DNA from: Alphaproteobacteria bacterium
Lineage (GTDB): Bacteria > Pseudomonadota > Alphaproteobacteria > SMXP01
Direction: 5' to 3'
NCBI GenBank assembly: GCA_028285305.1
Contig: JANQPV010000064.1
Coordinates: forward strand, 1 to 64,000
DNA: 64,000 bases
The notes beneath the pieces were generated by a model. The model did no database searches and was not told the DNA's origin. It worked only from the letters and a program-made list of their open reading frames with translations. The first letter of the stretch is position 1; every line of letters starts with the position of its first letter. Shown in pieces: positions 1-64,000 of the stretch. Both the position numbers and the translations under genes were made by a program.

Positions 1-1092
1 ACGATCACGGAAGCGGATCTCTTAGCCAACGCTTCTGATGTGGATGGCGACTCTCTGTCGGTGCAGAACTTGTCCGCCTCCGGCGGTACGCTGACCGACA
101 ACGGCGACGGGACTTGGGACTTCACCCCGGCCGCCGACTTCAACGGCACGATCAACCTCAGCTACGACGTCTCCGACGGGACGACGACAACCGCGGCCAC
201 AGGCACGGTCACAGTGGCTGCGGTCAATGATGCTGCGGACGTGTCCGGACCGGTCTCTTTGAACGGTACGGAAGATACGACCCTGACAATCACCGAAGCG
301 GACCTTTTGGCCAACGCCTCCGACGTGGATGGGGATAGCCTCAGTGTGCAGAATCTCTCCGCCTCGGGCGGCACGCTGACGGACAATGGCGACGGTACCT
401 GGGACTTCACCCCGGCCGCCGACTTCAACGGCACGATCAACCTCAGCTACGACGTCTCTGACGGGACGACGACAACGGCGGCCACAGGTACGGTCACCGT
501 TGCTGCGGTGAATGATGCGGCTGTTGTCAGTGGACCGGTCTCTTTGAACGGCACGGAAGACATCACGCTCACCATCACGGAAGCAGACCTCTTGGCCAAT
601 GCCTCCGACGTAGACGGCGACTCTCTGTCGGTCCAGAACCTCTCCGCTTCCGGCGGTACCCTGACCGATAACGGTGACGGCACCTGGGACTTCACCCCGG
701 CCGCCGACTTCAACGGCACGATCAACCTCTCCTACGACGTCTCCGATGGAACGACCACGACGGCGGCCACAGGTACGGTCACCGTTGCGGCGGTCAACGA
801 TGCGGCAGTCGTAAGCGGTCCGGTTTCGCTCAACGGCACTGAAGACACGGCGCTCACAATCTCTGAGGCCGCTCTGTTGGCGAATGCATCCGATGTCGAT
901 GGAGATACGCTCTCTGTGCAGAACCTCGCTTCAGATAATGGTACGCTTACCGATAATGGGGACGGCACATGGACGTTCACACCAGACCAGGACTTTAACG
1001 GTACGGTGAACCTTTCCTATGATGTGAGCGATGGAACGTCGACGGTCGCCGCAACCGGTACGGTCGCCGTTGCCGCGGTAAATGACGCGCCG
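1..1092 (+). repeat. Tandem 285-bp coding repeats (95-residue cadherin/VCBS-like units)
   Basis: Four in-register copies: a partial one at 1-264, then units starting at 265, 550 and 835. The first three are nearly identical at DNA level; the fourth is more diverged (VQNLASDNG in place of VQNLSASGG). More copies probably lie upstream of the window. Such identity suggests recent amplification or gene conversion and makes this stretch prone to assembly collapse. Confidence 0.95.
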
Positions 1093-3036
1093 TCCGACCT
1101 CTCTGTCGCAGCAGGGCGGAACGTGACCAGCGACCCGAGTGGAGGCACTGTCGTCGCCACGGTTACCGGTATCGACCCCGATGCGGGCGATACGCTAACC
1201 TACTCATTGACGAATGACGCAGGCGGAAAATTCACCATCGACGCGAATACTGGCGAGATCTCCCTAGCGGCGGCGTCCGCGCCGGAATTTGCCCAAACGA
1301 AGAGCGATCCTTTTGCCGGGATTGATGTGGGCGCCGAAGCGACACCGGCTTTCGTTGATATCGACAATGATGGCGATCTCGACATGTTTGTTGGCAACTC
1401 CAGCGGCACCGTTGACTATTATCAGAACACCGGCTCCCCCACCGCCCCGACCTATACGCTGGCAAAGAGCCCGCTAGGGTCGATCGATGTGGGAGCGGAT
1501 TCAAGCCCCGAATTCGTTGATATCGATGGCGACGGCGATCTCGACGCTTTCGTCGGTGAAGGCGACGGGACGATGAACTTCTATGAAAACACCGGCACGG
1601 CGGGCAGCCCAACATTTGCCGCTGGCGTAAACGGTGCGTTCGGCTTATCGGACGTGGGGAGTGACTCGACCGCAACGTTTGTCGACATCGACAATGACGG
1701 TGATATGGATCTGTTCGTTGGCGAAAGCGACGGTGGCTTCAACTACTATGAGAATACAGGAACCGCGACAAACGCCTCTTTTGCCAGCAATAGTTTCAAC
1801 CCGTTTGGGCTAACGGACCTGGGCAATGATGTCGATTTGACTTTTGCCGATATGGATGGCGACGGCGATCTCGATGCGTTTTCTGGGGAAGACAGCGGTA
1901 ATATCTATTACATGGAGAATACCGGAACCGCGACCAATCCGACATTTGCTGCCGCCACGACCAATCCTTTCGGGTTGTCGGACGTCGGCGACGAGTCCTC
2001 TGTCACCCTCGCCGACATCGATGGAGACGGCGATATGGATATGATCGTCGGTATCGGCAATGATGATGGCGCATCCGACGATGATGACGATGCCTCGCCA
2101 GGTGACGGAAAGTTCACCTACTTCGAGAACACCGCTTCGGCCATCGATACGTCTTCTGTCAGCAGTCACACAGTGACGGTGGAAACCAGTGACGGCAGTG
2201 CGACGCACTCGGAAGATATCACTTTCCATTTTGGTACGGACGGCGCCGATTCCATTACGGGTGGGTCGGATACGGATGTCATTTACGGCCTTGATGGAAA
2301 CGACACGCTGAACGGTGGCGCCGGCAATGACACGATCATTGGTGGCGCCGGCGCGGACGCCATCGACGGGGGTATAGGCACCGATACGGTCGACTATTCG
2401 TCATCCACCGCCGGCGTGAACGTCAACCTCGATACTGGAGTGGGAACCGGAGGCGACGCCGCCGGCGACACGTTCACAAGTATCGAGGCGGTCACGGGGT
2501 CGGAGCACGACGACACCGTTTACGGCACCGATACGGGCGGTGTCACCGCAAACCTTGGTGCGGGCAATGACACGTTCGATAACGATATGGGCGATGCCAC
2601 CCAAGTTGACGTGGTCGACGGCGGATCAGGTAACGATACGATTTATACTGGTGCAGGCGACGATACGCTCATCGGCGGAGAGGGAAATGACAATCTGTAC
2701 GGTGAAGGAGGCAATGATACGCTCGACGGCGGCGCCGGCGACGACACGCTCTACGGCGGCGACGGTGATGACCTCTTTGTCTTCGGTGTGGGAGACGGCA
2801 GCGATACCGTCATCGGCGGAACCGGTGGAGGCTGGACCGATGCCATTCAAGTGACCGATGCTTCCGGCGATTCCGCTCCGGCTGATGATTGGACTGTGGC
2901 GATTGATGGCGGTGCCACGCATACCATTACAACAGGTGACGGCTACTTGGATCTTGGTGCGGATACGTCCGGAACGATCACTCTGTCTGACGGCAGCACG
3001 GTCGATTTCGACGGCATCGAACGCATTGAGTGGTAA
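1..3036 (+). CDS. Giant repeat/RTX secreted protein, 3' portion (5' partial)
   Basis: The frame is open from the first base, so the gene begins upstream of the window; about 1011 C-terminal residues are visible. Domains in order: four cadherin/VCBS-like repeats of 95 residues (each with DVDGD and DGTWDFTP-type motifs), one further cadherin-like domain, five FG-GAP/VCBS-type repeats carrying DIDGDGDLD calcium-binding loops, and two blocks of RTX nonapeptides (GGxGNDT-type) near the C-terminus. Large proteins of this build are normally exported by a type I secretion system through an uncleaved C-terminal signal and act outside the cell in adhesion or biofilm; calcium binding is expected from the many Asp/Gly loops. 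No ABC exporter, fusion protein or TolC gene lies in the window. The exact role (adhesin, S-layer or enzyme) cannot be told because the N-terminus is missing. Confidence 0.9.
1285..2133 (+). repeat. Five FG-GAP/VCBS-like repeats within the RTX protein
   Basis: Five units of roughly 60 residues, each with a D-[IM]-D-[GN]-D-G-D-[LM]-D calcium-loop motif followed by a YxENTGT-type segment. This arrangement is typical of beta-propeller FG-GAP/VCBS repeats. The fifth unit carries an Asp-rich insertion ([14 protein letters not shown]) inside the loop region. Confidence 0.85.
2233..2800 (+). repeat. RTX nonapeptide repeats in two blocks
   Basis: Glycine/aspartate-rich nonapeptides of the GGxGxDxUx type occur at about 2233-2400 and again at about 2614-2800, separated by a roughly 70-residue spacer ([16 protein letters not shown] onward). 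These are the calcium-binding beta-roll motifs of type I-secreted RTX proteins. Confidence 0.88.
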
Positions 3037-3056
3037 GGCCAAATTTTGAGGCGTGT

Positions 3057-3071
3057 TTAAAGGCCACTTAA
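3057..3071. promoter_or_regulatory. Perfect CtrA-type box TTAA-N7-TTAA
   Basis: TTAAAGGCCACTTAA lies 21 bp after the stop of the RTX gene. It matches the Caulobacter CtrA consensus exactly, but it is poorly placed for any recognised promoter: about 500 bp from the DUF3604 start and just beyond the terminator of the candidate minus-strand RNA. It may be fortuitous. Confidence 0.35.
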
Positions 3072-3085
3072 GATTGAGCCCTTAC

Positions 3086-3136
3086 AAAAAAGCTCCTACC
3101 GCTAAAGTGAGAGGAGAGACACTGAGCGGCAGGAGC
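3086..3136 (-). terminator. Intrinsic terminator on the minus strand
   Basis: Read on the minus strand, GCTCCTGCCGCT (3136-3125) pairs with AGCGGTAGGAGC (3103-3092), a 12-bp stem with one G-U pair, followed at once by six T (3091-3086). AGTG/CACT pairing inside the loop leaves a pyrimidine-rich apical loop TCTCTCCTCT. On the plus strand there is no T-run after the stem, so it should terminate mainly minus-strand transcription, for which no minus-strand protein gene is visible. Confidence 0.7.
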
Positions 3137-3238
3137 AAGGGTTGGCCGAAGCCAACCGTTGGGTTGGAGTAGTTCGCTTTTCGTGTCGTCGTTGAGTAGC
3201 GAACAATTCCGTCATACGTTCTGGGATTGTTCATCCCA
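3086..3238 (-). ncRNA. Candidate structured small RNA
   Basis: Read on the minus strand, four stem-loops follow one another. First, TGGGAT/ATCCCA (3238-3222, 5-nt loop). Second, GTTCGCT/AGCGAAC (3204-3172, long loop). Third, GGTTGGC-TTCG-GCCAACC (3157-3140), a perfect 7-bp stem closed by a stable C(UUCG)G tetraloop. Last, the 12-bp terminator stem plus T6 at 3136-3086. No protein gene on this strand would need that terminator. The terminal loop has a CUCUCCUCU sequence able to pair with Shine-Dalgarno regions, a feature known from some alphaproteobacterial trans-acting RNAs. I do not recognise a known family (not SRP, 6S, tmRNA or RNase P). The 5' end is a guess; no clear promoter is seen. 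Confidence 0.5.
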
Positions 3239-3567
3239 TGTCAGATTTGTGACGTTATCTAGGTTATCGTACGGCAGGCAGGGTGTCCGAGCAAGCCTCG
3301 CGGCGCCTCCCGTAAACGAAGAAATGCCCAGAAAACCGTAATTTCCCACACTTTTCTCGCTTTCCGTGACACCTATGTCACATTTTCTTAATGGATCCCC
3401 AGCGTGGGAACCGTCCCCCTTCGCATGTTGAAATGACGCCGTCCCACGGGTGCTAGACCGCCCGCTTAGGCGACTTGTTCAAGTTCATGTCCGTCTCTAT
3501 GGTCCTGTAACGCATTAATTTTTCTTGTTCATCGACCCACACCCAGACTCTTCAAAGGACCGAAACG
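3239..3567. other. Intergenic region before the DUF3604 cassette
   Basis: No convincing gene; a 60-codon plus-strand frame at 3159-3341 has no homology-like features. A perfect 6-4-6 palindrome GTGACA-CCTA-TGTCAC at 3366-3381 could be an operator; its spacing does not fit a CRP site (TGTGA-N6-TCACA). Related TGTCA/TGACG half-sites occur near 3240-3255. The promoter of the downstream cassette is expected here. Confidence 0.4.
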
Positions 3568-5427
3568 GTGCGCTTATTCTTCAAGACACTTCTGGCGGCG
3601 ACGGGAATGGCGCTCGCCGGTTCCGCTGTTGCGCAAACTGCCTCTGAACCCGACACTCAAACGCCAACGCGCTCGGCCTACTTTGGCGACCTGCATATCC
3701 ACACCAAATACTCGTTCGATGCGTTTATCTTCAATGTCAGAACTACGCCCGACGATGCCTATCGCTATGCCAAGGGCGAAGCCATTCCGCACCCGTCGGG
3801 CTATAATATCCGGCTGGCCGGCGAGCCGCTCGATTTCATTGCCGTGACGGACCACGCGGAATTCTTAGGGGTCTTGCCCGCTATGGCGGACCCGGATCAT
3901 CCGCTTTCGAAAGTGTCCTACGCTGAGGATATGTTTAGTACGGATCGGGCAAAGGTCATTACCGCGTTCAATCGGATTGTGGCCAGTCTGGGCACGGGCC
4001 AGCGTCCGCCGGAGCTGGACACTCTGGAGCCCGTCAAATCGGCTTGGTCTGAAATCATCAAAGCAGCGGAACGTCATTATGAGCCCGGATCGTTCACAAC
4101 CCTGGTCGCCTATGAATACACATCGGCGCCCGAAGGACGCAATCTGCACCGGAACGTAATCTTCGCGGGTCCGAACTATCCGGAGACGCCTTATGCGTCT
4201 CTGGACTCTCAGAACCCGGAAGACCTGTGGGCATGGATGGATGAGTTGCGCGCCAATGGGATCGAGGCTTTGGCCATTCCTCACAATTCGAACGGCAGTG
4301 ACGGCACCATGTTCGAGCGCACCACCTACGACGGAGGCCCCCAAGATAAAGCGTATGCAGAGCGGCGTATGCGGAACGAACCTTTGGTCGAGATCACGCA
4401 AGTGAAGGGAACCTCAGAGACCCACCCTGCCCTGTCTCCTAACGATGAATGGGCCAATTTCGAAATCATGCAAACCTATGTCGGATTTCCCCGCCGGATT
4501 ACAGAGTTCGAAGGCGGCTATGTGCGCGACGCCCTTTTGACGGGTCTGCAAAAGGAAGAGCAAGAGGGGTTCAACCCCTACAAGTTCGGCCTCGTGGCGG
4601 CCAGCGACACGCACAATGCGGGCGGACCGATCGACGAGCGCCGCTATTTCTCAAAGGCGGGCATTGCCGATGGAACGCCGGAAGCAAGAGGCTCGATCCC
4701 GCCGGGCGGCGCGGGCCATTGGTCGGTCAGCGGACAACAAGATGTGTTCGAGAGCCAGTTCGCGGCCTGGAGCGCATCGGGGCTCGCCGGTGTGTGGGCG
4801 GAAGAAAACACGCGCGAGAGCATCTATGCGGCTTTGCGCCGGAAAGAAACGTTTGCCACTTCCGGGCCCCGTATCCGGGTCCGTTTTTTTGCCGGAGCCA
4901 AATTGGCTGACGCCCTGTTGACCGATCCGGCGGCAACCCAGTTCTTGTATGACACCGGCGTGCCGATGGGCGGCGAATTGCCGCTCGATAACTTGCGCTC
5001 GTCGCCGCGTTTTTTTGCCTGGGCGGTCCGCGATGCGAATGGCGGTTGGCTTCAACGTGTACAGATCATAAAAGGCTGGATCGAAGATGGCGAAAAAAAG
5101 GAAAAGATCTTCGATGTTTCATGTTCCGACGGTCTTTCGCCGGACCCCGAGACCCATCGCTGCCCCGACAACGGCGCCACGGTTGATTTGTCCGACTGCA
5201 GTGTTTCGGAGGATAAGGGCGCGACGGAGCTGAAGGCTTTGTGGGAAGATCCCGAATTCGATCCCGACGTGCGTGCTTTTTATTACGTGCGAGTTTTGGA
5301 GAACCCCTCTTGCCGTTGGTCGACTTGGGATGCGTTGCGCAATGGAACGCCTATTCGTCCGGGATTGCAGCCGGTGATCCAGGAACGGGCTTGGAGTTCG
5401 CCCATTTGGATTGAGCCGGACGCGTAG
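3568..5427 (+). CDS. DUF3604 family exported protein, copy 1
   Basis: 619 residues. The GTG start follows an AAAGGA ribosome site by about 8 bases and gives a clear signal peptide (MRLFFKTLLAATGMALAGSAVAQ), so the protein should be exported. The mature N-terminus carries a PHP-like metal motif (YFGDLHIHTKYSFDA) and VTDHAEFLG; further conserved stretches are IPHNSNGSDGTMFE, ASDTHNAGGP and GVWAEENTRE. Repeated HxH, DH and DxH elements suggest a metal-dependent hydrolase fold, but the family has no established reaction. Cysteines in the C-terminal third (CSDGL, HRCPDNG, DLSDC, NPSCRW) are shared with the paralogue and may form disulfides. First gene of an apparent cassette with a second copy, a membrane isomerase and a HupE-like protein. 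Confidence 0.9.
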   Translation: MRLFFKTLLAATGMALAGSAVAQTASEPDTQTPTRSAYFGDLHIHTKYSFDAFIFNVRTTPDDAYRYAKGEAIPHPSGYNIRLAGEPLDFIAVTDHAEFLGVLPAMADPDHPLSKVSYAEDMFSTDRAKVITAFNRIVASLGTGQRPPELDTLEPVKSAWSEIIKAAERHYEPGSFTTLVAYEYTSAPEGRNLHRNVIFAGPNYPETPYASLDSQNPEDLWAWMDELRANGIEALAIPHNSNGSDGTMFERTTYDGGPQDKAYAERRMRNEPLVEITQVKGTSETHPALSPNDEWANFEIMQTYVGFPRRITEFEGGYVRDALLTGLQKEEQEGFNPYKFGLVAASDTHNAGGPIDERRYFSKAGIADGTPEARGSIPPGGAGHWSVSGQQDVFESQFAAWSASGLAGVWAEENTRESIYAALRRKETFATSGPRIRVRFFAGAKLADALLTDPAATQFLYDTGVPMGGELPLDNLRSSPRFFAWAVRDANGGWLQRVQIIKGWIEDGEKKEKIFDVSCSDGLSPDPETHRCPDNGATVDLSDCSVSEDKGATELKALWEDPEFDPDVRAFYYVRVLENPSCRWSTWDALRNGTPIRPGLQPVIQERAWSSPIWIEPDA

Positions 5428-5684
5428 CGCCCGAGATCAGCAGCCTCGATAGCAGACAACGAAGCCATGTTCTCGCCTTGACCCTTGCCTGTGTTGCGAT
5501 AAAAAAGCACTTGGAGACCTAGAGCGTTTGCAGGCGCGAACTTGAGAGTCGATTGATCGAGGAGCAAGCGGATGGAAGCATTCGGGAGTGAATGCATCTC
5601 ACCGCCGCGCGGAAACGCGCGAGACAGAATATCTGCAACCGTATTTGTTTCTACCAGAACTAAAACGGTTTTTGGGAGGGGAAA
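5428..5684. other. Spacer between DUF3604 copies with two perfect hairpins
   Basis: This 257-bp spacer holds GCATTC/GAATGC (5578-5595) and CGCGCG-GAAA-CGCGCG (5606-5621, a GNRA-type tetraloop), both upstream of the second copy. No T-run follows. They may act in the leader of the second gene or stabilise processed mRNA ends. An SD-like GGGAGGGG lies at 5675-5681. Confidence 0.4.
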
Positions 5685-7553
5685 TTGACGTTGAGGAACA
5701 TACTTGGATTGAAGGCGAGCTTGTTGGGCTTGATCTTCACCATTTCACTCGCCGCTGCTCAGGCCGCGAACGACAAAGGTCAGACTGCAGATTTTAATCC
5801 CGACCGCAATGCCTATTTCGGCGATCTTCATATTCATACCAAGCACTCCTTTGACGCCTTTATCTTCAATGTGCGGACGACGCCCGACGATGCGTATAAG
5901 TATGCGAAAGGCGAAGCCATTATGCATCCGGCCGGCTTTCCCATTCGATTGACGGGGCGGCCCCTTGATTTCATTGCGGTGACCGATCACGCCTCGTATT
6001 TGGGAATTCTGCCGGCGATGGCGGATCCCGACCACCCTCTGTCCAAGGTTCCCTACGCCAAAGATATGTTCAGCTCCGATCGCAATAAAATAGCGGTCGC
6101 GTTCGGTAAGGTCGCCTCGAGTCTCGCGGCCGGGAAGAGACTGCCGGAGCTGAGTAGTCCTGAAACGGTTAAATCCGCCTGGAAGGATATCATTGACGCC
6201 GCCAACCGTCACTACGAACCCGGCAAACTGACGACCTTTATCGGCTATGAATTTACATCCGCCCCGCAAGGACGGAATTTGCACCGAAACGTGATCTTTA
6301 GGGGTGCCGACGCGCCCGATATTCCGTATGCCGCACTCGACTCACAAAATCCGGAAGATCTCTGGAAGTGGCTGGACAGCCAGCGCGCTCAAGGGATCGA
6401 AGGTCTGGCCATTCCGCACAATAGCAATGGTAGCAATGGTACGATGTTTGAGAGAACCACATATGAAGGCGCACCACTCGACGCGGTGTACGCAAATCTT
6501 CGTATGCGGAACGAGCCGATTGTCGAAATTACACAAGTCAAAGGAACATCCGAAACGCACCCCATTCTCTCCCGCAACGATGAGTGGGCGGATTTCGAAC
6601 TTATGGAAACCTACATCGGAACGCCGGTTCCCATTACCAAATTTCGGGGAGGCTACGCTCGCGACGCGCTGCTCACCGGCATTCAAATGGAAGAACGCGA
6701 AGGTTTCAATCCCTACAAATTCGGTATGATCGGCGCCAGCGATAGTCACAACGCCGGAGGCCCGGTCGACGAGGATCGCTATTTCGCAAAGGTGGGCGTC
6801 ATCGACGGAATGCCGGAAGGTCGTGGGTCGGTTCCGCCCGGCGGCGCCAAGACCTGGACGGTGGGCGCTGAGGAAGACGCAAACATCGCACGGTTTGTCA
6901 CGTTTGGCGCATCGGGTCTGGCCGGTGTTTGGGCCGAAGAGAATACGCGAGACGCCATTTATGGCGCACTTCGGCGCAAGGAGACCTTTGCAACATCAGG
7001 CCCCCGGATCCGCGTGCGCTTTTTCGGCGGTTCGTCGCTTCCAGAAGACTTGCTCACCCGGTCGGATTTGATGCAAACCGCCTACGAGCAGGGCGTATCC
7101 ATGGGCGGCGAACTGAAAGCATCGTCGCCTCCCCGCTTCCTTGCGTGGGCGGTGCGAGATTCGAGTTCGGGATGGCTGCAGCGCCTTCAAATCGTCAAAG
7201 GATGGATCTCCGAAGGAGAGCGTAAAGAGAAAGTATTCGATGTGGCCTGTTCCGACGGCCTTGATCCGGATCCAAAAACTCATCGGTGTCCAGACAATGG
7301 AGCGACCGTCGATCTGTCCGACTGTCGTATTTCAGAAGATAAAGGCGCAGTGGAACTAAAAGCCATGTGGCAGGACCCCAAGTTCGATCCATCTCAGCAT
7401 GCGTTCTATTATGTCAGAGTCCTTGAGAACCCCTCTTGCCGCTGGTCAACATGGGATGCCTTGCGCGCCGGAACGCAATTGCGCCCGGGCGTTGATCCCG
7501 TTATCCAGGAACGGGCCTGGAGTTCGCCCATTTGGATCACTCCCGAAGGCTAA
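5685..7553 (+). CDS. DUF3604 family exported protein, copy 2
   Basis: 622 residues, colinear with the preceding gene over the whole length with the same motifs (YFGDLHIHTKHSFDA, VTDHASYLG, IPHNSNGSNGTMFE, GASDSHNAGGP, GVWAEENTRD) and the same C-terminal cysteines, so the pair is a tandem duplication that has since diverged. The start is TTG at 5685 behind a strong GGGAGGGG; a second TTG at 5691 is equally possible and has better spacing. The N-terminus (ILGLKASLLGLIFTISLAAAQA) is a signal peptide. Substrate unknown. The isomerase gene begins 7 bases after the stop, which suggests co-transcription. Confidence 0.9.
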   Translation: MTLRNILGLKASLLGLIFTISLAAAQAANDKGQTADFNPDRNAYFGDLHIHTKHSFDAFIFNVRTTPDDAYKYAKGEAIMHPAGFPIRLTGRPLDFIAVTDHASYLGILPAMADPDHPLSKVPYAKDMFSSDRNKIAVAFGKVASSLAAGKRLPELSSPETVKSAWKDIIDAANRHYEPGKLTTFIGYEFTSAPQGRNLHRNVIFRGADAPDIPYAALDSQNPEDLWKWLDSQRAQGIEGLAIPHNSNGSNGTMFERTTYEGAPLDAVYANLRMRNEPIVEITQVKGTSETHPILSRNDEWADFELMETYIGTPVPITKFRGGYARDALLTGIQMEEREGFNPYKFGMIGASDSHNAGGPVDEDRYFAKVGVIDGMPEGRGSVPPGGAKTWTVGAEEDANIARFVTFGASGLAGVWAEENTRDAIYGALRRKETFATSGPRIRVRFFGGSSLPEDLLTRSDLMQTAYEQGVSMGGELKASSPPRFLAWAVRDSSSGWLQRLQIVKGWISEGERKEKVFDVACSDGLDPDPKTHRCPDNGATVDLSDCRISEDKGAVELKAMWQDPKFDPSQHAFYYVRVLENPSCRWSTWDALRAGTQLRPGVDPVIQERAWSSPIWITPEG

Positions 7554-7560
7554 CGTTGAG

Positions 7561-8421
7561 ATGTCCCAATTTTCTAACTTCATGCGGCTCTCACGCGAGC
7601 CTCTCATCATCTTCTTTCTTATCGGTTTGGCGCTTTTCTTCATCAATGCCGTCAATGGTAGTGGTGATGATGCGGGATCTTCGGAACTGCGGGTCACATC
7701 CGCACAAATCGCTCAATTGTCGGCCGCTTGGGAGGGCCAGAACAGAAGACCTCCCACGCCGCAGGAACTGAATGGCCTCATTCAAAGTCACATCACTGAA
7801 GAAATACTTGTTCGGGAAGCGATTGCTTTGGGTCTTGATCAAGACGACACCATTGTTCGCCGCCGGCTCGCGCAGAAAGCGCGGTTCTTGTTGGAAGACA
7901 ATATCGAAATTCCACCGCCTGATGACGATGATCTCCGAACATTCTTCGAGAGCAACGAGAAAGCTTATGTCATTCCTGCCCTGTTCACTTTCGATCACGT
8001 CTATTTTTCGGACAGCGGAGCGGATCGCGAGCTTAGCGAGCGCATTGAAACTGCTAAAGCAGCGCTTGGGCAAACTCCGTCTGCTGATTGGAAAAAACTC
8101 GGTGACGCATTCATGCTCTCGCGAACAATTGTCAATCAGCCCCTTTCCTCTATAGGGCGTACGTTCGGGTCGGAATTCTCCGCTCAACTGCCGGACATCG
8201 AAGTGGGCCCGTGGGTGGGGCCGGTACGTTCAGGATTGGGCACACATCTGATCCGGATTCGGGAAAAAACCGATGCCCGGCTTCCTGCTTTCGCGGAGCT
8301 GAAAGGCCTTTTGGCCCGGGACTATGTCAATCAAGTTCGGCGCGAGGAGAACGCGAAGCGAATGGACGAGCTTCGCGGCCAGTACTCGATTGTGATCGAC
8401 ATTGAGGATGCTCAAGAGTGA
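7561..8421 (+). CDS. Membrane-anchored PpiC/SurA-type peptidyl-prolyl isomerase
   Basis: 286 residues from ATG 7561; a longer upstream frame would overlap the previous gene. One N-terminal transmembrane helix (about residues 13-30) anchors a periplasmic part that starts with a SurA-like helical segment (ITEEILVREAIALGLDQDD) and ends with a parvulin-type domain (GPWVGPVRSGLGTHLIRI). Parvulins isomerise Xaa-Pro bonds and chaperone exported proteins. Its place between exported DUF3604 proteins and the HupE-like gene, with a 4-base overlap to the latter, suggests a dedicated foldase for the cassette; that is inference. Confidence 0.85.
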   Translation: MSQFSNFMRLSREPLIIFFLIGLALFFINAVNGSGDDAGSSELRVTSAQIAQLSAAWEGQNRRPPTPQELNGLIQSHITEEILVREAIALGLDQDDTIVRRRLAQKARFLLEDNIEIPPPDDDDLRTFFESNEKAYVIPALFTFDHVYFSDSGADRELSERIETAKAALGQTPSADWKKLGDAFMLSRTIVNQPLSSIGRTFGSEFSAQLPDIEVGPWVGPVRSGLGTHLIRIREKTDARLPAFAELKGLLARDYVNQVRREENAKRMDELRGQYSIVIDIEDAQE

Positions 8422-9407
8422 GATCGATCGGATTTGTGGTCGCCGCCTTGTTGTCAGTGCTCTGCGGATCAGCCGCGGCACATGAAGTGCGGCCGGCGTT
8501 GTTGGAGCTCTCAGAAGTGGCGGACGGCGTTTTTGACGTCACGTGGAAGCAGCCTTTACTCCAAGGGAAACGGCTCAGGCTTGAGCCCACCTTGCCTGAA
8601 CACTGCGAGGTCAGCCAGCCGCCGCGAACCAGCCACACCAGTGCGTTCCTGCTGCAGAGATGGCAAGTGACGTGCAACGCGGACCAATTGGCAGGGTCGC
8701 CCATCACCATCCAAGGCCTTGAACGTACGCTGACGGATGTCTTCTTGCGCCTCAATCTTCAGGACGGAACGACTGTGACGGCGCTGCTTCGGCCCGATTC
8801 CGCGACGTGGTTCTTTTCTACCGACAGTCAAACGGGTGTGGGGGAATATGTCGTGATCGGCATTGAACACATTCTTTTAGGATGGGATCATCTCCTCTTC
8901 GTCTTTATGCTGTTGATCATTGTCCGCGATGGGCTAACGCTACTCAAAACCGTGACGGCCTTTACGCTCGCCCACAGCGTGACGCTCGGTCTGTCCGCCG
9001 TGGGCGGCCTCAGCTTACCTCAAAGTCCAGTGGAGGCGCTTATTGCCCTCAGTATCGTTGTTCTCGCGGCTGAAGCGGCCCGGCCGGATCGCTCCAGCAT
9101 GATTGCACGAGCCCCTTGGTTTGCCGCAATCGCCTTTGGCCTTTTGCACGGGCTCGGATTTGCGGGCGCGCTCTCTGAAATCGGTTTGCCCGAGGGTGCC
9201 CGGCTTTGGGCCCTTCTCCTGTTCAATGTGGGCGTTGAGATCGGTCAGATCGTCTTTCTCGCCGGGTGCTTGGCGGTGTGGTGGGTCATGAATGCCTTTC
9301 TAGCGAGAGGTCTCACACATCAAGCGCGCGCTGCCACGATCTATGTGGGCGGCGGCATAGCGGCCTTTTGGTTCATCGAACGGGCGAGCGGGATCCTGTT
9401 CGCTTAA
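8418..9407 (+). CDS. HupE/UreJ-like membrane protein
   Basis: 329 residues. The GTG start overlaps the isomerase stop by 4 bases, indicating translational coupling. A signal sequence precedes a periplasmic domain of about 120 residues (HEVRPALLELSEV onward). A polytopic membrane domain follows with the family signatures GIEHILLGWDHLLF, FTLAHSVTLGLS and LHGLGFAGAL. HupE/UreJ proteins are associated with nickel (or cobalt) uptake; this two-part architecture (N-terminal soluble domain plus HupE domain) is common outside hydrogenase or urease operons and its substrate is unproven. Intramembrane histidines fit metal transport. The convergent RND gene ends 10 bases further on, with no clear terminator between them. 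Confidence 0.88.
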   Translation: MRSIGFVVAALLSVLCGSAAAHEVRPALLELSEVADGVFDVTWKQPLLQGKRLRLEPTLPEHCEVSQPPRTSHTSAFLLQRWQVTCNADQLAGSPITIQGLERTLTDVFLRLNLQDGTTVTALLRPDSATWFFSTDSQTGVGEYVVIGIEHILLGWDHLLFVFMLLIIVRDGLTLLKTVTAFTLAHSVTLGLSAVGGLSLPQSPVEALIALSIVVLAAEAARPDRSSMIARAPWFAAIAFGLLHGLGFAGALSEIGLPEGARLWALLLFNVGVEIGQIVFLAGCLAVWWVMNAFLARGLTHQARAATIYVGGGIAAFWFIERASGILFA

Positions 9408-9416
9408 ACCGATCCC

Positions 9417-12400
9417 CTATTCCGCCGGAACAGCCGGTCCCCGTGTTTCAGCTTCTTCGTATTGCGACAACCGCCTAGCTATCAGCCCCGGTGACCCGGT
9501 ATTCCTGGCAAGTAGTTTGTAAAACATCGGCACAATGAACAAAGTCATCGCCGTTGCCAAAAGCACGCCGGAAAAGATTGCGATCCCCACAGTGGCGCGG
9601 CTTCCCGAACCTGGCCCGCTTGCCAGGACCAGAGGGAGCGCGCCAATGGAGGTCGATAAGCCGGTCATGACAATCGGTCGAAAGCGAGTCTCCGCTGCTT
9701 CAATAAGTGCCTCTTCGAACGCTCTGCCCTGATCGCGCAATTGGTTGGCGAACTCAACGATAAGAATCCCGTTTTTCGCCGCGATCCCGACGAGAATGAT
9801 CAATCCGATCTGGCTGAACAGATTCAGCGAATTGCCTGAGACATAGAGCCCATAGAGCGCGCCACAAATGGCAATTGGTACCGTCAGTATGATGACAAGA
9901 GGGTGAATAAAGCTCTCGAATTGCGCCGCAAGCACCAAAAAGACGATGAGGAGCGCGAGGGCGAACACGAACATGCTGGACGACCCTTGCTCCACGAAGC
10001 GACGAGAGTTGCCTTTGTAATCAATGCGTGGCTCCGAGTTGAGGTCTTCGGCCACTACTGTCTCAAGGAAATTGAGCGCCTCTCCCATCGAATAGTCCTC
10101 GTTAAGATTGGCGCTTACCGTGATGGACCGTAGTCGATTGAACCGCTGTCGGCTGGCCGTGTCCGCCTTTTCCTGCAAATTCACCAGATTGGACAAAGGG
10201 ATGAGCTTGCCCGTTTGTTCCGATCGCACATAAATATTTGCGAGATCGCTGGGCTCTCGCCGGTTCTCGTCACTGAGCTGCAGAATAACGTCATACTCTT
10301 CGCCGCCTTCGACAAAGGTCGTGACCTGGCGGGAACCCAGCATCGTTTGTAATGTTAAGCCGATGGAGCGGCCTGAGACGCCTAAATCGAATGTCCGGTC
10401 CAAATCCGGGGAGACCAGTATTTGAGGGCGGGTCGGCTTGTAATCGGTTCGCACCCTAATCAATCCGGGATTCTGTTCCGCCTTATCGATCACGACTTGC
10501 GCCCAGTCTTCGAGTTGCTCGTAGTTCGCACCGCTGAGCACGAACTGAACCGGTTGGCCCCAACTGGGGGAAATACCGCTGCCCATAATGGCAAAGGTTT
10601 CGAGTCCCGCAATTTGACCGAGACGGCTGTTCACTTCGCCCATGATCTCTCGGCCTGTTCGTTCTCTGTCATCCCAGTCGGTCAAGACGAAAACGCCGCG
10701 CGCGCTGTTGTAAGCACTGCTGGCGCCGAAGCTGCCGGGAGCGCGGAGGAGCACACGCTGAGCTTCCCCGTTCTCAACGTAGTCCATGAAAACCGATTCG
10801 ATTTCGTCGATATAGGTGATCATTTCATCGTAATTGGTTCCTTCTGCCGCCCGCGCAGAGACAAAGAACTTGCCTCGGTCTTCGGGTGGTTCGAGCTCCT
10901 TAGGCAGGGTTGTCCAAAGCGCAACCACGATACCACTCAGTACAAGGACGAAAACGACGGCGGCTGCCGGAACTTTTAGAGCGGCCTTGAGTAATTGACT
11001 GTAGCCGTCGCGCAGGAAGCCAACGCCTCCCTCAATCCGCTGTTGGAACCGTGTTTCGCTGCGGCGCTGGCGCAGTAACTTCGAGCACATCACGACAGAA
11101 AGGGTGAGGGCCACCAAGCTTGAAATGATGACCGCTGCTGCGACGGTCGCCGCCAGTTCTCCGAAAATACGTCCAACGAATCCCTCTAAGAAGATAAGCG
11201 GTGTAAAGACGGCAACAATGACGATTGTCGTTGCGATGACAGCGAAACCCACTTGCCGGGCGCCGCGATAGGCAGCGAGCAACGGGGGTTCGCCCAAGTC
11301 GATCCGGCGCTGAATGTTTTCAAGGACAACAATGGAATCATCGACCACAAGTCCGATGCAAAGAATGAGCGCAAGGAGCGTGATAAGATTGATGGACATG
11401 CCGAGGGCTGCAAGCACCGAAAATGTCGAGATCAAACAGATCGGTACGACGACCGCCGGGATAACAGAGGCGCGCATGGACCCCAGAAATACGAAGATTA
11501 CGGCGACGACGAGCAGAAGCGCCAGGGTGAGCGTCGTATAGACCTCAGAAATCGCGCGATCCACAAAGACGCTATCGTCGCTAGAGTTGTTGATGCGCGC
11601 GCCCTCGGGAAGGGTCTTATTGATCGCTGCCACTTCCGCGTTGGCGGCGCGCGCCACGTCGATCAAGTTCGCCGTGGACTGCTTGACAATCCCTAAACTG
11701 ACTTGAGGTTCGCCGTTCCCGCGAAACATGGTGCGCCGCTCCGAGGCTTCCAGGCTCACTCGGGCGACTTCTTCCAAGCGGATCAAATGGCCGTCCGGCC
11801 CCTGTCCAACGACAAGCTTGCGGAAATCCTCCTCGGCTCGATAAGAGCGCAGTATTCGAACGGTGAAGTCCTTGGCTTGTGATTCAAGATTTCCTGCGGG
11901 GAGTTCAATATTCTCGTTCTGAAGGGCCTCTTCGATGTCGGTTACGGTGAGACCCCGGGCGGCCAAAGCCACGCGATCGAGCCAAATGCGCATCGCATAG
12001 CGGGATCCGCCGCTCAGCCGCACGCGGGCAACACCGTCGAGGACGGACAATCGATCGACGATATAGCGTTCTGCGTAATCGTTAAGCTCCAGATTTGTCA
12101 GGCGATCCGAATTAAAGTTGAACCACATGATCGGCCGGGCATCGGAGTCTTGTTTGCGAACACGCGGTGGATCGGCTTCATCCGGCAAACGCGCAACGAC
12201 CCGTGAGACCGCGTCGCGAACATCATTGGCCGCATCGTCGATATCACGCGAAATCTTAAACTCTATGGAGATGCGGGAGACGCCGTCTTCAGACGTTGAA
12301 CTGATCTGATCGATCCCTTCTACGCCAGCCAGCTGATCCTCTAGGACCTGCGTGATCCGCGTTTCCACCACGGAGGCCGACGCCCCAACATAGGCTGTCT

Positions 12401-12542
12401 CTATAGAGACCACCGGCACATCCATTTCCGGAAGCTCCCGCAAGGGTAAGCCCAAAAAGGAGATGCCGCCGAACGCTACTAAAATAAGACTCACGACGGT
12501 CGCGAAAACAGGTCTTTTTACGGCGAGGTCGGAAAGAACCAT
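9417..12542 (-). CDS. RND efflux transporter, inner-membrane permease
   Basis: 1041 residues, the usual length for the HAE1/AcrB-like family. It starts with MVLSDLAVKRPVFATVVSLILVAFG (first transmembrane helix), has two large periplasmic loops, and a central helix bundle with VLALILCIGLVVDDSIVVLENI-type sequence, where the DD pair is the proton-relay motif of helix 4. It exports drugs, detergents or similar amphiphiles by proton exchange, in complex with the fusion protein encoded 27 bases upstream and an outer-membrane channel that is not encoded here. No regulator is adjacent. Confidence 0.95.
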   Translation of the reverse strand: MVLSDLAVKRPVFATVVSLILVAFGGISFLGLPLRELPEMDVPVVSIETAYVGASASVVETRITQVLEDQLAGVEGIDQISSTSEDGVSRISIEFKISRDIDDAANDVRDAVSRVVARLPDEADPPRVRKQDSDARPIMWFNFNSDRLTNLELNDYAERYIVDRLSVLDGVARVRLSGGSRYAMRIWLDRVALAARGLTVTDIEEALQNENIELPAGNLESQAKDFTVRILRSYRAEEDFRKLVVGQGPDGHLIRLEEVARVSLEASERRTMFRGNGEPQVSLGIVKQSTANLIDVARAANAEVAAINKTLPEGARINNSSDDSVFVDRAISEVYTTLTLALLLVVAVIFVFLGSMRASVIPAVVVPICLISTFSVLAALGMSINLITLLALILCIGLVVDDSIVVLENIQRRIDLGEPPLLAAYRGARQVGFAVIATTIVIVAVFTPLIFLEGFVGRIFGELAATVAAAVIISSLVALTLSVVMCSKLLRQRRSETRFQQRIEGGVGFLRDGYSQLLKAALKVPAAAVVFVLVLSGIVVALWTTLPKELEPPEDRGKFFVSARAAEGTNYDEMITYIDEIESVFMDYVENGEAQRVLLRAPGSFGASSAYNSARGVFVLTDWDDRERTGREIMGEVNSRLGQIAGLETFAIMGSGISPSWGQPVQFVLSGANYEQLEDWAQVVIDKAEQNPGLIRVRTDYKPTRPQILVSPDLDRTFDLGVSGRSIGLTLQTMLGSRQVTTFVEGGEEYDVILQLSDENRREPSDLANIYVRSEQTGKLIPLSNLVNLQEKADTASRQRFNRLRSITVSANLNEDYSMGEALNFLETVVAEDLNSEPRIDYKGNSRRFVEQGSSSMFVFALALLIVFLVLAAQFESFIHPLVIILTVPIAICGALYGLYVSGNSLNLFSQIGLIILVGIAAKNGILIVEFANQLRDQGRAFEEALIEAAETRFRPIVMTGLSTSIGALPLVLASGPGSGSRATVGIAIFSGVLLATAMTLFIVPMFYKLLARNTGSPGLIARRLSQYEEAETRGPAVPAE

Positions 12543-12569
12543 ATGAGTCTCGTTTCGCTGGTCAGCGCG

Positions 12570-13649
12570 CTATACGCCCGCATCGACGCTTTCGTCTTCG
12601 GCTAAGACAACCGATTTGCCCGGGCGGATCGTGTTCACGCCGCGTGTGACCACCAACTCGCCTTCACTGAGGCCGGACAGCACCTCGACTTCCTCCGCGG
12701 CGCGCCGGCCAACTTGGATTTGGCGAAACTCTGCAGACAGATCTTCGCCCTCTCTTTGCAAGACGTAAACAAAGAAGTCGTTTCCTCTCTGCAGGATGGA
12801 TTTCTCGTTTATGCGCAGACTGAGCCGAGTATCCCCTTTGAGAGTGGACGTCAGCAACATGCCCGGTTTGAGAAGGTTTTCAGTGTTGGCGATTTCCGCG
12901 CGCACCAGGACCGACCGGGTCTCAGGATCAACCCGGGAGTCCACTGCGGTTACGGTCCCGCTGAAATCTTGCGCGGGGTACGCGGCACTCTTGACGTTTA
13001 TCGTCGTCCCCCGTTCGAGGCCCCCCAGATAAGTCTCCGGGACGGTAAAGTCGAACTTGATGACGCTCACATCATCAAGGGTTGTGATCTCATCGCCGGG
13101 GCGAACAAGGGTCCCGGGGCTCACGAGGCGAAGTCCAAGCACACCAGCGAAGGGCGCCGTCACTAAGCGATCGCTCAAGCGAGACTCGATAACCCCTACG
13201 CGGGCTCGCGCCTGCTCCAGATTGGACGTCGCGGTATCCAACTGTGCCTGAGTCGCTGAGCCCCTTTTTGCCAAGTCTTGAATGCGCTCGAATTGCAATT
13301 CGGCTTCTCGTTCCGAAGCCTCGGCCTCTTTCAGTTGAGCGGTTTGCTCACTATCGGCCAATTCAACGAGAATATCTCCTTTGGCGACGGACTGACCGTC
13401 CTCAAATCTCACTTCGTGGACTGTTTCGGTGAGTTTGGCCGTCACGACGATGGACTCGTTCGCGCGCGCGGTTCCGATCACGTCGATTTTGTCAAAGAAC
13501 TCCTGCTGAGTTACCGATTCGGCGAAAACGCGTGTCGGGCTACTCTTCCCGCTGGGACCGCCAGAGCCGCCATTCACATTCGAAATCAGCACCCCGCCCA
13601 CGGCGATCACGACTATTCCAACAATGCCAACAAGAAGTCTGGTCATCAT
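12570..13649 (-). CDS. RND efflux periplasmic adaptor (membrane-fusion protein)
   Basis: 359 residues of the HlyD/AcrA family. An N-terminal membrane anchor (LVGIVGIVVIAVGGVLI) is followed by a lipoyl/biotinyl-like half (VRFEDGQSVAKGDILVEL), a coiled-coil hairpin (QLKEAEASEREAELQFERIQDL through ARARVGVIESRL), the second lipoyl half (APFAGVLGLRLVSPGTLVRPGD) and beta-barrel domains. It links the permease to an outer-membrane channel. First gene of the two-gene pump operon; the promoter should lie in the 450-bp region shared with the divergent peptidase gene. Confidence 0.93.
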   Translation of the reverse strand: MMTRLLVGIVGIVVIAVGGVLISNVNGGSGGPSGKSSPTRVFAESVTQQEFFDKIDVIGTARANESIVVTAKLTETVHEVRFEDGQSVAKGDILVELADSEQTAQLKEAEASEREAELQFERIQDLAKRGSATQAQLDTATSNLEQARARVGVIESRLSDRLVTAPFAGVLGLRLVSPGTLVRPGDEITTLDDVSVIKFDFTVPETYLGGLERGTTINVKSAAYPAQDFSGTVTAVDSRVDPETRSVLVRAEIANTENLLKPGMLLTSTLKGDTRLSLRINEKSILQRGNDFFVYVLQREGEDLSAEFRQIQVGRRAAEEVEVLSGLSEGELVVTRGVNTIRPGKSVVLAEDESVDAGV

Positions 13650-14099
13650 ACCTGCTTCTAAGGTTATATTCTTAAACGACTTTTTGCGTTTGGGCGAGGA
13701 TATTCAGCGTTTCACTCTAAGTCGTTCACCGAGCCGGGGCCGGCCGTATTATTCCGTTCGTTTCGCGTGGGCATATTCCACACTTTGTTTCATTCAGCCA
13801 CACACAATTGAGTTACGGTTCTCGGCCAATACAAGATTAGCACCCCGCCTACCCAATACACATGGCAGTAATTAACATAGCTTCTATGACAGCACGGTAG
13901 AGGCTATGAAGTTTCTCGAAAAACTAAGGAACTCGGGCTTCCTAGTTCGATAGATTCAGCAAAGATGCGGAATGGCTCGCTCGTTCAAAAGACCCTTACA
14001 GATTCGAAAGGAAACGCGCCGTTCGGGCGGTCATATGGCCCTGAGAGGGCTTCGTCCCCCCAAAAAGATAAGGCTTCCCAATCTGATTGAGATTTGATC
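13650..14099. other. Divergent intergenic region, pump and peptidase promoters
   Basis: No gene seen. Two imperfect stem-loops: ATAGCTTCTA/TAGAGGCTAT (13877-13907) and AACTAAGGAA/TTCCTAGTT with one bulge (about 13922-13947). Neither has a T-run. Promoters for both flanking genes are expected here, but I cannot pick convincing -35/-10 pairs. Confidence 0.4.
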
Positions 14100-16040
14100 A
14101 TGACAAAGACAACACTTGGCTATGGGGCTTGGCCGTCGCCCCTCTCTCCCTCCGATCTAGGTGCGGCAATGCTTGGGTTTGGAGGATTGCGCGCCGCAGG
14201 CGAAGCGCTCTACTGGACCGAATACCGCCCGGCCGAAAATGGCCGGAATGTGATCATGCGTATGGTCCCCGGAACGGCGCCTCAAACTCTGACACCGCAG
14301 GGCTTTAACGCGCGCTCCCGCGTGCACGAGTACGGCGGTACCCCGTTCGTGGTCGCCGGCGAGCGCGTCATCTTCAGCAACTTCGCCGATCAGCGGCTCT
14401 ACAGTCAAAAGGGGGACGAGGAGCCGGCGCCTTTGACGACGGAAGACAATCTCAGGTACGCGGACGGCGTATTCGATGCCGGTCGCTCCCGGATTGTGGT
14501 CGTGCAAGAAGACCACCGGCCGGAAACGCTTCGTTCCCATGGAGAGGCGAGAAACGAGATCGCCGCCGTAGACTTGCAAGATGGCGCCTCGACCGTCCTA
14601 TTCAGAGGCAATGATTTTGTCGCCTATCCACGCCTGTCAGTAGACGGACGTAGGCTCGCTTGGATCGGTTGGGATCATCCCAACATGCCTTGGGATACAG
14701 TTTATTTGTACGTGGCCGACGTCGACCAAGCAGGCAACCTGAGCGACATTCAGATCTTGAATGGAGCGGAAACCGAATCCGTTCTGCAACCCTTGTGGGC
14801 ACCCAGCGGCGAGCTATATTTTTCGGCGGATCGTTCTGGGTACTGGTCTTTGTATTGCTGGGACGGTGCGGAGGTGCGCCCGGTGCTCGAGCGCCCAGCG
14901 GACCTCGGCGGCCCCCTTTGGGGTCTCGGGGCCAGTTTCTTCGACATCCTTCCCGATGGGACGATCGTTGCAAGTTATCTCAACAATGCCGCCCACGAAT
15001 TGGCCGTTATCGATGTTCAAGATGGTACGTTTGAGCTCCTTGATGTTGGAGAGGCCGAAGTTTCGGAACCGGTCGTTGTTGGCGAGCGCCTCTTTGGCAT
15101 TGCTGAGTACCCGGGCCGTCCCCACGAATTGGTTGAAATCGACCCCGCGTCCGGCGGCCTCACACCTGTTCGAAGGGCGGGTGAGATGCCGATAGATCCG
15201 TCGTTCGTTTCGATCCCTGAGCGGATGGACTATGAAACTTCGAATGGCGAACGAGCCCATGGTGTCTACTACCCGCCGACCAACCCGGACTGCATCGCAG
15301 ACGGCGATGAAAAGCCGCCTCTCATCGTGATGGCCCATGGGGGACCCACAGGCCACAAATCGGCGACGTTCCAATTGGATATCCAATTCTGGACGACCCG
15401 CGGCTTTGCCGTGTTCAACGTCAATTACCGGGGCAGCACGGGCTTCGGCCGGGCCTACCGTCAGCGCCTCTACAAGGATTGGGGGATCGTGGACGTGGAA
15501 GACGCGGTCAACGGTGCACTCTTTCTCGCGGCACAGGGGTTGGCAGATAGGAGTCGCCTCTTGATCAGAGGCGGAAGCGCCGGAGGATATGTGGTTTTGG
15601 CCACCCTGGCCTTTCATGACACGTTTGCCGCGGGCGCCAATTACTATGGGGTGAGCGATATGGAGGCACTGGCCCAAGATACTCACAAGTTCGAGTCCCG
15701 ATACACAGATCAACTTGTCGGGCCCTATCCTGAGATGAAAGAAGTTTATGTGGCCCGCTCGCCAATCCATCATCTAGGCGGGTTTGACCGTCCCCTGATT
15801 ACATTCCAGGGACTGGAAGACGAAATCGTTCCGCCCAATCAATCCGAAGCCATCTTTACAGCCTTGAAAGAAAAAGGGGTGCCCACAGCGTACCTGACAT
15901 TTGCTGAGGAGCAACACGGCTTTCGCAAGGCAGAAAACCGCGAGCGCGCTCTTGAAGCGGAGCTGGCCTTTTACGGCCGGGTGCTCGGATTTACCCCGGC
16001 CGGTTCGCTTCCTCAAATCCAGATCGAGAATTTGGGGTGA
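14100..16040 (+). CDS. S9 family prolyl-oligopeptidase-like peptidase
   Basis: 646 residues from ATG 14100 (a TTG two codons earlier is also in frame). No signal peptide, so cytoplasmic. An N-terminal beta-propeller (about residues 1-390) precedes an alpha/beta-hydrolase domain with VMAHGGPTGH, the nucleophile in RGGSAGGYV (Ser493), the acid in QGLEDEIVPP and the histidine in EEQHGFRK. The order and spacing match dipeptidyl/acylaminoacyl peptidases (COG1506), which cleave short peptides. Single gene, followed by the P450 60 bases later. Exact specificity is not visible. Confidence 0.9.
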   Translation: MTKTTLGYGAWPSPLSPSDLGAAMLGFGGLRAAGEALYWTEYRPAENGRNVIMRMVPGTAPQTLTPQGFNARSRVHEYGGTPFVVAGERVIFSNFADQRLYSQKGDEEPAPLTTEDNLRYADGVFDAGRSRIVVVQEDHRPETLRSHGEARNEIAAVDLQDGASTVLFRGNDFVAYPRLSVDGRRLAWIGWDHPNMPWDTVYLYVADVDQAGNLSDIQILNGAETESVLQPLWAPSGELYFSADRSGYWSLYCWDGAEVRPVLERPADLGGPLWGLGASFFDILPDGTIVASYLNNAAHELAVIDVQDGTFELLDVGEAEVSEPVVVGERLFGIAEYPGRPHELVEIDPASGGLTPVRRAGEMPIDPSFVSIPERMDYETSNGERAHGVYYPPTNPDCIADGDEKPPLIVMAHGGPTGHKSATFQLDIQFWTTRGFAVFNVNYRGSTGFGRAYRQRLYKDWGIVDVEDAVNGALFLAAQGLADRSRLLIRGGSAGGYVVLATLAFHDTFAAGANYYGVSDMEALAQDTHKFESRYTDQLVGPYPEMKEVYVARSPIHHLGGFDRPLITFQGLEDEIVPPNQSEAIFTALKEKGVPTAYLTFAEEQHGFRKAENRERALEAELAFYGRVLGFTPAGSLPQIQIENLG

Positions 16041-16100
16041 CGGCCTCTCACACAATACGTTAGACTTCAAAAAAAATATAATCGCACCAGGGAGTTCGCC

Positions 16101-17360
16101 ATGAACGTTATGACCAATCCGGCCGATCAGATCGATCAGGTCCCCTTGTCGGAAATCGATGTCAGCGATGCATCGATCTACGAACATGACACCTGGCAGC
16201 CGTGGTTTGCGAGACTTCGCAGGGAAGCACCCGTCCATTTCCAGGAAGACAGCAAGAACGGCTCGTTTTGGTCGGTCACTTCTCACCAACAGATCATGGA
16301 AGTGGACATTGATCATCAGACCTATTCGTCTGCGGAAGGGATCTCTATCGTCGACATCCCGGAAGAGGAGCTCGATGAGCGCGATGCAATTGAGAACTTC
16401 ATTTCCATGGACGAGCCGGACCACGGCAAACAACGCAGGACCGTTTCGCCCGCCGTTGGGCCGCGAAATTTGGAGAATTTGGAACCCCTCATCCGGGAAC
16501 GGGCCGCTGATATTTTGGACCATTTGCCGGTCGGGGAAACCTTTAATTGGGTGGATCACGTGTCCGTCGAACTGACGGCGCGCATGCTCGCCACACTTTT
16601 CGATTTTCCCTATGAAGAGCGCCGTAAACTTATTCATTGGTCGGACATTACAACAGCCGTCGAGGAAACGACAGGTATTGAAACGGACATGGATGCGCGC
16701 CGCGCGGAGCTGATGGAGTGCGCCAACGCGTTCTATCAGTTGTGGGGCGAGCGCGCCGCGGCGGAACCTAAATTCGACCTTATCTCCATGCTTGCGCACG
16801 GTGAAGATACCAAAAACATGCACGAGAATCCGATGCTCTTTTTGGGGAATATCTTGCTCCTCATTGTTGGGGGCAACGATACAACCCGCAACAGTATCAG
16901 TGGCGGCGTGGTTGCGCTCAATGAGTTTCCTGAGGAATATGATAAGCTGCGCGGAGACCCTTCGGTCATTCCCAATATGGTTTCGGAAATGATCCGTTGG
17001 CAGACGCCTGTCATTCATATGCGGCGTACCGCCCTGAGAGATACAGAACTCGGTGGGCAGCAGATCCGCGAGGGAGAAAAGGTGATCATGTGGTACCTTT
17101 CCGGAAACCGGGACGAATCCGTTTTTCCGGATGCGGACCGGCTTATCATCGATCGAACCAACGCCAGGCATCACGTGGCCTTCGGCTTCGGCATTCACCG
17201 GTGCATGGGAAATCGCTTGGCGGAAATGCAGCTGCGCGTTCTTTGGGAAGAAATTATGAAACGCTTCAGGTCGGTTGAAGTCGTGGGAGATGTGGTGCGT
17301 TTGCCTAACAACTTCATCCGGGGGATCGCCGACGTGCCTGTCCAAGTGCATCCGCTTTAA
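16101..17360 (+). CDS. Cytochrome P450, CYP153-like alkane hydroxylase
   Basis: 419 residues; ATG after an AGGGA ribosome site. It shows the I-helix oxygen motif LLIVGGNDTTRNS, the ExxR motif (EMIRW) and the heme loop FGFGIHRCMGNRLAE with the thiolate ligand Cys368. Long stretches (ELTARMLATLFDFPYEER, GGNDTTRNS, MRRTALRDTELGG, GIHRCMGNRLAEMQLR) are what I recall of the CYP153 family, soluble class I enzymes that hydroxylate the terminal carbon of medium-chain n-alkanes. These need a ferredoxin and a ferredoxin reductase, neither of which is adjacent. The epoxide-hydrolase-like gene begins 7 bases downstream, probably in the same transcript. Subfamily and substrate range are inference. Confidence 0.92.
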   Translation: MNVMTNPADQIDQVPLSEIDVSDASIYEHDTWQPWFARLRREAPVHFQEDSKNGSFWSVTSHQQIMEVDIDHQTYSSAEGISIVDIPEEELDERDAIENFISMDEPDHGKQRRTVSPAVGPRNLENLEPLIRERAADILDHLPVGETFNWVDHVSVELTARMLATLFDFPYEERRKLIHWSDITTAVEETTGIETDMDARRAELMECANAFYQLWGERAAAEPKFDLISMLAHGEDTKNMHENPMLFLGNILLLIVGGNDTTRNSISGGVVALNEFPEEYDKLRGDPSVIPNMVSEMIRWQTPVIHMRRTALRDTELGGQQIREGEKVIMWYLSGNRDESVFPDADRLIIDRTNARHHVAFGFGIHRCMGNRLAEMQLRVLWEEIMKRFRSVEVVGDVVRLPNNFIRGIADVPVQVHPL

Positions 17361-17367
17361 GCTGCCG

Positions 17368-18258
17368 ATGTCCAACCAAACCGAAGCCGTGTCGGAAACC
17401 GCCCTTACCGTAGGTGATTTGACTTTCTCTGCGCGGATGGCTGGCCGGGAAGATGCACCGCTCGTGCTATGTCTTCACGGATTTCCTCAAACGTCGTTCG
17501 CGTACAGACACCAACTGCCCGCCTTAGCGGGGGCCGGATTTAGAGCGGTCGCACCCGATCAACGGGGGTATTCGCCGGGAGCCCGGTTTGACTCGGTGGC
17601 GGATTACACTGTCGATCATCTCGTTGGAGACATTGTCGACTTAGCCGATGCGCTTGATGCCCAGACATTTCATCTCGTCGGCCATGATTGGGGCGGAGCC
17701 GTTTCATGGCTGGTTGCCGCGGCTCATCCGGACAGGCTCGTCTCGCTTTCGATTTTGTCCCGTCCGCATCCGTTCGCCTTTGCGAGAGCCATGCGCGAAA
17801 CTGAAACACAGGCCCATCGCTCCCGGCATCACAAAGCCTTTCAAGATCCAAATACAGAAGACTTACTGCTCGAGAATGGGGCGCGACGCCTGCGAGAGGC
17901 GCTGGCGGACCAGCGGGTTCCCCCTGACGCCATTGATGCCTATTTGAACGTGCTCGGAGAAAAATCCGCATTGACCGCGGCCCTCAATTGGTACCGAGCC
18001 GCCCACGGCGACTTGGGTCATGCGTCGGAACGCTTTCGTGACGGATTGGCTCACATTTCAGTGCCCACGCTTTACGTGTGGGGTGACGAGGATGCCACGG
18101 TCAGTCCGGAAGCTGCCAAGTGGACCGCCAGTTATGTGAACGCCCCCTATTCGTTCGTCACGCTGCCGGGTGTTGGCCATTTCTCCACCGATCAAGCGCC
18201 CCAAGACGTTTCGCAGCACTTAATCCGCCATATTTCAGATCATCACGGCACAAATTAA
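17368..18258 (+). CDS. Epoxide-hydrolase-like alpha/beta hydrolase
   Basis: 296 residues from ATG 17368 (longer frames run into the P450 gene). It has the oxyanion motif HGFPQTSFAYRHQ and a nucleophile elbow GHDWGGAVSW where the nucleophile is Asp, as in epoxide hydrolases and haloalkane dehalogenases rather than Ser esterases. The acid lies in WGDEDATVSPE and the base in GVGHFSTDQ. It most likely opens epoxides or acts on related electrophiles; pairing with a P450 makes an epoxide or other oxidised hydrocarbon a plausible substrate. Dehalogenase activity cannot be excluded. Confidence 0.85.
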   Translation: MSNQTEAVSETALTVGDLTFSARMAGREDAPLVLCLHGFPQTSFAYRHQLPALAGAGFRAVAPDQRGYSPGARFDSVADYTVDHLVGDIVDLADALDAQTFHLVGHDWGGAVSWLVAAAHPDRLVSLSILSRPHPFAFARAMRETETQAHRSRHHKAFQDPNTEDLLLENGARRLREALADQRVPPDAIDAYLNVLGEKSALTAALNWYRAAHGDLGHASERFRDGLAHISVPTLYVWGDEDATVSPEAAKWTASYVNAPYSFVTLPGVGHFSTDQAPQDVSQHLIRHISDHHGTN

Positions 18259-18283
18259 AGCTTCTATGAGTCTCAAGTACCGA

Positions 18284-18925
18284 TCACTCTTCTGCGCCCG
18301 CGATATAGTCGATAAAGTTGAGCAGCGATTGATGGATTGTACCGGCATTTTGATTTCTCAAAATGCGCGACGGAATGGAGATATCCATATCACTCAACGA
18401 CACATATTCGACACGGGTGAGATCCGGCGTGAGTTCCTCAAATGTCACGACCGTCCGTGACCACGGAACCCGATGGTACTTTTTGTCAATCGGCGCCAGA
18501 TCGGGGAAATTGACAGCTTCAACCACGATCTTTCCATCTACCTGTTTGTTGCTCACTTGAGACAAAATCATATCGCGATCTTTGACCGGGAAAGGCATGT
18601 TCATATAGATATGAGCCGTGGGAAGACCGTCTTCGCGTTCAAGGCGCTCCACGCGTTCGGTCTTATCGAACCAGTCCGCAAACGTCCCAAAGTCCGACAT
18701 CTTGGAAAAGACGGCATCAATGGAATGCGGAATGTCCGCAACCGTTTTGATTTCAAACTGTTGTTCCGCCGCCCCTGTATTTCTGTCGTTGAGGGTGACT
18801 TCCCGGGCGTAGGTGGTCACGGTGTCATCTCGGATGACAGGTTGCCCCCAATCCACTTCCTCACCGAAAACGGCCGATGACACTGTCAGAACAAATAGTG
18901 TGCTCAGATATGCTAAGTGTTTCAT
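18284..18925 (-). CDS. Exported START-like domain protein
   Basis: 213 residues with a signal peptide (MKHLAYLSTLFVLTVSSAVFG). The body (VADIPHSIDAVFSKMSDFGTFADWFDKTERVERLE, PFPVKDRDMILSQVSN, WSRTVVTFEEL) resembles START/SRPBCC lipid-binding proteins, which hold a hydrophobic ligand in a helix-grip fold. A periplasmic sterol- or lipid-binding role is plausible but unproven. Monocistronic; converges with the epoxide-hydrolase-like gene 25 bases away. Confidence 0.75.
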   Translation of the reverse strand: MKHLAYLSTLFVLTVSSAVFGEEVDWGQPVIRDDTVTTYAREVTLNDRNTGAAEQQFEIKTVADIPHSIDAVFSKMSDFGTFADWFDKTERVERLEREDGLPTAHIYMNMPFPVKDRDMILSQVSNKQVDGKIVVEAVNFPDLAPIDKKYHRVPWSRTVVTFEELTPDLTRVEYVSLSDMDISIPSRILRNQNAGTIHQSLLNFIDYIAGAEE

Positions 18926-19088
18926 CTCTTGACCCTCGCTTGTCGATCCGTCTTATTTCGGAAAATGTCGGCAATTTTTGGCCACCGCCAATCAAATTTT
19001 CGCGCGCAAGCTTGCGATGTATTCAACCGTGAGAGAGCACGCGACCAAGCGATTTCGCCTGTACCACAACAAAAAGCGAGGATATGCA

Positions 19089-20045
19089 ATGACACCCAGC
19101 CAGCTGCTGACGCTTCTTTTTGCGCCCTTGGACCGGGGAGACGGGGCCAATGTGAAGTCTTTCCTTGACGAGTGGGGGCCCGCCCCTCACCTCCCCGCTC
19201 ATCTTGGCTCCATCGACGAACAAGATGCTTCGGCGTTTGCAAGGCTTGCGTGGGTTGCAGTGCGAGCGGACCGGCGCTCGATGGCGGGAGCCGCCGGACA
19301 CCAGGCGGCCATTCGGCGTCTCTTTCCATCAACGCCCAAGAATGCGATTACCGCCTTCTGCGTGAGCGAAGACCATGGCCCAAGACCTTCGAAGATCATG
19401 TCCTCGCTGGCGCCAGACGGCGACGGCTGGGTGCTCAACGGCCTGAAGCGTTGGGGATCGATGGCGCCCGATGCGGACCTCTTGTACGTCGCCGCTTCCG
19501 TCGGACGCCATGACGACGGGCGGAATGACCTGCGCATGGTTGCGCTGCCTTCGGATCGGCCCGGTCTTTCGAAGGATGAGACGCCTTATGCGGAGAAGTA
19601 TCCAGAGATGAAGATCGCCGACCTCTATTTCTCGGATGTTCCCGTGAAAGAAGAAGAGGTGTTTGATACGGATGCCTACGATGCGTTCATCAAACCGTTC
19701 CGGCTGGTCGAAGACGTCTACGGAACAGCGGCCACGCAAATCGGCCTTGTCCGGCTCGCGCGAGATTATGACTGGCCTGAGGAAATCATAGAAGACCTTA
19801 CCGCTCTTGTCTTGCAGGCCCAGACCATCGCCGCGACGACTATGGAAACCCCCGAAGAAGTCATCCTGATCTCTTCCTATTTCCGCGCCTCGGCCGATCT
19901 TTGGTCTCGGTTGGAAGAGTGCTGGACAAAGGTGCCGGAAACAGAGCGGGTGCGATGGAGCCCTGACATCGGGCTGCTTGAGATTGCAGCACGGGCGCGC
20001 GAAGCCCGGCGCCAATCGGCATGGCAGGCATTGACTGCTCCTTAG
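19089..20045 (+). CDS. Acyl-CoA-dehydrogenase-like protein, short
   Basis: 318 residues from ATG 19089; an upstream in-frame start exists but that extension looks non-coding. The middle part (ITAFCVSEDHGPRPSKIMSS, GDGWVLNGLKRWGSMAPDADLLYVAA, KIADLYFSDVPV) matches the beta-domain of acyl-CoA dehydrogenases, including the flavin-contacting W-x-L-N-G-x-K-x-W segment. The family is usually about 380 residues; both the N-terminal helical domain and the C-terminal FAD-binding part are reduced, and I do not see the usual catalytic Glu context. It may be a degenerate or specialised flavoprotein. Stands alone between a START-like and a lysozyme-like gene. Confidence 0.72.
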   Translation: MTPSQLLTLLFAPLDRGDGANVKSFLDEWGPAPHLPAHLGSIDEQDASAFARLAWVAVRADRRSMAGAAGHQAAIRRLFPSTPKNAITAFCVSEDHGPRPSKIMSSLAPDGDGWVLNGLKRWGSMAPDADLLYVAASVGRHDDGRNDLRMVALPSDRPGLSKDETPYAEKYPEMKIADLYFSDVPVKEEEVFDTDAYDAFIKPFRLVEDVYGTAATQIGLVRLARDYDWPEEIIEDLTALVLQAQTIAATTMETPEEVILISSYFRASADLWSRLEECWTKVPETERVRWSPDIGLLEIAARAREARRQSAWQALTAP

Positions 20046-20152
20046 CCAACCTACGGGTCTGATCAAGCTTGTCGGCGATGGTTCTTTGGAAGTGCTCCCA
20101 TTTGGGGTAAAGTGCCGTCCAAGGACAAGTCATTCATTGAGATCAGGGTAAC

Positions 20153-20905
20153 GTGGGACACTTTCTAAGAACTCTGGTTTTGGCGCTGGCGATCTTCGGA
20201 GCCGGCTGGCTCACAGGAGATCGTTACGGCGTCGACGGATGGATCGCGCGGGCGATCGATCCCGTCTTTGCGTTTGTGGATCCCCTATTCGGCGAAGATG
20301 CTGATCTGACCGCTTCCGAGCCGTCCACAACACCGGAACAAGAGGCCTCGGAGCATGTGGCTGCCGCTCCTGAACGCTCATCGGAAGAGACGGCTGATTC
20401 GGCGCCGAACAACGAAGGTACGCTCGCAGAAGATGATCGACCGGTTGCCATGGAAGGCTCAGCAAACGCGCAACTAAGGACCAATCAGGCGGGCATCGAC
20501 ATCTTGAAGGAGTCCGAAGGATTGCGGCTTGACGCCTATGAGTCCGGCGGAAGGCTCTATGAGGGCTATGGCCATCAGATCCAAGAAGGCGAGCCCACGC
20601 ACATTACAGAGGCAGAGGCGGAAGAATTCTTGCGCAGCGACCTGGCGCGGTTTGAAGAGTTTGTGTACAGGGCGCTTACTCAGCCCGCAAATGAAAATGA
20701 GTTTTCGGCCATGGTCACGCTCGCCTACGGCATCGGCACCGGCAGGTTCGCGGACTCGACCGTCTTGCGCAAATTCAACGAGGGTGACAAGCAAGCAGCC
20801 GCCGACGGATTCTTGTTGTGGGTGAAGGCCGGCGGCCAAGTGGTGGAAGGCTTGAAGGTTGAGCGGGAACGACAACGGGCCTTGTTTCTAACGCCCGTGG
20901 ACTGA
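20153..20905 (+). CDS. Membrane-anchored GH24 lysozyme-like protein
   Basis: 250 residues; GTG start behind an AGGGT site. One N-terminal membrane helix (residues 4-21) and a low-complexity Glu/Ala/Ser-rich linker (about 50-108) lead to a GH24 phage-lysozyme-type domain (ILKESEGLRLDAYESGGRLY onward, then MVTLAYGIGTGRFADSTVL and WVKAGGQVVEGLKVERERQR). The catalytic Glu is Glu122. The usual Asp and Thr of the E-x8-D-x5-T triad appear as Glu130 and Tyr136, so activity may be altered. No holin or phage genes are nearby, which suggests a domesticated peptidoglycan enzyme. The dioxygenase gene converges and ends 1 base away. Confidence 0.82.
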   Translation: MGHFLRTLVLALAIFGAGWLTGDRYGVDGWIARAIDPVFAFVDPLFGEDADLTASEPSTTPEQEASEHVAAAPERSSEETADSAPNNEGTLAEDDRPVAMEGSANAQLRTNQAGIDILKESEGLRLDAYESGGRLYEGYGHQIQEGEPTHITEAEAEEFLRSDLARFEEFVYRALTQPANENEFSAMVTLAYGIGTGRFADSTVLRKFNEGDKQAAADGFLLWVKAGGQVVEGLKVERERQRALFLTPVD

Positions 20906-20906
20906 C

Positions 20907-21755
20907 TTAAAATTCAGTATCCGCAATCGTCATCCGGTGGAGCAGCCGGTCATAGCCATCATATCCCCCGGTCGCCGCATGTAACAGCGAGCGATTGTCC
21001 CACATGACGAGCATGTCCTTCTTCCAGCGGTGGGAGTAGACCACCTCTTCCGATGTCTGATGACCGTAAAACTTCGCCACAAGGGCGTTGCTTTCCGTCT
21101 CCGGCAGACCGGCGAATCCCATGATGTAGGCGGCTGAACTATAGAGCGCTTTCTTGCCGGTTTCCCGGTGTGTGCGGACGAAGGGATGCTCCCTCTTCTC
21201 ATAGGCTTTTTCGCTCGGAAGGATTTTCATGCTTCGGCCGGACTCCTGATCCTTGTCGCCATAGGCGCCGCCGGGGGCGTAGCCAAGCTGGGCCGAGTGG
21301 ATGGCTGTGAGTTCGTCGGCCTTGTCCCGGAGTTTGTCCGGCAAGCGTTCATAAGCCGCCACCTGGTCCGCGAAGAGCGTGTTCCCGCCGTGGGGCGGGA
21401 TTGTGATGCCATAAAGGATGGTTCCGGCGGGCGGCACCTCTAGAAAGCTCCAATCGGAATGAAAGGTTTCCGCAAAGATGGGCGTGCGCTCATCAGCGTT
21501 GCGTTGGATCGCCGCGATGTTCTCGTGGCCGTCGATGTGACCGAAAAAGGGATCCTCGCCGAACGCGCCAAAATACGAGGTGAACCGCTCGAGCTCCTCA
21601 TCAGTCAATTTCTGATCCGGGAAAACGAGCACTTTGTGCTCCACCCAATGAGCGCGCAGCTCGGCAATACACTCCGCTGACAGATCTTTTTTGAGATCGA
21701 TGCCGGTGACCACCGCGCCGCAAATCGCGCCCGTTGGCTCAACTGTCAGGCCCAT
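20907..21755 (-). CDS. TauD/TfdA-family Fe(II)/2-oxoglutarate dioxygenase
   Basis: 282 residues from ATG 21755, chosen because MGLTVEPTGAICGAVVTGIDL is the usual N-terminus; a longer frame to 21818 adds an unlikely tail. The metal triad is visible as His99-Ser-Asp101 (TFHSDWSF) and His259 (LLHAATGG), with Arg270 or Arg274 binding 2-oxoglutarate. Relatives hydroxylate taurine, alkyl sulfates or aryloxyalkanoates, releasing aldehyde. No transporter for these lies nearby, so the substrate is open. Monocistronic. Confidence 0.9.
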   Translation of the reverse strand: MGLTVEPTGAICGAVVTGIDLKKDLSAECIAELRAHWVEHKVLVFPDQKLTDEELERFTSYFGAFGEDPFFGHIDGHENIAAIQRNADERTPIFAETFHSDWSFLEVPPAGTILYGITIPPHGGNTLFADQVAAYERLPDKLRDKADELTAIHSAQLGYAPGGAYGDKDQESGRSMKILPSEKAYEKREHPFVRTHRETGKKALYSSAAYIMGFAGLPETESNALVAKFYGHQTSEEVVYSHRWKKDMLVMWDNRSLLHAATGGYDGYDRLLHRMTIADTEF

Positions 21756-22143
21756 GCTTTCCTCCCAGACTTCATTCGCGTTTTCGCAGACGGTTCGTCG
21801 TTCAAATCTTACAAGCAAAGGAAGTGACCGGGCAAGTCTCGGACTTCATGTTCACTATTCGACAGGACTGTACACCCATCTCAGCCGTCGCGAGCGCCCG
21901 TCTGTGCGCCGCTTGGCGACATCTCTATGCGGTGACGTGCCCGATTCCAGGATTGCTTGTTTTCGCAATTTCGTGAAAACGACAGAACTCGGATGGCTCC
22001 TTATTCACCAGACCCCATTGGTGGGCACGATTTCGTTTTGAGGAAATTGCCCAATTGGTCGTAGGTGCCTGGCGCTTTGGGGACCATCACCGAAGGTCGT
22101 GCCACTTATTCAACAAACCCACCGCTTAGGTGTTCGGCTATAT
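21756..22143. other. Intergenic region, no gene seen
   Basis: 388 bp between two minus-strand genes. Only short shadow frames occur. It should hold the dioxygenase promoter and the end of the antiporter/Usp transcript, but I see no clear terminator or promoter pair. Confidence 0.4.
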
Positions 22144-23130
22144 CTACCGCGTGTCCAGTGGACTGACGAAACCGTCCGGCTTCACCGCGAGCACCGGGCA
22201 TTCCAGGGTGTTGATGATGTTTTCTGCCGTATTGCCAATGAACACCCCACTCAACCCCGTGCGGGCGACGGTGCCCATAACGACGACGTCCGTTTCAAGT
22301 TCTTGGCTCTGCTCTTTGATCACTTTTTCAGGTGCCCCGCGGACGAGGCGCGGGATAAGGGGCACATTGTCTTTGTCCGTCCCGTCCTTCCTGCTCTGGT
22401 CTATGAGTCTGCTCATCGCCTGTTGGCGGACGCCGAGCACCTCGTTGAGGTAATTGTCGGCTGAGACCCGCGCATCGGCGGTGGATGAAAAGGCCCAGAT
22501 CAGATCCTCGCCTAAGGCTTCCCATGCATGAAGGACGACCACCTGCGCGCCCGTTGGCGCGGCAACATTGCGGGCCGTTTCGACGACGCGACGGTTCAGC
22601 GCGAACAGAGTTTCAGGTTCAGCGGCGTCCCAATCGTCGATATCGACGGCTGCGAGTACGCGCCGCGGAACGGCCTGGAACTCGGGTACTTGGAGCCAAA
22701 CCGGGCAAGGGCATTTGCGTAGTAGATGTTGATCCGTGCTGGCAAAGATAAACCGGGACAAGCCCGAGAGCGGTTCAGCGGCCTTGACGACGAAGTCGCA
22801 CCCCGTGGCGATGACGTGACGGATCACCTCGATGAAGACCTTTCCGACGGCGATCCGCACCTCGACTTGGCGGCCGGGCAGATGCGAGGCGAGCCGCGCC
22901 TGCACCTTCTCCCGCGTGCGATTGCAAAGGTCATTGAGCAGACGATCGGGATTGCGTCCCGCCAACCGCGCAAGGACATTGAGGTCGTGTGGCGGCTCAA
23001 TGCAGGCGAAAAGCTCTAGCGCAGCGCCGTGGCGGTCGGCCAGAGCCGCAGCGCTTCGAAGCGCAATCTGAGCCTCGCTGTCATCCATGACCGCGAGAAC
23101 ACGCTGCGGTCGAATGTTTTCATTTGTCAT
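22144..23130 (-). CDS. Tandem universal stress protein (two UspA domains)
   Basis: 328 residues. Domain 1 (RVLAVMDDSEAQIALRSAAALADRHGAALEL) and domain 2 (about 155-322) both have the Usp fold; the second ends with the ATP-loop-like VVMGTVARTGLSGVFIGNTAENIIN, a G-x2-G-x9-G(S/N)-type motif. The first domain ends VKAAEPLSG...FASTDQHLLRKCPCPVWL. Its start overlaps the antiporter stop by 4 bases (ATGA), so the two are translationally coupled and the Usp may regulate the transporter; that is inference. Confidence 0.92.
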   Translation of the reverse strand: MTNENIRPQRVLAVMDDSEAQIALRSAAALADRHGAALELFACIEPPHDLNVLARLAGRNPDRLLNDLCNRTREKVQARLASHLPGRQVEVRIAVGKVFIEVIRHVIATGCDFVVKAAEPLSGLSRFIFASTDQHLLRKCPCPVWLQVPEFQAVPRRVLAAVDIDDWDAAEPETLFALNRRVVETARNVAAPTGAQVVVLHAWEALGEDLIWAFSSTADARVSADNYLNEVLGVRQQAMSRLIDQSRKDGTDKDNVPLIPRLVRGAPEKVIKEQSQELETDVVVMGTVARTGLSGVFIGNTAENIINTLECPVLAVKPDGFVSPLDTR

Positions 23131-24848
23131 GCAGGAAGTTCCTTCTGTCCTTCGGGATCGGACGCCGCCGGCCCCGGCGCGACCGCGTCTCCGGCGATCA
23201 TGCGCGCGGCTGCAAAGGCTGCATCCCTGTAAGGCATGAGCACGAGATCCGCGTGTTCGGCGGCGAGCGCATTGACCGTCGACTCATGATGTGCGGCCAC
23301 GGCAACCTTGCCATCAAAACCGAGATCGCGCACGGCGCGCAGCAAAGCGTGGCGCGGATCGTCATGGGTCAAACCGGTATAATGTTCGGGTACCGCCATG
23401 ACCAGCCACTGAGCCTGCTGCAACGGCAGACGTGCGAGGAATTCCGGATCAGTCGCATCGCCGAAAACCGCATCGTATCCTTGTGCGCGGGCATGGCGCA
23501 CCGCCTCGGGGCTAAAATCGACGCCAAGGATCTGTTTGCCGCTATCCCGAAGAACCGTGGCGATACCGAGGCCGTACCTGCCAAGGCCGAACAGGATCAC
23601 GTCGTGCGGGCGTTCGGTATCCAGACTATTTTCTGGTTCCGCTGTCCCCCCGCGCCGCTCGAAAACACCAAGGACAGGTTCGAAGAAGGCATAGAGCTGG
23701 TGGGAATAAGTGATCATGTACGTAGATGCCGCGATGGTCACAAGACCGACCAGTGTCACCAGGCCGAGCGCCTCGTCCGCGACATGGCCGATTGCAACGC
23801 CCATCGCCATGAAGATCAGCGAGAACTCACTGATCTGCGCGACGGTCATCCCGGCCAAAAACCCGGTGCGCTTACGATAGCCCATCAAGCTCATAATGAT
23901 CAGTACGATCAGAGGATTCCCAATCAGTACGAAGAGAGACAGGACGATGGCAGGGCCCACGCTTGCGCCGAGAAGCGAAAGGTCGAGTGAAGCGCCGAGC
24001 GAGATGAAAAAAAACAATAGCAGGAAGTCGCGCAAGCTGGCCAACCGCGCAGCGATGGCTTCGCGGAACGGGGTGGACGCAAGCGAGACACCCGCCAGCA
24101 AGCCGCCCAGCTCTTTACCAAAGCCGAGGTAGTGGCCCAGCGCGGCCAAGAGTGCCGCCCAGCCGATGGCAAAGGACACCAACAACTCTGGTGCCCGCGA
24201 CAGTCGTTCGACAAGCGGGTCGGCGATATAGCGGATGAAGACGATGACGGCCGCGAGCATGGCAACGCCATAGGCCAGGATACGCAGTACGTCGGCGACT
24301 GCGCCGTTGCCCGCCGCTTCGCCTACGCCGATGGCGGACAGCGCAATCATCGCAACCACAACGACCACATCCTGCACGATCAGAAAGCCAAGAGCTATCC
24401 GGCCGTGCAGCGCGTCGATCTCGCGTTTGTCGGACAGGAGCTTGACGATGATGATTGTGGAGGAGAACGTGAGTGCGATCGCCACATAAAGCGCCGTGCG
24501 CGCATCGAGCCCTAACGCCACTGCAATAAGGAAGCCAAAGATCGTGGTGAACACGACCTGCCCCAAGCCAGTAACCAGCGCCACGGGCCCCAGAGTGCGC
24601 ACAAGGTTGAAGTCGAGCTTGAGACCTACAAGGAACAAGAGCACTGCGATTCCGAGCTTGGCCAGCAGATCGATCTGTTCATCGGATCGTGCTATGTCGA
24701 GGACCGAGGGCCCGGCGAGGATGCCCACCGTGATGAAACTCACGATCAGCGGCTGGCGCAGCAACAGCCCGATGAATCCAACGCCAGCGGCCAGTACAAG
24801 GAGCGCAGCGATCTCATAGAACAGGTAGCCTTCGATCGCGGCGGTCAC
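23127..24848 (-). CDS. Kef-type cation:proton antiporter with RCK/TrkA-N domain
   Basis: 573 residues; GTG start. About 12 membrane helices of the CPA2 family (residues 10-390) are followed by a cytosolic Rossmann RCK domain (DVILFGLGRYGLGIATVL, LGVDFSPEAVRHARAQGYDAVFGDATDPEFL). CPA2 proteins exchange K+ or Na+ for protons, gated by nucleotides or glutathione adducts through the RCK domain. It forms a two-gene operon with the tandem Usp gene, a setup suited to stress or pH control. Whether K+ or Na+ is carried cannot be read from the sequence. Confidence 0.92.
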   Translation of the reverse strand: MTAAIEGYLFYEIAALLVLAAGVGFIGLLLRQPLIVSFITVGILAGPSVLDIARSDEQIDLLAKLGIAVLLFLVGLKLDFNLVRTLGPVALVTGLGQVVFTTIFGFLIAVALGLDARTALYVAIALTFSSTIIIVKLLSDKREIDALHGRIALGFLIVQDVVVVVAMIALSAIGVGEAAGNGAVADVLRILAYGVAMLAAVIVFIRYIADPLVERLSRAPELLVSFAIGWAALLAALGHYLGFGKELGGLLAGVSLASTPFREAIAARLASLRDFLLLFFFISLGASLDLSLLGASVGPAIVLSLFVLIGNPLIVLIIMSLMGYRKRTGFLAGMTVAQISEFSLIFMAMGVAIGHVADEALGLVTLVGLVTIAASTYMITYSHQLYAFFEPVLGVFERRGGTAEPENSLDTERPHDVILFGLGRYGLGIATVLRDSGKQILGVDFSPEAVRHARAQGYDAVFGDATDPEFLARLPLQQAQWLVMAVPEHYTGLTHDDPRHALLRAVRDLGFDGKVAVAAHHESTVNALAAEHADLVLMPYRDAAFAAARMIAGDAVAPGPAASDPEGQKELPA

Positions 24849-25358
24849 CCACGTGCCCCCTTTACCACGTTGCAGCTCAGTTTGAATTGCATCTGCGTGC
24901 CAATGGGAAGAGCCAATGAACAGCGCTGTCCGACCCCGCTGAAAAATCGCTTGGCATCATTCCTTCGCTCATTTGATGGTTCCCTAACGAACTTTGAAAA
25001 CGGTTAGTTTCCCTTCCATTCTATGACATAGTCGATCGTGAGAGTTTTCGAGATCGGATCGGAAAATCCTATCGGACAGGGACTCAAGTGCTATTGATCT
25101 AAGACGTTTGGACGCGGTTCGTTGGAGAAGGGCGCGATACCATGCCTGCATCTCTGTTGTAGGGAAATCGCAGCGCCGATTAATCTCTCTGACAACGCGC
25201 TGATCAAGTTTTTGCGTGCATTGGTTGAGATATTCAGCACCGAAAGACTCTGTACGTGTTCGGTTTGCCGGCAAGCGCCTTGGGACGAGATTGGAGATTC
25301 CAGCGGCAATGCGTGAAGGGATTTCCGACTTGACCTTGCCGCTCAGATGCGCGCGGCC
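24849..25358. other. Intergenic region, no convincing gene
   Basis: 510 bp. Overlapping short frames on both strands (for example 24984-25274 minus, 25122-25316 plus) show no recognisable domain or conserved-looking sequence. The promoter of the antiporter/Usp operon is expected near 24850-24950. A decayed gene cannot be excluded. Confidence 0.4.
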
Positions 25359-26168
25359 CTACCCCCGCTCACCACCAAAAACGGGATCGCGTTTTTCGAC
25401 GAAGGCGGCGGCGCCTTCGGCCAAGTTGCGGGGGATGAGGACGTCTTGGTGTGCCATTTCCAGATCGAGCTGCTTACTGAACGTGTTGTGCTGGGCGGCG
25501 TCAATGGACTGGCGAACACGCGTGACCGTTTCGGGAGACGAGCGCTTTAAGAGGCTGACGACTTTTCCTATTTCCTCATCGAGCTGATCATCTTCGACGC
25601 AAGACCAGATGAGCCCCCACTCCGCTGCGGTCTCGGCGGGCAGGCGGTTGCCCATCAAACACAGCCCCATGGCCCGGGCTCGGCCCGCTCGGGTCGGCAG
25701 GCTCCACGTCACGCCCAAATCGGGCACGATGCCCAGGCGCGGACTGAACGTGGCGACAAAGAAGGCGCTTTTCGAGGCGATGGTAATATCGCAGGCGAGC
25801 GCGAGGCCGAAGCCACCGCCCGCCGCAGGCCCGTGCACCCGCGCCACGGTTGGAACGGGACACGCCTTCAGAGCCCGCATGGCAGGCAGAAAGTAACTGG
25901 ACCCCGTCGATGCGGCGTTCGAGTCCGTTTCAGACGGCGTGCTTGCGACTTGGACCAAGTCGGCGCCCGCGCAAAAGCCGCGGCCGTTCCCAGTTAAGAC
26001 GACCACACGAACGCTTTCGTCCGCGCACACTTGGTCACAAGCGTCGTGAATGCCTTTCATGAGACCATTGGTCATCGCATTGAGCGCGCCCGGCCGGTTG
26101 AGAGTAATCGTCGCAACGCCATCGGCGATATCGAATAGGACCGGAGCTTCGCTTGTATGTTGGTTCAT
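25359..26168 (-). CDS. Enoyl-CoA hydratase/isomerase (crotonase), PaaG-like
   Basis: 269 residues from ATG 26168 (MNQHTSEAPVLFDIADGVATITLNRPGALNAM). The oxyanion-hole segments GRGFCAGADL and VHGPAAGGGFGLALACD are intact. At the catalytic site the sequence reads FSPRLGIVPDLGVTW, with Asp in the PD-x-G position as in PaaG-type isomerases and no Glu at the first hydratase position, so isomerase or ring-modifying activity is as likely as hydration. It sits in a minus-strand set with an alpha/beta hydrolase and a TetR regulator, a common layout for CoA-ester degradation under local control. Confidence 0.9.
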   Translation of the reverse strand: MNQHTSEAPVLFDIADGVATITLNRPGALNAMTNGLMKGIHDACDQVCADESVRVVVLTGNGRGFCAGADLVQVASTPSETDSNAASTGSSYFLPAMRALKACPVPTVARVHGPAAGGGFGLALACDITIASKSAFFVATFSPRLGIVPDLGVTWSLPTRAGRARAMGLCLMGNRLPAETAAEWGLIWSCVEDDQLDEEIGKVVSLLKRSSPETVTRVRQSIDAAQHNTFSKQLDLEMAHQDVLIPRNLAEGAAAFVEKRDPVFGGERG

Positions 26169-26205
26169 GGCCGTTTCCCTCTTGGTGATATGATGGTCGT
26201 TGTTT

Positions 26206-26991
26206 TTACCAACCGCCTCCGCCGCTCCCCGGCAAATCCAAATGTCCCGTGAGGAAATCAATGACATGGGCTTTGGCCATGCCGTGGGACAGGGTCTGGG
26301 GATGGTCGAGTCCCGGGATGGTCAGCATGTGTGCCTGGGGGATCGCCTCCTGCAATTTGCTCAAGCCGCCCGCCAAGTCGTCCCGCTGGCCCACAACAAA
26401 AGCAGCCGGATGGGCAATGGTCTGTAGCGCCTCCCAAGTCAGAGCCGAGGATCGCGGGGCGCGAGAAGCCGCGGCCAGAGCCTTTTTGTCCTGCTTAAGA
26501 GCTTCTGCATACAGTCTAAATTGCTTGGCGCGGTCCGACTTGATGCCCGAGAGCTTATCGGCTTCAAGCGCTTGACCCATATCGTCGCTCTGGGCGCGCT
26601 CATCGAAAATCGCGTCGCCCACGCCAAGAATCGCGAACTGGCGTACCCGGTCCGGATGGCGATGGGCGAAGTTAAGCGTGGTCATGCCTCCCATGGAAAA
26701 GCCCGTAAACTCTGCACTTTCGAGTTCCAAATGATCCAATAGGCTCGCGAGGTCGCCACAGGTCTTCTCCACTCCGTACTGGGAGGGCTCGTACAATTTC
26801 GCGCTCTCGCCGTGGCCGCGGGCGTCCATGACAATGACTTGCCGGCCGGTTTTTTGGAGGGCGCCGACCCAGCCCGTGCGCACCCAATTGTCCGCCGAGT
26901 GACCCGCAAATCCGTGCAGCAATACGAGAGGGATCCCTTCGCCCGCCACTTGGTACGCGATGTCCACGTCGTCAGAGGAGAATGTGTCCAT
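26206..26991 (-). CDS. Alpha/beta hydrolase (Ser nucleophile)
   Basis: 261 residues from ATG 26991 (MDTFSSDDVDIAYQVAGEG); the extended frame to 27045 reaches into the TetR gene. Motifs: oxyanion HGFAG, nucleophile GFSMGGMTTLN, acid region VVGQRDDLAGG, and base PGLDHPQTLS. Likely an esterase, thioesterase or C-C hydrolase acting in the cytoplasm. It lies between the crotonase and the TetR gene on the same strand with short gaps, so a three-gene operon is likely. Confidence 0.87.
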   Translation of the reverse strand: MDTFSSDDVDIAYQVAGEGIPLVLLHGFAGHSADNWVRTGWVGALQKTGRQVIVMDARGHGESAKLYEPSQYGVEKTCGDLASLLDHLELESAEFTGFSMGGMTTLNFAHRHPDRVRQFAILGVGDAIFDERAQSDDMGQALEADKLSGIKSDRAKQFRLYAEALKQDKKALAAASRAPRSSALTWEALQTIAHPAAFVVGQRDDLAGGLSKLQEAIPQAHMLTIPGLDHPQTLSHGMAKAHVIDFLTGHLDLPGSGGGGW

Positions 26992-27016
26992 GATTGCGGC
27001 TCCCGTCCGGTTGCAG

Positions 27017-27625
27017 CTAGGTGCGAGGGGAAAGGCCCCGCACAATGAATTCCGTCAGATGCGAGATGAGCTCTTCGCGCTCCACATGTTTTCGATTGGC
27101 GCTCAGTGTCGCCTCTCGAATCAGTCCGCCCAAGGACGAGCCGATAATGTCAACGTCATAGGCTTCGTCCACCAGACCCGCTTCGGTCTGGATCCTGAGC
27201 CGAGTCGCCCATTGCTTGCCCCACCGCTCCATCAACGTCTCGCGGGGGGCTCCGTCCGAATAGCCGATGACTTGGGTGTCCGTCATCGCAGCCAGCAACA
27301 CGCCGGGATTCTCCTGCGCATACTGATCGATGGCGCCCAAAATTGCGCGGATCTGTTCACGGAAGTCGGTTTTGCCTTTTAGGTTTTCGTTGATGCGCGC
27401 CTCAAGTTCTTGGCCCGCCTCGTCGACAAAGGCCAGAAAGCATTCACGCTTATCCGCATAGTGGAGATAGAACGTACCGTGACCCACACCGGCCGCCTTA
27501 GCAATGTCCTGGGGCCGCGTGTCGTGGTAGCCTTGAGTTACGAACAGCTGGCGCGCCGCCGTCATGATCCGCTCTTTGCTGGCGGGCTTTTTGGAGGCCT
27601 GCTCTTGTTTATTGGTTTGTGTCAC
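27017..27625 (-). CDS. TetR/AcrR-family transcriptional regulator
   Basis: 202 residues; GTG start. The N-terminal helix-turn-helix (KERIMTAARQLFVTQGYHDTRPQDIAKAAGVGHGTFYLHYADKRECF) is a clear TetR_N domain; the C-terminal helical part binds an unknown ligand. It heads the set with the hydrolase and crotonase. A 13-bp perfect palindrome 48 bases upstream of its start probably is its operator, so autorepression and control of the two downstream genes are likely. The inducer could be an acyl-CoA or aromatic compound; that is a guess from the neighbours. Confidence 0.93.
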   Translation of the reverse strand: MTQTNKQEQASKKPASKERIMTAARQLFVTQGYHDTRPQDIAKAAGVGHGTFYLHYADKRECFLAFVDEAGQELEARINENLKGKTDFREQIRAILGAIDQYAQENPGVLLAAMTDTQVIGYSDGAPRETLMERWGKQWATRLRIQTEAGLVDEAYDVDIIGSSLGGLIREATLSANRKHVEREELISHLTEFIVRGLSPRT

Positions 27626-28012
27626 GGGGTTCGCCCACTTGTCTTCTTGCAGGTTGCATTGACCGCCTAAGCTGACAACTTGTCAATAATTTATGTTTGG
27701 GGACTTGGCGTGAGTCCGAAACAATACCGAAAGGCGGCGGGAAATGGCAACCGGGCTAGGAAAAAACCTAGCATCGCTCCCGGAGAACCGGCCAGAAAAA
27801 CCAAACCGACTGACCCCCGGCTAAACTCGCTGGACATCCATTTGATCGCTGGGGAGCCGAAGAATCGAATGATTTATAGCTCAAAATCGACGTCGGACTG
27901 TGAACGCGAACGCCGCCGCAGGCTGCCTTCTAGAAACATATGATCACTGACGATAAACACGCTTCAGGTTGATGAAAGGGGAAATCCGCGAGCGCTCCAT
28001 CCCGGTGGAGTG
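27626..28012. other. Intergenic region upstream of the TetR gene
   Basis: 387 bp with the operator candidate near the TetR start. A hairpin GCTAGG-A6-CCTAGC lies at 27755-27772. A plus-strand frame at 27680-27943 is Arg/Lys/Pro-rich and looks non-coding. Confidence 0.4.
27673..27687. promoter_or_regulatory. Candidate TetR operator overlapping a -35 box
   Basis: TGACAA-C-TTGTCA (27673-27685) is a perfect palindrome. On the minus strand it overlaps a consensus TTGACA (27687-27682) facing the TetR gene; a -10 is weak (around GTCAAT, 17 bases on). This arrangement suits steric autorepression. Confidence 0.5.
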
Positions 28013-28411
28013 TCAGCCGATCCCATAATCGCGGCGCGCCGCCCTAATTGCTATGGTATAGCCTGCCACAACGTCAATAAAACTCATCAACAAGAGAGCG
28101 AAAAAGGCATCGTTGCCGAAGCCTTTCAGGAGAACGAACTCAACCAGGCAGATCATGAAGACAATGAGCGAGAGAGCCTGATTTACCTGCGAGGTACTGC
28201 CCGTGTCGGTCGATTTTGCGACTTCAAGGATGAGGAAAGACAATCCGGCGATGCCGAAAAGGCCGCCGAGCGTCATCTCCCAGGGCTCACCGGAAATCAT
28301 GGGCACGGTAAACACAACTTCTTGGAAATCGCCAGGGTCTGTAGCCCCTCCCAAAAATACCATCGCATTATATGCGATTACGACCAATAGCAGGAGCGGA
28401 AACGCGGCCAT
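28013..28411 (-). CDS. Small four-helix membrane protein, unknown function
   Basis: 132 residues with about four hydrophobic segments (AFPLLLLVVIAYNAMVFL; MTLGGLFGIAGLSFLILEVA; ALSLIVFMICLVEFVLL; FFALLLMSFIDVVAGYTIAI) and no soluble domain. I do not recognise the family. A perfect 7-1-7 palindrome lies 117 bases upstream. Codon use looks coding. Probably monocistronic. Confidence 0.7.
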   Translation of the reverse strand: MAAFPLLLLVVIAYNAMVFLGGATDPGDFQEVVFTVPMISGEPWEMTLGGLFGIAGLSFLILEVAKSTDTGSTSQVNQALSLIVFMICLVEFVLLKGFGNDAFFALLLMSFIDVVAGYTIAIRAARRDYGIG

Positions 28412-28527
28412 TCAAACATCCCCCAACAACCGAATGCGTCTATCATATGGCAGAGTTGGCCCCAGATCAACTGGCGGGCATTTGGTAACAGCGCAGAGAC
28501 AACTTGAAAACCTGTGTGTCTATTCTC

Positions 28528-28542
28528 AGTACTCAGAGTACT
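28528..28542. repeat. Perfect 7-1-7 palindrome, possible operator
   Basis: AGTACTC-A-GAGTACT, in the gap between the Mrr-like nuclease gene and the small membrane-protein gene. It could bind a dimeric regulator; no regulator gene is adjacent. Confidence 0.35.
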
Positions 28543-28710
28543 AAATGGGTTCAATCAGTCGAATTGCGCCACCGGGAGCAGTCGCGTTGTTCTTGTCCAA
28601 GAAGGGAAAACTATGGATTTGGACATGACGAAGTTGCGGCTGTGTGCGGACGGTCCGCCGTAGAAATTGATCCTTCTGCTGATAGCATGCAAATCGATGT
28701 GACCCAAAGA

Positions 28711-29184
28711 TTAGTCTCTATTCTGACCGCTCAAAACAAGATCCAGACAAAATCCGCCGTCGCGTTGGCTACAATTCGCGATCCACTCATCCACTGATAC
28801 GGTCCAAAGCGCGACACCTAAGGATTTTGCCGTTTCCAGGGCGTCTTCTGTGAACCCGACGGCCGAAGCCACGGCGGCCTTATCGGCAATTATTGCATCC
28901 TTGGTCTGAGCAATTTTTTGAATCACTTCTCTCCCCACCAGTCTTTTCCAGTTCTTGCACTCGACAATCAAAAGGAAGTTTAGCTCTTCGCTCAAGCTCA
29001 CTTCTAGAGAAACATCGATCTCGTACTCTCCAACTTGCCGAATTCCTGGAAAGCGTTTTCTGGCGGATACAATTCCGCCTTTTGCAAACTGAAGACCGGC
29101 GACCAAGTGGGCGACGAAATCTTCAAATTCACGAGCATTCAGCGGTACACCATGTTCAGAACTGTATTTCTTTCTCTTTGCCAT
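28711..29184 (-). CDS. Mrr-like restriction-endonuclease-fold protein
   Basis: 157 residues. It has a PD-(D/E)xK core: YEIDVSLEV supplies the metal-binding Asp and LLIVECKNWKR the E-x-K, followed by VGREVIQKIAQTKDAI as in Mrr-catalytic (restriction endonuclease type IV-like) domains. The usual N-terminal DNA-recognition winged helix is absent, so the protein is just the nuclease core. No methyltransferase or other defence gene adjoins it. It could cleave modified or foreign DNA or act in repair. The surrounding DNA looks AT-richer than the neighbours, which suggests horizontal arrival. Confidence 0.72.
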   Translation of the reverse strand: MAKRKKYSSEHGVPLNAREFEDFVAHLVAGLQFAKGGIVSARKRFPGIRQVGEYEIDVSLEVSLSEELNFLLIVECKNWKRLVGREVIQKIAQTKDAIIADKAAVASAVGFTEDALETAKSLGVALWTVSVDEWIANCSQRDGGFCLDLVLSGQNRD

Positions 29185-29460
29185 TAGTTTAGGAAAGACG
29201 AAAAATTTCTATACTCAATTATTAGTTGAGCAAATCAACTATCATCTTGTCAACATCTTTCCGGTATCTGCCGCACTTTAAGTAATTGCGCTCTTAGCGG
29301 CAATGCGCTCACACAAACACAATCCGGGTTGCGCTGATCCTCTCCCCCCTTTTAGCGTTCAATCTCAGAATGCGGTTTTCGTTCGATTTTCGCAAAAAAA
29401 TTGGCGCTTGAGGAGTTTGAGCTGGCGAGAGTTGGGTCGTTTGCAAAAGCCCTCTTCGTC
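29185..29460. other. AT-rich spacer
   Basis: 276 bp, visibly AT-richer at 29185-29260, with a short hairpin CTCAA/TTGAG (29213-29229). No gene is supported; short frames here look like chance. Confidence 0.35.
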
Positions 29461-29730
29461 CTAGTCGAGGCGCCATTCGGCGCTGTTTCTGCTTATGTAC
29501 GGAACGTCTCTTATGATCCCTGTGGGGAAGGTGTATGAGCACTGCTTAACAACACAACAATTTATAGTTGCGCCCAAATCTTCCGCTCCGGGACTTATCA
29601 TGAGAAGAACCTTGCCGTCCTTTTCAACGGTCGGGACGCCGGATATGAACGCCTTCTCGATTACATTCTTCCATTGGGCACCTGAACGAGGCGCTTCGTT
29701 TGGATCGTCGCAATCGGCACAGTGTTTCAA
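29461..29730 (-). CDS. Possible small Cys-containing protein
   Basis: 89 residues from a TTG start; no ATG or GTG is available before the upstream stop. The sequence starts MKHCADCDD and contains a CCVVKQC cluster. Codon use looks coding, but the weak start and lack of recognised relatives leave doubt; it could be a remnant of a longer gene. Confidence 0.35.
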   Translation of the reverse strand: MKHCADCDDPNEAPRSGAQWKNVIEKAFISGVPTVEKDGKVLLMISPGAEDLGATINCCVVKQCSYTFPTGIIRDVPYISRNSAEWRLD

Positions 29731-29926
29731 ATCATGCGGAGGTGTATGTCGGCCTAACGGATACCGACGCCGCGATTAGGGGATGGGAAGAAGCGATTCG
29801 ATTTAATCCCTATACAGATTAGATCGGGCTAGCGGAGTATCGCAGCGGAGGTTATGGCGAGGCACCAAGGAAAGATCCGGCCGATTGGATCTGTGTAGAT
29901 TGTATCTGCGCTAAAGAAACACCAAC

Positions 29927-30499
29927 TTATTCTACCGGCTTCCCGGGCTTTAGAGCCAGAGCTTTCTCTATGGCCGTCACCAGTTCCAACGAGTCTGGGG
30001 AGACGCCGCTTGGGAAAGAAGCCACGACCTCCCCTTGGAAGGAAATCAAGTACTTGTGAAAGTTCCATTTTGGCGTCTTGTTCGCACCGAGAGTGTCTCT
30101 GATCCAAGCATAAAATGGGTGTGACTGCGTCCCTTTGACGGCTACCTTCTCGGTCATCGGGAAGTCGATCCCGTAATTGACTGTGCAGAATTCTTTTATC
30201 TCCTCCGCGGTCCCAGGTTCCTGATTGCCAAAATCGTTTGACGGTACACCAAGAACGATCAGACCTCGGTCTTTGTATTTCTCCCAGATGGACTGAAGAG
30301 CATTGTATTGCGAAGTGAATCCGCAGAAGGAAGCCGTGTTCACCACGAGAAGCGTTTGCCCTTCAAATTGGGACAGCGGCAAAGAATCGCCTTCGATCGA
30401 CTCGAAAGAAAAGTCGAACGCTGTTGGCTTAGCCTCTTGCGCAGCGGCGCTATGCTGAACGGCAAGGACGAGCAAGACACATAGATATAATTGCTTCAT
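29927..30499 (-). CDS. Exported glutathione peroxidase
   Basis: 190 residues from ATG 30499, chosen because MKQLYLCVLLVLAVQHSAAAQ is a signal peptide. The catalytic tetrad is visible: Cys in NTASFCGFTSQY (Cys, not selenocysteine), Gln in GVPSNDFGNQEPG, and Trp/Asn in KWNFHKYL. It reduces peroxides in the periplasm, probably with thioredoxin-like donors, as most bacterial Cys enzymes do. Last gene of a minus-strand run with YajC, DUF2237 and a small protein. Confidence 0.92.
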   Translation of the reverse strand: MKQLYLCVLLVLAVQHSAAAQEAKPTAFDFSFESIEGDSLPLSQFEGQTLLVVNTASFCGFTSQYNALQSIWEKYKDRGLIVLGVPSNDFGNQEPGTAEEIKEFCTVNYGIDFPMTEKVAVKGTQSHPFYAWIRDTLGANKTPKWNFHKYLISFQGEVVASFPSGVSPDSLELVTAIEKALALKPGKPVE

Positions 30500-30542
30500 G
30501 ATTCTTCCTTTTTGTTGGGGCATGAGCTGGACTCACCGCCTT

Positions 30543-30869
30543 CTAGGCGTGACCGACCGGACCGCTGTATTCGTCGCTATCCTTTACTGCATCGAGCGCT
30601 GACATCATCAGCCGAAAGGCCTCTTCGTTGGTGACTTTGCCGATCGAGCCCGCATCTAGGACGCGAAGCGAAAACAAGATGGCGATCGCCTGCAAAACAT
30701 CGGGTTCTTCGAATTCACCGAGGACTTTGCCCTCACTCAGGATCACCTGGGATAGTCTAGCAACAAGTTGGTGTATTCGGACAGGTGATCCACAGATCTC
30801 AGACAGCGGGAACTCGATGTCAGCGACTTCACCGCTCAAGAGATGCGCTCTGTACGGAAGCTTTGTCAT
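30543..30869 (-). CDS. Hypothetical protein
   Basis: 108 residues (MTKLPYRAHLLSGEVADIEF onward), soluble, with an amphipathic helical central part (IHQLVARLSQVILSEGKVLGEF). I do not recognise it. It lies 14 bases after DUF2237 and 43 before the peroxidase, so it is probably co-transcribed. Confidence 0.65.
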   Translation of the reverse strand: MTKLPYRAHLLSGEVADIEFPLSEICGSPVRIHQLVARLSQVILSEGKVLGEFEEPDVLQAIAILFSLRVLDAGSIGKVTNEEAFRLMMSALDAVKDSDEYSGPVGHA

Positions 30870-30883
30870 TTTCTTGCTTGCAG

Positions 30884-31297
30884 TTACCTCACGTTCTCTG
30901 GCGGCACCGATTCCAACACGTGCCTGAAGACATGATCTCGATTTAGCACCTCAAGGACCAATTCGTTCGTGGCTTCCAAAACGACAGGCGGTGCGACACC
31001 GGCGCGACGCGCCTCTTCCCAACGGGAGGTGCACAGACACCAGCGATCTCCCGCCGTCAGGCCGGGGAACCCGTAGCCCGGCATAGGCGTGATGAGATCG
31101 TTTCCTTGCGCCAGCGAAAAGGAAAGAAACTCGTTGGTCATCATCGCACAGATGAGGTGCATTCCCCCATCGCTCGGGTCATGCGAACAACACCCGTCCC
31201 GGTGCCATCCCGTTAGAGGGTCTAGACTGCAGGGAACTAACTCTGTTCCAATGACATTCTTTTGCACAGTGCCTTTCCTCGCCTCGTGCCGGACCAT
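30884..31297 (-). CDS. DUF2237 family protein
   Basis: 137 residues. The signature DPLTGWHRDGCC, then GGMHLICAMMTNEFLSFS, GNDLITP and GDRWCLCTSRW, is that of the DUF2237 family: small cytoplasmic proteins of unknown function with conserved cysteines. The first 14 residues (MVRHEARKGTVQKN) may be extra; a later start is not obvious. Confidence 0.85.
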   Translation of the reverse strand: MVRHEARKGTVQKNVIGTELVPCSLDPLTGWHRDGCCSHDPSDGGMHLICAMMTNEFLSFSLAQGNDLITPMPGYGFPGLTAGDRWCLCTSRWEEARRAGVAPPVVLEATNELVLEVLNRDHVFRHVLESVPPENVR

Positions 31298-31341
31298 TCT
31301 CTTCGCATCGACGAGATGTTACAGTTCGAATCCTGAGTAAA

Positions 31342-31713
31342 TTATGCCAATTGCGTTTCCGGGGCTGCTTCTCGCGCGCGTAACACAAAGGGACGCTCTG
31401 ACGGCTCCTCTGCAGAATGCAAGTACGCTCCGAACCTTGGCTCTTGCCGGTGGATAAATGCCTTGTCGACCACAAACTCCGCGGTGTCACCGAATTGGGC
31501 GGTCACAAGTTTGTCTCCCAACAGGCCGGTGACCGTTCCCACCAACCCCCCATTTGTTACTATGACATCGCCAGGTTTCAACGCTTCCAGGCTTCGTTTC
31601 AGCGCCTGAGCGCGTTTCATTTGTGGGCGAATAAGGAATAAAAACAGACTCGCTGCAAATGTCGCCAGAAGCACTAGCTGCAGCACAACACTTGTAATGT
31701 TGATGTCAAACAT
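31342..31713 (-). CDS. yajC: Preprotein translocase accessory subunit YajC
   Basis: 123 residues from ATG 31713 (MFDINITSVVLQLVLLATFAASLFLFLIRPQMKRAQ), one membrane helix followed by the YajC core (LKPGDVIVTNGGLVGTVTGLLGDKLVTAQFG). YajC joins SecD-SecF at the Sec channel. Here it is not followed by secD but by DUF2237 and peroxidase genes, so it may be a second copy or a relocated one. A 32-residue upstream extension is open but has no clear role. Confidence 0.85.
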   Translation of the reverse strand: MFDINITSVVLQLVLLATFAASLFLFLIRPQMKRAQALKRSLEALKPGDVIVTNGGLVGTVTGLLGDKLVTAQFGDTAEFVVDKAFIHRQEPRFGAYLHSAEEPSERPFVLRAREAAPETQLA

Positions 31714-31753
31714 CTTCTTCTCCCGCCGAAAGACCCTCTTTGACCAGACGGTC

Positions 31754-31969
31754 TTATTCGGATCTAAATCTTGCCGTGTTGAAAATCCATTTTGTTCCGA
31801 AGATCCCAATCGCCAACAATACCATGTGGCCTAATGCATACGCGGGAAGCCAAGCAAACATGCCCGCCGCCAAGCAAAAAATGATGGACCACATTATGGA
31901 CAGTTGGACCATAATCTGAAAACGCACTATTTTGGGAAGAGCGGACAGCCCGTTTGAATCGCTGTCCAT
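31754..31969 (-). CDS. Small two-helix membrane protein
   Basis: 71 residues from ATG 31969; an in-frame start at 32002 would add 11 residues. Two hydrophobic segments (VQLSIMWSIIFCLAAGMFAWL and YALGHMVLLAIGIFGTKWIF). Unknown family; it lies 40 bases upstream of yajC on the same strand. Confidence 0.55.
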   Translation of the reverse strand: MDSDSNGLSALPKIVRFQIMVQLSIMWSIIFCLAAGMFAWLPAYALGHMVLLAIGIFGTKWIFNTARFRSE

Positions 31970-32002
31970 GAGTGAGCGCCAAGGATCACTTCGCATAACC
32001 AT

Positions 32003-32361
32003 TCTCCATTTGTTGGTTCTGGTGTTGAAACGACATGGGCGCAGGATCGGATCATTCTGGCAGATTGGCGGCGAAGGATTATCGCGGCTGGTTATTCGTC
32101 TTTCGGCAAACGGATGGATGGTGAGCCGGTATTGGGGGAGATCAACATACCCAGCTCACCGATTTCAGCGTTTCGGGTAGGGAGGGTCAAGCCGCTGAAA
32201 TGTCCATCACTAAATAGAAAAACGAAGCTTCTCACCAACGGGATTATGTGTGCGGCGTTTTGGCTTCATCGTCTCCATTACGATATTCCAACCGCTTGCC
32301 TTGCCCGAGAATGGTCGGAACCAGGGCGCCCGCTCAGAGGGACACGGGGCGGTTGGGATCG
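32003..32361. other. Intergenic region, possible gene remnant
   Basis: About 359 bp. A plus-strand frame through 32042-32170 encodes RMDGEPVLGEINIPSSPI, faintly like the C-terminal PVxG-x-P-x-P motif of class III CoA-transferases; with no start or other motif it would at best be a remnant. A GGTGAGC/GCTCACC inverted repeat flanks part of it (32120-32160). Confidence 0.25.
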
Positions 32362-32892
32362 CTATCCGCCAACCCTGCGCACCGGCTCCGTTCCGTCCCA
32401 GGTCCGGGCCACGTCTGCGATGCGTTCAAAGAACTTGCCCTTCGGGCCGCTGGTCTCGGAGATCTCGATGACGCGGTTGGGGTCGCTCGGGTGGATAAGG
32501 TAAGCAAAGCGGCCGGGCTTGTTGATCTCACCTTCCTGGTCGACGGTGTAGCCTTTGTCCAACAAGCTCTGAAGAGCGGCGTCATAATCATCCGGCCAAT
32601 GAGAAATGTGTTGTTGACCGGTCCGGCCCGAGTCCGTGAAGGCTTTGTATGAGGTCGGCGTATCGCAACGCTGCTGGATGAGCTCGATCTGAAGATCTCC
32701 AGAATTGGAGAGCGCAATGGAGACGTGCGGAGAGGACGCCTCACCCTGATAGGAGTAAGACTCCATCCGGACCGACTTGATGTAGAACCAGGGACCCACG
32801 CCCAGTGCGCCGGCCCAGTGATCCATTTCTGCTTCGATGTCCTCTACAACATAGGCCACCTGTCGGATTGGCCCCAGTGTTTTGTTTGTCAT
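32362..32892 (-). CDS. VOC-superfamily (glyoxalase-like) protein
   Basis: 176 residues. Two beta-alpha-beta-beta-beta modules are readable: RQVAYVVEDIEAEMDHWAGALGVGPWFYIK and ISHWPDDYDAALQSLLDKGYTVDQEGEI, with EVIEISE-like metal-ligand sequence near the C-terminus (NRVIEISET). VOC proteins bind a divalent metal and act as lyases, isomerases or dioxygenases. Function here is open. It lies next to glpK on the same strand, 36 bases downstream. Confidence 0.82.
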   Translation of the reverse strand: MTNKTLGPIRQVAYVVEDIEAEMDHWAGALGVGPWFYIKSVRMESYSYQGEASSPHVSIALSNSGDLQIELIQQRCDTPTSYKAFTDSGRTGQQHISHWPDDYDAALQSLLDKGYTVDQEGEINKPGRFAYLIHPSDPNRVIEISETSGPKGKFFERIADVARTWDGTEPVRRVGG

Positions 32893-32928
32893 CGTAAGTC
32901 CCTCTACTGACTTTTTCTAAATCGACTT

Positions 32929-34425
32929 CTAATTCGATAGTGCCTTTGCTACGGCGGTCTGCCATCCAGCATAGCGTGTGTCCCGTTCTTCCCCTCCCAT
33001 CAGCGGCTCGCAAGTACGATGAACGCGCCACTGGGCGGAGAGATCATCCAAGGAGTCGTAAAGGCCGCAGCCGAGACCGGCAAGGTAAGCAGCACCCAAT
33101 GCCGTTGTCTCGACGGACTCAGGCCGTTCCACCTGTACGCCGACGAGATCAGAGAGCCTTTGCATAAACCAGTCATTGGCGGCCATGCCCCCGTCGATGC
33201 GCAAAGCGATTTCGCCCAGGTCCACATCGGCGGTCATAGCATTGATCAGGTCACGCGTTTGGAAACAGACAGCATCGATCGCTGCACGGACGATTTCCGC
33301 AGGCCCCGCGTCCAGCGTCAGTCCCGTAATCATGCCTCTGGCATCCGGGTCCCAGTGCGGCGCACCGAGTCCGGTAAAGGCGGGCACGAAATAGGCGCCG
33401 GAGGCATCGCTCGCTTGTGCCGCCAAGTCGGCGCTCTGCTCCGCTGTCGCCAATAGCCCCAAGGAATCGCGGAGCCATTTGATTACGGATCCGGCAATAA
33501 AAATGCTGCCCTCAAGGGCGTAAATTGGTTTCTCGTCAAGAGCATATCCGATTGTACTGAGAAGCCGGTTTGAGGAGTTCACCCTCGTCTCGCCCGTATT
33601 TAGAAGCGCAAAACAGCCGGTTCCGTAGGTGGATTTGATCATGCCGGGCTGGAAGCACGTCTGCCCCACTGTGGCGGCCTGCTGATCGCCAGCCATGCCG
33701 AGGATCGGAATCTCTTTGCCAATAGCTTTCTTGGTGGTGACACCAAAGTCCGCCACACACGGTTTTACCTCCGGTAGAATCCCCTCGGGAATGTCGAGGA
33801 GTTTTAGGATCTCTGCATCCCAAACGCCGTCCTCGATGTTGAACAAGAGCGTCCGGGAGGCGTTGGTGACATCGGTTGCGAACACTTCGCCGCCCGTCAG
33901 GTTCCAGACGAGCCAGGTATCGATGGTGCCGAAGGCGAGACGGTCCGCGTTGGCGAGGTCGCGGGCCTTCTTCACGTTCCGCAGCAGCCAGGCGACTTTC
34001 GTGCCGGAAAAGTAGGGATCGAGCAGGAGGCCGGTTTTGCGAGTGACCATTTCTTCATGGCCGGCCGCTTTGAGATCCGCGCACATATCGGCGGTGCGGC
34101 GATCCTGCCAAACAATCGCCTTGTGAACAGGCTCGCCTGTTTTCTTGTCCCAAAACACGGTCGTTTCGCGCTGATTGGTAATGCCGATGGCCGCGATGCG
34201 GTTGCCGTTGCGGCCGTCCAGCGCTTTCTTGCAGACCGACTGGACTGCCTTCCAAATTTCGGTTGCGTCATGTTCGACCCACCCATCCTCGGGATAGAAC
34301 TGCTTGTGCTCCAAAGACGCTTGAGCCTTAGCGGCACCCGCGCGATCAAAAACAATCACTCGGGAACTCGTCGTTCCCTGATCGATGGCCATCAAGAGAT
34401 CCCCATCCTTCTTGGCGAGCGCCAT
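32929..34425 (-). CDS. glpK: Glycerol kinase
   Basis: 498 residues, the family length, from ATG 34425, which sits behind the excellent ribosome site GAGGAGG; a longer frame to 34494 is not needed. FGGY-kinase motifs: LLMAIDQGTTSSRVIVFDRAG (phosphate 1), QDRRTADMCADL (substrate region), STYGTGCFALLNTG and GLGAPHWDPDARG plus RIDGGMAANDWFMQ (adenosine). It phosphorylates glycerol to glycerol 3-phosphate with ATP in the cytoplasm. No glpF, glpD or glpR is adjacent; a VOC-family gene follows. Confidence 0.97.
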   Translation of the reverse strand: MALAKKDGDLLMAIDQGTTSSRVIVFDRAGAAKAQASLEHKQFYPEDGWVEHDATEIWKAVQSVCKKALDGRNGNRIAAIGITNQRETTVFWDKKTGEPVHKAIVWQDRRTADMCADLKAAGHEEMVTRKTGLLLDPYFSGTKVAWLLRNVKKARDLANADRLAFGTIDTWLVWNLTGGEVFATDVTNASRTLLFNIEDGVWDAEILKLLDIPEGILPEVKPCVADFGVTTKKAIGKEIPILGMAGDQQAATVGQTCFQPGMIKSTYGTGCFALLNTGETRVNSSNRLLSTIGYALDEKPIYALEGSIFIAGSVIKWLRDSLGLLATAEQSADLAAQASDASGAYFVPAFTGLGAPHWDPDARGMITGLTLDAGPAEIVRAAIDAVCFQTRDLINAMTADVDLGEIALRIDGGMAANDWFMQRLSDLVGVQVERPESVETTALGAAYLAGLGCGLYDSLDDLSAQWRVHRTCEPLMGGEERDTRYAGWQTAVAKALSN

Positions 34426-34526
34426 TTGCTCCTCCTCTTCGTCCTTTTTCAGACGTGCGAGACTACTCTTTGGCAGCCGTTCGGAGCAAGCCACGCAGTG
34501 GCGCGCTAACGAATGAGAAACTGTCC

Positions 34527-34541
34527 TTAACGGCTTGTTAA
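34527..34541. promoter_or_regulatory. Perfect CtrA-type box upstream of a DUF2336 gene
   Basis: TTAACGGCTTGTTAA matches the CtrA consensus TTAA-N7-TTAA. It ends 55 bases before the DUF2336 GTG and about 100 bases from the divergent glpK start, so it most likely controls the former. Confidence 0.65.
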
Positions 34542-34596
34542 TGGAGTCTTTTTAGCACTTAGGTCTCTTCTTCGTCTCATCGGGAGTACAGTAGCC

Positions 34597-35553
34597 GTGA
34601 CCGACATGATCACCCCCCTCTCCTCGACAGACACACCCTCGCTCGACGCTAACGCTCCCCTGCCGACGGCGAGTGCGCTCAATTTGATGACCAACTTCAC
34701 CCAGGCCTCGCATCTGCTTGAGGCGGACGAGTTGGAGCGCACGGTTGGGCACATTATTGACTATCTCGACTCAGTAACCGTCGAAGACCGGATCATCGTC
34801 TCCCTCGTTTTATTGAAGGCCCAGCGACTCACTGAGCGTCTCATGATTCGTTTGGGGACAGATCAAATCGAGGTGGCGAGTATCCTCCTGGAAAAGCGAA
34901 AACAGATTCCGTCCGCCGTCCTACTCGAAATCGCCGGCCATACGGGAGCGGATCATCATCGCGCCATCGCGTCCCGAACAAATCTGGCCTCTTGTGTGTG
35001 CACAGCGCTCATTGGTGCGGGCCACGAGGCCGCTCTCGTGGCGCTTGCCGAGAATCGCTCGGCCCAGATCGATAGCGAAGGATTTGCCCGTCTTGCAGCC
35101 TTCGCGGGCCGCTTTCATCTCCTGCGGTTGCCCCTCACTCTTCGGGCGGACACACCGGAAGCGGCGCTGATCCAGCTCAAATCAACAGGATCCAAAACGC
35201 TTGGCGCTTACATCGATTGTGTTCTGGACAACCGGTCCAAGTCCCCTGCTGTTCGCCCTGTCCAACCCGACTTGAGCCGCTTGACGGATAATCTGGCGCG
35301 GCTTGCTCATCTTTCCTGCGAGACTGTGGACCGTGTCGTCGGGCATGGCTCAGTCCGCGCCCTCGCCATGGTGGCCCGCTCAATTGGCATGGACCGAACG
35401 ACGTTCGACCGGTTTGTCGATCTGGTCATTCACGCGCGGGGCAGCGAAGCGGCCGTGGGTCTGCCCAGCGAGGACGATTTGGCAACCATGTTCTACGAAT
35501 TAAGTCCGCACGAAGCACGACTGGCCCTCGAACATAATCTTGTGGGTTACTAG
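34597..35553 (+). CDS. DUF2336 domain protein, copy 1
   Basis: 318 residues from GTG 34597 (an ATG three codons later is an alternative). Repetitive helical, HEAT-like composition (LEKRKQIPSAVLLEIAGHTGADHHRAIASRTNLASCV, LVALAENRSAQIDSEGFARLAAFAGR) as in the DUF2336 family, which is widespread in alphaproteobacteria and has no assigned biochemical role. Cytoplasmic, no signal. The perfect CtrA-type box upstream suggests cell-cycle or motility control. A second, longer DUF2336 gene is encoded 3.4 kb away. Confidence 0.82.
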   Translation: MTDMITPLSSTDTPSLDANAPLPTASALNLMTNFTQASHLLEADELERTVGHIIDYLDSVTVEDRIIVSLVLLKAQRLTERLMIRLGTDQIEVASILLEKRKQIPSAVLLEIAGHTGADHHRAIASRTNLASCVCTALIGAGHEAALVALAENRSAQIDSEGFARLAAFAGRFHLLRLPLTLRADTPEAALIQLKSTGSKTLGAYIDCVLDNRSKSPAVRPVQPDLSRLTDNLARLAHLSCETVDRVVGHGSVRALAMVARSIGMDRTTFDRFVDLVIHARGSEAAVGLPSEDDLATMFYELSPHEARLALEHNLVGY

Positions 35554-35614
35554 ATCTACGTCTATCTTATGGGACGGGCGGGCTGTTCCGCCCTGATTTT
35601 ATATAAGTGGACCT

Positions 35615-36685
35615 ATGGATCAGCAAACCGATCAAAGCCGCCTAAAAGTAACGGTTTCTCCTCCTTCATCGAACGCAGCGAGCGCGCGCGATGCGCTTGT
35701 CGACCCGTTTGGCCGGACCGTCTCCTACCTGCGTGTTTCCGTCACCGATCGGTGCGACTTTCGTTGCGTTTATTGCATGGCAGAAAACATGACGTTCCTG
35801 CCGAAGTCGGAAGTTCTCAGTTTGGAAGAACTTGAGCGGGTCTGCGGCGCATTCATTGATCGCGGCGTTAAAAAAATCCGGTTGACGGGAGGTGAACCCC
35901 TGGTGCGCCGGGATATCTTAACCCTAATCCGCGCGCTTGGCGCAAAGGTCAAGTCCGGCGCTCTCGAAGAGCTCACGCTGACAACGAATGGCAGCCAACT
36001 TTCGCGGTTCGCCGAGGACTTGGCCGAGGCGGGCGTGAAACGCATCAACGTGTCAATCGATACCCTTGATGCGGACAAGTTTCTCGAGATCACAAGATGG
36101 GGCAAACTCGACAAGGTACTCGATGGCGTTAGAGCCGCACAGGCCGCAGGGCTCCGTATAAAGATTAATGCGGTCGCACTGAAGGGTGTCAATGAACACG
36201 AGATTCCAGGCATGATTGAGTGGGCTCACGGTGAAGGCATGGACATGACCTTAATTGAGACCATGCCGCTGGGCGACATCGACGGAGACCGCACAGACCA
36301 ATACTTGCCTTTGTCATTGGTTCGCCGTCAATTGGAGGATCGCTGGACTCTGCAGGATACAGATTACAATACCGGCGGACCGGCCCGCTATGTGACGATT
36401 CCGGAAACAGGTGGGCGGCTTGGCTTCATCACTCCCCTCACCCATAACTTTTGTGAGTCCTGTAACCGGGTTCGTCTCACGTGCACCGGCACTTTGTTTA
36501 TGTGCCTGGGTCAGGAAGACGCGGCTGATCTCAGATCTGCCGTTCGCGCCAGCGCGAGTGATGACCTCCTTCATCAGACGATCGATGAGGCGATCGGGCG
36601 CAAGCCCAAGGGACACGACTTTGTTATCGACCGACGGCAATCGAAGCCCGCCCTGTCCCGGCATATGTCCGTCACCGGCGGCTGA
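35615..36685 (+). CDS. moaA: GTP 3',8-cyclase MoaA
   Basis: 356 residues. Radical-SAM cluster motif C-x3-C-x2-C at Cys47, Cys51 and Cys54 ([11 protein letters not shown]), [14 protein letters not shown] for SAM binding, the C-terminal second cluster in [19 protein letters not shown], and the terminal Gly-Gly needed for activity (VTGG). It converts GTP to 3',8-cyclo-7,8-dihydro-GTP, the first step of molybdenum-cofactor synthesis. No other moa genes are adjacent. The NAD kinase gene follows 60 bases downstream. Confidence 0.97.
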
Positions 36686-36745
36686 GCGGCAGGCCAATGG
36701 GCGGCCGCCTATGAGACCAGTTGCTGAGACAGGGGAGCCGCATCC

Positions 36746-37516
36746 TTGACCAAGACATTCGAGCGTATTTGTTTTTTGGCGAGCGATCGGCCGGAAGCGC
36801 TGGAAGCTCAATCATCGCTGATTGAGAAGTACGGCAATTGTTCGCCGGAAGGATCTGATGTCATTGTCGCCCTTGGAGGCGACGGGTTTATGCTGCAGAC
36901 GCTTCACGCGCATATGACCCACAGCGTTCCCATCTATGGTCTCAACTTCGGCTCCGTCGGTTTCCTGATGAACGAGTTTCGTACAGATGGGCTGAGAGAA
37001 CGTCTTGCCAAGGCGGAAGCGACCACGATTCACCCCTTGCTGATGCGTGCCGTGACGACGGATCACAGAGAAGTACAAGCGATTGCGATTAACGAAGTCT
37101 CCCTTTTGAGGGAAACCCGTCAGACAGCAAAACTGCGGATTTCGGTGGATGGCAAAGTCCGTATGTCTGAGCTCATTTGCGACGGCCTTATCGTGTCAAC
37201 ACCTGCCGGAAGCACGGCTTACAATTTGTCGGCACACGGTCCCATTATTCCGATTACCGGCGATCTGTTAGCAGTCACGCCCATCAGCGCCTTTCGGCCG
37301 CGCCGCTGGCGGGGGGCACTCCTGCCTCACCGTGCTGTGGTTCGCGTAGAGGTCATCGATAATGCGTTTCGCCCGGTCAGCGCTGTCGCCGATCAATTTG
37401 AGGTGCGCTCCGTCAGCGAGGTCGTTGTGGAAGAAGACCGATCTATATCCATCCATATGTTGTTTGACGAAGGCCACAGCCTCGAAGAACGGATCGTTGC
37501 CGAACAATTCTCTTAA
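36746..37516 (+). CDS. nadK: NAD kinase
   Basis: 256 residues. TTG start supported by AGGGGAG about 8 bases upstream. Motifs: [11 protein letters not shown] (diphosphate-binding GGDG), [21 protein letters not shown] (NE/D motif), and [23 protein letters not shown]. It phosphorylates NAD to NADP in the cytoplasm. Probably co-transcribed with moaA. Confidence 0.95.
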
Positions 37517-37560
37517 CGGATTATTACCGGATGTGCCGTTCTGGCCTAACGGCTTGTTAA
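37513..37560. promoter_or_regulatory. Near-perfect CtrA-type boxes upstream of the Hpt gene
   Basis: CTAACGGCTTGTTAA (37546-37560) differs in one base from the box at 34527 and shares its whole 7-base spacer. A weaker one, TTAACGGATTATTAC (37513-37527), overlaps the nadK stop. The stronger site ends 51 bases before the Hpt start. Confidence 0.55.
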
Positions 37561-37611
37561 CGCGCCACGGGCATACTCGCGTGACGAACAAACAGTTTAG
37601 GCTACGCCCCG

Positions 37612-38079
37612 ATGAGCAAGAATTCTTCAGGCCAGATCGTCAAACCACCCAATGTGCTGAAGGCCAAAGTGTCCGGCAATTTGGCGAACCCAGACGAAGA
37701 CCTGATCGCTCGCGCAGAACAGGCGATGGAGGAGCTCAGCGGCGAATTCGCTGAATGGATTCAAGAGGATGTCGACAAACTGTCGACTGCTTACAACAAT
37801 TTCTACGCGGATCCTGCTAATCTGGATGCGCGCAATGCGCTTGAATGTGCGTCCCATGATCTCAAGGGTCTCGGCGCCACCTACGAGTTTCCTCTGGTGA
37901 CACAGTTTGCCGGCGACCTTCATGGCATTATCGAAGCTGCGGGAGAGGATGTCCCGCCGCAGAAGATTGTTAAAGCGTATGTGGACTCCATCCGCGCAAT
38001 CGTTTCGCAGAATATCAAAGACCCTGAAAATCCCGTTGCTCAGGCCCTTTTGACCGAGCTGCAAGCCCTCGCCGGCTAA
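37612..38079 (+). CDS. Hpt (histidine phosphotransfer) domain protein
   Basis: 155 residues, soluble and helical. The phosphorylation motif is ASHDLKGLGATYEF with His82 and the usual H-x2-K-G pattern. Such proteins relay phosphate from hybrid kinases to response regulators. It is shorter than ChpT and has a classic Hpt motif, so it is not the CckA partner ChpT. Upstream CtrA-type boxes suggest a link to that regulon. Genes on either side (nadK, NUDIX) give no partner. Confidence 0.85.
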   Translation: MSKNSSGQIVKPPNVLKAKVSGNLANPDEDLIARAEQAMEELSGEFAEWIQEDVDKLSTAYNNFYADPANLDARNALECASHDLKGLGATYEFPLVTQFAGDLHGIIEAAGEDVPPQKIVKAYVDSIRAIVSQNIKDPENPVAQALLTELQALAG

Positions 38080-38119
38080 TTCCGACTCTAAGTTTGCCGA
38101 GCGTCGGCCAGGTACCCCT

Positions 38120-38914
38120 TTAAGGACCCATTCCCTCAAGCGATTGTTCGGTCACCCCGTACCCGGCTTCGGCCGGTATCGTCAGAACGGGTCCCGACTC
38201 TCCGTTTTTTATGACGGGCAATACGGTAACGATCTTGGATGCTTGAGCCGCCTCGATCGCGCCCGATACGCTATCGCTTTCAGCCAATTTCTTTACATTC
38301 ATCAGTGTGGGAAATATAATGGTCCACTTGCCTTCTTCGGCTTCCGTCATCACTTGGCCTGGATTCACCCAAACCGAGTCCACATTTTCGGATCCATCGT
38401 GAACAGCAATATGATCGTCTGGTGCTATTGCCAGAAAGAAATGGGTGTCGAACCGTTTCGGCATCATTTCAGGCGTGATCCAATGGGCAAAGGGCACCAT
38501 AAGATCGCACGCGAGAGTCAAACCATGTTCGCGGGCAAAGTTCAGCATGGTGATTTCGCCTTTGACCAATGTCTCGCGGTAACGGTCGAGTTCTATAACG
38601 CGGTCTCCTGACACCATTTGACCCGTCTCGCGATCGCGGGCGAGCAAGACGCCGCACTCTTCGAAGGCTTCTCTGATCGCGGCTACGCGAAAACTGAGGA
38701 GATCTTCTGGAACTTGATCCGAACCATCGCAGAGCTCGCGTATCGTCCCGGTGTCATGGGACCGATCGACTTTCCCGCCGGGGAACACGAGAGCGCCGGA
38801 GGCGAAATCGATTTGATGATGGCGAACCACCATGAAGACTTGCAGCTCGCCTTGTCTTTCGCGCAACAAAAGGACGGTTGATGCGGGCTTAATTGCGGCT
38901 TTCTCTTCTGACAT
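38120..38914 (-). CDS. NUDIX hydrolase with long insertion (NUDT19/CoA-pyrophosphatase-like)
   Basis: 264 residues. The Nudix box is split: FPGGKVD, then about 20 extra residues, then RVAAIREAFEECGVLLAR with the metal-binding RExxEExG. This layout occurs in NUDT7/NUDT19-like proteins acting on CoA derivatives. N-terminal strand STVLLLRERQGELQVFMVVRHH fits. Probably hydrolyses CoA or acyl-CoA diphosphates; substrate not proven. Monocistronic. Confidence 0.85.
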   Translation of the reverse strand: MSEEKAAIKPASTVLLLRERQGELQVFMVVRHHQIDFASGALVFPGGKVDRSHDTGTIRELCDGSDQVPEDLLSFRVAAIREAFEECGVLLARDRETGQMVSGDRVIELDRYRETLVKGEITMLNFAREHGLTLACDLMVPFAHWITPEMMPKRFDTHFFLAIAPDDHIAVHDGSENVDSVWVNPGQVMTEAEEGKWTIIFPTLMNVKKLAESDSVSGAIEAAQASKIVTVLPVIKNGESGPVLTIPAEAGYGVTEQSLEGMGP

Positions 38915-38978
38915 GCGTTCCCCTTTTTGAGTTGCTGGGGAACCTAAGGGATGCCTCTGCGAATGTAAACTTGGGGCT

Positions 38979-40121
38979 CTAGGCCGCCTTGGATTGCACC
39001 GTCCGGTCTTCGAGGACGCTGATCAGATAATCCACATCTTCCGGGTCAATGCGCTCATATTGGGTGAGGATCCGTTCGACCATTTTGCTGCGATAGCGGA
39101 CTTGGTCATCGGCATAACCGTCGTAATCCGTCTCGCGCATCACATCGATCGCCACGCGAAACAAGGGATAATAGACTTTGGGGATCGGCGTACGATCAAC
39201 GACGGCCTTGAGGCCGAGCTTTCCGGCATCGTGGATCATGAGCGAGGCGTTTTCCCGCGGCAACCCAGCCAGCTGAGCCATGGCCGCCTCAAAGAAATTG
39301 ATATCGCCGGTGCATAGCCCTCGCGCGATTAGGGAGGGCGTCAAACGGTGATTTTTATGCAGATGTTTGACGAACGAGACCACGTCGGCGACGTTGCGCG
39401 CTTCCTCGACAAGATCGACCGTCGCGCGTTCGCGTGCGTCCTGAGTGATCACATTTGCTTGGGATACGCTCAGCTTCTTCTTCTCGAGAAGGAAGTCCTT
39501 GAGCTGACCGGAGACCATTGTGATCAATTTCTCGGTGATCTCGAGGGGTACATCCTCGCGAACCGCCAGTCGCTGTTGAACTTCCTCATTGTTCGGATAA
39601 AGGACGAGAATGTTATCGTAGCTGGACTGACTGATCTTGGCGCCCGTGTTGGAAACCAGGGTGTGAGTGACTTGTTCGTTTTCTGTTTGCACAAGGGCTT
39701 CCGATACCACCTCTTCAACCCTTTCCCGGCGTGCAATGGCCACCTGCTTATTGGCGCTGCCGAGAGAGATGATTTCGATCAGTTCTTCGTTTGAAAAGAC
39801 AGGCGATGCTTCGAGCATCGGCAGAGCCACCGACTCAATGTCTTTGGCAAGCGACATGGCCACATCATGCGGAACGTCATCCGACTTTTTTAGACTTTCC
39901 GATAGGGACCGGCGCACGCGCTCGCTGGCGTCCTTCACCAGGACACGAATGAGGGTTTGAGCCACACCCAGTTCCTGTGGGCTGAGGGTCTTGGCATCGA
40001 TCTGTGCGCCAATCGTTTCGGCTAACCCGGCCTTAGCGTCGACATCTGGATTAACCAGAAGTCTCTTAATGTCATCGGCGGAGAGCTGATCTCGTAAGTC
40101 CACAGCGCCCAATCCTTCCAA
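38979..40121 (-). CDS. DUF2336 domain protein, copy 2
   Basis: 380 residues, soluble, all-helical, with repeats reminiscent of HEAT units (LVNPDVDAKAGLAETIGAQIDAKTL, AQTLIRVLVKDASERVRRSLSESLKKS, VALPMLEASPVFSNEELIEIISLGS). It is closer to the full-length DUF2336 family than copy 1. The TTG at 40121 overlaps a GGAAGGA motif; a GTG at 40103 preceded by that motif is a better-spaced alternative start. A near-symmetrical GATTAAGG/CCTTAATC element lies about 50 bases upstream. Function unknown. Confidence 0.85.
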   Translation of the reverse strand: MEGLGAVDLRDQLSADDIKRLLVNPDVDAKAGLAETIGAQIDAKTLSPQELGVAQTLIRVLVKDASERVRRSLSESLKKSDDVPHDVAMSLAKDIESVALPMLEASPVFSNEELIEIISLGSANKQVAIARRERVEEVVSEALVQTENEQVTHTLVSNTGAKISQSSYDNILVLYPNNEEVQQRLAVREDVPLEITEKLITMVSGQLKDFLLEKKKLSVSQANVITQDARERATVDLVEEARNVADVVSFVKHLHKNHRLTPSLIARGLCTGDINFFEAAMAQLAGLPRENASLMIHDAGKLGLKAVVDRTPIPKVYYPLFRVAIDVMRETDYDGYADDQVRYRSKMVERILTQYERIDPEDVDYLISVLEDRTVQSKAA

Positions 40122-40473
40122 ATACGTGAGAATGTCCCAATGGAACCGATTCTGAGTTTCCGCCGAAAAGATTAAGGAGGCCCTTAATCCGGCGTGCGAT
40201 TTTCAAAGGATTTGAACAATTTTGCGCGGAAATCTAATGTTTTTTGTAAGCTGACGGGGTCATTTCCCCGATTGCGGCCGGTCGTGCACCAAACAGCAAA
40301 CTGAAATCCAGATCATTTTAAGTTCCCGCATACCACAAGCCAGTTTCGCTGGGCCGAATTGTAAATGAGACCCCGTCTCCAAGTCACCTTGTATCTGAGG
40401 TCGGCCACACCTCACCTCTTGACGCGTTTCCGGGAGGTATCCAAAGTCGTTTAGGAACACGAGGAGGAAGACG
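40122..40473. other. Divergent intergenic region
   Basis: 352 bp between DUF2336 copy 2 and a plus-strand exported protein. Besides the inverted repeat above it has two short hairpins, CGGGG/CCCCG (40255-40270) and GAGAC/GTCTC (40367-40379), and a GAGGAGGAAG ribosome site before 40474. No gene seen. Confidence 0.45.
40170..40189. repeat. Inverted repeat GATTAAGG-N4-CCTTAATC
   Basis: Perfect 8-bp arms with a 4-base spacer, about 50 bases upstream of DUF2336 copy 2. The TTAA cores are 8 bases apart, one more than a CtrA box, so it is a separate operator candidate or a variant site. Confidence 0.4.
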
Positions 40474-41268
40474 ATGTCGCGAAGCATATTACTTTCAGTC
40501 AGCTTGCTTCTGATGCTGTTGGCGATCTGGAATCAGCCGACCAGGGCGGGAGCCTTCGATTGGCTGCCTTTTGGAAAGAAAAAAGCCGATTCTCTTCAAT
40601 GTGTTGAGGTGCGAAAACCCAAAAAATGCTTCGATGACAAACAAGACTTTAAGGAATGGCAGGCCTGTGTGGAAAGGGGCCAGGAGCCAGTTGATTGCTA
40701 CGTGAAGGTGACCCGGCCGCTTCAAGCCAACAACGGCAGTGACATCGATTATCCGGATGGTCCCCATTTTCAGTTCGATTATGTCATCCGTACACTTACA
40801 GATAAGCAAGTTCGCCGCTTGTCGCGGGAGGACATCACGCCCTTCGACCTGGTCGACGGTCCGCTCTGCCGGTTCAAAGATGAAGGCAGGATCGTGACAA
40901 GCTCAACTCCGGAACTAGACGCTCAGCCGAGCGGCAACAACAAGTATGATCTAAAATTTGATGTCGCCGGCTCCTCCTCGGGGTGCGATGACGCCCGCGT
41001 TGTCCACTTTCAGGGTGAGTTTCCGCGTGTTTTGGTTGGGGGCGCCGGCCTGCCCGCGCTTGATCCATCTAATCCGGTCGAGGCGCTTGTCACAAACAAT
41101 CGATACACACTCAATCACCCAGGCCCACAATACCGGTACTTCTCATTCGACTCTTTTGACAACGGGACCGCGATTGGTTCATTTCAATTCCTCGCGGAAC
41201 AGCAAAATGTGGGACAGTGGATGATCATCGTTCATGGCCACTTCGAGCTGCCGGACGAAACCAACTGA
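40474..41268 (+). CDS. Exported protein of unknown function
   Basis: 264 residues. A strong GAGGAGGAAG ribosome site sets the ATG. Signal peptide (MSRSILLSVSLLLMLLAIWNQPTRAG), then a mature part with paired cysteines (LQCVEVRKPKKC, WQACVERGQEPVDC, PLCRFK, SGCDDARV) likely to form disulfides. I do not recognise a family. Periplasmic or surface location inferred. Stands alone, convergent with the SDR gene. Confidence 0.75.
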   Translation: MSRSILLSVSLLLMLLAIWNQPTRAGAFDWLPFGKKKADSLQCVEVRKPKKCFDDKQDFKEWQACVERGQEPVDCYVKVTRPLQANNGSDIDYPDGPHFQFDYVIRTLTDKQVRRLSREDITPFDLVDGPLCRFKDEGRIVTSSTPELDAQPSGNNKYDLKFDVAGSSSGCDDARVVHFQGEFPRVLVGGAGLPALDPSNPVEALVTNNRYTLNHPGPQYRYFSFDSFDNGTAIGSFQFLAEQQNVGQWMIIVHGHFELPDETN

Positions 41269-41322
41269 CCGCCCAACCTCGGCGAATATTCGTAGGCTCT
41301 CTGTGTACCAACATTCAAGGAG

Positions 41323-42099
41323 TTACAAAGAGCCTGCCAAAGCGGCGCCGCCGGAGATCGCTATACTCTCCCCCGTCACCCAACTGGATGCCGGCGAGAC
41401 AAAGTACAAAATCGCCGCGCCCAGATCTTCCGGCGTTCCCAGACGCTCCAGAGGCAGTCGCAGTGCCTTCTGCAGTCCGGGCAAATCGGCGTCGGTCAAC
41501 TGAAGCGCCTTCATGGCAATTTCCGTCGGCACAAGGCCGGGCATTACACAATTAACTCTGACGCGAGGGCCCAATTCGTGCGCAAATGACTCGGTCAGAG
41601 AATTTACGGCGCGCTTGGCTGCGGAATAGTGACCGCTGCCCGGCACCACCATGCGGGCCGCAACAGAAGACACGTTCACAACCCGACCGTTCTCTTTCAT
41701 GTGGCGCGCCGCGATCCTAGTGCAATTCCAGACGGCCGTCAGATTTAGTGCGATTGTGGCGTCCCACTCTTCTCTGGGCATTTCGGCGAGGGGCGCCTGA
41801 ATGGGCGAACCGCCTGCGTTGTTGATGAGGATATCGAGCCGTCCCCATTCATCGACGGCCGACTGCATCAAACGCTCCACTTCTTCGTCGCTGGTGACAT
41901 CGGTCTGTACACTAATTGCCTCTCCGCCATTGTCGCGGATATCCTTTGCGACTCTGTCGATGTTTTCCTTCCGGCGTGCGGCGCAGACAATCTTAGCGCC
42001 AGCATTCGCGAGAACATGGGCCGTGCCTTCGCCGATACCGGTTCCGGCTCCGGTCACAACTGCGACGTCGCCCTTTAGTGAGAATAAATCGGTTGTCAT
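41323..42099 (-). CDS. Short-chain dehydrogenase/reductase
   Basis: 258 residues from ATG 42099 (MTTDLFSLKGDVAVVTGAGTGIG); a start five codons earlier also exists. NAD(P)-binding TGAGTGIGEG, NNAGGSP, catalytic Ser in NVSSVAARMV and Y-x3-K in GHYSAAKRAV. The Arg in CAARRKENIDR after the second strand hints at NADP preference. A cytoplasmic oxidoreductase, FabG-like in form, with an unknown alcohol or ketone substrate. Confidence 0.9.
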   Translation of the reverse strand: MTTDLFSLKGDVAVVTGAGTGIGEGTAHVLANAGAKIVCAARRKENIDRVAKDIRDNGGEAISVQTDVTSDEEVERLMQSAVDEWGRLDILINNAGGSPIQAPLAEMPREEWDATIALNLTAVWNCTRIAARHMKENGRVVNVSSVAARMVVPGSGHYSAAKRAVNSLTESFAHELGPRVRVNCVMPGLVPTEIAMKALQLTDADLPGLQKALRLPLERLGTPEDLGAAILYFVSPASSWVTGESIAISGGAALAGSL

Positions 42100-42250
42100 G
42101 GGGTATCTCTCCATATTGCGTCTTTCGACCCGGACCCTATACAGCCGCGATGCGTTCGTCTATCTGCCTGAATATGGGGGGTGCGTTTCCATCAGGTATT
42201 GACGACGCGAGATGAACGCTCTTCCCAGGATGGAGCGCCCTTGTTGTGAT

Positions 42251-43576
42251 CTACTCCGCCGGCATCGGCGCGGCGGCCGCCGGTTGAGGCTTCACTGTCA
42301 GAGCTATCCCAATGGCGGCAATGATGGCCACGCAGAATCCTGCCGCCATGGCTTCGAGAGAGACGCCCGCATCAGAGAGAAGCCCCATGAAGACGGGAAC
42401 GATGGCCGTCGAAGTGATGAAGATCGAACCCATCAGAGATTTGATCGCGCCCAAGTGACGAATGCCATAGAGCTCTGCCCACAGAGCGTTACCGGACGTG
42501 AAGCTTATTCCGATCGAGAGACCGAAGAATGTCATGATGACAAAGGCACCCACTGGGTGACCGATAAAAATGAGCGCGATCATGGCGAGCGCGAGGGGCA
42601 CACCGCTGAACGGCATGACGCGCAGCGCACTCCAGCGGTCTACCGCGCTGCCGCCCAAGAGGGTTGCGATAAATTGCGCGATCGCGGAGGCCGACAGACT
42701 TGCGGCGACCCACTCCAAACTCCAGCCTTTGGTGCTGGCAAGGAGCGCCATATTCCAGACGATGCCTGTCGAAACGAAAGGCGCCGCCAAGGCCACCGGT
42801 AAGAGCATATAAAAGCGTCGATCCCGGATCATTTCGCCGCGCGTCCATTGCCTGCGCGAGAATGCGGACGAGCCGCCACCGCCCGTGTCTCCCGGCGATC
42901 CTTCATCCAACTTCGTGACATCAACAAAATCACTTTTGGACAGAAGCCAAAGCGCGAGGGGCAGCATGACAAAAAGAGCGAAGCCCGCGAAACCGAGCCA
43001 GGCCATCCGCCAGCCCACCGCGCCCGCAGCCATGACAGCCATGACTGGAAGGAACGCTTGTCCGAGACTAAAGCCGAGGGCGGTCAGCCCCAGCGCTTTT
43101 CCCCGGTTCGCATCGAAACGACGGGAAATGGAAGTCGTTCCCGTTTGGGTCATAAGACCTTGGCCGGCAAACCGGAGAAAGAAAAATCCCATCGCGAGTA
43201 CGGCCCCGAACGGCAGAATGACCATGAAGACGCAGGCAAATGCGAGGGCGGCATAAACGCCGAGCGTGAATCTTCGAAGCGGCACGGTGTCCAAAAGTTT
43301 GCCAACCCACACAATGCAGAAGGCGCTTATCAGTGTCCCCACCGAATAGTAGGTTCCGATCTGCGCATGGCTCAGGTCGAACGCTTCCCTCAGGAAGGGA
43401 TTGAAGACCGAGACGAAATAGGTCTGGCCCAGGCTGGAGCCGAACGTCATCAGGACGCCAAAGGCGATGCACGCCCAATTGGTGCGGGCAAAGTCCGTAT
43501 AGTCCGTCAACTCGCGCAGCATCGTCTCGACCGGTCTTGGTGCAAAAGGAAAAGCCGACCCGAATACGCCCCTCAT
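42251..43576 (-). CDS. MFS transporter
   Basis: 441 residues with about 12 hydrophobic segments. The N-half resembles MFS families in which GKLLDTVPLRRFTLG is the loop 2-3 motif. A Gly/Ser-rich cytosolic loop (GSPGDTGGGGSSAF) joins the halves. Substrate unknown; it may import a carboxylate or export a small molecule. Divergent from the CoA-transferase gene, whose ribosome site lies 90 bases away. Confidence 0.88.
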   Translation of the reverse strand: MRGVFGSAFPFAPRPVETMLRELTDYTDFARTNWACIAFGVLMTFGSSLGQTYFVSVFNPFLREAFDLSHAQIGTYYSVGTLISAFCIVWVGKLLDTVPLRRFTLGVYAALAFACVFMVILPFGAVLAMGFFFLRFAGQGLMTQTGTTSISRRFDANRGKALGLTALGFSLGQAFLPVMAVMAAGAVGWRMAWLGFAGFALFVMLPLALWLLSKSDFVDVTKLDEGSPGDTGGGGSSAFSRRQWTRGEMIRDRRFYMLLPVALAAPFVSTGIVWNMALLASTKGWSLEWVAASLSASAIAQFIATLLGGSAVDRWSALRVMPFSGVPLALAMIALIFIGHPVGAFVIMTFFGLSIGISFTSGNALWAELYGIRHLGAIKSLMGSIFITSTAIVPVFMGLLSDAGVSLEAMAAGFCVAIIAAIGIALTVKPQPAAAAPMPAE

Positions 43577-43673
43577 GCGTTCAATGCAAATGAAAAGTCA
43601 TGGCGCCAGACGGCGTCCTTGCCAATCTGACTCATTTGTCACAAAACACTCCCCGACATGTGGAGGGAGAACC

Positions 43674-44861
43674 ATGCTCGAGGGTATCAAAGTTATTGAA
43701 TACGCCACCTATATCGCGGCGCCGGGGGCCGGCGGAATGCTTGCGGATTGGGGCGCGGATGTAATCAAGATCGAGCCTCTTGAAGGGGACCCCATTCGGG
43801 ATTTTTTCGGCTCTCTCGGCTCCGATCTGCCTGGCAATCCTGTCTTCGATCTCGACAATCGCGGCAAGCGCAGCATCGCCGTCGACACCAGCAAGCCGGA
43901 AGGCGCAGATATCGTGCGCAAGCTGGCCGCTGATGCCGATGTGCTCTTGACGAATGTCCGCTACCCCTCCCTCGAGCGAGCCGGCCTCGACTATGACAGC
44001 CTTTCAAAAGCCAACCCGAAATTGGTCTATTGCAGTGTGAGCGGCTATGGACTGTTCGCCGAGGAATCCGGCCGCCCCGGTTTCGATATGGCTGCCTTTT
44101 GGTCGCGCGCCGGCGTGGGTCAGATCACCTCGCGGAAAGGCGAAGAACCCATTCCCTTACGGACGGCTTTTGGCGATCATGTGACGTCGATGGCCACGGC
44201 AAGCGGCATATTGGCTGCTCTCGTTGAAAGTCAACGGACCGGCAAAGGGCGCCTTGTTGAAACCTCCCTCATGCGCACCGGAATCTATTCCATTGGCTGT
44301 GACATGGCCATCCAGTTGCAGGTGGGCCGGCTGGCCTCGACTAAGCGGCGCCATGACTCAGCCAACCCCCTTGGCAACTTTTTTCAGTGTGCCGATGGCA
44401 ATTGGATTTGCATTGTCCCGCGGCAAGGAAACTCTGATTGGACCCGGATTGTTGAGGCCTTTGACCGTCCCGAACTTGGCGACGACGAACGCTTCAACAA
44501 TTCTAAAGGCCGGCGGAACAATAAAGAAGCACTTGTCGATATGATGGATGCGGAGTTCGCAAAGCATGACTCCGCGTATTGGGCTGAGCGGCTGGACAGA
44601 GTGGATTTGGTTTGGGCCCCGCTGCAATCCCCGGCCCAGGTGGCCGAGGACAAACAGGCCATTGATGTGGGTGCGTTCGTCGACTTGCCTATGGCAGATG
44701 GGTCCGGCACCTTTCGTTCACCTGCAACGCCCGTCCGCTTTCACGGTGCCGACGACGGTCCCAAAGGCCCGTCACCAAAACTTGGTCAACACACGGACGA
44801 GGTGCTGAAAGACCTGGATTTGGATGTGGAGAGCCTGCGCGCCTCAGGTGTTATTCTTTGA
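43674..44861 (+). CDS. Class III (CaiB/BaiF) CoA-transferase
   Basis: 395 residues from ATG 43674 behind GGAGGGAG; the frame upstream is not needed. N-terminal MLEGIKVIEYATYIAAPGAGGMLADWGADVIKIE and the nucleophilic Asp in GRPGFDMAAFWSRAG are characteristic. Class III enzymes move CoA between acids through an aspartyl-CoA thioester intermediate. Donor and acceptor are unknown. Its 3' end overlaps the convergent transglycosylase gene by 18 bases. Confidence 0.93.
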   Translation: MLEGIKVIEYATYIAAPGAGGMLADWGADVIKIEPLEGDPIRDFFGSLGSDLPGNPVFDLDNRGKRSIAVDTSKPEGADIVRKLAADADVLLTNVRYPSLERAGLDYDSLSKANPKLVYCSVSGYGLFAEESGRPGFDMAAFWSRAGVGQITSRKGEEPIPLRTAFGDHVTSMATASGILAALVESQRTGKGRLVETSLMRTGIYSIGCDMAIQLQVGRLASTKRRHDSANPLGNFFQCADGNWICIVPRQGNSDWTRIVEAFDRPELGDDERFNNSKGRRNNKEALVDMMDAEFAKHDSAYWAERLDRVDLVWAPLQSPAQVAEDKQAIDVGAFVDLPMADGSGTFRSPATPVRFHGADDGPKGPSPKLGQHTDEVLKDLDLDVESLRASGVIL

Positions 44862-45698
44862 CGATTGCTCGCCCGGGAGCTTTTCGACTTCCGCCAGCAA
44901 CTCAATAATATCCGGCGAAAGGACCAAAGCAGCGCCCAGACGTCCGGGCACCGGATGGTCGAGGTTTGCGTAGGACGCATTCGTGCCGGAGGGAACGCCA
45001 AGAGAAAACGACGTGTCATCTCCACCGAGCGGTCCCCGCAGCACGTCGGCAACCACATTCTTGGCAGGTGTGCCGACCGCTGGAGCCGCGAGATGTTTCC
45101 CAACCAAATGATCATAGACGTCTTGGAGGGACTTGGCGGTGCCGTCACTGTGGAAGAACACCGATTTGTTGGCCCCGGCGGCGCGCGGAAAGAGAGTCGC
45201 CGCAGGTGTTTGGGCGGACTTTTCAAGAGATTGGATGAAGCGGGCGGCCGTTCCCGCGCCAAAGAAATGGGCCAAATAGAGCTCTTCGCTCTTGGCGGTG
45301 CGTCCGAGCTTGGCCTCAAGCGCCGATGCGCTTTCTCGCGTGTATTCGGCTGCCATGTAAGACGCGATCTGGGGATCATGACGGAGGGCAAGAATTTCCG
45401 ACCTTTTTTGCGCATCGGCAACAAATTGCCGCCCGTCGGGGCGGCGCTCAATGCCGTCGGTCAGCTTGTCCAGACCCAACTTGTCGCCGTAACGATCCAC
45501 CATATCGATCCAGGTCCGCTCCACGAACTGAAAGAGGCCCGCGGCTGAGGAACTCTTTGATTTTGCTTGCGGATTCAGGCTGCTCTCGCGCTGGGCGGTG
45601 GCCAAAAGATAGTCGAAATCAACCCCGGTTTTGGTGCTGGCCGCCTTAATAGCAGAGAGGATGGGGTTGGTGTTTTGCACAGGATTGAGAGCTGACAT
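44844..45698 (-). CDS. SLT-type lytic transglycosylase
   Basis: 284 residues from ATG 45698 (MSALNPVQNTNPILSAIKAAS). The catalytic Glu is in LLATAQRESSLNPQAKS, followed by SSAAGLFQF and YLAHFFGAGTAARFI, matching GH23 transglycosylases that cleave peptidoglycan to anhydro-muropeptides. No signal peptide is visible, as in some flagellum-associated enzymes that reach the periplasm by the flagellar exporter; that link is a guess. Confidence 0.85.
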   Translation of the reverse strand: MSALNPVQNTNPILSAIKAASTKTGVDFDYLLATAQRESSLNPQAKSKSSSAAGLFQFVERTWIDMVDRYGDKLGLDKLTDGIERRPDGRQFVADAQKRSEILALRHDPQIASYMAAEYTRESASALEAKLGRTAKSEELYLAHFFGAGTAARFIQSLEKSAQTPAATLFPRAAGANKSVFFHSDGTAKSLQDVYDHLVGKHLAAPAVGTPAKNVVADVLRGPLGGDDTSFSLGVPSGTNASYANLDHPVPGRLGAALVLSPDIIELLAEVEKLPGEQSSKNNT

Positions 45699-45755
45699 GA
45701 CGGCCTCCTGCCCCTCTATTCGCAACGCCCGTGCCAGGCGGAGGGCAGCCGTTCT

Positions 45756-46310
45756 TCACCTGGAATCTGTATCGAAGCGATCTTGTGCCTGCCGGAATTG
45801 TCTTTTCTTCTCCTCAAAGTCCATGGGACGTTCCGTGAGGTCCTCCGGATCCCATTCAGACTTTTGAGTCGCAAAGAAATCTCCCCCATAGATATGGATC
45901 GCGCCTGTCATTCGCTTGACCGGATTCACGACCGAGTGGATGGCATCCTCAGGCAATGAAAACGTGTCGCCTTCTGACAACGAAGCTGCTCCCGCCGCTT
46001 TGATCGTTTCGCTTTGCCGTTTCCAGATGATGTTGTCTTCTCGTCCGGTATAGATGCCGATCGTTGCCCACATTTTGTGGTCATGAGGCAATAAGACCAT
46101 CAATGGTGACCATACAACATTTAGTATCGTAAGGTTTGACGACTGATAGATTGGCAGGGGGCCGACCTCAGACGGTTCCCCCAGGGCTTCGATGATGCTG
46201 TCGTTGTCTGTCAACGCGCGTTGCAGCACGGCCATGACGCCTGACTGCCCAGCTTCGGAGTTCGCCGACCTAACTTCGCCGATGAATTCATCTAAGTCGA
46301 ATCTAGACAT
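45756..46310 (-). CDS. Cupin-like (double-stranded beta-helix) protein
   Basis: 184 residues. LPHDHKMWATIGIYTGREDNIIW and LPEDAIHSVVNPVKRMTGAIHIYGGDFF resemble the two cupin motifs of cysteine-dioxygenase-like predicted metal enzymes, with histidines placed as Fe ligands. Substrate unknown. Next to an FAD monooxygenase gene read the other way. Confidence 0.72.
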   Translation of the reverse strand: MSRFDLDEFIGEVRSANSEAGQSGVMAVLQRALTDNDSIIEALGEPSEVGPLPIYQSSNLTILNVVWSPLMVLLPHDHKMWATIGIYTGREDNIIWKRQSETIKAAGAASLSEGDTFSLPEDAIHSVVNPVKRMTGAIHIYGGDFFATQKSEWDPEDLTERPMDFEEKKRQFRQAQDRFDTDSR

Positions 46311-46450
46311 CGCCCTCTCCTCAGAGACTGACAGTTTTCATCATAGATCGCGCCGCATTCACCTTCAATACGCAATGACAAGCTCGACTGGGATTCGCAT
46401 GTCGTTTTGTCTCATACAGATTTGGGTCCAAAGCTCTAATATTTGGAGCG

Positions 46451-47671
46451 ATGGTTGGGACAGCATTGAATACAGCAGTGATCGGTTGCGGCATTGGCGG
46501 GCAAGCAGCCGCGCTTTTTTTGTCGCGCGCCGGTCATCAGGTCACGGTTTTTGAAGGGTTTGCCACGCCCAAAGCGCTTGGTGCCGGTCTCCTCCTTCAG
46601 CCGACAGGACAAGCGATCTTGGACAAGCTCGGGCTTCTTGGGGAAATCTTGGGTGCAGGTGCCCGTGTCGAGCGTCTCTACGGCACGAACCGCGCCGGAC
46701 GCGATGTTCTTGATCTCTCGTATGCGGATGAAAACACGGACTGGTTTGGCATCGGAATTCACAGGGGCGTTCTGTTTTCCGCCCTGCACGACGAGGTGAG
46801 CCGCTCCGGCATCCATTTGTGTACAGACTCTCAGGTCCTGAGTTTCACACAAGACGGCTCCCAAGCCATCCTGGAGCTTGCAGATAGGTCCCAAGGTGGA
46901 TTTGACCTCGTCGTTGTCGCTGAAGGAGGTAGCCTTCGCCTTCCTCCCAACATCTGGGTGCGATCCAAGTCGGTTCCGTACCCCTGGGGCGCCCTGTGGA
47001 CGCTGTGTCCAGATCCGGAGGGCCGCTTTCCCCACACGCTGCGGCAATACTATGACCGCGCTTCGGTTATGATCGGCGTCCTGCCCATCGGGCACAATCC
47101 CAGCGATCCGTCCGGCTCTCCCAATGTCAGCTTCTTTTGGAGTCTCAAAGCGGCCGAACTCCAGAGATGGCGCGGGAACGATTTGGACAGTTGGAAGGAT
47201 GATGTAAGACGCTATTGGCCGGAGGCGGATTATCTGCTTTGCTCGATCACGTCGGATGAACAGTTGCTGCCTGCGACCTACAGGGATAATGTCATGTGGC
47301 CATGGAATGTTGGCCGTGTCGTCTATATCGGCGATGCAGCCCATTGCACCAGTCCTCAGCTCGGCCAAGGCGCCAACCTCGCGCTGGTCGATGCCTATGT
47401 ACTCTCCGAAACGCTGACTGGGCGCCGCGCGACTCCTGAAACAATTCCTCGTGCGCTCACAGACTATTCGCGGCGCCGAAGAGATCATATTTCCTACTAT
47501 CAATTGGCCTCTCGTCTGCTCACGCCTTTTTTCCAATCCGAGGGGCGCGCTCTCGCGGTCCTGCGAGATGCGTTTTTGGGACCGTTTTGCCGGTTCCCGC
47601 CCACGCGTTCGTTCATGGTGCGGACGCTTGCCGGCGTCCATAAGGGCCTTTTGGGAACGTTCCGATTCTGA
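46451..47671 (+). CDS. FAD-dependent monooxygenase (PHBH family)
   Basis: 406 residues. Dinucleotide fold VIGCGIGGQAAALFLSRAGHQVTVFEG at residues 8-35 and the second FAD motif GRVVYIGDAAHCTSPQLGQGANLALVDAY near residue 300. Group A flavin monooxygenases hydroxylate aromatic or similar rings with NAD(P)H. No reductase is needed. Substrate not predictable. Its stop lies 7 bases from the convergent CaCA gene. Confidence 0.9.
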   Translation: MVGTALNTAVIGCGIGGQAAALFLSRAGHQVTVFEGFATPKALGAGLLLQPTGQAILDKLGLLGEILGAGARVERLYGTNRAGRDVLDLSYADENTDWFGIGIHRGVLFSALHDEVSRSGIHLCTDSQVLSFTQDGSQAILELADRSQGGFDLVVVAEGGSLRLPPNIWVRSKSVPYPWGALWTLCPDPEGRFPHTLRQYYDRASVMIGVLPIGHNPSDPSGSPNVSFFWSLKAAELQRWRGNDLDSWKDDVRRYWPEADYLLCSITSDEQLLPATYRDNVMWPWNVGRVVYIGDAAHCTSPQLGQGANLALVDAYVLSETLTGRRATPETIPRALTDYSRRRRDHISYYQLASRLLTPFFQSEGRALAVLRDAFLGPFCRFPPTRSFMVRTLAGVHKGLLGTFRF

Positions 47672-47678
47672 CCGCTCG

Positions 47679-48668
47679 TCAGCCGACTGGCGTTGGGCTG
47701 ACGGTCACATAGCGATAGATAATGAATGAAATGTAGAAGGTCAGGAGCACCGCCCCTTCGGCTCGCGATATTCGCCATTTGCTGGCCAGAAACGGAATTA
47801 CCAGCAATGAGGCCGCCATCATAACCCAGACATCCATAACCAAAAAAGTCGGATCGATGGCAATGGGATAAAACACGGCCGTCAACCCCATCACCGCCAG
47901 AATATTGAAGATATTGCTTCCAACAATGCCGCCGACGGCCAATTCAGCCTCCCCTCGCCTCCCAGCCATGACAACGGTTGCCAGTTCAGGAAGGCTGGTG
48001 CCAAGCGCAACGACGGTCAGGCCAATGACGGCTTCGGGTACACCCAGCAGCACGGCAATCTGGGTGGCCCCGTCGACCAAAAAATTGGCCCCAAAAACCA
48101 ATGCGGCAATCCCGGCCACGAGCCAGATCGCAGCGGAACTCAATTGGGTGAAGTCAAGCTCTCTTGCTGGCTTGGCCGCTCCGGCAAGATCCAAGCCGGG
48201 CTTGAGTGTGCCTGCAGCTTCACCGCGTTTTCGCTCGGCGCGATAGGAAAATGTCAAATAGACCCCAAGGAACGTGACAAAGCCCACTCCACCCCAGCGG
48301 GAGATTTCGCCTAAGTGGGCCAACCAAACAAAAACGGCCGAAACAATCAGCATAACCGAAGCGTCCCGGATTATGCTCTTGTCATAGCTCGAAATCGGTT
48401 TAATGAGGGCCGGAAGTGCCAAGACCAGCAACAAATTGGAAATGTTACTGCCGATCACGTTGCCAACCGCAATTTCCGGCTCGCCTCCGCGTACGGATTG
48501 AAATGTCACCGCGAGTTCTGGAGCCGAAGTACCGAACGCGACAATCACGAGACCAATCAAGAGCTTGGAGAGGCCCAGTTGTTGGGCCATTTGGACGGCG
48601 CCGCGCACCACAGCTTCTCCGCCCGCCGCCAACAAAACGAGGCCGCCTAAGACAAGAACGATTGGCAT
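47679..48668 (-). CDS. Calcium/sodium antiporter (CaCA family)
   Basis: 329 residues with two halves each carrying an alpha-repeat: VAFGTSAPELAVTFQSVRGGEPEIAVGNVIGSNISNLLLV and VALGTSLPELATVVMAGRRGEAELAVGGIVGSNIFNILAV. These GTS-x-PE and GSN-x-xN motifs line the ion path of YrbG-like exchangers, which extrude Ca2+ against Na+ or H+. About 10 membrane helices. Confidence 0.94.
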   Translation of the reverse strand: MPIVLVLGGLVLLAAGGEAVVRGAVQMAQQLGLSKLLIGLVIVAFGTSAPELAVTFQSVRGGEPEIAVGNVIGSNISNLLLVLALPALIKPISSYDKSIIRDASVMLIVSAVFVWLAHLGEISRWGGVGFVTFLGVYLTFSYRAERKRGEAAGTLKPGLDLAGAAKPARELDFTQLSSAAIWLVAGIAALVFGANFLVDGATQIAVLLGVPEAVIGLTVVALGTSLPELATVVMAGRRGEAELAVGGIVGSNIFNILAVMGLTAVFYPIAIDPTFLVMDVWVMMAASLLVIPFLASKWRISRAEGAVLLTFYISFIIYRYVTVSPTPVG

Positions 48669-48967
48669 CTACCGTTTCTCCCCCTTAACGATCTCGTTTT
48701 CGATTGGTTGCACTGGACAGGTCGGTGGTGCCCACTCATAGCTGATTAGAGGGCAAAGTCCATGCATATCCCTAACAGTGATTCCACTTAGTTGGGAAAC
48801 ACCGATACGCTCCGTACAATTACGAATGGGAAGAGACCGAAATGGTGGATGGTCGGATGGTCACACAAACGAAGCGGAGGGCGGCAGCTCTTTGACACCT
48901 TCGCACAGCCTTGCGCCTGGCCGTGCGGCGCATATTCCCGATAACAGGCAGGCTGTCCCAACGCGTG
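48669..48967. other. Spacer downstream of rpsU
   Basis: 299 bp. On the minus strand a stem GCACGGCC/GGCTGTGC follows rpsU by about 45 bases but has no T-run, so it is a weak terminator candidate at best. No gene seen. Confidence 0.35.
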
Positions 48968-49186
48968 TTAACGCGGTGAAACGCCTTCTTTCAGAGCTTG
49001 CTTACGAGCTAGTTTGCGCGCGCGTCGGATCGCTTCGGACTTTTTTCTCTGACGCCGCTCAGAGGGCTTCTCGTAGTGGCGGCGGCGTTTCATCTCTCTA
49101 AAAGTGCCTTCGCGCTGCATCTTTTTCTTGAGCACGCGCATGGCTTGATCGACATTATTGTCCAGAACAGTGACTTCGAGCGTAAT
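48968..49186 (-). CDS. rpsU: Ribosomal protein S21 with ATT start
   Basis: 72 residues ([20 protein letters not shown] then [20 protein letters not shown], ending EGVSPR). The DNNVDQA, KKMQREG and [12 protein letters not shown] blocks are diagnostic of bacterial S21, a small-subunit protein that aids initiation. Between the in-frame upstream TAA and the conserved core there is no ATG, GTG or TTG. The best start is ATT (49186-49184), six bases after AGGAGA and aligned with family N-termini; ACG, CTC and CTG are less likely. The C-terminal tail [15 protein letters not shown] is typical for alphaproteobacterial S21. Confidence 0.9.
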
Positions 49187-49469
49187 TGGACTTCTCCTGA
49201 TTTCAATCTGGGGAGCTTACACCGAAATCTTAACAATTGCATTATTTTGATAACCTGGGTCTCGAGGCTTTCCTGCAGATCGAGGGGTGCATAGCTAAAG
49301 TCGAAAAATGCTTTCTGTGTAGAAGCTTCAGGTCCTGCCTTGTGATTGGACTTTAATTCAATCCCGCAAATCGGGCCTCTGCATTAAATGGCGGCGATTG
49401 CGGTTGATCGAATCACCGCACACGATTAGCCTGCCGCTCGACCTGATCTAACTGGACTTGTTCAAACCG
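49187..49469. other. Divergent spacer with rpsU promoter region
   Basis: 283 bp. On the minus strand an AT-rich stretch (49225-49260) precedes the AGGAGA ribosome site of rpsU and should hold its promoter, but I cannot fix -35/-10 boxes. No gene seen. Confidence 0.35.
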
Positions 49470-50495
49470 ATGCCTGCGCCTCATCTCCTTCTTCTTGGCA
49501 GCCACTGTCAGCGGTATTTGCCCATATTGAACCAACACATGGACGGGGACTGGAAAATCGATGCCTGGATTCCCGGCGACGAGCCCGCATCTTTGCTCGA
49601 CAAAGTGGCGCAAACAGATGCCCTGGTTGTTGGAACGGATACGCTCCTCTCCGGCGACTACTTCCGATCCATTGGAGAGGCCAAGTCTCTAAAGTACATG
49701 CAGATCCCTTTCACGGGATACGATTGGCTGGATCCCAGCGTGTTGCCGGCCGGTTGCACGGTTTGCAACGTCTATGGCCATGAAAGCGCCATGGCCGAGT
49801 TCGTTTTTGCTGCGATGCTTGAATGGGAGATTGGGCTGCGGGAGATCGAGGCCCGCTTCCGGAGCGGCAGTTGGCTCGATCGTGGAACTTCGTTCCGTGG
49901 ACGGGTGCACGGGGAATTGCGGGACAAAACAGTGGGACTGATCGGGTATGGAGCCATCTCCCGTGAAATTGCCCGTCGTTCCGCCGCGTTCGATATGACG
50001 ACCATCGCCGTGAGCCGATCGCAGCGCGATTTGGAACCTCCATTGTCTTGGTACGGCACAATGGAGGACCTCAACCTCCTATTGGAACGCAGCGATTATG
50101 TGATTTTGGGATGCGAACTCAACGAAGCTACCAGAAACCTTATTGACGCTGAACAACTGCGCCGAATGAAGTCTGAGGCGGTTCTTGTAAATGTGGCAAG
50201 GGGCCATGTGGTTCATGAGGAAAGTCTGTATCTGGCCTTACAAGATCGGAAGATTGGCGGTGCCATTCTCGACGTGTGGTATCAATACCCAAGCGGCGAT
50301 GATCCGGAGCCGGACGAAGGTGGACCTCCGCCCTCGGCGTATGACTTTGATCAACTCGACAATGTCATCATGACGCCTCACTGCGCGGCCCGCAGCGGCG
50401 GTGCGGAACGACGGAAATGGGAGGCGATCGCGGACAATCTCAATCGATACTGCGCTGGGGCCCCTCTCAATTATGTCGTGTTGGTGACTGCTTAG
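49470..50495 (+). CDS. D-isomer-specific 2-hydroxyacid dehydrogenase
   Basis: 341 residues from ATG 49470 (a TTG at 49458 adds four residues). NAD fold TVGLIGYGAISREIARR, catalytic Arg in VNVARGHVVHEE, Glu in the YPSGDDPEPDEGG region and His in VIMTPHCAARSGG. It reduces a 2-oxoacid or oxidises a D-2-hydroxyacid. The unusually acidic stretch SGDDPEPDEGGPP precedes the catalytic His. Substrate unknown. Confidence 0.88.
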   Translation: MPAPHLLLLGSHCQRYLPILNQHMDGDWKIDAWIPGDEPASLLDKVAQTDALVVGTDTLLSGDYFRSIGEAKSLKYMQIPFTGYDWLDPSVLPAGCTVCNVYGHESAMAEFVFAAMLEWEIGLREIEARFRSGSWLDRGTSFRGRVHGELRDKTVGLIGYGAISREIARRSAAFDMTTIAVSRSQRDLEPPLSWYGTMEDLNLLLERSDYVILGCELNEATRNLIDAEQLRRMKSEAVLVNVARGHVVHEESLYLALQDRKIGGAILDVWYQYPSGDDPEPDEGGPPPSAYDFDQLDNVIMTPHCAARSGGAERRKWEAIADNLNRYCAGAPLNYVVLVTA

Positions 50496-50692
50496 AGGCA
50501 TAGGAGTGCCCAAAACCGCCCGAAACTGTGGATCTCTTCACATCCCTGTGTTTGTCCTGGCAAATGGACCTGCACCGCGCTAAGTTAGTTTTGTTGAATT
50601 TGTCGGGAATCAGTTCTTAGCTCGCCTGACTTGGCGAAGCTCGGGGAGAAGAGATAGCAACCCACATTCGGGAATGTCTTTAGGAGGGTCTT

Positions 50693-51145
50693 ATGGGACG
50701 ATTTGCAATTTCAGCAGCAACGGTGTTCGCAGGCGCACTCGCGATAGGGGTTTCTATGTCCCAAGCTCAAAATAGTTCGGGCACAGACTCGGCTGAAAAC
50801 GTGAGGACCGACTCGCAAGGCAGAACATGTTTTCATGTCGCCAATGTCCGAGATTGGCGCGCCATAGGTCGAAAGAACGTTTTCATCAAGGCTGCGGGAC
50901 GCGACGCTCAATATCTGCTAACGCTCACACGTTCAGAAGCCTCCCTCCCGTTTGCGCAAACGATTGCGCTGGAGAGTCGGCCTTCCCCTTGGCTTTGTTC
51001 GAACGGCAATGAAAAACTGATCGTAAACACCAATATTGGCAAGCAGAGCATTATCATCGCCGATGTAGAACCCGTTCAGGATCTCAAAACGGCAAGGGAG
51101 CTGGTGAAGAAACGGTCCGAGGCCAAGAAGTCACGGGTGAACTAG
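50693..51145 (+). CDS. Exported DUF6491-like protein
   Basis: 150 residues. AGGAGGG ribosome site; signal peptide MGRFAISAATVFAGALAIGVSMSQAQ. The mature part (GRTCFHVANVRDWRAIGRKNVFIKAAGRDAQYLLTL then SPWLCSN) resembles DUF6491 proteins, with two cysteines likely to pair. Lys/Arg-rich C-terminus. Function unknown. A perfect hairpin follows the stop. Confidence 0.72.
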   Translation: MGRFAISAATVFAGALAIGVSMSQAQNSSGTDSAENVRTDSQGRTCFHVANVRDWRAIGRKNVFIKAAGRDAQYLLTLTRSEASLPFAQTIALESRPSPWLCSNGNEKLIVNTNIGKQSIIIADVEPVQDLKTARELVKKRSEAKKSRVN

Positions 51146-51183
51146 AATCCATTTGGTGTTGATCGAAACGCGACGCGGCTCCA

Positions 51184-51208
51184 GGTCCGGATTGCATGTT
51201 TCCGGACC
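51184..51208 (+). terminator. Terminator-like hairpin
   Basis: GGTCCGGA-N9-TCCGGACC, a perfect 8-bp GC-rich stem 39 bases after the DUF6491-like gene. No T-run follows, so it may instead protect the mRNA end. Confidence 0.4.
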
Positions 51209-51355
51209 GTAAAACTGGTTCGCGCTTCCGCCAGAACCGCTTTCTTTAAGTGCCGCGGTTGTTCCTCATCTACAGATTTGTTGTCGCGAAACAGACTGCG
51301 CTGATCTTGAACGCGGGTCTCTTTCTCAAGGAGACCTGACTGGTTTTGGGGCAAA

Positions 51356-51380
51356 TAAAAGGGGCCACCCGGATCCGGGT
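51356..51380 (-). terminator. Probable cckA terminator
   Basis: Just past the kinase stop on the minus strand: ACCCG-GATC-CGGGT (51380-51367), then GGCCCC and TTTT at 51360-51357. The stem is short but placed as expected for an intrinsic terminator. Confidence 0.45.
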
Positions 51381-51394
51381 CATCGGATATCGGT

Positions 51395-53800
51395 CTAGCC
51401 TACTGCCCGCTCAGGCGCACCCTCGTTCAGCACTTCTTTCACTTTCGAAGCGAGCTGTTTCAGACTGAACGGTTTGGGTAGGAACGAAATGTCTTCCGGC
51501 CGTTCCATGGACTTCTTAAACGCGTCTTCCGCATATCCCGATATGAATATCATCTTCGTGTCGGGATGACTGTGCATCACCTCTTTGGCGAGCGTCGGCC
51601 CGTCCATCTCCGGCATGACGACATCGCTGATGATGAGATCTATATCCTCTTCATCGTTTAGAACCTCTAAGGCCTCTTGACCGTTTGTTGCTTCGAGCAC
51701 TGTATATCCTCGGCTGGTGAGAGCCCTGCTGGCAAAGGCCCGCACTGCATCTTCGTCTTCAACCAACAAGATCGTGCCTGCACCGGTAAGGTCACGGGCG
51801 TGGGTGGTTGCTTGCTCCGTAAGCGCGGTTTCTGGCGCCCCCTGGTGAACGGGTAGATAGATCTTGAAGGTCGTTCCTACACCCACTTCGCTGTCGGGAA
51901 ATATATATCCGTCCATTTGCTTGATAATGCCGTATACGGTGGAGAGCCCCAGGCCGGTTCCCTCGCCCACATTTTTTGTGGTGAAGAAGGGTTCGAAAAT
52001 CTTATCAAGAATTTCCTTCTCGATTCCCGTGCCGGTGTCTTCGACTTCAATCAGTACATATTCGCCGGGCGCGATGAGGGTATTTGCTTTCCCATTCTCG
52101 GCCCCCGACTTTTCGAACATGGAGGACCTGATGGACAGTTTTCCGCCTTCCGGCATTGCATCGCGCGCATTGACCGCGAGATTGATGACTGCGGTGTCGA
52201 ACTGGGACTGATCGACCTTTATCGATTTGAGATCGCGGCCAAGATTTACATCAAGCTCTATCTTTTCGCCCAATAAACGCTGTAACAAATTCGATAAGTC
52301 AGACAAAAGATCCGCCGGCTGAACCACTTTGGGAGTCAATGTTTGTTGGCGGGAGAAGGCCAGGAGTTGCCGGACCAAGTTCGCCGCACGGTTGGCATTC
52401 TGACGAATTTGGTCGATATCGGAAAAAGAGGGATCGCCTACGCCGTGGCGCGCAAGAAGCAAATCACAAAAGCCGATGATTGCGGTTAGCAGATTGTTGA
52501 AGTCATGGGCAACACCGCCCGCCAACTGTCCCACCGCCTGCATTTTTTGCGATTGAGCAAATTGAAGCTCGAAGCTCTTCTTTTGGGTGACGTCGATGAG
52601 ATAGACGACCACCGGGTGCGCCCCGCCATCCTCACCGCTTTCTTCCACGCGGTTTGCGAAGAGCTGCGTGATGGACCCACTCTCTCCGTCACCATCGCCG
52701 GCAAAGGAGATTTCTACAGGCGTCTTCAAGGATTGTCCTTGCGCGACGTTCTTCCAGACGTCCGAGAAGTCGCTCTGATACTCTTCCGCTACGTAGTCTT
52801 GTAGGCGGTCCCCGGGTTGAAGCGACGGCAAGATGTTTCTGAACAACTTGTTTCCGTAGCGCACCGCCCCGGCTTCGTCCAAGAACGCGATCGCAATGGG
52901 CGCGCTCTCAAAGATCGCGTTGCGGTCATACGTGGGTATCGGTTCGCTCGGCCGCGCGACCGGCTGAAGCGATTCGCCGGAGCCTCGTTCCGGTTCGAGA
53001 ATAACAACATTTCCTGTTTCCGCGGCGGAAGCAGAAAGCTCAGACACTTCGGGAGACGGCAAAGAGGCGGATCGGTCTTGACCGCCAACGGAGTCTGACG
53101 TTTTCAAGAGCAGCGGTGACGGCGAGTCCTCTGTCCGGGTCGGAACAGTGGTGTGCCCTGTCCAATCCGATATGCGCCAAACGGCATAGTTCTTGTGATT
53201 GGTTACCGGAGACACTTCGGCCCGAAGACGGCGCTCCCCTGTTGCGGTCGCGATGACAAAGTCCTCGGACAACGTCTCACCGCTCCGCGCTGCCCGCGCC
53301 ATCCGGTAAAGGGGGGCGGCCATGGTCTCATCACCGGAAAAGACTTGCTCTAAAGGAAGAGCGCGCCCCATGTTCCGGCCTCGGTTTCCGGCGCTCGTCA
53401 ATTCGTGATAGGCGTTGTTCGCATAAACGATCGCGCCAGAGCGTGTTTGGATGAGATAGGCGTCTGGTGCTTCGTCGAGAACGCTGATCAACAAGTGGAA
53501 CTCGTTCGACCGGCCAAAGCCCGTCTGTGCGTTCGCAAAGGCGGCCTGGGCCTTTTGGTCGGCTCCCGTTTGGGTCGCGAGGGCGAAAAAGGCAATGGCC
53601 ACGAGAGCCGTCAACCCGCCCATCAGCACAAGGCCGGATAGCCCCGCCGTCTGTGGTGACAGCATGCTCCAAGCGCCCGCGCCTAGCGCCACGAGGCCCG
53701 ATACAGCGATCAGCCAAGGATAGATATCTAGTTTTTTCATCGATCGATCCAATTGCAGCCGCAAGTCAGCGTCCGATCCCGAGAACTTCATCTCGTCCAT
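51395..53800 (-). CDS. cckA: CckA-like hybrid histidine kinase
   Basis: 801 residues. Two N-terminal membrane helices (about 28-70), PAS-like domains (DAYLIQTRSGAIVYANNAYHEL; IAFLDEAGAVRYGNKLFRNIL), a HisKA domain with phospho-His432 (GGVAHDFNNLLTAI), an HATPase domain (VINLAVNARDAMP, DTGTGIEKE, GEGTGLGLSTVYGI), and a C-terminal receiver with Asp726 (IISDVVMPEMDG). This order is that of CckA, the alphaproteobacterial kinase that phosphorylates CtrA and CpdR through ChpT and so controls cell cycle and motility. Neither ctrA nor chpT is in the window. Single gene with its own probable terminator. Confidence 0.93.
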   Translation of the reverse strand: MDEMKFSGSDADLRLQLDRSMKKLDIYPWLIAVSGLVALGAGAWSMLSPQTAGLSGLVLMGGLTALVAIAFFALATQTGADQKAQAAFANAQTGFGRSNEFHLLISVLDEAPDAYLIQTRSGAIVYANNAYHELTSAGNRGRNMGRALPLEQVFSGDETMAAPLYRMARAARSGETLSEDFVIATATGERRLRAEVSPVTNHKNYAVWRISDWTGHTTVPTRTEDSPSPLLLKTSDSVGGQDRSASLPSPEVSELSASAAETGNVVILEPERGSGESLQPVARPSEPIPTYDRNAIFESAPIAIAFLDEAGAVRYGNKLFRNILPSLQPGDRLQDYVAEEYQSDFSDVWKNVAQGQSLKTPVEISFAGDGDGESGSITQLFANRVEESGEDGGAHPVVVYLIDVTQKKSFELQFAQSQKMQAVGQLAGGVAHDFNNLLTAIIGFCDLLLARHGVGDPSFSDIDQIRQNANRAANLVRQLLAFSRQQTLTPKVVQPADLLSDLSNLLQRLLGEKIELDVNLGRDLKSIKVDQSQFDTAVINLAVNARDAMPEGGKLSIRSSMFEKSGAENGKANTLIAPGEYVLIEVEDTGTGIEKEILDKIFEPFFTTKNVGEGTGLGLSTVYGIIKQMDGYIFPDSEVGVGTTFKIYLPVHQGAPETALTEQATTHARDLTGAGTILLVEDEDAVRAFASRALTSRGYTVLEATNGQEALEVLNDEEDIDLIISDVVMPEMDGPTLAKEVMHSHPDTKMIFISGYAEDAFKKSMERPEDISFLPKPFSLKQLASKVKEVLNEGAPERAVG

Positions 53801-54023
53801 TCGGTTTCCCCAAGTCTAAGTTTTCCCCTTGCAGCACCCTTGAAGGGAGAAGGTTGAAGAAAACTTAATGGGTTGCCAACTGAACAAGATTTCGGAAAGG
53901 GAGGCCGAAACTCGCGTTTGCGCGCCGCATAATGAACCGATTCCCCGGTGGAGTCACAAAGGATCGGATGGCCGCTCAGATCGAAGACTGCTAAATTCGC
54001 CTTACAATGAAAGGCAGGACGAT

Positions 54024-54863
54024 ATGACAGATTCATTGGAGGGTTCAGTTGCGGTCCATTACGGGCGGAAAGACCTTACTGAGACGATACTGGGCGCACT
54101 TGAAGCCTCAGGCGCGGATATTGAGACGCTGTCGATAGAGGCTCTGGGTCCGGTGGACGAGTTTCATACCGCCGGCAAGGCGGCCACAAGCGAACTCTTC
54201 GGCATGATGCCCTTGCGGCCCGACATGCACATTCTTGATATCGGCTGCGGCATCGGAGGCACGGCTCGCACTCTGGCCAGCGGGTACGGATGCTCCGTAA
54301 GCGGTATCGACCTAACGCCGGAGTTCATCGAGACCGCGAAGGCACTGACTACACGGACGGGTTTGGCGGGCCAATGCAGCTTTCAGGTGGCCAGCGCTCT
54401 CAACCTCCCCTTTGAAGACGGCACCTTTGATGGTGCAATCACGCTACACGTTGCAATGAACATAGAGGACCGGGATACTCTTTATACTGAGGCCGCACGT
54501 GTCTTGAGGCCAGGCGGCGCTTTTGGGATCTTTGACGTCATGAAAGGGCCAACATCGGGAATGACCTACCCCGTGCCTTGGGCGGAAACGGAAGAGACAA
54601 GTTTCTTGAAGTCCCGCGATAAAACGGCGAACCACTTGGACCGGGCCGGGTTTGACATCACGGCGGAGAAAAACTTGCTCGAGTTCGCGATCGAATTCTT
54701 CGAGGCGAATGCCAAACGCGCGGCGGAAGGCGGGCCGCCTCACATCGGCTTGCACCTGTTGATGGGCGACAGTGCGCCGCAAAAATTCGCCAACTATCTT
54801 CAGGCGGCCAAAGCCCACCAGATTGAGCCGTTGATTTTGATCTGTGAGAAGCGCACCAGTTAG
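54024..54863 (+). CDS. Class I SAM-dependent methyltransferase
   Basis: 279 residues from ATG 54024; a 52-codon upstream extension looks non-coding. Motif I HILDIGCGIGGTARTLA, then GIDLTPEFIETAKAL and FDGAITLHVAMNIEDRDTLYTEAARVLRPGG. It resembles small-molecule methyltransferases of the UbiE/sarcosine type; substrate unknown. Converges with the cytochrome b561 gene, 5 bases apart. Confidence 0.9.
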   Translation: MTDSLEGSVAVHYGRKDLTETILGALEASGADIETLSIEALGPVDEFHTAGKAATSELFGMMPLRPDMHILDIGCGIGGTARTLASGYGCSVSGIDLTPEFIETAKALTTRTGLAGQCSFQVASALNLPFEDGTFDGAITLHVAMNIEDRDTLYTEAARVLRPGGAFGIFDVMKGPTSGMTYPVPWAETEETSFLKSRDKTANHLDRAGFDITAEKNLLEFAIEFFEANAKRAAEGGPPHIGLHLLMGDSAPQKFANYLQAAKAHQIEPLILICEKRTS

Positions 54864-54868
54864 CTTTT

Positions 54869-55417
54869 CTATTTCCCTCCGACCGGCAACATCCGCCAAA
54901 TGAGCCCATTGCGGCGGACAAAATGATGATGAAGGGCGGCGAGCACGTGAACAATCCAAAGCACCATAATGATGTCGCTCGACAGACCGTGTACGGAGTT
55001 TAAGGTCGATGCGAGCTCTGCATTATCGCTAAGCCAGCCGGACACGTCCAAGGCGCCGAACAGGCGGACTGGATAGTCAACGAGACCCGCTAAGACGAAG
55101 CCAATCGCGGGCGCGAGCAAAAACAGAACATAAAAGCCATTGTGAACAAGAGACGCGACACGGGGCTGCCAAGACCAATCGCTCGTCAACTTTTCCGGCC
55201 GCGGGCGAGCCAACCGCCACGCATATCGAACGACGCCCAGGACGAGCACCAGGGCGCCGAGGCCCGCATGCAGTTCCACCTTGGCCGCTTTTTGTTCGAC
55301 GGAAAGGTCGTGAAACCCACTGAAGAACATGAGGTAGAATAAGATTCCCGCCATCGCCCAATGCAAAAGCTGAGCAACGAAATCATACCGCTTCGGTGAA
55401 ACACCGTTTGCTGTCAT
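54869..55417 (-). CDS. Cytochrome b561
   Basis: 182 residues with four membrane helices and paired heme-ligand histidines: QLLHWAMAG (helix 1), KVELHAGLGAL (helix 2), NSVHGLSSDIIM and HVLAALHHHFVRR (helices 3-4). This is the bacterial CybB type, which passes electrons from quinol in the inner membrane, often relieving superoxide. Two tandem hairpins lie in its leader. Confidence 0.9.
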   Translation of the reverse strand: MTANGVSPKRYDFVAQLLHWAMAGILFYLMFFSGFHDLSVEQKAAKVELHAGLGALVLVLGVVRYAWRLARPRPEKLTSDWSWQPRVASLVHNGFYVLFLLAPAIGFVLAGLVDYPVRLFGALDVSGWLSDNAELASTLNSVHGLSSDIIMVLWIVHVLAALHHHFVRRNGLIWRMLPVGGK

Positions 55418-55432
55418 TGAATTCCTCCCTTG

Positions 55433-55477
55433 GTCTCCGCACGCAGAGACGCATTCTTGGGGCGAAGCAGCCCCAAG
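55433..55477 (-). promoter_or_regulatory. Tandem hairpins in the cytochrome b561 leader
   Basis: CTTGGGGC-N6-GCCCCAAG (55456-55477, perfect 8-bp stem) and GTCTC-N8-GAGAC (55433-55450), between the likely promoter and the GGGAGG ribosome site of the b561 gene. Could be an attenuator or other mRNA structure; no T-run follows on the minus strand. Confidence 0.35.
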
Positions 55478-55650
55478 CTGGTTTCTTCAATGCCTTTTCC
55501 CGTCAATCCCCGATAGGCAAATTGATATCAGTCTTTTTACGGAATGACAAATCGCAACGTTATCACATTGCCCGCGCCCATTGCTGATAGTGCCTCGCAA
55601 TAACAACTTAATCCGTTGTCAGACAAAATGCTTTTCGCTACAAAGCGCTC

Positions 55651-56850
55651 ATGCAGCGCGGGGCACTTCATAGAGCGGTATCGCTTGGCTTGTTGAGCGT
55701 TTTGGTTTCGCCGAATGGTCCGGCGCGGGCCGACCCGATCGACGGCGTGGCGTTCGATATCGTCTATACGGGCGAGGTTTTGACGAACCTGACCGGCGGT
55801 GTTTCCACAGGTACGCGCTATCTCGACAATCTTGATGTGACCTTGGAGGTCGATACCCAGGAAGCGGCTGGTTTTGCTGGCGGCACCCTGTTCCTTTATG
55901 GCCTTTACAACAACGACAACTCCTTGACCGATGAGATCGTTGGCGACGCGCAAGTTGTCAGCAATATCGACACCATCAATGCCTGGCGGCTTTACGAAGC
56001 TTGGTATGAGCACGCATTTCTTACCGGTCGGCTGACGGCAAAGGTCGGGCTCTACGACCTCAATTCTGAATTCGATGTGAACGAAACGGGCAGCCTCTTT
56101 GTCAACAGCTCTCACGGGATCGGGGCGGAGTTTGCTCAATCGGGGTTGAACGGTCCTTCAATCTTTCCGGTGACCAGTTTGGCGGGACGGATTCAATGGC
56201 GCGTGGCGGAGATGTTCACACTGCGCGGCGCCGTCCTGGAAGCGACCCCTGGCGATCCAGACCGGCCGCGGCGGACCACCATCGACTTCGACGATAATGA
56301 AGGCGTTCTGAGCGTTCTTGAGGGCGAGTGGGCCGGCGAGAACGCCGCCCGAGCCATCTTGGGGTATTGGCGATACTCCGCTGAATTCGAAACGGTGAGC
56401 ACCGGTTCCCTAGAGAGAGGTAATGACGGCGTGTACGGATTGGTCGAAGGTCCCCTTTGGAGCTCCGGCGAAGCCGGGCCTGAAGTCCGGGGCTTCTTGC
56501 GGGCGGGCGTAGCCGACGAGGAAATTAATCAGCTCAGTCACTATATCGGGTCAGGGTTGGTTTTGGATGGCTTTGTGCCTGGCCGGGACGACCAGATCGG
56601 GCTTGCCGTGGCCTTTGCCCGAAACGGAGATCCCTTTCGCCGGGCAGCCTCCCGCGACGGCTCGCCTGTCACCCGCGCCGAAACAAACATTGAGCTCACC
56701 TACCGCGCCCAGATCACCGAGTGGCTGGCCCTGCAACCCAACTTTCAATATATCTTCGATCCGGGTACGGACCCTACCCTCGACAGCGCTTTCGTGGCCG
56801 GCGTGCGGTTTGAAGTGGCGCCGCTGAACTTCCCTTCTAGTCTGCGCTGA
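55651..56850 (+). CDS. OprB-like carbohydrate porin
   Basis: 399 residues. A signal sequence ending near PARA is followed by alternating beta-strand sequence with OprB-family traits: FDIVYTGEVLTNLTGG, NAWRLYEAWYEHAF, KVGLYDLNSEFDVNETGSLFVNSSHG, and a C-terminal beta signal around FVAGVRFEVAPLNF. OprB porins pass sugars and other small solutes across the outer membrane. No sugar transporter adjoins it. Confidence 0.87.
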   Translation: MQRGALHRAVSLGLLSVLVSPNGPARADPIDGVAFDIVYTGEVLTNLTGGVSTGTRYLDNLDVTLEVDTQEAAGFAGGTLFLYGLYNNDNSLTDEIVGDAQVVSNIDTINAWRLYEAWYEHAFLTGRLTAKVGLYDLNSEFDVNETGSLFVNSSHGIGAEFAQSGLNGPSIFPVTSLAGRIQWRVAEMFTLRGAVLEATPGDPDRPRRTTIDFDDNEGVLSVLEGEWAGENAARAILGYWRYSAEFETVSTGSLERGNDGVYGLVEGPLWSSGEAGPEVRGFLRAGVADEEINQLSHYIGSGLVLDGFVPGRDDQIGLAVAFARNGDPFRRAASRDGSPVTRAETNIELTYRAQITEWLALQPNFQYIFDPGTDPTLDSAFVAGVRFEVAPLNFPSSLR

Positions 56851-56937
56851 AGAGCCTGGCTCTACAAGAGAAGGCACGGTGCTCCGCGACAATGAGTCGG
56901 AAGAACAATCTTAAAGGCTTTCCTCTAAGCTGCCCAC

Positions 56938-57438
56938 ATGCCTACTCTCCCAAGATCTCTCGCCGGCATAGAGTTCGGCCCCCGTAGCTTCCGCCTGGCC
57001 ATTGCTGCGGAGATCACGCTCGGCTTTTGTCTGATGCTGATGGTTGAAATCGCCATGCCCAGCTATTGGGTGCAGGCGGTGACAAAACCGCCGCCCGTTG
57101 GACAGTACGGCGACCCGTTCACGATCATCTTTTTGATCGCGCCGCTTGTGGCTGTGCTCGCTCTGCTCTTTGTCACCGTGTGCCTCTATTTCTTTGTGTC
57201 GTGGGCTCGGTATGCCAATGCGGTATTGTGGATCGCCGCAGTCCCGGTCTCTGCCTACGTTCACTATGAAAACCACGCCTTCTATCCGGAGCTGGCGGAT
57301 CTCAATTGGATCATCGACATCTTGTCGAACCTCTTCTGGGCGTCGGCTCTCTTCGTTCTGGCTCTGTCTTATTCCGGGAGAACGTCGGAGCACTTTCGCT
57401 CCGAACACGAAGGATCTGTCATCTCGATTTCGTCGTAG
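56938..57438 (+). CDS. Four-helix membrane protein, unknown
   Basis: 166 residues with about four hydrophobic segments (ITLGFCLMLMVEIAMPSYWV; IIFLIAPLVAVLALLFVTVCLYFFV; AVLWIAAVPVSAYVHY; ILSNLFWASALFVLALSYSG). No recognised domain. The ATG at 56938 is the only early start. Position between the porin and the DUF2145-like gene gives no function. Confidence 0.65.
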   Translation: MPTLPRSLAGIEFGPRSFRLAIAAEITLGFCLMLMVEIAMPSYWVQAVTKPPPVGQYGDPFTIIFLIAPLVAVLALLFVTVCLYFFVSWARYANAVLWIAAVPVSAYVHYENHAFYPELADLNWIIDILSNLFWASALFVLALSYSGRTSEHFRSEHEGSVISISS

Positions 57439-57624
57439 ACCTGTCCCAAAGCGAAGCGTCAAAACGCCGTGAAAAATACGGGGTCGTCTGTCAAAAGAGC
57501 GCCAATCCCCCATTGACGCGTTGCATCCGCGGCGCGCTTTCCCATTCTCTGACCAGAATGCGGCCCACCGTGTGCGCATTCCTTTGACGCGCGCCAGCGC
57601 AGCCTCAATTGGAGACGAAAGCCA

Positions 57625-59115
57625 ATGTTTGTACGAGTACGCCTTATTGCCCCTTGCCGAGTATTCATCGCTGCCTTTGCGGCCTTGTTGTTCATGTCAT
57701 CCCCAAGCGCTGCGGACCTCGGCGAGGCCTCCACCTCGTCGTTTTATTCAGTTGCGGTCCCGGTTGTGGTATCCGGCATTGCCTCAGCGATCGCCTCCCA
57801 CGAACTCGGCGAGTTCTCGCAAGAGGACTTCGATGAAAGCGTCGAAGCCTTGGCCCAGAGCGTTGACTCCTCACTTGCGGCGTCCCAGGGAGCCGGAACG
57901 GCAAGCGCGGTTGTTGCCGGCGGGATCTCCGGCGTGATCGCCGGCATTTATGATATTTCGACAAGCGGTTCAGAAGATCTTGCCGTCGTCCATGTGCGGT
58001 TTACGACGCCCGCTTCCGCCACCCGGCCCGCCGAAGATGTGATCCTGGAAATCGTTCTCCCCCGTGCTCAAATCCAGGACTTCGGGGCCAAGACCGGCGA
58101 CCCTCTCGACACGCACACCATCGTTCATCGGAAAGACCGAAGGGTCCTTGGATTCGTGGTCGGGCACAAAGACCGGGCCTTCTTCCGGTTAGTGACAAAG
58201 GCGGGCCGAATACTCATGGTCCCGGCGCGAACAATCTCGCCGGTTTCAAGGCTCGACTTCCGTACAAAAGTCTTTGTCCGGAGCCATGACCGCTATCATC
58301 GTGAGTGCCGACGGCCTGAGAAAGCCTCAAAAAACGAACGGCGCGGCTTCATAGATCCACGTACGTTAACACAGCAAGGCCAGCTCGCGGCAGATGTTGT
58401 CGTGGCCCTAGAGGACCTCTATCAAACGCGCAAAACGTCGAAGGCGGTAGTTGGTCGAAGCGGCACTTTCCGGGAAAAGCACCCAATGGAGTATATCCAT
58501 GCAGGCCTCTTCACGCGAGGCGCGAACGGGGAATGGTCCGTTCAAGAGCTCTTGGAGTGCGCAGCCGTTTCACAGGTTCAACAAAGAGGCGCTTGGGATT
58601 TCTTTGTTGCCCGGGCCTCCTTTCTGCGGGCCGTGATCGCGCCTATTAATGACGCCGCTTTGAGAAACAATGAGATCTTTTCGGACAGCATGTATCGAGC
58701 CATGCACAACCCGAATTACAATATCATCAGCAACCCGCACAATGTCGATTATCAGAATTCGAATGAATGGATTCTGGATCTCCTTGCGTTCGCACGATCC
58801 GAAAAGATGACCGGTGGCCTGACATGTTCGTCAGCACGCCTGGCTCGAAGCCATGTCACCGTAAAGCGCAGCCAAGCCAAGGTTCAGCTTCGGCGCGACG
58901 ACTATTTGGGTGAGCTTGTGGCCTTGGGATCCGGCGAGAAACTGTTCGCCGCCGTCTCAACGCGGGGCACTCTGGACGATCATGTCAACTGCGACGGCTC
59001 TCTCCGCACCATCAACCGCAACGGGCGCCGTATCGTAACGGTGAAATCTCTCATTGAGTATATGCAGCGTACACAGATCACTTCGCCGGAACTGATCCGG
59101 ACTTTCGCGCGCTAG
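57625..59115 (+). CDS. Exported protein with DUF2145-like C-terminal domain
   Basis: 496 residues; GGAGA ribosome site. Signal peptide (RVFIAAFAALLFMSSPSAAD). Residues about 25-120 are Ala/Gly/Ser-rich with two hydrophobic stretches; 120-280 form a basic beta-rich region. From about 285 on, MEYIHAGLFTRGANGEWSVQELL, YNIISNPHNVDYQNSNEWILDLLAFA and the C-terminal IVTVKSLIEYMQ match my memory of DUF2145 proteins, exported proteins of unknown function. The long N-terminal part is unusual for that family. The flagellar flhB gene converges 11 bases downstream. Confidence 0.65.
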   Translation: MFVRVRLIAPCRVFIAAFAALLFMSSPSAADLGEASTSSFYSVAVPVVVSGIASAIASHELGEFSQEDFDESVEALAQSVDSSLAASQGAGTASAVVAGGISGVIAGIYDISTSGSEDLAVVHVRFTTPASATRPAEDVILEIVLPRAQIQDFGAKTGDPLDTHTIVHRKDRRVLGFVVGHKDRAFFRLVTKAGRILMVPARTISPVSRLDFRTKVFVRSHDRYHRECRRPEKASKNERRGFIDPRTLTQQGQLAADVVVALEDLYQTRKTSKAVVGRSGTFREKHPMEYIHAGLFTRGANGEWSVQELLECAAVSQVQQRGAWDFFVARASFLRAVIAPINDAALRNNEIFSDSMYRAMHNPNYNIISNPHNVDYQNSNEWILDLLAFARSEKMTGGLTCSSARLARSHVTVKRSQAKVQLRRDDYLGELVALGSGEKLFAAVSTRGTLDDHVNCDGSLRTINRNGRRIVTVKSLIEYMQRTQITSPELIRTFAR

Positions 59116-59126
59116 ACAGCGAGGCG

Positions 59127-60194
59127 CTACCGGGCTCCGCTCTGACGCATGACAAAGCTGATCACTTCGGCGACGGCCTGATAGTGCTCGGGAGGGATTT
59201 CGTCGTCGACCTCCATCGTCTGATAAAGGCCGCGGGCCAGTGGCGGGTTCTCGACGATGGGAACGCCGTTTTCTTCTGCGAGCGAACGAATCCGGTGGGC
59301 AACCAGATCGGCCCCTTTTGCCACGCAGGTGGGCGCGTTCATTTCGCCGTGCTGATATTTGAGCGCCACGGCAAAGTGAGTTGGGTTGGTGATCACGACA
59401 CTCGCACTCGGCACTTCAGCCATCATCCGCTTGCGGCCTTTCTCCGCACGGATCTGGCGGAGTTTCGCCTTGACGGTCGGGTCGCCTTCCAATTGCTTGT
59501 GCTCGTCTTTTACCTCTTGCTTGGTCATGCGCAGTTTTTTGCGGTGATCGAATTTCTGATAGATGAGATCCAGGATGGCAACGAGCGTGAGGACCGCCAG
59601 GATGCCCAGCATCAGCTCTATCGTCAAAGAACGGACAAACGGGAAAAAGTGCACCAAGTCGAGCTGCAACGTGCCTCCGAGCTTATCCCTTTGGGGCCAC
59701 AAAACAAAACACGCAACGCCCGTTACGATCACCAATTTCGCAAGGCCCTTGGCGAAATTGACGAGAGCACTCATGCCGAAGACGCGCTTGACCCCCTTGA
59801 TCGGATTGATCTTGTCGAGCTTGGGATTGATCTTTTCCGCAGTCAGGAGGGGGGGATGTTGGATGAGGTTGGACAGTACGCCAACAATAATGAGGGCGAA
59901 GAAGACGGGCCAAAGTACCGAGATAAACATGTACGTCAGGTCACGGGTGAGCTCCGGCAAGTGCGCAAGATCTTCAGCAAGGATATGAGGGCGGGCCAAA
60001 AAAGGCGTCATCGACTCAATCACTTGGCTTGCCATGGGGCCGCTATAAAAAATCAAAAGGAGCGTGCCGGCACCTAGAATAAACCAGCTGGGAATTTCCT
60101 GGCTTTTGGGAACGTCACCTTTCTTCAGCGCGTCCTGGAGCTTCTTCGCGGTCGGCTCTTCTGTCTTTTGACTCTCATCAGGGGTTTCGGACAT
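59127..60194 (-). CDS. flhB: Flagellar export protein FlhB
   Basis: 355 residues. Hydrophilic start (SETPDESQKTEEPTAKKLQDALKKGDVPKSQEI), four membrane helices, and a cytosolic domain with the self-cleaving N-P-T-H at 270-273 (VITNPTHFAVALKYQ). FlhB switches the flagellar type III exporter from rod/hook to filament substrates. Last gene of the flgB-flgC-fliE-fliQ-fliR-flhB operon, 9 bases after fliR. Confidence 0.97.
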   Translation of the reverse strand: MSETPDESQKTEEPTAKKLQDALKKGDVPKSQEIPSWFILGAGTLLLIFYSGPMASQVIESMTPFLARPHILAEDLAHLPELTRDLTYMFISVLWPVFFALIIVGVLSNLIQHPPLLTAEKINPKLDKINPIKGVKRVFGMSALVNFAKGLAKLVIVTGVACFVLWPQRDKLGGTLQLDLVHFFPFVRSLTIELMLGILAVLTLVAILDLIYQKFDHRKKLRMTKQEVKDEHKQLEGDPTVKAKLRQIRAEKGRKRMMAEVPSASVVITNPTHFAVALKYQHGEMNAPTCVAKGADLVAHRIRSLAEENGVPIVENPPLARGLYQTMEVDDEIPPEHYQAVAEVISFVMRQSGAR

Positions 60195-60203
60195 CGGCGC
60201 CCC

Positions 60204-60971
60204 TCACAAAAACTGACGCAGATGGGCTTCCATCCGATCGACGAAGAGCATCATCATGCTGCTGATCACCAACATGAGGACGATGAAGCCAACGGTTATG
60301 TTTGCCGGCATGATCACGAAGAATATCTGAATCTGCGGGATCAGTTTTGCGATCACACCGGCTGCGACGTAAACGATGAGACCGGAAACCATGAATGGAA
60401 CCGCCAACTGAACGCCTAAGACAAACGATTGCGAAACAGTGGCAACGATATGGTCCGTAATTTGCGCGATAGGATACTCAGCCCCCGGCGCAAACAGGTC
60501 GTAAGATTGCGCCATTGATGCCAGCATGAGATGGTGAAGATCCGCCGCGAAGATGAGCGTCACGCCCGTCAGAGAGAGGAATGCACCGGTCACCGCTCCT
60601 TGAGAGTCTTGGCTCGGATCAAAATTCTGCGCGAACGCCAGCGCCGTCTGAAAAGCGATAAGGGTACCCGCCACTTGCAAGGCGGTAAAGATGATGCGGG
60701 CCGACATTCCGATGATGAGACCGATGACCATTTCCCAGATGAAGACAACGGCAAGGCCCAAAGGTGAGCCGGGAATGGACGCAAATATCTCTTGCACCAC
60801 AGGCATCATGAGAGCACTGACTGCGAGTGCAAGAATAAGGCGGACGCGCACCGGAATGCCATTGGCACCAAAGCCCGGCAAGACCATAAACATGGTTCCC
60901 AGCCGCGCAAAAATCATCATAAAGACGAAAACCTGTTGGCTGAGGAAAGGGGCGTCAAAGGTATAGGTCAT
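60204..60971 (-). CDS. fliR: Flagellar export protein FliR
   Basis: 255 residues, about six membrane helices (FVFMMIFARLGTMFMVLPGFGANGIPVRVRLILALAVSALM at the start). Forms the FliPQR export gate in the basal body. It lies between fliQ (15-base gap) and flhB (9-base gap), in the usual order. Confidence 0.97.
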   Translation of the reverse strand: MTYTFDAPFLSQQVFVFMMIFARLGTMFMVLPGFGANGIPVRVRLILALAVSALMMPVVQEIFASIPGSPLGLAVVFIWEMVIGLIIGMSARIIFTALQVAGTLIAFQTALAFAQNFDPSQDSQGAVTGAFLSLTGVTLIFAADLHHLMLASMAQSYDLFAPGAEYPIAQITDHIVATVSQSFVLGVQLAVPFMVSGLIVYVAAGVIAKLIPQIQIFFVIMPANITVGFIVLMLVISSMMMLFVDRMEAHLRQFL

Positions 60972-60986
60972 GGCCCGCCCGGATGG

Positions 60987-61250
60987 TTACAATCCCGCTA
61001 TGCGGGCCGAAATCCGATCCATGAAGGCGCCCATCGTCAATCCCATGAACGGCATCAAAAACAGAAGCGAAAAGAAGATCGCGATGATCTTCGGAACGAA
61101 GACAAGCGTCATTTCCTGGATCTGAGTCAAGGCCTGGAAAAGCGCAATCGTCAGCCCTACCCCCAACGCAATCATCATGACCGGCGTGGATGTTTTGAGC
61201 AATACCCAGATCGCATCACGTGCAATGTCGAGAACTTCGGCGGGACCCAT
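60987..61250 (-). CDS. fliQ: Flagellar export protein FliQ
   Basis: 87 residues from ATG 61250 (a TTG two codons earlier is possible). Two membrane helices (IWVLLKTSTPVMMIALGVGLTIALFQALTQIQEMTLVFVPKIIAIFFSLLFLMPF). Part of the FliPQR gate. Two hairpins occupy the gap to fliE. Confidence 0.96.
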   Translation of the reverse strand: MGPAEVLDIARDAIWVLLKTSTPVMMIALGVGLTIALFQALTQIQEMTLVFVPKIIAIFFSLLFLMPFMGLTMGAFMDRISARIAGL

Positions 61251-61271
61251 GTGCAAAACTTTCTGTTGCAG

Positions 61272-61315
61272 GACTTACATTCTGTAAGTCGGGTTATATG
61301 CCCTAAATAGGCATA
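61272..61315 (-). promoter_or_regulatory. Two hairpins between fliE and fliQ
   Basis: GACTTACA-TTC-TGTAAGTC (61272-61290) is a perfect 8-3-8 palindrome; TATGCC-N7-GGCATA (61297-61315) overlaps the fliE stop. No T-run follows. Could be a processing or attenuation element that sets the ratio of basal-body to export-gate proteins. Confidence 0.45.
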
Positions 61316-61617
61316 CGGATGATACTGTCGTAGGCTTGGATAACCTTGTCGCGAACCGCCACAACCGTTTCAAGGGTCGCCTCAGCCGCCGATATAGCGG
61401 TGACAACATCAATGACATCGGCTTCGTTCGACAAAGACGCGCTCGAGAGCGCCTCGCTTTTTTTGCCGGTTTCGATGGCATCTTCCACCATGCCAGACAG
61501 CATATCGCCAAACGAATTGTCCTTAATCTTGGCTTCGCCCGCGACAGGCGATTGCCCTTCGGTTGGAACGCCGGCGCCGGCGTAGGCCCGGCTGGCGATC
61601 AAAGAGTCTACAGACAT
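61303..61617 (-). CDS. fliE: Flagellar MS-ring/rod adaptor FliE
   Basis: 104 residues. NSFGDMLSGMVEDAIETGKKSE and DVIDVVTAISAAEATLETVVAVRDKVIQAYDSIIRMPI (C-terminal FliE signature). Joins the MS ring to the rod. In operon with flgC, 39 bases upstream. Confidence 0.94.
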   Translation of the reverse strand: MSVDSLIASRAYAGAGVPTEGQSPVAGEAKIKDNSFGDMLSGMVEDAIETGKKSEALSSASLSNEADVIDVVTAISAAEATLETVVAVRDKVIQAYDSIIRMPI

Positions 61618-61656
61618 GTCATTCTCCCAACATGGCGGCCCGGATTGCCGGGCTCA

Positions 61657-62061
61657 TTAGGCCAGAAGGCCGATTACGCTCGTCATCATTCGGCGGCTTG
61701 TTTGAATCACATTCAGATTGGCTTCAAACGCGCGCTGCGCTTCGCGCATATCCATGCTCTCAATGAGCGTGGTCACATTCGACTGCAATATATAGCCGTC
61801 TTCATCCGCAAGCGGATGGCCCGGTTCGAATTTTTTGCCGAAGTCGGACTTGTCCAACTCCGTGTCCTGCATCGTCACAAGCCTGGCACCGAGCGCGCGG
61901 TCATACTCCGACGTAAATGTTGGAATCTGCCGACGATACGGCTCATCGCCATTGGCCGCAGTGGAACCTGCATTCGCGATGTTCTCGGAAATAACACGCA
62001 TGCGGGCGTTTTGAGCCTTCATGCCTGCGGCGGCGACAATCATCGACGTCATCATATCCAT
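61657..62061 (-). CDS. flgC: Flagellar rod protein FlgC
   Basis: 134 residues. N-terminal MKAQNARMRVISENIANAGST and C-terminal IESMDMREAQRAFEANLNVIQTSRRM are the paired helices of axial rod proteins. Exported by the flagellar type III system. 16 bases downstream of flgB. Confidence 0.96.
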   Translation of the reverse strand: MDMMTSMIVAAAGMKAQNARMRVISENIANAGSTAANGDEPYRRQIPTFTSEYDRALGARLVTMQDTELDKSDFGKKFEPGHPLADEDGYILQSNVTTLIESMDMREAQRAFEANLNVIQTSRRMMTSVIGLLA

Positions 62062-62077
62062 TGGTCACGCCTCCTCG

Positions 62078-62488
62078 TTACTGGCTGTTGGAGACGGCGC
62101 GGCGCACCATCGCCATACTCTTCTTGTACAGACTGACTGCGGTGTCGAACTCCATTTGGTTCTGTGCCACCTTCATCATCTGCTCTTCCAAAACGACGTT
62201 GTTGCCGTTTGGTAGCGATTCCCAGAACTGTTCATCCTCCATAACTTTCACGCCCGGCAGACCGCGATCCCGGATGGTCAAGTGGCCTCGTTGCGTTTGG
62301 CGCAATTCACTTGGGTCTGTCCGATTTGCGCGTCCCACAAGAGTGGAAAACTGAAAGGGTTCGAGTTCTTTTGCTTTGTATCGCGGTGTTTGCGCGTTTG
62401 CGACGTTGTCGGACAGGACGCGCTGGCGAGCACCCAACCACTGCATTTTTCCGCGCAAAGCATTTAGAAACGGAATTTGTTCAAGCAT
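62078..62488 (-). CDS. flgB: Flagellar rod protein FlgB
   Basis: 136 residues from ATG 62488 (a TTG at 62494 also fits). Rod-protein motif RQRVLSDNVANAQTPRYKAKEL and C-terminal MKVAQNQMEFDTAVSLYKKSMAMVRRAV. First gene of the flagellar operon; a CtrA-type box lies 58 bases upstream. Confidence 0.96.
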   Translation of the reverse strand: MLEQIPFLNALRGKMQWLGARQRVLSDNVANAQTPRYKAKELEPFQFSTLVGRANRTDPSELRQTQRGHLTIRDRGLPGVKVMEDEQFWESLPNGNNVVLEEQMMKVAQNQMEFDTAVSLYKKSMAMVRRAVSNSQ

Positions 62489-62545
62489 ACGCAAACAGAC
62501 GCCTTACGATACGACTACAATTTTATTGATTTTGAATGGCCCGGG

Positions 62546-62560
62546 TTAACGTCCGTTTAA
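62546..62560. promoter_or_regulatory. Perfect CtrA-type box between flgB and fliO
   Basis: TTAACGTCCGTTTAA matches TTAA-N7-TTAA. It sits 58 bases from the flgB ATG and 186 from the fliO ATG in the divergent promoter region. In Caulobacter, early flagellar operons have such boxes overlapping the -35. No sigma-54 site (GG-N10-GC) was found here. Confidence 0.75.
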
Positions 62561-62745
62561 ATCTTGGACAGAATCTCTCGCTTGCCCCCGACGCCGTTCT
62601 CCCCTGTTGTGCACTGATGTCTCTTTCCGGCGCCTTTGTTCGCTTCCGAATTATTGTGTTTCATATTTGGACGTCCAATTCACATCCACTTAACCAAACA
62701 GGCGTAAAAATAGAGAAAACGAAAACCATAAATACGAGTGGGGTT

Positions 62746-63186
62746 ATGGAATACACAGACATTCTGCAAGCCGTCGCTTCTCTGGTCTTCGTGCTCGGTC
62801 TCATCGGGTTGTGCGCTCTTGGCGTTAAACGATTTGGGCCGGCCGTCGGTACAGTCAATTTCCGGTCCAAACCCAACAGGCTGTGCGTCATTGAATCATG
62901 TTCCATTGACCCGCGCACGCGGCTTGTTCTGGTCAAGCGAGACGAACAAGAGCATTTGTTGTTGTTAGGCGCCCATGGTCAGACCGTGATTGACACACCT
63001 GCAGATGTTCAGCCTCCGTCAGAGCCGGATGTGGAAGACCTAAACCCTTACGAGCTCATTGTGCGCCCCGACGATCGTCCAGAGCCTATCGGCCATGGCA
63101 ACCTGCCAAAGGGCGTCGTGTCCCTGTCGGAGCTTCTCAAGAAGCGCCAGATGGAGGGCATGCTGGCTCCCGAGGAGCCCGTTTAA
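62746..63186 (+). CDS. fliO: Flagellar biosynthesis protein FliO
   Basis: 146 residues from ATG 62746 (an upstream open stretch crosses the promoter region). One N-terminal helix (ILQAVASLVFVLGLIGLCALGVKRFG), then the small FliO core (CVIESCSIDPRTRLVLVKRDEQEHLLLLG). FliO helps assemble FliP. Read with fliP, whose ATG lies 12 bases after the stop. The long Pro/Asp/Glu-rich C-terminal tail is a common, variable FliO feature. Confidence 0.88.
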   Translation: MEYTDILQAVASLVFVLGLIGLCALGVKRFGPAVGTVNFRSKPNRLCVIESCSIDPRTRLVLVKRDEQEHLLLLGAHGQTVIDTPADVQPPSEPDVEDLNPYELIVRPDDRPEPIGHGNLPKGVVSLSELLKKRQMEGMLAPEEPV

Positions 63187-63197
63187 CGCAAGACGCT

Positions 63198-63956
63198 ATG
63201 GTCACATTCCCTCATTGGGTAAGGCTTTCTCTGTGGACCTGCTTGTTGCTGATGGCCACGCTGGGGCCCGCTGCCGCGCAAGAAATTACGATCTCCCTAG
63301 GCGGCGACTCCGAGGAAGCTGGCGGCCTAACCGCGCGAATCGTTCAATTGGTGGTGATGATCACGGTGCTGAGTTTGGCGCCGTCGATCTTGATCATGGT
63401 CACGTCGTTCGTTCGTATCGTCGTCGTTCTGTCGATTCTGCGCACCGCATTGGGCATGCAACAGAGCCCGCCCAACATGGTTCTGGTCAGCCTGGCTCTA
63501 TTTTTGACGGCGTTCATCATGGCTCCGACCTTTAACGAGGCCTATTCCAATGGCATCGGACCTTTGATCGAAGAAGAGATCGAAATGGATACGGCCTTCG
63601 AGAACACAGCTGAGCCGTTCCGGGACTTCATGCTGTCTCAGGTACGAGAAAAGGACCTTGAAGTCTTTATCAATATGGCCAACGAGGCCAAACCCGCAAC
63701 GCCTCAGGCTACGCCGCTGAACATCCTCATTCCCGCATTTATGATCAGTGAGCTAAGGACCGCTTTTGAAATCGGGTTTCTTGTTTTTGTACCGTTTCTG
63801 ATTATCGATTTGGTGATCGCTTCGATCCTTATGTCGATGGGTATGATGATGCTTCCTCCGATCATCATCTCGCTGCCCTTTAAGCTGATCTTCTTCGTCC
63901 TCGTCGATGGCTGGAGCCTGCTGGCCGGAAGCCTCGTGCAGAGTTTTATCAACTAG
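63198..63956 (+). CDS. fliP: Flagellar export protein FliP
   Basis: 252 residues with a signal peptide (LSLWTCLLLMATLGPAAAQ). Family signatures SILIMVTSFVRIVVVLSILRTALGMQQSPPNMVL, FRDFMLSQVREKDLEVF and LIPAFMISELRTAFEIGFLVFVPFLIIDLVIASILMSMGMMMLPP. Forms the FliPQR gate with FliQ and FliR. Confidence 0.97.
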   Translation: MVTFPHWVRLSLWTCLLLMATLGPAAAQEITISLGGDSEEAGGLTARIVQLVVMITVLSLAPSILIMVTSFVRIVVVLSILRTALGMQQSPPNMVLVSLALFLTAFIMAPTFNEAYSNGIGPLIEEEIEMDTAFENTAEPFRDFMLSQVREKDLEVFINMANEAKPATPQATPLNILIPAFMISELRTAFEIGFLVFVPFLIIDLVIASILMSMGMMMLPPIIISLPFKLIFFVLVDGWSLLAGSLVQSFIN

Positions 63957-63992
63957 AGCCGTTTTGGTTTTGACGGAAACACAAAACGGCTC
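63956..63992 (+). terminator. Terminator-like stem after fliP
   Basis: GAGCCGTTTTG (63956-63966, beginning in the stop codon) pairs with CAAAACGGCTC (63982-63992), an 11-bp stem with a 15-base loop. No T-run is seen before the window ends, so termination is likely but not certain. Confidence 0.5.
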
Positions 63993-64000
63993 CAGATTCC

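Follow-up and report, generated by a model that had tools for sequence, protein, structure and literature searches.

The window analysed here is a stretch of 64,000 nucleotides. Its first 3036 positions belong to the gene of a giant RTX protein, of which only the C-terminal part, with four near-alike cadherin-like repeats, is present, as the gene starts beyond the end of the contig. Positions 3568–7553 are occupied by a tandem pair of genes for DUF3604 proteins, which are about 70% identical to each other, and five more DUF3604 matches are found elsewhere in the genome. The interval from 3036, where the giant RTX/cadherin-repeat gene ends with its stop codon, to 3568, where the first DUF3604 gene starts, contains on its minus strand the candidate RNA described below. 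A perfect 6-4-6 palindrome, GTGACACCTATGTCAC (3366–3381), lies between the promoter region of this RNA and the first DUF3604 gene. It is the only exact occurrence of GTGACA-N4-TGTCAC in the window, and could be the binding site of a regulator or act as a weak terminator on the plus strand.

From 3238 to 3086 on the minus strand, the sequence forms four hairpins, the last of which is a 12-pair terminator stem followed by U6. The first two hairpins are modest: H1 (3222–3238) has 6 pairs and the loop GAACA, and H2 (3172–3204) has an outer stem of 7 pairs (GUUCGCU/AGCGAAC), 2 weak inner pairs and an accessible loop. H2 and H3 are separated by a largely single-stranded, C-rich linker (3158–3171) that includes ACUCC and AACCCAAC, the latter with an unpaired probability of 0.67. 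H3 (3140–3157) is the stem-loop GGUUGGC(UUCG)GCCAACC with a c(UUCG)g tetraloop. H4 (3092–3136; −25.8 kcal/mol) is the intrinsic terminator, in which the 12-pair stem and an inner 4-pair stem carry the 10-nt loop UCUCUCCUCU at 3119–3110, and its U6 tail (T6 in the DNA) occupies 3086–3091. The 8-mers of the terminator loop have an unpaired probability of 1.0 in the ensemble. An earlier note on this DNA had described the same succession of stem-loops, and all of its elements are present on the minus strand where it had placed them: the C(UUCG)G-closed stem corresponds to H3 (3157–3140), and the loop that it quoted, CUCUCCUCU, is contained in the 10-nt loop of H4. Its remark that no protein gene on this strand would need a terminator also holds, as no same-strand ORF of at least 100 aa ends upstream of H4.

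Fold, strand and promoter

The structure of the candidate exceeds chance. The minimum free energy of the minus strand is −61.1 kcal/mol (z-score, −6.69), and none of the 200 shuffled sequences folded equally well; the z-score of the plus strand of the same region is −4.22. As a yardstick, 1.2 Mb of the same genome was used, from which 700 intergenic windows of the candidate's length were sampled. None of them reached the z-score of the candidate, which was −6.2 in that run and is about −6 to −7 depending on the run. The top minus-strand window of this sample (z-score, −6.13) was found to sit on the genuine MmgR sRNA of the genome, and represents an unplanned positive control. The terminator hairpin ranks fifth by energy among the terminator-like sites on both strands of 1.264 Mb of the genome, and second among the intergenic sites in this sequence that have a T-run of at least five. 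Nearly candidate-level structure (z-score, −6.1) was also observed in a plus-strand intergenic segment of contig C24 (L186:15057–15209, near contig position 195057), which has no Rfam match.

Strand-specific signs favour the minus strand as the RNA strand. The U-run, the UUCG tetraloop and a G·U pair in the terminator stem are specific to this strand; the G·U pair becomes A·C on the plus strand, and the energy of the terminator stem changes from −25.8 to −21.7 kcal/mol. H2 is an exception, being more stable on the plus strand (−10.8 versus −8.1 kcal/mol).

Upstream of the hairpins, the minus strand contains CTTGCTC-N17-TACGAT (3295–3266), which is plausibly the candidate's own promoter. It consists of a possible −35 element, TTGCTC (3289–3294), preceded by a C, and a possible −10 element, TACGAT (3266–3271), with a 17-base spacer. 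The match is weak (7 of 12 positions) and was selected after inspection. In the intergenic DNA, the frequency of TTG-N20-TANNNT is 2.7 × 10−4 per base, which gives about a 0.8% chance per 30-base tolerance for a pattern that was itself picked post hoc. Promoters of similar form are found in the same genome upstream of tRNA-Gly (TTGGAG-17-TAGGCT) and MmgR (TTGCGT-17-TATTGT). Based on the position of the −10 element, the 5′ end of the RNA would be near 3259, and with the 3′ end at the U-run, a transcript of about 174 nt (3086–3259, minus) is predicted from the fold, the shuffles, the terminator and the promoter.

Alternative readings of the locus

The region displays general traits of trans-acting intergenic sRNAs, namely an intrinsic terminator without a protein gene and structure beyond chance. 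It is highly likely that the region is an sRNA gene, and likely that a trans-acting sRNA is encoded by the minus-strand segment from 3259 to 3086 as a free-standing gene with its own promoter and intrinsic terminator. Several other explanations were weighed. The site just downstream of the giant gene, the great strength of the terminator and the failure to find conservation would suit a merely insulating terminator, which would keep stray antisense transcripts that originate in the DUF3604 promoter region out of the giant gene and leave a short RNA without function of its own. However, the three additional upstream hairpins, one of them with an extra-stable UUCG loop, are superfluous for termination and lift the fold score far above that of other intergenic DNA, and a plausible dedicated promoter is found at a fitting distance. 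An element that serves for insulation only is therefore considered improbable.

A role as a cis-antisense element appears equally improbable. As no good terminator follows the giant gene before 3366, a sequence fully complementary to the RNA would be part of the gene's 3′ UTR, and the two transcripts could pair and be subsequently cleaved or stabilised. The convergent layout, with 50 bases from the stop codon to the terminator, is compatible with such an arrangement, as is the fact that the sole plus-strand terminator-like site is the weak one at 3366–3381. On the other hand, a purely antisense RNA needs no elaborate hairpins, and it also speaks weakly against this reading that neither the genome's other copy of the giant-type gene nor the relatives of this gene elsewhere are accompanied by a comparable convergent RNA or opposite-strand terminator.

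Two in-frame ATG ORFs, of 37 codons (3215–3102) and 50 codons (3234–3082), overlap the RNA, and the stop codon of the shorter one falls within the terminator stem, so that a small mRNA or a dual-function RNA was also taken into account. Neither ATG is preceded by a Shine-Dalgarno sequence, no Pfam match or homologue was found, and ORFs this short readily occur by chance, all of which makes translation very unlikely. Finally, a known RNA in disguise (MmgR/alpha-R8 or 6S) or a repeat element (REP or transposon end) could be suspected from the CU-rich motif resembling that of alpha-R8 and from the palindromic hairpins resembling REP elements, but is next to impossible given the single copy and the outcome of the searches described below.

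Relatives and known families

The host genome contains alpha_tmRNA (279 bits), which among the 14 control genomes was found in Caulobacter only; the host is therefore an alphaproteobacterium. The earlier note had proposed an Infernal search against Rfam. This search matched no family, neither at the gathering thresholds nor, on 2980–3600, at E-values up to 10. The genome's own representatives of two families in question lie elsewhere: a genuine 6S RNA is found on contig C35, and a single MmgR/alpha-R8 RNA, scoring over the family cut-off, is located on the minus strand of contig C24 (204266–204344; L187:4266–4344). The latter carries the single-stranded core UUUCCUCCCU of its family, which is absent from 3086–3259. 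Neither MmgR/alpha-R8 (RF00519; E-values up to 10) nor 6S RNA (RF00013) gave a covariance match to the candidate, and membership in alpha-r14/NfeR1 was rejected because the CCUCCUCCC motif of this family is absent. Contig C24 also harbors, near 29275 (L149:9275, minus), an intergenic, near-perfect A+T-rich palindrome of 46 bases, TTCTTGACAAATGTAAAGATATATGTTCTTTTACATTTGTCAAGAA.

The candidate RNA is single-copy in the genome, which contradicts a REP or other repeat element, and a plasmid, phage or viral origin was rejected after searches of plasmids, phages and viral contigs gave no match to its sequence. At the sensitivity of these searches, the MmgR/alpha-R8, 6S and repeat identities are refuted. 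A DNA search of 60 relatives returned noise only, and no homologue was found in 4 family members. With a covariance model built from the single sequence, the candidate itself was the only match in its order, which is represented by just 5 genomes in the searched set, and no homologue was detected in 385 genomes of the class or in the sequences flanking 35 DUF3604 loci; such a model reaches close relatives only, and absence beyond the order is accordingly weak evidence. In the 60 relatives, the model found only the candidate itself and one weak partial match (genome G033; 71 bases; E-value, 0.05), which was rejected as a homologue, being an incomplete match to a short hairpin that resembles a terminator and is unrelated in sequence. 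Examination of synteny, either via DUF3604 (best relatives 59–61% identical) or via the C-terminus of the giant protein, revealed no corresponding RNA. The failure to find a homologue counts against the sRNA reading, as neither conservation nor covariation backs it. The candidate has no known relatives and is very probably an orphan trans-acting sRNA.

According to the literature, several alphaproteobacterial sRNAs carry comparable CU- or C-rich elements. The CU-rich anti-Shine-Dalgarno motif of alpha-R8/SisA is UUUCCUCCCU (PMC12559287), and that of alpha-r14/NfeR1 is CCUCCUCCC, found in unpaired regions of each of its three hairpins (PMC10746234). The loop of the second hairpin of EcpR1 bears the CU motif UCCUCG (PMC4414408), and in PmaR of Agrobacterium a C-rich open loop is the target-binding site (PMC6234868). 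The candidate resembles the alpha-R8/MmgR/SisA-D family (Rfam RF00519, suhB), which is Hfq-associated, in its alphaproteobacterial host, intrinsic terminator and CU-rich stretch, which in the candidate is a putative anti-Shine-Dalgarno sequence. However, the alpha-R8 core lies in an internal single strand, whereas the CU stretch of the candidate, UCUCUCCUCU, is in the terminator loop, and alpha-R8 RNAs are 77–80 nt long, compared with about 174 nt for the candidate, which has no Rfam match. Alpha-r14/NfeR1 likewise has several hairpins and a CU-rich anti-Shine-Dalgarno sequence in a loop, but it repeats its motif in all three hairpins, whereas the candidate lacks this motif and has one CU-rich loop only. 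Similar to the candidate, EcpR1 is a hairpin sRNA with a CU motif in a loop; it differs in its functional loop, UCCGCCGCAUCU of hairpin 1, in having two hairpins and about 101 nt, and in its conservation across Rhizobiales. PmaR shares the C-rich open loop, but is a single long spoon-like stem-loop that mostly activates its targets and pairs away from the ribosome-binding site.

Pairing with start regions and proposed mode of action

The earlier note had suggested that the terminator loop could pair with ribosome-binding sites. For evaluation of this claim, the start regions of 978 genes predicted in 1.2 Mb, about a quarter of the genome, were used. The loop, which is fully accessible, pairs at or below −12 kcal/mol with 365 of the 978 start regions compared with 154 control regions, and GAGGAGA, to which the loop is complementary, belongs to the four most frequent 7-mers ahead of start codons. 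A smaller excess of start regions was obtained for the C-rich linker (130 versus 90). However, loop shuffles of matched composition pair with the start regions equally well, 37 of the 100 reaching values as low. Any CU-rich loop would thus pass, and the anti-Shine-Dalgarno reading is not specific; the complementarity between the loop and Shine-Dalgarno sequences is a possible mode of action that bears no evidence of selection. No shared function was obvious among the top-ranking targets, which include cupin (L149:14090), wax ester synthase, TetR, glycosyltransferase and luciferase-like genes.

The neighbouring giant secreted protein and the DUF3604 cassette had been named as possible targets, a link that finds little support. 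In the cassette, the prediction for the first gene is poor (rank 876 of 978), and only the second, a moderate target (rank 34 of 978) with GGGAGGGG ahead of its start, is weakly compatible with this suggestion. A sponge for MmgR, acting via a G/A-rich loop of the plus strand, was rejected, as the predicted pairing (−12.3 kcal/mol) was equalled by 891 of the 3786 control windows. The proposal of a minus-strand sRNA as such is strongly supported by its fold and terminator, the asymmetry between the strands, the lack of a protein gene, the plausible promoter and the presence of an Hfq gene in the genome, whereas the regulation that it implies is plausible in general form only.

Under the preferred reading as a trans-acting sRNA, transcription would start from the gene's own sigma-70-type promoter and be stopped at 3086 by the strong intrinsic terminator, and the U-tail of the released RNA may bind Hfq. 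The open, CU-rich terminator loop would then pair with the purine-rich Shine-Dalgarno regions of several mRNAs, perhaps with assistance of the C-rich linker, and ribosome entry on the paired mRNAs would be blocked and their decay promoted. Provided that the region is an sRNA gene, the chances that it acts in this anti-Shine-Dalgarno mode are judged to be about even. A more far-reaching proposal, advanced tentatively and considered rather unlikely, is that the RNA could be a global regulator specific to its lineage. Its terminator hairpin would double as the targeting domain by directing the loop against the common GAGGAGA-type Shine-Dalgarno sequences, and the RNA would act as a broad repressor beside MmgR and unrelated to it.

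The order to which the host belongs is a sparsely sampled one among the alphaproteobacteria. If the proposed regulator is real, anti-Shine-Dalgarno sRNAs would seem to arise anew in separate alphaproteobacterial lineages, with the seed placed here in the terminator loop; otherwise, the candidate would be an ordinary, well-formed orphan sRNA.
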